Shown here piece by piece: positions 1 through 32,435 of a stretch of 32,435 bases of DNA (its first letter is position 1; each line of letters opens with the position of its first letter). The position numbers and the translations under genes were made by a program. Below the pieces are notes generated by a model. That model saw nothing but the letters and a program-made list of their open reading frames with translations, was not told the DNA's origin and did not search any database. Where the stretch lies: positions 1 to 32,435 of the forward strand of contig JAFGRM010000017.1 of the NCBI GenBank assembly GCA_016935125.1, given 5' to 3'. The DNA is from Candidatus Woesearchaeota archaeon (GTDB taxonomy: Archaea > Nanobdellota > Nanobdellia > Woesearchaeales > DSVV01).

Positions 1-88
1 AGATTTTATAATATAAAATATATTTTATCATATTTTTAGATTTTGTGTTTGATAACGCGCAAAGCTTATGGTTTTATGGAAGGGCAGG

Positions 89-244
89 ATGAGAAGACCA
101 ATATCAGCAACAATAGACGAGCGGCTTATCAGGTGGATCAACTCTGAGCTAAAGGATGGAATGAAGTACAGGAACAAGTCGCACCTGATAGAGATCGCTC
201 TCATGAACCTAAAAGAGTCTAAAGACCAAAACAATGACAACTGA
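89..244 (+). CDS. Small ribbon-helix-helix (RHH/CopG-like) DNA-binding protein, 51 aa
   Basis: Manual translation MRRPISATIDERLIRWINSELKDGMKYRNKSHLIEIALMNLKESKDQNNDN*; short N-terminal strand then two helices with the RNxSHLIExAL pattern typical of RHH proteins. Below the ORF-track size cutoff. An alternative in-frame ATG is at 68. Confidence 0.7.
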   Translation: MRRPISATIDERLIRWINSELKDGMKYRNKSHLIEIALMNLKESKDQNNDN

Positions 245-502
245 GCACAACGAATAGCAATGACAAGGGCACAAAGAAAGCACAGATACAAAAGAGAACA
301 CAAATATAAATAAGGGTAAATATGGGCTGAAGGTGGCTGGAAAGAACAGGCAACCGGACATCTGCAACATGGTAAAATAGCAGTTGCAACAGGTGCACAA
401 CAGATGCTTGGGACCACTGGCAGATTTATTGAATATATTAAAAAGATCGTTTTTAGCGAAATCAGCACTTAAAAAAAGAGGAGTTAAAAAAGAGGGCAGG
501 AG

Positions 503-2803
503 ATGGCACTATTCAGGAAAACAGAGGGAACTTGCGGCTATGAGACTGTGCGTGAAGGAGAGGACCTTATTCTATACATAAACTGCAAGCAGTGCAACTA
601 CTCTCCATCTATAGAGGACAGCCCCACATGCATGGCAAGGACAATAACAAAGCTTGTCGAGACGCCAAGCGTAACAAAGATAGTCTTCAGCGAAAAGAGG
701 GATGTAGAATATGATTATGCACAGACCCTTCTGCTAATGGAGATAGCTAACCTGTACAAGGATCTCATGAAGCAGAAGACACTCTTTAGCTATGAGTCTC
801 TAGGAACCTCGCTTGAATGCAGTAGGTGCATAAACTCCAGATATAACGAGATACACAATGATATAATCAACAAGATAAAGAGCGACCCGGTGGGCGCATA
901 CATAACTGCAAGAAGGTACATGAGAAGAGAGAGGATAACTGCAAACAAGACTGTCGATGAGAACTGCGTGAAATGCATACAGAGGTACATCTCTATACTG
1001 AACTACATCATGAAGCTTTTGGACAATACAAAGATGATGGCTCTTGCAAGGCCGCATCTTGCAGGCTACAGGATAGGTGACAGGGGGGTTTATAGGAACA
1101 TATTCTACCCCATAATAAAGCCGGACTTCATGTATACAAAACTCATGGCGAACTATCCCTCCAACGGCGAAGAGATGGACACATACACAATAGCAGACGA
1201 CACTGAAGTCACCATCTTCAAATACCCAAACAATGTCCAGTATCTCTACCACGTCATGCCTCCTGAGTTCCAGCTGAGCGAAGACAAGTATGAGCTGCTG
1301 GACACTGCAAGGACCATCCTGGCAGAGCATAAGCCAAAACAAGAGGAATTTACAGACCCAGAAAGGATGAGGCAGGTGTTCTTCAACATAAGCCATGACC
1401 TGATAGAAGAGCTGGCAGGCCACAGGAACATCAGGCTGACTAACAGGGAGCTCAATAATCTCGCGACTATCCTTGTCAGGTACACTGTTGGCTTCGGGCT
1501 GATTGAGGTCCTGCTCCAGGATGAGAAGATCCAGGACATATCTATAAACAGCCCTATGGGAAAGATTCCTATCTATATAGTCCATGGAGATTTCGACGAC
1601 TGCAAGACAAACATAATCCCTACCAAGAACGAGGCAGAGTCCTGGGCATCCAAACTCAGGATGATATCAGGAAGGCCACTTGACGAGGCAGACCCTATCC
1701 TTGACACTGAACTTGAGCTCCCTGGGTCGAGCGCAAGGGTGTCTGTCATAACAAAACCTCTCAACCCGACAGGGCTTGCATACTCTTTCAGGCGCCACCG
1801 TGACCGGCCATGGACACTTCCTCTTTTCATAAAGCAGAAGATGATCACTCCAGAGGCTGCAGGCCTGCTAAGCTTTCTTGTTGACGGGACAAGGACCATG
1901 CTTGTCGCAGGGACAAGGGGTGCAGGAAAGAGCTCGCTTCTTTCAAGCCTCATGATAGAGATCATGCGCAGGTACAGGGTGATAACTGTTGAAGACACAC
2001 TAGAGCTTCCTACAACATCTATGAGAAAGCTGGGATTCAATATCCAGCCTATGAAGGTCGCAAGCGCGCTTGCGAGCGGAAGCACTGAGATGAGCGCAGC
2101 AGACGGGATCAGGAGCACACTCAGGTTGGGAGATTCCGCGCTGATAGTCGGTGAAGTCAGGAGCAAGGAGGCGCTTGCACTCTATGAAGCCATGAGGGTT
2201 GGCGCTGCTGCAAATGTTGTTGCAGGTACAATACACGGCGACAGCCCATATGGTGTCTTTGACAGGGTTGTAAATGACATTGGTGTCCCAAGAACTTCGT
2301 TCAAGGCTACTGACATCATAATAGTCGCAAACCCTATCAGGTCAGCCGACGGCATACACAGGTTCAGGCGTGTGACGCAGATAACTGAAGTAAGGAAGCA
2401 CTGGGAAAATGACCCTGTCGCTGAAAAGGGGTTTGCAGACCTGATGAAATACGATGCAAGAGAAGACAAGCTTGTCGTGACAGACGCGATCTCAAACGGA
2501 GACTCTGATGTCTTAAAGGCGATCGCAGCGAACATAAAGGAGTTTGCAGGAGACTGGGACTCTGTCTGGAACAATATAATGCTCAGGGCAAAGGTCAAGC
2601 AAAAGATAGTGGAGTATTCAGATAAGATCGATGACAAGGACATGCTCGAGGCAGGGTTTGTCATAACCTGCAACGATATGTTCCACCTTATATCAGACAA
2701 GGTCCGTGATGATGTAGGATCGATGGACCCAAAGCAGATCTATGCAGAATGGCATGATTGGCTGAAAAAAGAAACAAAAAAGAGGGCAAGCAGGGGGCAG
2801 TAG
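503..2803 (+). CDS. Type II/IV secretion system / archaeal type IV pilus (FlaI/TadA/GspE-like) ATPase
   Basis: 766 aa; Walker A VAGTRGAGKSSLL, VITVEDTLELP, ALIVGEVRSKEALALYEAMRVGAA and GTIHGDSPYGVFDRV motifs; N-terminal domain with CxxC pairs; followed by a TadC-like gene. Confidence 0.93.
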   Translation: MALFRKTEGTCGYETVREGEDLILYINCKQCNYSPSIEDSPTCMARTITKLVETPSVTKIVFSEKRDVEYDYAQTLLLMEIANLYKDLMKQKTLFSYESLGTSLECSRCINSRYNEIHNDIINKIKSDPVGAYITARRYMRRERITANKTVDENCVKCIQRYISILNYIMKLLDNTKMMALARPHLAGYRIGDRGVYRNIFYPIIKPDFMYTKLMANYPSNGEEMDTYTIADDTEVTIFKYPNNVQYLYHVMPPEFQLSEDKYELLDTARTILAEHKPKQEEFTDPERMRQVFFNISHDLIEELAGHRNIRLTNRELNNLATILVRYTVGFGLIEVLLQDEKIQDISINSPMGKIPIYIVHGDFDDCKTNIIPTKNEAESWASKLRMISGRPLDEADPILDTELELPGSSARVSVITKPLNPTGLAYSFRRHRDRPWTLPLFIKQKMITPEAAGLLSFLVDGTRTMLVAGTRGAGKSSLLSSLMIEIMRRYRVITVEDTLELPTTSMRKLGFNIQPMKVASALASGSTEMSAADGIRSTLRLGDSALIVGEVRSKEALALYEAMRVGAAANVVAGTIHGDSPYGVFDRVVNDIGVPRTSFKATDIIIVANPIRSADGIHRFRRVTQITEVRKHWENDPVAEKGFADLMKYDAREDKLVVTDAISNGDSDVLKAIAANIKEFAGDWDSVWNNIMLRAKVKQKIVEYSDKIDDKDMLEAGFVITCNDMFHLISDKVRDDVGSMDPKQIYAEWHDWLKKETKKRASRGQ

Positions 2804-2848
2804 AGACTTTAGATACTCTATATGCTGCCGCCTTGTCATATAGGATAG

Positions 2849-5038
2849 ATGGACAACGTAACAAGAGAGATCCTTGAGAAATACAAGAACAAGCTCAAGT
2901 CTGAGCTGGGTGTTGAGACTGGCGAGCAGGAAGAGGGTGAGATAGAGAACACATCCACCAAAGAGTACAAGGATTTCAAGAACGAGATGATTCCTGTACA
3001 TTTCTCAATATATGAAAAAGCCTGCAATATGTCTGAAAAGATATTCAGGATAGCTCCTGATGAAAAAAAGGCAACTGAGATCCAGAATGCGATAAACACA
3101 GCACACCTCAATATCACTCCTGCTGGTGTTGCAAGCTTTGCAATCCTTGGGCCGCTGATCATTATCATGACCGGGCTTTTTGTCAGCAGCGGTATACCGC
3201 TTGCGTTTAAGCAAGACCCAAACATGTTCTTTATGGTATTCAGCCTTCTGGTCGGCGTCTGCATCATGTTCCCTCTCCAGAGGATCCCTCTGTTCATGGC
3301 AGACTCCTGGAGGCTTAAAGCGAGCAGCCAGATGGTGATATGCATATTTTACATAGTCACCTATATGAGGCATACGTCCAACCTCGAGCTCGCAATCGAG
3401 TTCGCATCAAGCCACCTGTCAGGCCCGCTTGCGCTTGACATGAAAAAGGTGCTCTGGGACATAGAGACCCAGAGATTCAGCACGCTCAAGGACTCTCTTG
3501 ACACATACCTTGAAACATGGCGGAAATACAATCTTGAGTTTATCGAGTCAATGCACCTTATAGAATCGAGCCTTTATGAATCATCTGAAGAGCGACGGCT
3601 GGGCCTACTCGAAAAATCGCTTGATGTTATGCTTGAGGAGACATTTGAAAAGATGCTCCATTACGCACATGGGCTAAAGTCGCCCATAACATCACTTCAC
3701 ATGCTCGGCATCATACTTCCTGTCCTTGGCCTTGTCATACTCCCTCTTGTTGTCAATTTCATGGGAAACATCAAGTGGTATTACCTTGCAACAGTATACA
3801 ACATCGCAATCCCTGGTGCTGTCTTTTATCTCGGAAAAAGGATCCTTGCATCAAGGCCGACAGGGTACGGTGACACAGACATCTCAGAGATGAACCCAGA
3901 GCTGAAAAAGTTCAAGAAGATAAACATGAAGATCCTGGGGATGGAATTCGGCATAAGCCCGCTTTTCCTTGCTATAACTGTTTTTGCAGTCTGTTTTCTT
4001 ATAGGATTAAGCCCGCTGCTTGCCCATGTTTTTGCTGGAACCGAGAACATACCGATAGGAGAAGATGATGATTTTACAACCTGCAAGCACAGCTATTGCC
4101 TGAATGAGTACAGGACAGATGAGACCACTGGGTCAAAGGATGGGCCATATGACCTTATACCATCTGTCCTCAGTGTCTTTGTGCCATTGTCATTAGGAAT
4201 ATCTGTGGGCTTGTATTATAGTATAAAATCAAAAAGGCTTATCAAGCTCAGGCAGGATGCAAAAGTGCTTGAGCGTGAATTCTCTTCTGCACTCTTCCAG
4301 CTTGGAAACAGGCTCAGCGACGGGCTTCCTGCAGAGGTGACCTTTGGAAAGGTCGCAGAAGTCATGCAAGACACAGAATCAGGCAGGTTCTTTGATAAGG
4401 TCAGCAACAATATAAGAAAGCTGGGTTTCAGCGTGAATGAGGCTATCTTCAACCAGAAGGTCGGCGCAATAAAGAGCTATCCCTCATCAACAATCCAAAG
4501 CTCGATGAAGGTCCTGACCCAGGCGATAAAGAAAAGCCCTATTATCGCTGCCCAGGCAGTGCTCACAATCTCCCGCTATATGAAAGAGATGCACAGGGTC
4601 GATGAGAGGCTAAAAGACCTTCTTGCAGACATTATAGCATCCATGAAATCACAGGTCTCATACCTGGCTCCAGTCATATCAGGGATTGTCATAGGTATAA
4701 CATCCATGATGACAAATATCTTAGGCAAGCTTGGGCCTGCGCTCCTAGCCAGGAGCAATGAAGGAGATATGAGCGTGCCTATGGACTTCTTCGGCATAGG
4801 CATCCCAAGCTATTATTTCCAGATCTTTGTAGGGATCTATGTCATCGAGATAATATATATCCTCTCAATACTTGTAAATGGAATAGAAAACGGCTATGAT
4901 AAGCTCAATGAAGAATACACAATAGGAAGCAACCTGATGAGAGGCACTATCCTTTATACAACGCTTGCACTGATAGTGATGGTAGTGTTCAACACCATTG
5001 CTGATGTGGTGATATCAAGCACCCTTGCAACAACCTAG
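2849..5038 (+). CDS. TadC/FlaJ-like (type II secretion F domain) polytopic membrane protein
   Basis: 729 aa with several hydrophobic segments and two cytoplasmic-like blocks; directly downstream of the pilus ATPase on the same strand, the usual archaeal ATPase-membrane platform pairing. Confidence 0.85.
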   Translation: MDNVTREILEKYKNKLKSELGVETGEQEEGEIENTSTKEYKDFKNEMIPVHFSIYEKACNMSEKIFRIAPDEKKATEIQNAINTAHLNITPAGVASFAILGPLIIIMTGLFVSSGIPLAFKQDPNMFFMVFSLLVGVCIMFPLQRIPLFMADSWRLKASSQMVICIFYIVTYMRHTSNLELAIEFASSHLSGPLALDMKKVLWDIETQRFSTLKDSLDTYLETWRKYNLEFIESMHLIESSLYESSEERRLGLLEKSLDVMLEETFEKMLHYAHGLKSPITSLHMLGIILPVLGLVILPLVVNFMGNIKWYYLATVYNIAIPGAVFYLGKRILASRPTGYGDTDISEMNPELKKFKKINMKILGMEFGISPLFLAITVFAVCFLIGLSPLLAHVFAGTENIPIGEDDDFTTCKHSYCLNEYRTDETTGSKDGPYDLIPSVLSVFVPLSLGISVGLYYSIKSKRLIKLRQDAKVLEREFSSALFQLGNRLSDGLPAEVTFGKVAEVMQDTESGRFFDKVSNNIRKLGFSVNEAIFNQKVGAIKSYPSSTIQSSMKVLTQAIKKSPIIAAQAVLTISRYMKEMHRVDERLKDLLADIIASMKSQVSYLAPVISGIVIGITSMMTNILGKLGPALLARSNEGDMSVPMDFFGIGIPSYYFQIFVGIYVIEIIYILSILVNGIENGYDKLNEEYTIGSNLMRGTILYTTLALIVMVVFNTIADVVISSTLATT

Positions 5039-5235
5039 CTTGCAACAGCAGTTAGCACATATAACAGCAGTTGCTGCACATAACATATATCAGTATTATA
5101 GGTATATATGTGGTGCAAAATTATGGTGTGTAAAGTATGGTGTGTATTGTGCTTTTATTATAACCTGGTTGCTTCTTTTGTACCAAATCATTGTGCTTCT
5201 GTAGCAGCCTTCATACCATGCCTACTATGCCCATA

Positions 5236-5388
5236 TCACACAGCCTCTTCTGCCATGCATATGTTGCTTAAGCTCTTTCTCCTGACATGCTGCTGCCATG
5301 AAAAGATATTCAGCAGGTCAACCTGCCTCTTGTATGTCTCCCAATCAAGATACTCTGTTTTTCGCCTGAAATAACCAAATGCTATCAT
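5236..5388 (-). CDS. Small hypothetical protein, 50 aa
   Basis: Manual translation MIAFGYFRRKTEYLDWETYKRQVDLLNIFSWQQHVRRKSLSNICMAEEAV*; strong Shine-Dalgarno AAGGAGGTGGTC immediately before the ATG; ATGA overlap with the upstream ORF. Not in the ORF track. Confidence 0.65.
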   Translation of the reverse strand: MIAFGYFRRKTEYLDWETYKRQVDLLNIFSWQQHVRRKSLSNICMAEEAV

Positions 5389-5528
5389 GACCACCTCCTT
5401 TTAAACATCATTTTACTTTTAAATGTCATTTTGTTTTTTAACATCATTTTGATATTGTCCTGAACCTGGCTCATGTTGTCTTGAACTTTATACAGCCCTT
5501 GTGTCTCATACAGCCCCATGTGCCTCAT
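5385..5528 (-). CDS. Small hypothetical basic, Met/Lys-rich protein, 47 aa
   Basis: Manual translation MRHMGLYETQGLYKVQDNMSQVQDNIKMMLKNKMTFKSKMMFKRRWS*; stop overlaps the next start as ATGA; about 18-bp DNA repeats (AAAATGATGTTTAAAA-like) are in frame. Confidence 0.5.
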   Translation of the reverse strand: MRHMGLYETQGLYKVQDNMSQVQDNIKMMLKNKMTFKSKMMFKRRWS

Positions 5529-5570
5529 ACAACTTTCTGACTCATGTAGTCATCTGTGCTTCTTGCTCTC

Positions 5571-5894
5571 TTAAGCCTCTGCAGCAAGGTATCCTTGCAT
5601 AAAGCCCATCTCTGCTGCAGATATGCAGTCGTTCTCAAACTCATCATGCAAGCCCTCTTCTGTGTATATGTCATTATCATGTGCAGTTATGCTGGGTTTC
5701 ATATCTGTCTCAAGCCCAATCAAGCTAAAGATCACCTCAACTGACCTATCAACCCTATTGGTAAACTTATCTGTAAACTTATCTGTAAACTTATCGGCAA
5801 AGCAATCAGCAAAATTATTGGCAACCCTATCATCAATCCCGTGGGTATCTGTTCCTCCTATTTTTCTTCCTATTTCTCTTCCTATGTTATCCAT
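5571..5894 (-). CDS. Hypothetical protein with tetrapeptide-repeat N-terminal half
   Basis: ORF track gives 5571..5903; the internal ATG at 5894 is preceded by GAGGTGATaagc. Sequence MDN IGRE IGRK IGGT DTHG IDDR VANN FADC FADK FTDK FTDK FTNR VDRS..., coded by 12-bp DNA repeats. Confidence 0.6.
   Translation of the reverse strand: MDNIGREIGRKIGGTDTHGIDDRVANNFADCFADKFTDKFTDKFTNRVDRSVEVIFSLIGLETDMKPSITAHDNDIYTEEGLHDEFENDCISAAEMGFMQGYLAAEA
5761..5796. repeat. 12-bp tandem repeat, 3 units of gtaaacttatct (last unit ends in g)
   Basis: Read directly: gtaaacttatct gtaaacttatct gtaaacttatcg; lies within the 5571..5894 CDS. Confidence 0.95.
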
Positions 5895-6039
5895 GCTTAT
5901 CACCTCATTTTCGATTATTTTTCGATTATCATAATTATCATAACACTGGGCTTTGCGTTTAAATATCTCACACAGGAATGTCCACTGGGGTCAACTAGAA
6001 ACAATGGTTTTTGTTTTTCCCATGGCAAGAGCCTGTGGC

Positions 6040-6170
6040 AAGAATCCATGGCAAGACCCACAAATAGGAACCCTTAGTAAGACCCCAGGTAGGAACCCCA
6101 GGCAAGATCCACAGGTAGGAACCCTTGGTAATATCCACAGGTAGGAACCCATAACAAAAACCCAAGGCAA
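6040..6170. repeat. Degenerate intergenic minisatellite, about 26-bp unit
   Basis: Units such as cccacaaataggaacccttagtaagac / cccaggtaggaaccccaggcaagat / ccacaggtaggaacccttggtaatat / ccacaggtaggaacccataacaaaaa, preceded by related 'catggcaaga' units. Confidence 0.8.
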
Positions 6171-6171
6171 G

Positions 6172-6181
6172 ATTTATTAAT
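6172..6181 (+). promoter_or_regulatory. Putative archaeal TATA box for the DUF99 gene
   Basis: 'atttattaat' about 22-31 nt before the ATG at 6203, consistent with leaderless transcription. Confidence 0.45.
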
Positions 6182-6202
6182 CTCCTTGCCTTTTTCAAGG
6201 AT

Positions 6203-6793
6203 ATGGAAAATAGTCATGTCAAGAATGAGATAAGGGTGCTTGGCATAGATGACATGCCCTTTGACAAGTTCAAGGATAAAGAAACAAAGGTCGTAGGTGT
6301 TATGTACAGGGGTGGCTCTTTTCTAGATGGGGTCCTTTCGACTGTAGTTAAGGTTGATGGTGATGATGCGACGCAAAAGATCTCAGAGATGGTAAACAGG
6401 TCCAGGTTCAAGAAGCAGATAAGGTGCATACTCCTTGATGGAATCGCAGTAGCAGGATTTAATGTGATAGATATAGTCAGGCTCAGCACCATGACGGGGC
6501 TTGGAGTTATAGTCATCATGCGCAGCATGCCTGAAACTGAGAGGATACATAAGGCGCTCCGCAAGCTTGGCATGGACAAAAAGATTCCCCTTCTGCAAAA
6601 TGCAGGGAAGATACATGCTGTTTCAGATGTAAATAGAGGGCAGATATGCATGCAGTGTCATGGCATCAGCGCAAGAAAGGCAAAAGAGATCATAAGGACA
6701 ACATCAACACATTCTTTTATTCCTGAGCCAATAAGGGTAGCACATATGATAGGCCAGGGTGTAAAACTCGGAGAAAGCAAAGGCAATGCCTGA
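6203..6793 (+). CDS. DUF99 family protein (endonuclease V-related fold)
   Basis: RVLGIDDMPF, VVGVMYRGGSFLDGVLSTVVKVDGDDATQKI, IRCILLDGIAVAGFNVIDI pattern typical of archaeal DUF99. Confidence 0.85.
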   Translation: MENSHVKNEIRVLGIDDMPFDKFKDKETKVVGVMYRGGSFLDGVLSTVVKVDGDDATQKISEMVNRSRFKKQIRCILLDGIAVAGFNVIDIVRLSTMTGLGVIVIMRSMPETERIHKALRKLGMDKKIPLLQNAGKIHAVSDVNRGQICMQCHGISARKAKEIIRTTSTHSFIPEPIRVAHMIGQGVKLGESKGNA

Positions 6794-6875
6794 GCCATGC
6801 CATTGTTTCTGCCATGCCGCTGTTTCCGACTGGTAAGTACCCTGTAAAAAGTGTAAAAAGCTGCAAAGAAATTAT

Positions 6876-7841
6876 TCACTTTTTTATAAAGAACCCTAAT
6901 GCAGACAGTGCGATGCAAAAAAGAAAGCTCCTTATGACTATAGCTGCTGTGGCATGGACAAAAAAATGCTGCGGCAGCAACACTATCATCATGTCTGTCT
7001 CTGGATTAAACAGCCAGCTGCTGCCTGAAAAAAACATCCTATGAAAAGCTGTAAAGAAAAATGAAAAGGACCTCCTGACAATGAAACTGAAAACAAGTAT
7101 GCCAGACATCACAAACCCCTGCTGGACAAGTATCTTTCCATACACTGTTTTTAGCTTTTTTAGTGTGCTTATTCTCTCTCTTGTCTTCTGCTTCCTGTCT
7201 TGCTTAAGCTCTTTTTTTGCCTTGCGATCTGTCTGTGGGTCTACCTGAAGGCCTGTCTGAAGGTTTGCTTGAGAATCTAACTGGGAGCGGGTCTTAGAAT
7301 CTGCCTGATGGTCTGCCTTTAGGCCAGAATAGGTATGAAAATCAGGATCAGGACTAACCTGGCTGCCAGAACTGCGATTTGTGTAGTTTATGTATAATGC
7401 CAGCAGCAGCATAATGGCCAAAAGCGATGCTAAGACCAGCCAATTCGCAAAAAAAAGCCTTCTTACATCACCAAGATGGGCTTTCTCCTTTTCATTGAAC
7501 ATATCTGTCAAACTGTCTGAACTACCTGTGATAAAACCAAGCATATCCTCAGTCATCATCTCTGCAGTGCCCTCGCTTATCCTGGAATAAACACCCAGCT
7601 TCTCGTATTCATCATAATAAAACCCCTTATCAAAGAACATGTATTGTGTATTGGCAAGGAATATAAAGCAGATGATCGCAATGACAAACCCCCCTGCTGC
7701 AAGATTTCTTGCGGTCAGAATCTGGCGAATCCTTCCTAAGCAGGCCTTTGTAGAATCGCAAAGGAATTCAAAGAGTAGGCTTATCCTGCTCTGCTTGCCC
7801 ATATTCCCTTTCTCTCTTGGATCATTTATGTCTGTTGTCAT
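6876..7841 (-). CDS. Multi-pass membrane protein with Gln/Asp-rich tetrapeptide-repeat linker
   Basis: 321 aa; hydrophobic segments near residues 50-70 and 130-150 and at the C terminus; hydrophilic linker LKAD HQAD SKTR SQLD SQAN LQTG LQVD PQTD. Confidence 0.7.
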   Translation of the reverse strand: MTTDINDPREKGNMGKQSRISLLFEFLCDSTKACLGRIRQILTARNLAAGGFVIAIICFIFLANTQYMFFDKGFYYDEYEKLGVYSRISEGTAEMMTEDMLGFITGSSDSLTDMFNEKEKAHLGDVRRLFFANWLVLASLLAIMLLLALYINYTNRSSGSQVSPDPDFHTYSGLKADHQADSKTRSQLDSQANLQTGLQVDPQTDRKAKKELKQDRKQKTRERISTLKKLKTVYGKILVQQGFVMSGILVFSFIVRRSFSFFFTAFHRMFFSGSSWLFNPETDMMIVLLPQHFFVHATAAIVIRSFLFCIALSALGFFIKK

Positions 7842-8036
7842 CTTAAAGTCCTGCCAGGTAAAGTTTTGCTATGCTTTCCGTTTAGCACTTTAGCAAGGGC
7901 ATGATCCTGCCTGATAAGCTTGATACAATACTGGTTGATTATGTATTAAACAATTTTAAGCGCACTGATACTAAAGGCTGAACTGATAAACACATGAACC
8001 ACAACACATCAATGCATCAATACATAATCACAAAAA

Positions 8037-9812
8037 TCAGGTATAATAATATTTGCCGCTGCTTTTCTGCTCCTTGTCCTTTTGCGAGCCTGACTTGTTT
8101 ATCCTTGGCCTTCCGGAAAGCGCCTCTCTTCTCAGTGTTATGTTGACCTCTTTTAGGAGCGCGTTCATGCCCTGCTCCATACTGAGCGGCTCTCCTGCAT
8201 GCCCTTTTACAGCAGGCTCACCTTCAAAGACAAGCAGCCTGTGCGACAGGTAATCAAGGAATACAAGGTCATGGTCAACTACCATCACACCAACGTCTCT
8301 TGTCGAAGCGAAGTTAGACAGGACCTTTGACAATACAAGCCTCTGCTCCACATCCAGATATGCAGATGGCTCATCTAGTAGTATGAGCTTTGCATCCCTT
8401 GCAAGCGCTTCTGCAATAGCTACCCTCTGCAGCTCGCCTCCTGAAAGCTCATTCAGCCTCTTAAGCAGGAGAGGCTTCAGCTCCAGCGGCCCAACAATGT
8501 CATTGCTGTTGTTCTGCACTGCCTCTTTTAGGACATTGCAAACAAGATCATCAGAATCGGCATCGAGATATTGCGGCTTGTAGCTAAGGCTAGTCTGTAC
8601 CCCTGGCTCGCCAGAGTCTGGCTTTAACATCCCTGCAAGCATCTTCACAAAAGATGTCTTGCCTATCCCATTCTCACCTATCACACCCAATATCTCGTTC
8701 TTGAAAAGGTTGCCCTTGTCTGCAGAAAGGTTAAAACCCCCAAGCTTCTTTGACATCCTCTGCCATTCTGTCAATATATTTGAGCGCGTCTCTTCAACAG
8801 GTGGCCTTATGTCAAACCTAATCATATGATCCCTAAACCTGACATTCTCCTCTTTCATGTAACCATCAAGATATATGTTTATTCCTGTGCGCGCTGACTT
8901 AGGCTGACTCACTATCCCGAACACGCCCGGCTTGCCGTACATGATGTTGATGATATCGGCCATGTAGTCAAGAGCGACAAGATCATGCTCAATTACCATC
9001 ACTGCAGTATTCTCATCTGCAAGATCACGGATGAACCTGGATACAATGAACCTCTGCTTGATGTCAAGGTAAGATGTCGGCTCATCAAATATATATAACT
9101 CTGCTTTCCTCATGACAGTCGCTGCGATCGCTATCCTCTGTAGTTCCCCTCCACTGACATTGGTTATGTCATTATCCAGCACATTGCCAAGCCCAAGAGT
9201 CTGTATGACCTCATCAAACACATCCTTCTCATCAGCACGTTTCAGCAGATCCCTGACTTTGCCTTTTGCATTCTTTGGTATAAGGTCAACATTCTGTGGC
9301 TTATACATAGTCCTTATTTTGTTGTCCCTTACCTGTTCAAAGAACACCTGCTTTTCTGTACCTTTAAAGAATTCAACCAGCTTGTCATAGCTCTTCTTTT
9401 GGTCTTTTTCAGCAGGCATATCAGTATTGTTAAGGTTCGGCCGCAGGACTCCGGCAAGGATCTTTATTGCTGTGGACTTGCCTATCCCGTTCTTGCCTAT
9501 TATCCCTGTAACCTTGCCAAACACAGGGCTTGGCAAAGAGAAAAGCGCAAACCCGTTTTTCCCGTACCTATGAATGGGCTCCTCTTTTAGCTCTTCAGGT
9601 AGGTTGATCACTGATATCGCGCCAAACGGGCACCGGTTCACGCAGATCCCGCATCCTGTGCATAGCGATTCATCTATGAACGGCTTCTTGTCACTGCCTT
9701 TTGTTATGCAGTCTGCTCCTGTCCTGTTGATAGGGCAAAGCTTTATGCAAAGGTGATCGCCGCAGCCTGTCGGATTGCACTTATCCTTATGTAACACTGC
9801 TATTCTTGCCAT
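8037..9812 (-). CDS. ABCE1/RLI ribosome-recycling ATPase (4Fe-4S ferredoxin domain plus twin ABC)
   Basis: N-terminal Cys motifs CNPTGCGDHLCIKLCP and CTGCGICVNRCPFGAI; two Walker A motifs GIIGKNGIGKST and GVIGENGIGKTS; two signatures SGGELQRIAIA and SGGELQRVAIA. Confidence 0.98.
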   Translation of the reverse strand: MARIAVLHKDKCNPTGCGDHLCIKLCPINRTGADCITKGSDKKPFIDESLCTGCGICVNRCPFGAISVINLPEELKEEPIHRYGKNGFALFSLPSPVFGKVTGIIGKNGIGKSTAIKILAGVLRPNLNNTDMPAEKDQKKSYDKLVEFFKGTEKQVFFEQVRDNKIRTMYKPQNVDLIPKNAKGKVRDLLKRADEKDVFDEVIQTLGLGNVLDNDITNVSGGELQRIAIAATVMRKAELYIFDEPTSYLDIKQRFIVSRFIRDLADENTAVMVIEHDLVALDYMADIINIMYGKPGVFGIVSQPKSARTGINIYLDGYMKEENVRFRDHMIRFDIRPPVEETRSNILTEWQRMSKKLGGFNLSADKGNLFKNEILGVIGENGIGKTSFVKMLAGMLKPDSGEPGVQTSLSYKPQYLDADSDDLVCNVLKEAVQNNSNDIVGPLELKPLLLKRLNELSGGELQRVAIAEALARDAKLILLDEPSAYLDVEQRLVLSKVLSNFASTRDVGVMVVDHDLVFLDYLSHRLLVFEGEPAVKGHAGEPLSMEQGMNALLKEVNITLRREALSGRPRINKSGSQKDKEQKSSGKYYYT

Positions 9813-9962
9813 ATCATTACCGTAGTTGCTGGGTTTTTTTAAAGATTTGTGTAATTTGATGCTTTTTACAGGACTCCAAGTGTACCCAAATAGATCCTAA
9901 AGTGAACCTAAATAACTCTAAAGTGATCTAAAGTGACTCTATATGGACAAATTTTATATTAT

Positions 9963-9999
9963 CAAAGGTGTTATACTGTTGCAAAGGTGTTATACTGTT
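9963..9999. repeat. 18-bp exact direct repeat upstream of the GH15 gene
   Basis: caaaggtgttatactgtt at 9963-9980 and 9982-9999, separated by 1 nt. Confidence 0.95.
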
Positions 10000-10066
10000 T
10001 GAGACTTCCTGGAAATTTCCATGACATCCTGTTCAATCAGATCTAAGGAAGAAGCATGGTGAATCA

Positions 10067-11158
10067 ATGATGGCCACTATCATCGACAAGAAAAAAGATG
10101 AGCAGCTGACAGCTCGCAGCATTGAGGTCATAAAGGACTGCTGCAGGCCGAACGGAGCAATCATCGCTGCAAACACCGAACATGGCTCATACCCAAAAGA
10201 TGTCCAGTCATACCATTACGTCTGGCCAAGGGATGCTGCATATGTCTGCCTTGCCCTTTCATACATAGGCGAGTTCGATGCCCAGGCAAGGTTCTTTGAC
10301 TGGCTCAGCTATCGGGCAGAGGGTATGGAGAAAGGCATGATATTCCAGAACTATCACCTGAACGGCAGGAAAAGATGGACTTCATACCAGCCAGATCAGA
10401 CTGGAATAATACTGGTTGCGCTCGCCAACCTTATCAAGAGTGGCCATCAAAAAGACAACCATATTGCCCTTGCAAGAAAACTTGCAGACACAATTGCTGC
10501 TGACTGGGAAAAGAACCATTTCAGGCATATAACCCAAAACCTCTGGGAAAACGAGTTTGCATACCCTAAGCTTGAGCAGTGCTTTGCCTATTCTGCAGCG
10601 ATTGTCGCAACAGGGTTGGCCCATATAAGCCCGCTCATCAGCAGAGATTATTCGCATGTCTGCAAAGAGATGAGAATGACTGCTGAATCTGCATACAGCG
10701 CCCATGAGGGTTATCATATCCGAAAGACCGGAATTGTTGCTGACAAAAGGCCAGACTCATCAAACCTAGGGCTTGTATGGCCAACAGGGGTTGTCGGGAA
10801 CTGTGGGGCTGTTGACCCTATCATAAAAAGGCTTTGGACAAAAAATGGGCTCATGAGATTTGAATTCGACAATTATGACAGTTTCAGGTATGAGGGAACC
10901 AATGCTTTCAGGGGCGCAGGTGCATGGCCACTCCTCAATTTCTGGGCAGCAATCGCATATAAAAAGACAGGCAATGACGACAAAGCCGCGGGGTTCTACA
11001 GCCAGGGCATGATGTGCGCTGATGAAAAAGGTTGCCTGCCTGAACAGGTGTTTGAGAACAGCATACAGTCATCTGTAAGCCCGTTGGCATGGTCGCATGC
11101 GATGCAGATAATAGCCAGAAATACTCTTGAAGGGCATGACATGATACGGACCACTTGA
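10067..11158 (+). CDS. Glycoside hydrolase family 15 (glucoamylase-like) catalytic domain protein
   Basis: YHYVWPRDAAYVCLALSYIG, NLWENEF...AYSAA and CLPEQVFENS...SPLAWSHA motifs match GH15; only the (alpha/alpha) barrel region is present. Confidence 0.85.
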   Translation: MMATIIDKKKDEQLTARSIEVIKDCCRPNGAIIAANTEHGSYPKDVQSYHYVWPRDAAYVCLALSYIGEFDAQARFFDWLSYRAEGMEKGMIFQNYHLNGRKRWTSYQPDQTGIILVALANLIKSGHQKDNHIALARKLADTIAADWEKNHFRHITQNLWENEFAYPKLEQCFAYSAAIVATGLAHISPLISRDYSHVCKEMRMTAESAYSAHEGYHIRKTGIVADKRPDSSNLGLVWPTGVVGNCGAVDPIIKRLWTKNGLMRFEFDNYDSFRYEGTNAFRGAGAWPLLNFWAAIAYKKTGNDDKAAGFYSQGMMCADEKGCLPEQVFENSIQSSVSPLAWSHAMQIIARNTLEGHDMIRTT

Positions 11159-11265
11159 TATGAACTGATACTATATATGGAAATTAGATATATGGAAATA
11201 TTATGCCCACAGAGCCAAGTATATATAGTGGCGGATTCTCCAAGACATTACAATTTATTCACTCT

Positions 11266-14200
11266 TCAGCCAAACCATTTCCCAAGACCCTCCTGTGTCT
11301 CCTTCTCTTTTCCAAAGACCTCTTCGACCCTGTTGTTCAGGAGCTGCAGCGTCTGTTTTAGGTAGACAGGAAGGTTATACTTTTCAGCAAGGCTAAGCAT
11401 TGGCTTTAGGTATTTTATCACAGAACCTTCTGCAACTGTAAATATTATCTTTCCTCCACATTTTGTGCATTTGCCTGCAAGCGGGACACGCCTGAATTTC
11501 TCGTTGCACTTGACACACCTGAACTGCTGCATTGAAAATTTCCTGAGGTTGCCTTTGGTGTCTTTCAAAAAATGCTTGTCTATCACAAAACGTGCAACCT
11601 CTGACTCATCGACTGCACGGATACGCTCAGCAAGCTTCATCTGCCCTTCCAGTTTCTCCCTCATCGAAGGCAGTGACTTATATGCAGAGCACTTGACGCC
11701 GCTGTTCGCGTTTGTTACCTCATGCGTAAACCCTATCCCCTCATATTGCCCTGGCGTATTCAGCCTCTTGTTGAGCTGCTCGACCCTGATATCCCATGGC
11801 ATCTTGTATGCGTTTGCCGCATCAAACATCTCAAGGGGATACTCATGGACAACATCCATGCCATGGACCATATCATCAACCTCTGCAGGGATTATCTTTG
11901 AAGAGAGTACCAACGGCGCATCCATAGTCTTTGCTCCGCGCGTGTCAGGAAGGTATCTCCTGGAAAAGTTCAGGAACCCATCAAGAAGAAGCATCGCCCC
12001 TGCCTCATCACCATCACAGTCACGTCTCATGGCTGCGTGGAAGAGTGGATGCGCAAAAAGACCCTGGGTCTCTGAAAACCCTATTATCCTTACTACTGTG
12101 CCTGCGGATATGTGCGGCGCAAGCCCTATCAACAGGTGGCCGATAAGATCCTCCTTGCTGTTGACATTATAATAAGGCTTTTGATTATAGTGCTTTACCA
12201 AAAGTTCATCTATGAACTGCGCAACCCTCACAAAAACCCTGTCTCCCTGCTCATCCATAGCTTCCTGTCCGCCAGGCAGTATTATATCCTGGGGCTTTAA
12301 CTCAACCACCTGTGTAGGTTCATTCAAAGGAAGCCCTTTGCAATCTTTCTTATAGCCAAGGCTGTTCAGCTTCTCGACAGAAACGCCAATCTCTTTAGGC
12401 TTGAAATGCGTCATAGGCAACTCTGTCATGTCAAAGCGCACTGTGCCGTCCTTGTTGACAAATACATCATGCTTCGCCCTAAGCACACCTTTGAAGATGT
12501 GCTCAGGGATGTGGTCCCTGTTGCTTGTCCCCCTCACTCCTTTTATAAGGTCAGGATAGCTTCTCTCTTTCAGCTCAACTATGGCCTTGCTGAAATAATG
12601 CCTGATATCAAGGTTCTGCAGCATATACGGCTTTGCAGAACCATGCACCTTGCATTCCGGCTCGTCCTGGACCTTATCACACTGCTGGCAATAGTACTGC
12701 TTTTTTGTGTTCTTCCCGCAGCTCTCGCAAACACTATAGATGGTCTGCTTTTTGCAGCTGGAGCAATAATACAAAGGGAACTCTGCCTTTATATGGCCAA
12801 GCTCAAGAGCAGACTGGAAGCTTCTCAGCCGTCCACCTTCTTCTCCCACTGGAAAAAGTACCTGTGGGCTGCCCAGCATCTTTCTCATCTTGGCTTTTTC
12901 AGGCCTGCCCATCCTTGCACCGACAAAGGTCCCTGCCTTGTCCCTTATGGTGAATCCTGCAAGGCTGTTTATGATCTCAAGGACGCCCTGCTCTGGCCGG
13001 ACATGAGATAGGAGGGATTCTATATCACTATCCCTCATATAGCCAAGGCTCGAAAGAAAAGCCTGGGCAAACTCCTTCTCTATTACGACGAATTCGTTGT
13101 TGACGACAAGATGAGGAAGCGCAATCATCTCCAGCGCTGTCTTGTTGTCGTGGAACTCTTTTGAGTATGGAAGTATAGCCTTTGTTATGCTGCTGTTGTC
13201 CCTGACAAGCTTCAGATGCCTAAGCCATGCTATAAGCCCCCTTAGATCCTCACAATCTATCTGCGTCCAAAAAAATGTGTAAACTGGGTGCAGGGGAACT
13301 GAAAGCTTTGTTGATATGTTGATCGCTGCGCGTGCTGATATCTTCGCCCTTGTGGGGTTTCTTATCAAGAGCTCAAGCTTCTCAGGATCTATGTCGATAT
13401 GCTCTGCAAGCTTTTCGCAGTCAAGCGTCCCGAAAAGATCGACTGACTTTTTCTCGAGCTCCTTTACCCACCACTCTTCTGTGTAACCGGCAGGAACAAG
13501 CATGTGGCCATTCTCAAAAAAATCACCATAATTGAAAAGTATGTCCCCAAGATAGAGTATCTTTTCCATATCAGGATGGTATCTCTTTGCATCCTTTATG
13601 GAATTGATCTCCTTTACACTGCCATCCTTAAGCCTGATAACAGGTCCGTTTATTGTATCACATGATGTCATAGAGGCTGCTTTACCTGGCCTTTCGACCT
13701 TGAGCTGGGTCCCTATCGCTATATACCTGTCCAGGAGAACCATTGTCGCTGGATTGATAGCTGCTGCTGAAAGCCCTGAAAGGCGTGACCTGCCATATCT
13801 CAGCCTGAATCCTCCTGACCGCATGGGAAAACCTAGTACAGGCCTTCCGGCGACAAGATCCTTTATGTAAGTATAATTCGGCGAGAGCTTCTCCTTTTTC
13901 CCATCTGCTTCTGCAGGCTTTGCCTTTGCCTTGACCTTTTTTTGCAGTTCCAAAAACTCGTTCAGAAATCCCCAGTCAAGCCCGAACTCCTTTCCCCATA
14001 CCTGAAGCCTCTTCCAGAGCTTAGGTGATTTCTGCGACAGCCCTTCTGCAAAGACAAGTGCCATCCCGCCCCTTATCCTGTTTGTCTCTATCCTTGGGAT
14101 GTCCTTGTAATTTGAAACCTCAAACTTCTCAGTCGGGTCGCCGCTGATCTCGACAGGGATATGCCTTGCAAGAAAATCAAGCTCCTCTTCAGATGGAAAA

Positions 14201-14832
14201 TACTGAAGGTTTGTGACCCTCTCATGGTAATCCCTTATCTCTGTCTTATACCTGTTTACCTCATCATCTGTCGCATCATACTTGCCATAACCCATGCAGG
14301 TCCCCACATAATCAGTAAGTATCAGTGAGAATGCAGCAGCGGTCCCACCTGCACCTCTTATCGGCCCTGCATAGCATGGGCAGAGGTATTCCCCCCCATC
14401 CTTCCTTTTCTTTATCTTAAGCTCGATAAATCCCTCAAGTGGTGCTGCGACTATCCCTCCTGTATGGTATGCAAACCCAGCCCTTATCCCAACTTCCATT
14501 GCCTGGTTCTTGTCTTCAAACCTGCAGAACTTCTCTTTTGCTATCTCCTCTGCAATCAACAACGCGACCCTCCAATCCATAGGAGAGTACTTCTTTTCCA
14601 ACTCCACTATACGCTTTGTCATGCCAGAACCAAGAAGGTTAGGTGCAACAGTGCCTATCAGCCCCTCTACCCTCTCTGCCATGTTCTTTGCAAGCTTTAT
14701 GTCGACTTCCTTTTCAGGATCAAGCCCCATCTTCCTTGCAGCAGTCGCTATATCAAAGCATCTCTTTATATCCTTATCTATCCCTAAGAAAAATTCAGCC
14801 ATCTCAGGGCTCTCTGTGCTGGCTTCTGGCAT
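11266..14832 (-). CDS. polC: DNA polymerase II (family D) large subunit DP2
   Basis: 1188 aa; HAAMRRDCDGDEAGAMLLLDGFLNFSRRYLPDTRGAKTMDAPL, RFRLRYGRSRLSGL-type motif (GGFRLRYGRSRLSGL), Zn-finger motifs; no obvious intein-sized insertion. Confidence 0.98.
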   Translation of the reverse strand: MPEASTESPEMAEFFLGIDKDIKRCFDIATAARKMGLDPEKEVDIKLAKNMAERVEGLIGTVAPNLLGSGMTKRIVELEKKYSPMDWRVALLIAEEIAKEKFCRFEDKNQAMEVGIRAGFAYHTGGIVAAPLEGFIELKIKKRKDGGEYLCPCYAGPIRGAGGTAAAFSLILTDYVGTCMGYGKYDATDDEVNRYKTEIRDYHERVTNLQYFPSEEELDFLARHIPVEISGDPTEKFEVSNYKDIPRIETNRIRGGMALVFAEGLSQKSPKLWKRLQVWGKEFGLDWGFLNEFLELQKKVKAKAKPAEADGKKEKLSPNYTYIKDLVAGRPVLGFPMRSGGFRLRYGRSRLSGLSAAAINPATMVLLDRYIAIGTQLKVERPGKAASMTSCDTINGPVIRLKDGSVKEINSIKDAKRYHPDMEKILYLGDILFNYGDFFENGHMLVPAGYTEEWWVKELEKKSVDLFGTLDCEKLAEHIDIDPEKLELLIRNPTRAKISARAAINISTKLSVPLHPVYTFFWTQIDCEDLRGLIAWLRHLKLVRDNSSITKAILPYSKEFHDNKTALEMIALPHLVVNNEFVVIEKEFAQAFLSSLGYMRDSDIESLLSHVRPEQGVLEIINSLAGFTIRDKAGTFVGARMGRPEKAKMRKMLGSPQVLFPVGEEGGRLRSFQSALELGHIKAEFPLYYCSSCKKQTIYSVCESCGKNTKKQYYCQQCDKVQDEPECKVHGSAKPYMLQNLDIRHYFSKAIVELKERSYPDLIKGVRGTSNRDHIPEHIFKGVLRAKHDVFVNKDGTVRFDMTELPMTHFKPKEIGVSVEKLNSLGYKKDCKGLPLNEPTQVVELKPQDIILPGGQEAMDEQGDRVFVRVAQFIDELLVKHYNQKPYYNVNSKEDLIGHLLIGLAPHISAGTVVRIIGFSETQGLFAHPLFHAAMRRDCDGDEAGAMLLLDGFLNFSRRYLPDTRGAKTMDAPLVLSSKIIPAEVDDMVHGMDVVHEYPLEMFDAANAYKMPWDIRVEQLNKRLNTPGQYEGIGFTHEVTNANSGVKCSAYKSLPSMREKLEGQMKLAERIRAVDESEVARFVIDKHFLKDTKGNLRKFSMQQFRCVKCNEKFRRVPLAGKCTKCGGKIIFTVAEGSVIKYLKPMLSLAEKYNLPVYLKQTLQLLNNRVEEVFGKEKETQEGLGKWFG

Positions 14833-14883
14833 CTTGTGTCTTTAGCTTTTATCTAATGTGTCTGTTTTTACCTCTCATCTTCC

Positions 14884-14928
14884 ATTCTTAATATTCTTAA
14901 TATTCTTAATATTCTTACTATTCTTGCT
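14884..14928. repeat. 9-bp tandem repeat (attcttaat), 5 units
   Basis: attcttaat x3, then attcttact, attcttgct; between DP1 and DP2 genes. Confidence 0.95.
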
Positions 14929-14995
14929 ATATCATTTATTATTTTACTACAGTATTAATATTTACATGGTATTAATAGTATGTTTCCAGTCTCTG

Positions 14996-16642
14996 CTAAA
15001 ACCTTAGTATCTTTGTCTCCCTTGTCTGCAGGTTTACGATAGGAACCCTTGCCGGCTCAGGGTGATGCCCCATCTTAAGCTGGAAGCTTGTCGTGGACTG
15101 CCAGCATGAGCCGCATATGAGCGACACACCCCTGTAGCTCGATACAGCAACCTTGTGGATGTGCCCTGAAACAAAAAAGTCAGGCACCCTGCCTATCACC
15201 AACGGATCAAACTCTGTGTCTGGCTCGTGTAGTGTAGAGTTGTTGCTCGGAGCAAGATGCCTTCTTTGGAGCAGGAACTTCATTATTAGGTCGGCCCTGT
15301 CATACCCGCCGCTGTTCCTTATCGAATCCACATTGGCAACATAATAATCAAAACTATATCCATGATACAGCAACACATCAAAACCAGGAAAATCCTCTGT
15401 TGCAGCGATGTTCACAATAGATGGGTTGCTGAGCATGGTAAGGTTGGGTATCTCAAGCAATGGCCTGATAAAGTCCCTTGACAACGGCAGCTGCGGCTCA
15501 GAAAGCCTTGAGCCATCATGGTTTCCTGCACAGACAATTATCTGTATGTCTTTTGGTATCCTTGAAAGAAGCTTTGCGCAAACCTCATACTGCTCATATA
15601 TATCTTTTATCAAAAGCTCAGACTCCTGACCTGGATATATGCCTACCCCATCCACAAGATCGCCTGCTATAAAGATGTACTTGATCTTTTTTATGATCTC
15701 AAGCTGCGCAGGGCTCCCTATCTCGCCGTTGATCCATTTCAGGAATTTCTCAAACTCGCTCTTCAGGAAAGTGTCAGAGCCGATATGGAGGTCAGAAAGG
15801 AAGAGCGCATATATCTCATCAGGGCATTTCTTAAGCTCTTTGTGTGCAGGGATCTCAGGAAGGACAATCTTGCTGCAGTATACTATACCATCACCACTCA
15901 CACCAGTTACACCGATGACCTCATCAACCACAATATCCTTTGCCAACTCTATCATATCCTGCTTGGACTTGCTGACCATGACCTTGATCTCAGATGTGGG
16001 ATCCTCAAGAGCCATTATGACATGGCCTTTTGGCGTTATTGTCTTTTCCTTGACAAGCCCTATAAGAGAGACATTCTCCCTTTCCCTTTTGGCCAGGATT
16101 CTTGCTGCTGATGTCAAGCCCGACAATTCCTGCCTTGAGCTCAACATGCTTTCGATCGCCTTGTACCTGGCATTGTAGTACTTGACAAAATCCTGGATGG
16201 TCTTCTTTTGCGCTATCTTGTCGTAGTTGAACAATACCTTGACACCTGCCCTGTCATTGCCAATATCACCTGTTGTCTTTGTATCGCCAGTTGCTTTATC
16301 TCCTTCTAAGCCCGGTCTTTCAACTGCAGCTAACGAGCTAATCGAGCTTCTGTATGGCTTGCTGTCTTTCTTCTTTTCCTCTATCACCTTGAACCTTTCG
16401 ATATCCTTCCAGTTCAGATGCCCAGGCTTTCCCTGCATTATCCTTATGAAATCCTTGTTTAAAACAGCAGGCGCAGTGTTTGCTGAAAGGTCGCTGTCTT
16501 CCTGCTCAAGAAATTCCCTTATTTTGGCTAACCCTTCTTCTTCCTTAAATATGTCCGGGCTTGGGAGTATTCCCCTTCCCAGCATATCAGCTATCAGCCT
16601 TTTTTTGAGTTCTGTTCCACTTATTGTTGCTACAGTCTGCAT
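14996..16642 (-). CDS. polB: DNA polymerase II (family D) small subunit DP1 (calcineurin-like phosphoesterase exonuclease)
   Basis: OB fold plus metallophosphoesterase motifs LFLSDLHIGS, FIAGDLVDGVG, CAGNHDG, LLYHGYSFD, VSGHIHK. Confidence 0.97.
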   Translation of the reverse strand: MQTVATISGTELKKRLIADMLGRGILPSPDIFKEEEGLAKIREFLEQEDSDLSANTAPAVLNKDFIRIMQGKPGHLNWKDIERFKVIEEKKKDSKPYRSSISSLAAVERPGLEGDKATGDTKTTGDIGNDRAGVKVLFNYDKIAQKKTIQDFVKYYNARYKAIESMLSSRQELSGLTSAARILAKRERENVSLIGLVKEKTITPKGHVIMALEDPTSEIKVMVSKSKQDMIELAKDIVVDEVIGVTGVSGDGIVYCSKIVLPEIPAHKELKKCPDEIYALFLSDLHIGSDTFLKSEFEKFLKWINGEIGSPAQLEIIKKIKYIFIAGDLVDGVGIYPGQESELLIKDIYEQYEVCAKLLSRIPKDIQIIVCAGNHDGSRLSEPQLPLSRDFIRPLLEIPNLTMLSNPSIVNIAATEDFPGFDVLLYHGYSFDYYVANVDSIRNSGGYDRADLIMKFLLQRRHLAPSNNSTLHEPDTEFDPLVIGRVPDFFVSGHIHKVAVSSYRGVSLICGSCWQSTTSFQLKMGHHPEPARVPIVNLQTRETKILRF

Positions 16643-16824
16643 TTCACCCTCTGCTCCTTATTTTGCTTATTGACTAGTTATTATTGACCACATTTGATCT
16701 TAACCATTATTCAACGATTATCCAACAATTAACCACAAGAGTTATCCATAAGAGTTATCTTCCATAAGGGCTTGCTATAAGGCAATCTTTGCCACATCGA
16801 ATATCATAAATAATTACCATAAAA

Positions 16825-16854
16825 ATGACCACAGTCATAATGACCACAGTCATA
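16825..16854. repeat. Exact 15-bp tandem duplication
   Basis: atgaccacagtcata repeated twice head to tail between DP1 and cdc6. Confidence 0.95.
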
Positions 16855-16905
16855 TAAAGGACCAAAAGGACCAAAATCATGCAATTGACATGATCATATA
16901 ATTGC

Positions 16906-18135
16906 TCACAATGCAAGGCTTCGCTCGAGCATGATCTTAACATTGGGAAATGTTGAAGAAGGTATTGCAGGCGTAATCTCGCGTGTCCTTCCAAACCTCC
17001 CTTTTGAAATCACCCTTGCGTTTATTATACCAAGCATGTCCAGCTCAGCAACGATGTCTGAAAGCCTCCTCTGGGTAAGTGGCCTAAGCCCAATCTTATC
17101 GCAGAGATCCTTGTAGAGCTCATAGACATCTCCTGTATAAATAGACTCAGATTTGCCCTTTGAGAGAAGCAGAATAGTATAAAGTGTCGCCTGGTGCTGT
17201 TTCGGCTGTGTCTTTGTTATCTCTATTACCCTATCTTTCTCTATCTTTTCTTCGGCAGAATCTATATGCTTGAGCTTGACAATGTTGTTGTTCTCACGCT
17301 CACACAACTCGCCTGCGACCCTCAATAGCTCAAGCGCCCTTCTTGCATCGCCGTGCTCTCTTGCGGCATAAGCCGCGCATTTCTCAATCACACCTGCTGC
17401 TATCACATCTTCCTTAAATGCTCTTTTTGACCTTTCCTTAAGTATACACTGGAGCTGCAACGCATTATAAGGTGGGAAGACTATCTCCTCTTCGCTCAAT
17501 GAAGACTTAGCGCGCGGGTCGAGCTGGTCAATAAACATAAGGTCGTTTGATATCCCAATTATTGAGATCTGGCATCTCTTCAGGTCCTGGTTGAGCCTTG
17601 TCAGGTTGTATATTATGCCATCGCCTGCCTTTTTGACAAGCTGGTCTATCTCGTCGAGAATTATTATTATGAGCTGCTTCTTTTTCTCAAGAAGGTTTAT
17701 GAACACCTTGTAGATCTCATCAGTGGGAAGCCCTGTTGCAGGGAGCTCTTTGCCTTTCCATATGTCATCAGGCCCAAGCTCAGATATTATCTGTGATATC
17801 AGCCTGTACTCTGTGTCTGCCATCCTCTTAAGCTTGCAGTTAAGATATATCGTGCTTACTGGTATGCTCTTATCTTTTGCAACATTTACAAGGTTCTCTG
17901 CTGTATGCCTTGCACAAAGCGTCTTTCCTGTACCAGTCTTTCCATAAAGAAAAAGGTTAGATGGCTTTTCAAGCCTGAGGCATGGTGCGAGGATGTTTGC
18001 TATCTGGTTTATCTCATCATCCCTGTGCTGAATCTTTTTTGGTGAATATGTGGATTGTAACACCTTCTTATCCAAAAACAAGGAGTCTTTGGTTAGGAAT
18101 GTCTCAAAAAACTTGGTTAGGTTCTTTTCTGCCAT
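16906..18135 (-). CDS. cdc6: Orc1/Cdc6 replication initiator
   Basis: AAA+ Walker A LFLYGKTGTGKTLCARHT, Walker B IIIILDEIDQL, sensor 1 IIGISND, HGDARRALELLRVAGE, C-terminal winged-helix region. Confidence 0.97.
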   Translation of the reverse strand: MAEKNLTKFFETFLTKDSLFLDKKVLQSTYSPKKIQHRDDEINQIANILAPCLRLEKPSNLFLYGKTGTGKTLCARHTAENLVNVAKDKSIPVSTIYLNCKLKRMADTEYRLISQIISELGPDDIWKGKELPATGLPTDEIYKVFINLLEKKKQLIIIILDEIDQLVKKAGDGIIYNLTRLNQDLKRCQISIIGISNDLMFIDQLDPRAKSSLSEEEIVFPPYNALQLQCILKERSKRAFKEDVIAAGVIEKCAAYAAREHGDARRALELLRVAGELCERENNNIVKLKHIDSAEEKIEKDRVIEITKTQPKQHQATLYTILLLSKGKSESIYTGDVYELYKDLCDKIGLRPLTQRRLSDIVAELDMLGIINARVISKGRFGRTREITPAIPSSTFPNVKIMLERSLAL

Positions 18136-18139
18136 TTGG

Positions 18140-18161
18140 TTTCCAGTGGAAATAAGGGTTT
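18140..18161 (+). promoter_or_regulatory. Origin recognition box (ORB) motif
   Basis: TTTCCAGTGGAAATAAGGGTTT, closely matching the archaeal ORB dyad (TTCCAnTGGAAA) with 3' G-rich tail. Confidence 0.8.
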
Positions 18162-18193
18162 ATAAAACTTTTTATCTGGGCCTTATAATAAGA

Positions 18194-18212
18194 CCTTTGT
18201 TTCATGTGGAAT
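18194..18212 (-). promoter_or_regulatory. ORB-like motif, opposite orientation
   Basis: Reverse complement TATTCCACATGAAACAAAG(G): TTCCA...GAAA core plus the AAnAAGG-like tail. Confidence 0.55.
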
Positions 18213-18248
18213 ATATAAATAATGTATACTTAAACATATATCTTTTCA

Positions 18249-18260
18249 TTCCAAAGGAAA
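18249..18260. promoter_or_regulatory. Mini-ORB-like dyad
   Basis: TTCCAAAGGAAA; a further TTTCCAAAAGAAA follows at 18265. Confidence 0.45.
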
Positions 18261-18439
18261 AATATTTCCAAAAGAAAATTACCCTTACGAAATCTGATAA
18301 ATCCCTTATAGATTACCCGCAGGAAGCGACAGCCCACAAGAAGGCCATACCAAGCAAAACTGAGCAAGAAACCTGTATCTGTTGATATGCCACAGTTTGG
18401 CACATCTTAACACAGTTTCCCTTTTGTGGAACAAAAAGT

Positions 18440-18494
18440 AAACTTGCTTACCTGCTTCCTGCTTTCCTGCTTTCTTGCTTACTTGCTTGCCCAC
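18440..18494. repeat. Imperfect 8-bp tandem repeat (TGCTTNCN-like)
   Basis: acttgctt acctgctt cctgcttt cctgcttt cttgctta cttgcttg; within the origin-proximal intergenic region. Confidence 0.8.
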
Positions 18495-18711
18495 TTAGCT
18501 GCATGGCTGATTAGGACAGGTTGTGTTGTGCTGCGCTGTCGCTGGGATGACTGTTATAGAACCACTGTTGCATACTAACATAAGTTTATTATATGCAGAA
18601 CACTATTGTCTTATGTTATAGTGTCTATAGTGATATATAAGTAAAAGATAAGCTGTATAAGAGATACCATAAGGATTGCCATATTGCCTATGCTGTTAAC
18701 AGAAGAACAAC

Positions 18712-19185
18712 ATGGAAGGTATTGCTATGAACGACCTACTCGATGAAACAACAGAGGTTCATGCCAGGAAAATGCAGGACAAAAAAGACAATGAAAAAGC
18801 AGCTGGCATGCTAAACGATGAGATCGTCGCTGCGATCAGGGAAACCTCAAGGAGGCTTAGGGTGCTTGAGGAGAGATACTCTGGTGTCAGGAAAAACATC
18901 CAGCTAAACGAGCAGAACATGCTTTCTGAAAGCAAGAAAAACGCCACTGAGATAAAGACGATAAATGTCGACATGGTTGAGATCAAAAAGAGCATCAGGT
19001 CAATCGGCGAAGAGCTTAAGCAGATAATAAAGGAGCTTAAGCTAACCGTAAAAAAAGAGGAGTTCAAGGTCATGGAAAGGTACCTTAACCTTTGGCAGCC
19101 CATGGATTATGTGTCTCACACAGAGATGGAGAACAGGATAAAGGATATTGTCAAGCAGGAGCTCACAAAAAAAGGCATACAGTAA
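18712..19185 (+). CDS. Coiled-coil hypothetical protein
   Basis: 157 aa, mostly heptad-like charged helix; internal ATG at 18727 preceded by GGAAGGT is an alternative start. Confidence 0.75.
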   Translation: MEGIAMNDLLDETTEVHARKMQDKKDNEKAAGMLNDEIVAAIRETSRRLRVLEERYSGVRKNIQLNEQNMLSESKKNATEIKTINVDMVEIKKSIRSIGEELKQIIKELKLTVKKEEFKVMERYLNLWQPMDYVSHTEMENRIKDIVKQELTKKGIQ

Positions 19186-19356
19186 GTAAAACGAAAGGTT
19201 TATAAAAACCCACACCAAATTAAAACATATAACCTAAGCGAATATAACATATATGATGAGGATTATATTGATAAGAATATAGTAAGATAGTAAGAATATC
19301 ATTTAATAAAAACAACATAAGGATAAAAAAGCCCAAACGTTATAGTGAGGATGAAT

Positions 19357-20187
19357 ATGAGTTTCTTTGATTTCGGAAAAAAAGAGCCTGAAAAAGACGA
19401 ACAGCCAAAACAAAAGGCACCAGACCCAAGCAAGGTTCCGATAGACAAGGTAATAACAATGCGCTCTCAGGGCTTAAGCAACAACCAGATAATCCAGAGC
19501 CTGCAAAGAGACGGTTATGACTCTGACATTGTCTTTAAGGCCATGAACCAGGCTGATATCAGTGCAGGAATAGGCCCTGTTCCTGACCCTTATGAATATA
19601 AGCCTGATAATAACAATAGTATGCCACCTTTAAACAACCCTATGTCATTCGGCCAAGGGATGCCCAATGGCCCAGGCATGATGCCAGCAGCACCGCCTAT
19701 GCAGAACAACATGCCCGACATGGTAGCCAACATGCCTACACCTGATGCACAGATGCAGATGACACCTTTTGGCATGCAGAGCCCTGGAGGAGCCGGCGGG
19801 ATCAATGATGAGTCCATGAACATAGAGAGGATTGAAGAGATAGCAGAAGCGATAATCGACGAAAAATGGAACGAGATTGTAAAGAGCATAAACAAGATAA
19901 TCGAATGGAAAGACAGGACAGAAAGCAAGATAACAAGGGCTGAACAGCGGATAAACGACATCAGGAAGGATTTTGAGACACTGTCACAGGGAGTGCTAGG
20001 AAAGGTAGGTGAATACGACAAGAATCTTGCAGACCTTGGTGTCGAGATAAAAGCTATGGAAAGGGTCTTCCAGAAAGTCCTGCCTGCACTTAGCGAAAAT
20101 GTCCATGCACTAGACAGGATCACAAAAGATATCAGGTCCTCAAACAATGGGCTTATCGAGCCTGATGATAAAAGGAAAGATAATTAA
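19357..20187 (+). CDS. Coiled-coil protein with Met/Pro-rich linker, conserved archaeal hypothetical
   Basis: ORF track start 19345 is GTG; ATGs at 19351 and 19357 follow GTGAGG. Helical N-terminal domain, M/P/N-rich linker, C-terminal coiled coil (VLGKVGEYDKNLADLGVEIKAMERVFQKVLPALSENV). Confidence 0.75.
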   Translation: MSFFDFGKKEPEKDEQPKQKAPDPSKVPIDKVITMRSQGLSNNQIIQSLQRDGYDSDIVFKAMNQADISAGIGPVPDPYEYKPDNNNSMPPLNNPMSFGQGMPNGPGMMPAAPPMQNNMPDMVANMPTPDAQMQMTPFGMQSPGGAGGINDESMNIERIEEIAEAIIDEKWNEIVKSINKIIEWKDRTESKITRAEQRINDIRKDFETLSQGVLGKVGEYDKNLADLGVEIKAMERVFQKVLPALSENVHALDRITKDIRSSNNGLIEPDDKRKDN

Positions 20188-20349
20188 GGAGAAAAAACCA
20201 TAAAGAAGAGAACTGACTGTTATTGGCTGTTTACCTAATATAGGCTGCTATTTCACGATTTCTTAACAAGAGCCATATAAAATAAAGAATAGTATAAAAA
20301 ACAGTTAAGCCATCAATCAAAGCACGCGATGGGATTTTTCAATTAAATC

Positions 20350-20991
20350 TCAGCTAGCTGGTCCTGTAAGCATCCTTAATGCTGTAGCAGCTATGAGCAG
20401 GATGAACAACATGCCAAGCACCCTTGGATGATAGAATGTTGCACCTATGTTGTGCTTGATATCTCCTGTCGCAGTACCACCTGAACCAGGATTGCCAGGA
20501 TTTAGTATGCCTTTTTCTGTATCAGAATCTGCATTTAGCTCTCCATTTGCATCTGAACTGCCATCAGATGTTTCAGTGGTGCTTTCCTGTGTAAATGAGA
20601 GCGTCTTTTCACCAAAGGCCGAGCTCAATGCACCGAGAAGCAGGACTACCGCAACAATAAGTATGGTCCACATAACTGCGGGTGTCTTCACTGCAAAAGT
20701 AAGGCTTTCATCACTTACACCAAACATCTTGAACATGACAATGATAATCACACCAAAGATCAGAAGGAAAGTGAACCATGGAATAACATATTCAATCATG
20801 CCTCTTGCAGATTGAGAAAAGAAAGAACCGAACAACGCGATTACAATCGCAAGCATCGCGTGTATGACCTTGTTGGTCCCGAAGATCTTGGCCCATTGGA
20901 AGATCGCATAAAGCAGTGCAAAGATAAACAGGAAAATAAAGACTGGAGAAAAGAAATTCAATAGTCCTCCGTCCATTACAAGGGTAGCCAT
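20350..20991 (-). CDS. Polytopic membrane protein, paralog 3 of a tandem set
   Basis: 213 aa; FIFALLYAIFQWAKIFGTNKVIHAMLAIVIALFG resembles the two neighbouring proteins; Ser/Gly/Asp-rich loop. Confidence 0.75.
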   Translation of the reverse strand: MATLVMDGGLLNFFSPVFIFLFIFALLYAIFQWAKIFGTNKVIHAMLAIVIALFGSFFSQSARGMIEYVIPWFTFLLIFGVIIIVMFKMFGVSDESLTFAVKTPAVMWTILIVAVVLLLGALSSAFGEKTLSFTQESTTETSDGSSDANGELNADSDTEKGILNPGNPGSGGTATGDIKHNIGATFYHPRVLGMLFILLIAATALRMLTGPAS

Positions 20992-20997
20992 GTTCTA

Positions 20998-21570
20998 TTA
21001 CTTCTTGAACATATCTCCAAACTCTTTGATGAGATTAAAGCCTTTTGAAGCCTTTTCTGAATCCGCGTCGCGGGTGATATACCATACCACTATCGCGAAT
21101 ATCAGTATTATCACGATTATAGAGGAAGTGTCCCTGCCAAACCATCTTGAGAACATTGAGTTTTCCCATATCCCCATCGAACCGCCAAAGATGTATACCA
21201 CAAGCAGAAAAGCAATGATTGCAATCCAACCTGACAGGCTTCCACCTATCCAGCTCGCCTCTCCGCCCATGAGACCGATTAGGAGCAAGGCCATTATGAT
21301 CGCGACCATGAGCATCGACAACTGTGGAAGAGAATTGTTGATTATCTCAACAACATCCCTGTTTTGTGGATAGCTGTTTGTTACATGAGGGATAACAACG
21401 AGCAGGCCTATTATAGCAGAAATTATTATGTTAAAGTTCTTCTTCCCTGAACCTAAAAGGTTTGTTTTCTGCAGTGTTGCAAAAACAATGACAAATATCA
21501 GAAGAAATGGCAGAAGAGCATCTGTCATCCCAAAATCTTCAAGCCTCTCAAAAAAGTCAACGAATTCCAT
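20998..21570 (-). CDS. Polytopic membrane protein, paralog 2 of a tandem set
   Basis: 190 aa; FFERLEDFGMTDALLPFLLIFVIVFATLQKTNLLG matches the 21731..22306 product. Confidence 0.8.
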   Translation of the reverse strand: MEFVDFFERLEDFGMTDALLPFLLIFVIVFATLQKTNLLGSGKKNFNIIISAIIGLLVVIPHVTNSYPQNRDVVEIINNSLPQLSMLMVAIIMALLLIGLMGGEASWIGGSLSGWIAIIAFLLVVYIFGGSMGIWENSMFSRWFGRDTSSIIVIILIFAIVVWYITRDADSEKASKGFNLIKEFGDMFKK

Positions 21571-21730
21571 AATCGATCCCTCCTTTCAGACCATATTGTG
21601 ATAGATAGTATATAAATATTATTATAAAATTATTGTTTACATATATCCTTCCTATAGTGTACATCCTTTATCAATCTTAAATTATCCTATGTTCTTTATC
21701 AACAAATTGCCTTTATCAAAAAACTTGCCC

Positions 21731-22306
21731 TTATTCCTTTTCGCTTTTGCTGGCTGCGCTGCTCCTGTCCTTTGTTGCCCAGAATATAATCACAACAAGT
21801 ATTATGACCATTATAATCGCGCTTACTGCAGTCGAACTGTAGTTGTCCTTCAGGTACCCCCAAAACCATTCAAGCCATGGCTGGCCGTTGTATGGTATCG
21901 CATGGGCAAAGATCGCGACAACACCTATAAACATCAACACCATCATAAAGGTCCTCCATCCTCCAGTCAGGTATACATCCTCCCCTTCCTTATAAAATGT
22001 GCCTATAAGGAGCAGAAAGCTGACAGAGACCAGCACCAAAAGGACTATGTTCGGCATGGATTCATTTATGATCGCAACCATCTTTGAAGAAGCGATTACA
22101 AGGAAAGCAACAACAAATGCTACCATGGCGTTTAGGTTTTTCTTTGAGACGCTCTTTCCTGAAAACTCTTCAGTGCCAAATACCTTTGTCCTCTCAAGTA
22201 TTGCAAAAAATATGACGAACACCAAGAGGAAGGGCAGCACTACATCATACACCCCGAGCCTCTCAAAAAAACTCAGTACATCCCTAAACACTGATGTTTC
22301 TGCCAT
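21731..22306 (-). CDS. Polytopic membrane protein, paralog 1 of a tandem set
   Basis: 191 aa; FFERLGVYDVVLPFLLVFVIFFAILERTKVFG...KKNLNAMVAFVVAFLV. Confidence 0.8.
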   Translation of the reverse strand: MAETSVFRDVLSFFERLGVYDVVLPFLLVFVIFFAILERTKVFGTEEFSGKSVSKKNLNAMVAFVVAFLVIASSKMVAIINESMPNIVLLVLVSVSFLLLIGTFYKEGEDVYLTGGWRTFMMVLMFIGVVAIFAHAIPYNGQPWLEWFWGYLKDNYSSTAVSAIIMVIILVVIIFWATKDRSSAASKSEKE

Positions 22307-22382
22307 GGCCTCTGATTATGGGGTGTTTGCTATATAAAGGTTTCGAAAAGATGAGCCCTGTGACCGTGTTCTTGTAGTTTTA

Positions 22383-22424
22383 TAGCAATGCCATTACAGT
22401 AAGTAGCAATGCCATTACAGTAAG
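22383..22424. repeat. Exact 21-bp tandem duplication in a divergent promoter region
   Basis: tagcaatgccattacagtaag repeated twice head to tail, followed by a partial third unit (tgccatta). Confidence 0.95.
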
Positions 22425-22528
22425 TGCCATTAGAATTAGAGAGTTATGGTATCTAAAAACATGAGATAATGCCTAGATATCGATAAAATTTATATAAAAA
22501 ACCATCAACACTTTTTTTGTGATGTAAA

Positions 22529-23134
22529 ATGGAATGGTTTATCGATAAGGATGACTTTAAAATAATGAAAAAGGAGATTGAAGGCTTTGACCTCAAACGA
22601 GAGATGATAATCAGCAAAAGCCGGGAGATACTCAAAAGCTCAAAATACGCTATATACGCTGTGCACAAAGGAGAGCTTGCTGAAGCAAAAAAGCTCCTCA
22701 ATCAAGCTGAAAAGGTGATCTCTGCCCTTAAAAAAGAGATTGAGAACACGCCAAGGCTGCAAAACACCGGCGCCTTTAGTGCAGCTGCACAGGAATACGC
22801 TGAAGCAAGATGCTTTTATGGCTTTGCCAAGGACAAGAAGATCCCTTCTGTAGATGAGATGGGAATCCTGGTTGAAGACTACCTGCTTGGGCTGTGCGAC
22901 CTGACAGGAGAGCTTGGCAGAAGGGCTGTCATGTCTGTCATCAAGAATGATATAGATGAAGTGTACATGATAAGAGATGCTGTTGAGGGGATCTTTGGGA
23001 TGTTTCTCGAGCTTAACCTGAGGAACTCTGAACTCAGGAAAAAATCTGACCAGATAAAATGGAACCTGAAAAAGATCGAAGACATAATCTATGACATCAA
23101 GACAAGGGGAATCAAGAATGGAAAAAGCCGTTGA
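22529..23134 (+). CDS. Translin family protein
   Basis: Helical protein; AAQEYAEARCFYGFAKDKKIPSVDEMGILVEDYLLGLCDLTGELGRRAV is typical of translin/TRAX-like archaeal proteins. Confidence 0.88.
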   Translation: MEWFIDKDDFKIMKKEIEGFDLKREMIISKSREILKSSKYAIYAVHKGELAEAKKLLNQAEKVISALKKEIENTPRLQNTGAFSAAAQEYAEARCFYGFAKDKKIPSVDEMGILVEDYLLGLCDLTGELGRRAVMSVIKNDIDEVYMIRDAVEGIFGMFLELNLRNSELRKKSDQIKWNLKKIEDIIYDIKTRGIKNGKSR

Positions 23135-23687
23135 TTTCTTTTTTGAGCTTGGCCAGCTTAAGCGCGTCAAGAGAAGCGGGTGGTGGCTAGTTGGGATAAA
23201 AGACCCTGAATCTGTCGCTGAGCACTCTTTTCGTGCAGCAGCCATAGGATACTTCCTCGCAAAAAAAGAGGGCGCTGATGCAGACAAGGTCATGAGGATG
23301 TGCCTGTTCAACGACCTCCATGAAGCCAGGCTAAACGACCTGCACAAGGTGGGTCACAGGTACATAGATTTTCCGGCAGCAGAAAAAAAAGCGTTTAGTG
23401 AGCAGGTGGAGTCTTTGCCTGCAGAGCTTGCTGAAGGGATCAGGGGAATCCTTGATGAGCTGCATGCAGACAACACAAAAGATGGCATTGTTGCGCGTGA
23501 TGCTGATTATCTTGAATGCGCTTTCCAGGCAAAGGAATACATAGACATGGGATACAATGATGCACATGACTGGATAAACAACATAAGGAAAAACTTAAGG
23601 ACCGCCTCAGCCAAAAAAATGCTAGTTGATCTTGAAAAGACAAGCTCAAACAACTGGTGGCATGGGCTGAAGAATGCCAAAAGATGA
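23118..23687 (+). CDS. HD-domain hydrolase (YfbR/HDDC2-like)
   Basis: ORF track starts at 23091; ATG at 23118 gives MEKAVDFFFELGQLKRVKRSGWW...ESVAEHSFRAA...FNDLHEARLNDL; HD-type His/Asp motifs. Confidence 0.88.
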   Translation: MEKAVDFFFELGQLKRVKRSGWWLVGIKDPESVAEHSFRAAAIGYFLAKKEGADADKVMRMCLFNDLHEARLNDLHKVGHRYIDFPAAEKKAFSEQVESLPAELAEGIRGILDELHADNTKDGIVARDADYLECAFQAKEYIDMGYNDAHDWINNIRKNLRTASAKKMLVDLEKTSSNNWWHGLKNAKR

Positions 23688-23770
23688 TTGGATAATCTAT
23701 ATGGTTAAACCAAACTTAAATCAAACCATCATACCATATCTTCATATTGCTAACAAAAAAAGGTGAAACT

Positions 23771-24763
23771 ATGGGAACTATAAAAGAAGGGGCAAATCAG
23801 GCGCTCAAGAACTGCCTGAAACTCAAGAGAAATGAAGCCATAATAATAATAACTGACAACGAAACCCTAGAGATTGGCGTTGCATTCCTTACAGAAGCAA
23901 AAAAGATAACAAAAGATGTGGATTTTTTCATTCTTGAGGATTTTGGGAAAAGGCCGCTCAAGACTGTTCCAGAGGAAATATTAACCTCAATAAAAAAGGT
24001 AAAGGCAGGTATCTATGCAGGGCAAGGAAAAGAAGGCGAGCTGCAGAGCTTCAGAAGGCCTCTCCTAAAAGAGACTGAAAAGCACACGCTTAGGTTTGCA
24101 AACATGGTCAACATAAACCAGACCATAATGGAGCAGGGAATGTGCGCAGACTACGAAAAGATACGGGAGTTCTCCCAAAGGCTCTACAACATAATCCTAA
24201 ACGCAAGAGAGATTAATGTAAAGACTGAAGCAGGGACTGACTTCACTGTCAGCCTATCAACTGATATGAGATGGGTCAATGCTGACGGCATTATCTCAAA
24301 GGTGCATTGGAGCAACCTGCCTGATGGTGAGATATACACCTGCCCAAAGGACACGAACGGGAAGGTCGTAATCGACGGTGTGCTGGGTGACTACTTCGCA
24401 TCAAAATACGGCCTGCTCGCAAACACCCCTCTGCTTGTCGAGATACATGAAAACCGGGTGATTAGCGCCAGATGCAGCAATACTGATCTGGAAGATGACT
24501 TTAAGGGGTATATAAGGATGGATGAGAACTCATCAAGAGTGGGTGAGTTTGCATTCGGGACAAACATGTTTATCACAAAACTCATCGGGCAGATGCTGCA
24601 GGATGAGAAGTTTCCTGGCGTGCATATCGCGTTCGGGCACGGCTATCCTGAAAGGACAGGCTGCAGCTGGACATCAAAGGCACACCTTGATGCAGTTATC
24701 ATAAGACCCACTGTTACTGTCGACGGCAGAAAGATCATGGAAAAAGGGGTGTATATGATATGA
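23771..24763 (+). CDS. M29-like aminopeptidase (AmpS/aminopeptidase T family)
   Basis: GEFAFGTN, LQDEKFPGVHIAFGHGYP and KAHLDAVI motifs match the M29 metal-ligand series; aaaggtgaaactATG supports the 23771 start. Confidence 0.82.
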   Translation: MGTIKEGANQALKNCLKLKRNEAIIIITDNETLEIGVAFLTEAKKITKDVDFFILEDFGKRPLKTVPEEILTSIKKVKAGIYAGQGKEGELQSFRRPLLKETEKHTLRFANMVNINQTIMEQGMCADYEKIREFSQRLYNIILNAREINVKTEAGTDFTVSLSTDMRWVNADGIISKVHWSNLPDGEIYTCPKDTNGKVVIDGVLGDYFASKYGLLANTPLLVEIHENRVISARCSNTDLEDDFKGYIRMDENSSRVGEFAFGTNMFITKLIGQMLQDEKFPGVHIAFGHGYPERTGCSWTSKAHLDAVIIRPTVTVDGRKIMEKGVYMI

Positions 24764-25716
24764 GAAGAGCAGCAGATATCATGATATCAACTTGTATGGC
24801 CCTAAAAAAGGAAGAACGCTGCCTGGTCATAACAGATGGGCAAGGTGAGATAAGAGAGATTGCAGAGATGCTGCTTCGTGCTGCAAGAACAATATGCAGT
24901 GATGCTGTGATACATACCATTTCCCCCCTTAAACAAAACGGGCAGGAGCCTGATGCAGGAACAGCAGAGCTTATGAGATCTTTTGATGTGGTGTTCATTG
25001 TAACAACAAAGTCCCTCAGCCACACAAAAGCACGCAAGGCTGCAACAGAAGCAGGTGCAAGGATCGCATCCATGTGCGGCGTGACTAAAGAGATGCTTGC
25101 AAGGGCAATAGACATTGACTATGAAGAGATGAAGGAAAGGACAGGCAAGATCGCTGACCTGCTTGATCGTGCAGAGACTGTGACAGTAAAAAGCAATAAC
25201 GGAACAAACCTGAGCATGTCGATAAGCAGAAGAGATGCGTTTGGCAGAAACTCGGGGATCTATGACAAGAAGGGTGCGTGGGGCAACCTGCCCTCTGGAG
25301 AAGCATTCATAGCTCCTGTGGAAGGAAGCGCGAACGGTGTCTATGTTGTCGATGCGAGCCATGCAGGACTTGGTATGCTCAAAAGCCCGATCGATATCTC
25401 TGTCAAAGATGGGCTTGCGAGTGGATTTTCTGGTGGAAAAGCAGCAGAAAAGCTCAGGCTGATGCTCAAAAGCATAAAAGACAAAGATGCGTTCAACATA
25501 GCAGAACTTGGCATAGGGACCAACAGCAAGGCAATGATAACAGGAAACATCCTTGAGGACGAAAAGGTCCTTGGCACGTGCCATATTGCGCTTGGGAACA
25601 ACTTCGGCTTTGGTGGGGCAGTAAATACTCCAATCCATCTTGACGGAGTGATAAGGCACCCAAGCATCATTATAGACAATAAGACAATTATCGAAGACAG
25701 CAGATGGCTCATATGA
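24760..25716 (+). CDS. M29-like aminopeptidase paralog, divergent
   Basis: AELGIGTN, LEDEKVLGTCHIALGNNFGFGG and PIHLDGVI; ATGA overlap with the upstream gene. Confidence 0.8.
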   Translation: MRRAADIMISTCMALKKEERCLVITDGQGEIREIAEMLLRAARTICSDAVIHTISPLKQNGQEPDAGTAELMRSFDVVFIVTTKSLSHTKARKAATEAGARIASMCGVTKEMLARAIDIDYEEMKERTGKIADLLDRAETVTVKSNNGTNLSMSISRRDAFGRNSGIYDKKGAWGNLPSGEAFIAPVEGSANGVYVVDASHAGLGMLKSPIDISVKDGLASGFSGGKAAEKLRLMLKSIKDKDAFNIAELGIGTNSKAMITGNILEDEKVLGTCHIALGNNFGFGGAVNTPIHLDGVIRHPSIIIDNKTIIEDSRWLI

Positions 25717-25879
25717 CTTCCCTACTCTTATGCTCAGACACAAGATAAGATATGCGCCCGAAAAAACCGCACACAGCATAATTTAATACGCAGACACAAC
25801 ATATACAATAATATACAACACAAAACTCATATTGTCCTGTGGAAGAGACATCTCTTTTTACAGGAAAACAGGCAAGAAC

Positions 25880-26482
25880 ATGGTCAATATCAAAAGATTA
25901 GGGCATTCAAGCTTTAAGATAGATTATGGAGGGTTCATCATCTACATTGACCCTTACAAGATAAACAGGGATGAGACAGCAGACATGGTACTGGTAACAC
26001 ACAGCCATTTTGACCACTGCAGCCCTGATGACATAGACAAGGTTGCAGGGCCTAATACTTGGATAATATGCCCTGGCGACTGCGAGCAAAAACTTATCGG
26101 CAACATAAAGGTCATGAGGCCATTTGCGCGGGCTGAACATCTGGGAACCATCATCGAGACAGTCCCTGCATACAATATCGACAAGGAGTTCCACCCCAAA
26201 TCAAGCGGCTGGCTGGGTTATATAATAGAACGCAGCGGCACAAGAATCTATCATGCAGGCGACACTGACCTAATCCCTGAGATGGAGCAGCTCAAGGACA
26301 TAGACTATGCACTCCTGCCAGTAGGCGGCATATATACTATGGATGCAAGGCTGGCAGCAAAGGCAGCGACAATAATCAAGCCAAAGATTGCAATCCCTAT
26401 GCATTACGGCTCTGTTGTAGGGTGTGATTCTGACGCTGAAACATTCAAGAACCTTTGCAGGTGTGATGTAAAGATAATGTAG
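25880..26482 (+). CDS. MBL-fold metal-dependent hydrolase (UPF0173/UlaG-like)
   Basis: VTHSHFDHCSPDDI, IYHAGDTDLIPEM and AIPMHYGSVVG motifs; start at internal ATG 25880 (MVNIKRLGHSSFKIDYGG). Confidence 0.9.
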   Translation: MVNIKRLGHSSFKIDYGGFIIYIDPYKINRDETADMVLVTHSHFDHCSPDDIDKVAGPNTWIICPGDCEQKLIGNIKVMRPFARAEHLGTIIETVPAYNIDKEFHPKSSGWLGYIIERSGTRIYHAGDTDLIPEMEQLKDIDYALLPVGGIYTMDARLAAKAATIIKPKIAIPMHYGSVVGCDSDAETFKNLCRCDVKIM

Positions 26483-26644
26483 GTTTTGGCCTATATAACC
26501 CAACAACAAATTTTTCTGGCAACCTGAAAAAATATCATCAAGAACAACGCCAGAACATCATATTTCCGCTGTCTTTAAAAATACTTCTGGACTAACAAGA
26601 GATCTTCTGTTGAACTGCCAATCAACCTTTTAAGTCATAACTGG

Positions 26645-27049
26645 TTGACATACACTATGGTCTTATCCTTGCTGTTGAACAAAAAGCTAATCTCCTGCTT
26701 TATAGGGGCAACTGCTGTTGTTGGTTCGTTCCTGATAGGCTATGATTCCATAAAGCCAGGCAATGCTGTCGACAACATTAAGCCTCTTGAAGAGATGGTG
26801 ACAAAAGAAAGCCAAGAAAGGTGCCCGGGAATGGCCGGCGGCTGTTACAGCACAGGCAGCATCATGAGCCTAAAAGAGGAACTATTCAGACACCCCCATT
26901 ATTACAGGCAGGATATAATCGACATCACAGCCCTCGGCATAAGGACATACCCATCTGATGTGTTAGCAAAGGGTGTTGAGGGCTGTGTTGATTATCTTGC
27001 TGGCAAGGCAGAAAGATACACAGAACACGCAGGAGATGATAAAAGATGA
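26645..27049 (+). CDS. Hypothetical protein with N-terminal membrane segment
   Basis: 134 aa; N-terminal hydrophobic stretch; coupled to the next ORF by ATGA overlap. Confidence 0.65.
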   Translation: MTYTMVLSLLLNKKLISCFIGATAVVGSFLIGYDSIKPGNAVDNIKPLEEMVTKESQERCPGMAGGCYSTGSIMSLKEELFRHPHYYRQDIIDITALGIRTYPSDVLAKGVEGCVDYLAGKAERYTEHAGDDKR

Positions 27050-27273
27050 GCCTGAGGGGCTTTATATTAGGTGGCATCATAGGGTTTGGGCTGGGCATCT
27101 ATTATGAGAACAGCCGCAGCACTGAACACATAAAGACCCTTGAAGACGAGCTAAAGAATGGCATGCAAAACAGGATAGAATACAGGCTTGAACAAAGGCC
27201 GATTCATATGAGCAGATACATCCCTTATGTGCACAACGCATATGATCTAAATGAGCCTAAGAACAGACAATAA
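27046..27273 (+). CDS. Small hypothetical protein with N-terminal membrane segment
   Basis: 75 aa; starts within the stop of the upstream gene (ATGA). Confidence 0.6.
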   Translation: MSLRGFILGGIIGFGLGIYYENSRSTEHIKTLEDELKNGMQNRIEYRLEQRPIHMSRYIPYVHNAYDLNEPKNRQ

Positions 27274-27282
27274 TCCTCATCA

Positions 27283-27624
27283 TCATCTCCCCATATTCTT
27301 GCCTGTCAAAGAATCCAGTATCTCAGTCATCTCCTGGTTTTCGGTCTTTGTTATCTTCCAGTATGGTGCAACTGAAAGCGCAAGCACGATAAGCCCACTT
27401 ATGACCAGGCCCTGGAAGACATGCTCACCTACAAGATTGTTCATCCTGACAAAGATCGCAAACATCATGAACCCAAAGAACAAGACAATGCCCTTGTTTA
27501 ATATCTGGGCGGCCCTGTCCCTGACCAGCTTTGACTTTTCAATCCTTAATGTGATAAACTGTTTTTCTATCTCAGAAAGATGCCTCTGGGGAATCTTGTT
27601 GAAATCAAACTTTTCGCCAATCAT
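27283..27624 (-). CDS. Small two-TM membrane protein
   Basis: 113 aa; two hydrophobic segments (GIVLFFGFMMFAIFV and VFQGLVISGLIVLALSVA). Confidence 0.7.
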   Translation of the reverse strand: MIGEKFDFNKIPQRHLSEIEKQFITLRIEKSKLVRDRAAQILNKGIVLFFGFMMFAIFVRMNNLVGEHVFQGLVISGLIVLALSVAPYWKITKTENQEMTEILDSLTGKNMGR

Positions 27625-27964
27625 CTAAATCTCTTGTTGGCTTTTGATATAAATAATTTTTGTATTTACCGTTCCTTTCTTCTGCCAAACTCTTTTGCCA
27701 GAGAAAAAAGAAGGGTAAAGTAAGACGAGGTAAAGTTGAAGTGTAGTGACAATGTATAAAGGTGTATGGTAGGGAAGGGTGTAATGAGGTATGGCAGAGC
27801 TGGGTGGAGTAGTATGTAGTATAGTGGAGGATAGTATTGTAGGGGAAGTATCATAGGGAATGGTATTTTGGAAAAGGTGTTATGAAAAGGTTTTATTAGA
27901 GGTGGTATTATAGTGGTATTACAGAGATGGTGTTATAGGAAAGGCTTCAGCCCTTCTGAATCCT

Positions 27965-27985
27965 GCAACAAAACATTTAAATAGA
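27965..27985 (+). promoter_or_regulatory. Putative BRE/TATA of first pilin gene
   Basis: gcaacaaaacatttaaatag; shares the 15-mer gcaacaaaacattta with 28819-28833 upstream of the second pilin. Confidence 0.5.
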
Positions 27986-28154
27986 AAATATAAAACAAAC
28001 AGTCAACATATAGGAAGCTATAATATAAGAAGCTATAATAATAAAAAATACAATAAATGTATAAAACTTATGGCAGAACTATGGCAAAACAAGAACAATT
28101 ATGAAACTTAACCTGCAATATGCAGACTCAATCAATCAAAAAAAGGTGGTGTAT

Positions 28155-28715
28155 ATGAATAATCATCAAAAAAAAGCACAAGGCGCATTAGAGTTTCTTA
28201 TGACCTATGGTTGGGCATTCCTCGTGATCCTGATCATGATCGGTGCTCTTGCATACTTTGGTGTACTTAATCCTTCAAGGTTCCTGCCAGACAGGTGCCA
28301 GTTCGCAACGCCGCTATTGTGCAAAACTGAGCAGTTCACTGTGAAATCATCAGCAGACGCTACAGTAATAGCAAAGGTGATAAACAATTTCGGCTCAAGG
28401 ATATATATCAATGATGCAACCATCACAACAGACTCTGGTGCAATAACAAACGGCCAATGTGATGTATGTTTTGATGGCGCAGCAAACCCAGACGGGTGTG
28501 GAGGTGTGGGTGATGAAAATATTAGTGGATCTACAGCAATAGAGTGGGAAGAAGGCTCTGCCAAGTTCATTGTCGCTGACTGCCCTGGAGGAGCAGACCT
28601 TGGCGGTGCATCTAAGGTGAAGTTCATCTTCAGCGCAAAATACTATCCTGTAGGAAGCTCTTCTACATTCGAAAAGGACCTGGCTGGAGAGATATATGCA
28701 ACTGCGCAGGACTAA
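28155..28715 (+). CDS. Type IV pilin-like protein with class III signal peptide (pilin 1)
   Basis: ATG 28155 after aaaaaaaggtggtgtat; MNNHQKKAQGALEFLMTYGWAFLVILIMIGALAYFG is a class III (QGALEFLMTYGWA) signal. Confidence 0.9.
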   Translation: MNNHQKKAQGALEFLMTYGWAFLVILIMIGALAYFGVLNPSRFLPDRCQFATPLLCKTEQFTVKSSADATVIAKVINNFGSRIYINDATITTDSGAITNGQCDVCFDGAANPDGCGGVGDENISGSTAIEWEEGSAKFIVADCPGGADLGGASKVKFIFSAKYYPVGSSSTFEKDLAGEIYATAQD

Positions 28716-28818
28716 GCTTTGATTTTTTTTAAATATATTTTCCTATTATTTCTTATCATTTATTATTGCCAAAGAAAACAAAGCCGTACACTATACAAAA
28801 CTGCTTCTATTCACTGCA

Positions 28819-28838
28819 GCAACAAAACATTTATATAA
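28819..28838 (+). promoter_or_regulatory. Putative BRE/TATA of second pilin gene
   Basis: gcaacaaaacatttatataa, same 15-mer as upstream of pilin 1. Confidence 0.5.
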
Positions 28839-28894
28839 GGGTATTGCAAATTAAGTTCTGCATTATCAAAAAACTACAAAAAAAGGTGATACAT

Positions 28895-29446
28895 ATGAAC
28901 AGATCAAGAAAAGCACAAGGTGCATTAGAGTTTCTTATGACCTATGGTTGGGCATTCCTCGTGATCCTGTTCATGATCGGTGCTCTTGCATACTTTGGTG
29001 TACTTAATCCTTCAAGGTTCCTGCCAGACAGGTGCAATTTCGGAACACCCTTCTTATGCAAAACTGACCAGGTAGCAGTCAGGGCACAAAACACTGATAC
29101 TGTCCTTGCAACAGTCATAAACAACTATGGCTCAAGCATCTTTGTCTACAACGGAACATTCACAACAGACTCTGCTGCCATAACAGGAGGGGCATGTTTA
29201 ATATGCCTTGATACTAATTCAGATGGCAGTTGCACTAATGCTGATCAAAATATTAGCACCACTGGTGGGGCTTTTGAATGGGAAGAAGGAAAGGCTTACA
29301 CAATTGTAACGAATTGCCCTGGTGCAGCTAATCTTGGCTCAGGCAGCAAGATCAAGTTCATCTTCAATGTGAACTGGTACCCTGGCTCAAGCTCGATTGC
29401 ATACAAGCAGACAGGCGGCGGCGAGATCTACTCAGCTGTACAGTAA
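28895..29446 (+). CDS. Type IV pilin-like protein with class III signal peptide (pilin 2)
   Basis: ATG 28895 after aaaaaaggtgatacat; MNRSRKAQGALEFLMTYGWAFLVILFMIGALAYFG. Confidence 0.9.
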   Translation: MNRSRKAQGALEFLMTYGWAFLVILFMIGALAYFGVLNPSRFLPDRCNFGTPFLCKTDQVAVRAQNTDTVLATVINNYGSSIFVYNGTFTTDSAAITGGACLICLDTNSDGSCTNADQNISTTGGAFEWEEGKAYTIVTNCPGAANLGSGSKIKFIFNVNWYPGSSSIAYKQTGGGEIYSAVQ

Positions 29447-29595
29447 ATACTTATTTTTTATTAATATTTTATTTCTTATCTCATTGTTATGCCTTTTAGC
29501 CAGAAGGCTGAAGAGTTGTAGATTTATATATTCTTATCTATAAGACCAAGACCTAAAAATTAAATACACAAAAACAAGAAAAAGATAGCAGCTAG

Positions 29596-30471
29596 TTATA
29601 CCTTGTTTCCTGTGCTGTCACGTTTGTATCTGCCAAACTCAGATATGTTCTTCTTTATGAACTCTTTTGAAAAAACAGGGCCGTTTGTGCATACCCTAAC
29701 ACCAGAACTGTCACAGCAACACTGGCCGCATATGCCAAACCCACATTTCATATACCTTTCAAGAGATGCTTCACAGGCTATATCATGCCTGTCCGAGATA
29801 TCAATCACGCCTTTCATCATCACCTCTGGCCCGCATGTATAGATAAGGTCCACAGAAGAGTTGTCTTTGCCAAGCTCCTGCTCAAGTGCGGTTGTCGTAT
29901 ACCCCTTCTTGCCAAAACTCCCATCATCAGTTACCCATGTGGTCTTTATCTTGGATCCTTTGAACCGTTTCCTGTACAACAGCAGATCCTCAAACTTTGC
30001 ACCGATGATAAAGCTTACGTCTGCACCTATCTTTTCAAGCTCTTCAGCAAGATATGCAAGAGGCGCTACACCATAACCACCTGCAACAAGTATGGCCTTG
30101 CCTGGCTTGATATTGAACCCAGAGCCGTGCGGACCCTGGATGCCTATATGATCACCTGGCTTTTTCTTAAAAAGCTCTTCAGTAAACCCACCTACCTTGC
30201 ACACAGTAACACCGAATTCACCATCGCTCATATAGCTTACGCCAAAGGGTTTCATGTTAAGCCTTGGGATCCAGAGAAAAACAAACTGGCCGGGTCTTGC
30301 AGAAAAAAGCCCTTTTTCACCAAATGACCTAGTCATATAGCCTGAATCATTGATTATACCCTCAGACCTGCTGAAAAAAAAGCTCTTTATGTCTTCAGCC
30401 TCTTCAACTATCCTTTGTATCTTAAGCGCTACTGGCTGCTCGAGCTTGTGCTTGAATATGCTGCTATCCAT
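29596..30471 (-). CDS. pyrK: Dihydroorotate dehydrogenase electron transfer subunit
   Basis: RPGQFVFLWIP, GPHGSGF, AILVAGGYGVAPL, and C-terminal 2Fe-2S motif CGFGICGQCCCDSSGVRVCTNGPVF; overlaps pyrD. Confidence 0.93.
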   Translation of the reverse strand: MDSSIFKHKLEQPVALKIQRIVEEAEDIKSFFFSRSEGIINDSGYMTRSFGEKGLFSARPGQFVFLWIPRLNMKPFGVSYMSDGEFGVTVCKVGGFTEELFKKKPGDHIGIQGPHGSGFNIKPGKAILVAGGYGVAPLAYLAEELEKIGADVSFIIGAKFEDLLLYRKRFKGSKIKTTWVTDDGSFGKKGYTTTALEQELGKDNSSVDLIYTCGPEVMMKGVIDISDRHDIACEASLERYMKCGFGICGQCCCDSSGVRVCTNGPVFSKEFIKKNISEFGRYKRDSTGNKV

Positions 30472-31384
30472 GTGAAACACCGACCATCTCTTCTATGCTC
30501 TTGTAGCTCTGCTCTTTCATAAACCGCTCTATCCCCCTGTTTATCTTGCGAAAGACTGTCAAACCCTCATAATAAACACCAGAGCCAACACCAACAACAG
30601 TTGCGCCAGCCATGATCATCTCAACTGCATCATGCCATGTGCAAACACCCCCTGTGCCTATGATAGGGATATTGACTGCCTTGTAAAGGTCATAGACACA
30701 CCTGACAGATATCGGCCTGATAGCAGGGCCGCTAACACCACCCATCTTAAAATCAAGTACAGGCTGCCTTGTCTCGATATTTATAACCATCCCTGGCCCA
30801 TGTGTGTTGCCCATATTTATCGCATCAGCACCTGCTTTCTGCGCTGCCAGTGCAACTTCAGCAAGATTTGGTATATTCGGTGAAAGCTTGACTATGACAG
30901 GAAGCTTTGTACTGCTCTTGACAGCTTTTGTGATCTTGGCTGTTGCAACAGGAGTGCCCTGGCCTGCTAACAACCCAAACCCAGGTGTATGAGGACATGA
31001 TAACGCAATCTCAACAGCAGAAAACCCTAACCTGTTGCCCTTTCCAACAAGATGCTCTGCCATATAACCAAAATCAGGGGCAGTTGAGCCTATGATGCTT
31101 GCAAAAACAGGCGCACCCACATCCTTTAAGTCCTTAAACTCCTCTTTTGCAGCAGCGATTCCTGGATTGGAATAACCAACTGCATTCAGCATCCCTGCTT
31201 CATATGTGAGAAGGATTGGATTGTTGTGACCAGCTCTCTGCTCTTTACTTATTGACTTGATAGTCAATGCTCCTGCCCCATGCTTTGCAACATTAACAAG
31301 CGATGACCTGGTCACACCTAACACTCCTGATGCAAGAACTGTCGGGCTTCGCATCCTTATGCCGCAAAATTCTGTGCTGATCAT
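30464..31384 (-). CDS. pyrD: Dihydroorotate dehydrogenase B catalytic subunit
   Basis: MISTEFCGIRMRSPTVLASGVLG, ALSCPHTPGFG, VKLSPNIPN, GVSGPAIRPISVRCVYDL, IIGTGGVCTWHDAVEMIMAGA. Confidence 0.95.
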   Translation of the reverse strand: MISTEFCGIRMRSPTVLASGVLGVTRSSLVNVAKHGAGALTIKSISKEQRAGHNNPILLTYEAGMLNAVGYSNPGIAAAKEEFKDLKDVGAPVFASIIGSTAPDFGYMAEHLVGKGNRLGFSAVEIALSCPHTPGFGLLAGQGTPVATAKITKAVKSSTKLPVIVKLSPNIPNLAEVALAAQKAGADAINMGNTHGPGMVINIETRQPVLDFKMGGVSGPAIRPISVRCVYDLYKAVNIPIIGTGGVCTWHDAVEMIMAGATVVGVGSGVYYEGLTVFRKINRGIERFMKEQSYKSIEEMVGVSHG

Positions 31385-31716
31385 TATAATCCTATTCCTT
31401 GCTTCTCTTTGTTATTGTTTTTAGTTGTTTTGTTATTGTTTTTAGCTGTTGGTAACCTTATAATAGTCTTGTGGTTGTTGTTGTCAGACAAAAAAACAAC
31501 AAGACAGACATCATACTACAAAATCAACATACACCAAAAAACAGGTGTTTTTTAACAATCTTCTTTTTCAATAAGCTTAAGCAACATAGTATTAAGCAAC
31601 ACAGTAGCAGGATAGTATATAAATATCTTATGAAAAAGGACCTACAGCGTCTTTTATACATCACAGCTTTTATACAACGCAGCATCTCCAGTGTGAGTTC
31701 TTTTTATTGTTAACAA

Positions 31717-31793
31717 CGCCGGGGCTGGAATTGCTCTTGAATCAGAGATTCACGAGCCATCAGGATTCTTCGAACCCTGGTATGAACCCAGGC
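31717..31793 (-). pseudogene. Degenerate tRNA-Ser-like remnant
   Basis: Reverse complement GCCTGGGTTCATACC...TGAATCTCTGATTCAAGAGCAATTCCAGCCCCGGCG aligns with tRNA-Ser (TGGATCTCTGGGTTCAAATCCCAGCCCCGGCG) with small indels; acceptor arms still pair at 6 of 7 positions. Confidence 0.6.
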
Positions 31794-31804
31794 AGCCTTT
31801 TTAA

Positions 31805-31860
31805 AAAAGCCTGGGGAAAATATATCCAGTGCTACTTCGCTCTGCTCAGTAGCACGACAA
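31805..31860. repeat. 56-bp direct repeat, copy R1, with internal hairpin
   Basis: aaaagcctggggaaaatatatccagtgctacttcgctctgctcagtagcacgacaa; inverted repeat GTGCTACT...AGTAGCAC. Confidence 0.95.
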
Positions 31861-31927
31861 AAAAGCAAATAGTTCTAGTACGATAAGAAGAACCCAAAAC
31901 TCAAGACCCATAACTCAAAAACCTAAT

Positions 31928-31983
31928 AAAAGCCTGGGGAAAATATACCCAATGCTACTTCGCTCTGCTCAGTAGCACGACAA
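31928..31983. repeat. 56-bp direct repeat, copy R2, with internal hairpin
   Basis: aaaagcctggggaaaatatacccaatgctacttcgctctgctcagtagcacgacaa; 54/56 identical to R1. Confidence 0.95.
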
Positions 31984-31993
31984 TGGATAAAAC

Positions 31994-32077
31994 CGCCGGG
32001 GCTGGGATTTGAACCCAGAGATCCATAAGGAAAGCGGTTTTCGAGACCGCCGCGGTACCAGATTGCGCCACCCCGGC
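31994..32077 (-). tRNA. tRNA-Ser (anticodon CGA)
   Basis: Acceptor GCCGGGG/CCCCGGC, anticodon arm GCGGT-CTCGAAA-ACCGC, long variable region, T arm CTGGG-TTCAAAT-CCCAG, discriminator G; no encoded CCA. Confidence 0.95.
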
Positions 32078-32177
32078 TCCTTGAACCCAAAAGCAGAAAA
32101 CCCCACCCTATTAAAAATATTATGCAAAAAGCAGAAAAACAACTTATCTACATATTAATAACCTCCTGCCTATGTGA

Positions 32178-32199
32178 CCCCCTTATTTCATGTGGAAAA
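32178..32199 (-). promoter_or_regulatory. Distal ORB-like motif
   Basis: Reverse complement TTTTCCACATGAAATAAGGGGG; TTTCCACATGAAATAAGGG is 16/19 identical to TTTCCAGTGGAAATAAGGG at 18140. Confidence 0.45.
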
Positions 32200-32435
32200 A
32201 TTTATTGGTTTGTGTGCTTTGTGGTTGTTTGTAAGAAAAAACATGCAACAACACAATCCAAAACAAAACAAACACTGAAAAGATGCAAGGCTTATAGTAT
32301 ACTTTTTTCTACCATTTTCTTGTGTTTTTGGCAAATATGTTTTGTTATCAATCATCTAATTGTTGGTTGATTGTTGGTTAATCGTTAGATAGTCATTAGA
32401 TAGTCATTGGTTAATTGTTTGTTGTTACATTTACT

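Follow-up and report, generated by a model that had tools for sequence, protein, structure and literature searches.

Two origin recognition boxes upstream of cdc6 probably mark an origin region and operon promoter in a Woesearchaeal archaeon

Does the gap upstream of cdc6 in the genome of an uncultured Woesearchaeal DPANN archaeon contain the replication origin, as had been predicted from five motifs resembling origin recognition boxes? The window, i.e., the whole stretch of DNA that was analysed, comprises 32,435 nucleotides. The gap (18136-18711) lies beside three genes that were identified by profile matches as cdc6 and the genes for the two subunits of DNA polymerase D, in agreement with the original prediction, and DP1 is located downstream of cdc6 on the same strand (Table 1). 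The best solved relative of the Cdc6 protein is S. solfataricus Cdc6-1 (2qby_A, E 2.3e-97); its winged-helix stretch is free of gaps in the alignment and aligns with DNA-binding Orc1-1 structures. By profiles and by the alignment with its structural relative, the adjacent gene is of the initiator (Orc1-1) type that is found at oriC1-type origins. The closest named cdc6 genes are those of Woesearchaeota (59-67% identity), and the relatives in the whole-genome collection belong to a single order with some 50 families. The comparison with Thermococcales that had been drawn therefore holds for the gene order, but not for the lineage. A described origin for Woesearchaeota was not found in the open-access literature that was searched; a skew pattern has been reported for DPANN archaea (PMC7111523). 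To the right of the gap lies an open reading frame of 157 amino acids without a Pfam match (18712-19185, plus strand), which has a coiled-coil look by eye.

Table 1. Genes, boxes and related elements of the locus and the distal boxes; positions refer to the window unless a contig is named.
Feature	Position	Strand	Evidence
PolD large subunit DP2	11266..14832	-	NF003103 and TIGR00354, both over cut-offs
PolD small subunit DP1	14996..16642	-	NF003118 (E 5.5e-129, score just under the equivalog cut-off), Metallophos, DNA_pol_E_B
orc1/cdc6 initiator gene, 409 aa	16906..18135	-	NF001625 over cut-off, TIGR02928, Cdc6_C, Cdc6_lid
ORB-A, TTTCCAGTGGAAATAAGGG, dyad plus G-string	18136..18165	+	22.4 bits, motif built without the own genome
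TATA-like box of cdc6, TTTTATAAA	18159..18167	-	sequence; putative promoter element
ORB-B, TTCCACATGAAACAAAGG	18187..18216	-	22.9 bits
Dyad without G-string, TTCCAAAGGAAA	18249..18260		full score -3.2, dyad part 14.6
Dyad without G-string, TTCCAAAAGAAA	18266..18277		full score 1.6, dyad part 14.9
Strongest window ORB, TTCCACATGAAATAAGGGGGTCACA	32173..32202	-	29.8 bits, exact match to the long ORB pattern
Strong ORB on contig C56 (L225)	154-183	+	28.9 bits

The element that recurs upstream of cdc6 in the relatives, TTCCAnnnGAAAnnAAGGGGT, consists of a dyad and a following G-string, and a full origin recognition box (ORB) is defined by the presence of both. A motif of 30 positions was built from 96 non-redundant relatives, with the own genome and the complete genomes of two relatives, G020 and G060, held out. 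The motif was seeded with the dyad core that had also been used for the prediction, so that independent evidence comes from the G-string, the orientation and the place, but not from the dyad part. In the own genome 94 kb were scanned with the weight matrix, and the remainder was searched by pattern only. Of the sites in 4 Mb of Markov sequence generated by simulation, about one per Mb exceeded 17 bits and none exceeded 20 bits. The window contains three sites above 20 bits, namely ORB-A and ORB-B next to cdc6 and a distal box at 32173.

All motif strings quoted in the prediction are present in the sequence where it had placed them, but only the two at 18141 (+) and 18211 (-) belong to ORBs. 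These are ORB-A and ORB-B, and the gap therefore contains at least two full ORBs in inverted orientation, which converge and have centres 59 bp apart. The strings at 18249 and 18266, the second of which is an 88% repeat of the first, were rejected as ORBs, because the G-string is missing and the full scores with the family motif are low (Table 1). The string at 18416 was likewise rejected, with a family-motif score of -15.3. A motif scan of 18220-18711 revealed no third box (ORB-C). The dyad cluster is enriched, with four distinct TTCCAnnnGAAA dyads in 138 bp compared to 0.004 expected from a Markov model of local composition; none of 3000 simulations gave four. In contrast, the bare dyad is not enriched genome-wide (23 strand-wise matches in 1.257 Mb, versus 24 for the reversed control). 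The density of full boxes favours the locus: at up to one mismatch the long ORB pattern has four matches in the whole genome and none in the control. The four are the three window sites and a site on contig C56 (position 159), so that two of them lie beside cdc6.

The gap had also been described as AT-rich, which is true for 18136-18300 (73% AT), but not for 18300-18560 (54%, compared to 56% for the window). The AT-rich stretch between ORB-A and ORB-B is short and contains the TATA box, and the longer one at 18212-18300 (79% AT) lacks a box at its far end. The region 18150-18300 is within the most easily melted 1% of the window; for several other stretches melting is easier still. A degenerate 8-bp tandem repeat (CTTGCTTACCTGCTTTC...) is present at 18443-18496 of the gap.

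The arrangement of the boxes was compared in 77 non-redundant cdc6 upstream regions of at least 450 bp, the own region included, and none of them is without an ORB. A(+) B(-) C(+) is the most frequent layout; the counts are 29 for + - +, 15 for - +, 13 for - - +, and nine for + -, the own region included. Of the 39 regions that open with A(+) B(-), 21 have an A-B spacing of 53-62 bp, and the ORB-B described here is among the weakest of the 39. An ORB-C is located past ORB-B in 62 of the 77 regions, usually 104-381 bp beyond, and in most relatives the divergent B and C boxes flank AT-rich DNA. In two members of the family, G003 and G008, the boxes beside cdc6 are A and B alone, and the pattern has no additional match with up to one mismatch allowed; the absence of ORB-C is therefore tolerated. 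ORB-A is the first box in the relatives, just ahead of the cdc6 start codon. In the window it lies between the start codon and the TATA-like box, which is 24-32 bp ahead of the ATG and fused to the G-string of ORB-A, and the relatives have ORB-A in the same place. For 50 of 51 ORB-A sites the G-string has a TATA-like box no more than 25 bp away, in comparison to 24% of control stretches.

The own genome consists of 102 contigs, and the turning points of the skew were judged in the two complete relatives. Within the window the skew is lowest near 22 kb and not sharply at 18 kb; local GC skew was rejected as proof of an origin, because it is confounded by gene direction. In both complete relatives, whose sequences had no part in building the motif, the best-scoring site of the genome is at most 0.45 kb upstream of cdc6, i.e., 79-108 bp before cdc6 for G020 (best in 1.3 Mb) and 0.4 kb before it for G060. 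The detrended GC-skew minimum of G020 (1,301,350 bp) is at 760,921, only 3,270 bp from the cdc6 start, the maximum is 0.54 of the circle away from the minimum, and the amplitude was unmatched in 5000 block shuffles; the purine skew does not point to cdc6. For G060 (736,702 bp) the purine skew reaches its minimum 391 bp before cdc6, the GC skew 51 kb from it. Because several skew measures were examined, the skew of G020 was counted as support and that of G060 as weak support.

Taken together, the conservation of the boxes, the link to the TATA-like box, and the skew in the relatives indicate that the locus is most likely an origin region combined with an autoregulated cdc6-polD promoter. The predicted origin beside cdc6 is thus favoured by the conservation, by the GC skew of G020 and, less strongly, by the mixed skew of G060, but three of the five motifs are lost. 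The cdc6-linked region is probably genuine, with two boxes instead of five, and we consider it rather probable that 18136-18300 is the part of a cdc6-linked chromosomal origin to which Orc1/Cdc6 binds, and that this stretch doubles as the promoter of the cdc6-DP1-DP2 operon. The protein would bind to ORB-A and ORB-B, which face one another, and the bound initiator would be expected to load MCM on nearby AT-rich DNA and thereby to start replication. Because ORB-A has the TATA box on one side and the start codon on the other, bound Cdc6 would also be expected to repress its own operon.

In relatives, boxes are also found ahead of tbp and mcm. An ORB with at most one mismatch is present within about 0.4 kb upstream of tbp in 21 of 55 genomes with a tbp match, a count made by eye from coordinates without a script. 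The gene that follows tbp is mcm in most relatives whose sequence was read, and G016 has three boxes immediately ahead of mcm. The tbp gene of the own genome (contig C5) has no ORB upstream. Given the ORB fused to the promoter and the boxes ahead of tbp-mcm, the initiator may also control replication genes. In addition, the relatives contain an AT-rich palindrome, TTTTCWATATWGAAA (also given as TTTTCTATATAGAAAA), in 32 of 99 cdc6 upstream regions, compared to one for the reversed control, and 18 of about 96 distinct sites in 60 genomes are within 1 kb upstream of cdc6 (by eye). In compact origins it is found about midway between ORB-B and ORB-C, and the centre of the dyad at 18249, 49 bp from ORB-B, is approximately at that site. 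The palindrome itself is absent from the cdc6 gap described here, and its sole copy in the own genome is on contig C21 (position 3856, L179); the AT-rich DNA between the boxes contains no second motif of the ucm/UBP type. In relatives the palindrome also occurs at a few other intergenic places. Tentatively, the Woesearchaeal Orc1/Cdc6 might be both an initiator and the regulator of a small regulon, with ORBs at the cdc6-polD promoter and, in many relatives, before tbp-mcm; TTTTCWATATWGAAA might be a second origin element midway between divergent ORBs, read by a protein as UBP reads ucm in Sulfolobus.

The observations that count against an origin next to cdc6 include the missing ORB-C, the weak ORB-B, the location of the strongest ORB 14 kb away, the more easily melted stretches elsewhere in the window, the skew measures that do not point to cdc6, and the precedent of T. 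kodakarensis. Where the origin core lies in the own genome is uncertain, and it may have moved. The strongest box, which had been overlooked in the original prediction, alone in the genome matches the long pattern exactly; it lies in non-coding DNA past tRNA-Ser, 233 bp from the contig end, and the DNA to the right of 32203 has 70% AT. The start of contig C56 has a 9-bp tandem repeat, which the C56 box follows directly, and a gene for a family B DNA polymerase lies 255 bp beyond the box. These two boxes are the strongest sites of the genome, both are about 260 bp or less from contig ends, and a join of the ends would make them a divergent pair. The origin core, i.e., an AT-rich unwinding region flanked by ORB-B and ORB-C in divergent orientation, could therefore have moved by about 14 kb to 32173-32435 and could continue on C56, and the pair beside cdc6 would then mainly be the autoregulatory site of the promoter. 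In line with such a shift, the surroundings of polB in 19 relatives contain no ORB that exceeds 14 bits, and a conserved polB element is thus not supported as a reading of the C56 box. However, the join is unsupported: the right end of the window contig (C44) and the start of C56 have no overlap and no common 13-mer, the contig end matches no other place in the genome, and pyrD and polB are not neighbours in the relatives. Moreover, G003 and G008 likewise have only A and B beside cdc6, and a displaced core is in our opinion rather unlikely. A second cdc6-like gene (C16) was rejected as another origin, as no ORB match nearby exceeds 4.6 bits.

With the origin staying beside cdc6, the distal boxes (32173, C56, and those before tbp-mcm in relatives) might titrate the initiator. 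Negative control by a separate ORB-rich region has been reported for Haloarcula hispanica, in which the region downstream of oriC2 was proposed to titrate the initiator (PMC3936714), and many relatives have strong solitary or tandem ORBs distant from cdc6. However, the own genome has just one strong box per place, and the distal boxes of the relatives are mostly ahead of tbp-mcm, which points to transcription control rather than to titration and makes the latter unlikely. Control of cdc6-polD transcription only, with replication starting elsewhere or by recombination, is improbable, although ORB-A is placed on the core promoter, the ORBs upstream of tbp need not be origins, and T. kodakarensis retains cdc6 and ORBs but can do without them (PMC5663688), because the GC skew of G020 turns within 3.3 kb of cdc6 with an amplitude beyond the shuffles, and a promoter needs no divergent B and C boxes round AT-rich DNA, as most relatives have.

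The preferred reading, a combined origin region and promoter, has parallels in other archaea. In Sulfolobus oriC1 the orc1-1 gene is followed by ORB2, an AT-rich DUE with the ucm, and ORB3; the ucm has 11 bp and is bound by UBP (PMC12141716). As in the window, ORBs with dyad and G-string adjoin the orc1 gene and an inverted ORB pair is found around AT-rich DNA, of which the pair in the window encloses only a short stretch, and the short second motif amid the AT-rich DNA of the relatives resembles the ucm. The latter likeness is one of place, with no tested relation in sequence, and does not extend to the window locus, which lacks the palindrome. The Woesearchaeal locus differs in that the polymerase D operon follows, an ORB is fused to the promoter, and the third box is absent. 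Thermococcales (Pyrococcus; T. kodakarensis TK1901-1903, PMC5663688) share a cdc6-DP1-DP2 operon that is preceded by ORBs and smaller boxes; however, they are another lineage, the arrangement is dispensable in T. kodakarensis, and the strong distal box of the window has no stated counterpart. Haloarchaeal oriC1 (PMC3936714, PMC4010727) likewise has inverted ORBs with G-strings beside cdc6 and an extra inverted repeat between the boxes, which is G-rich, in contrast to the AT-rich repeat of the Woesearchaeal relatives. With a motif that scores in almost all upstream regions of cdc6 in the order, origins could be placed in fragmented DPANN genomes, and growth rates could be derived from metagenome coverage.

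Tandem ORBs upstream of tbp-mcm or mcm were seen in several relatives (L226:4352-4634, L227:3407-3680, L229:4869-5076, L236:7645-7758), and the three of L229 are near a small gene pair that includes a PIN-domain protein. Beside distal ORBs of other relatives, unnamed proteins without a Pfam match are encoded (L244:3748-4287, L235:4840-5511, L233:4451-4918), some of which have a common KVKED-like stretch.
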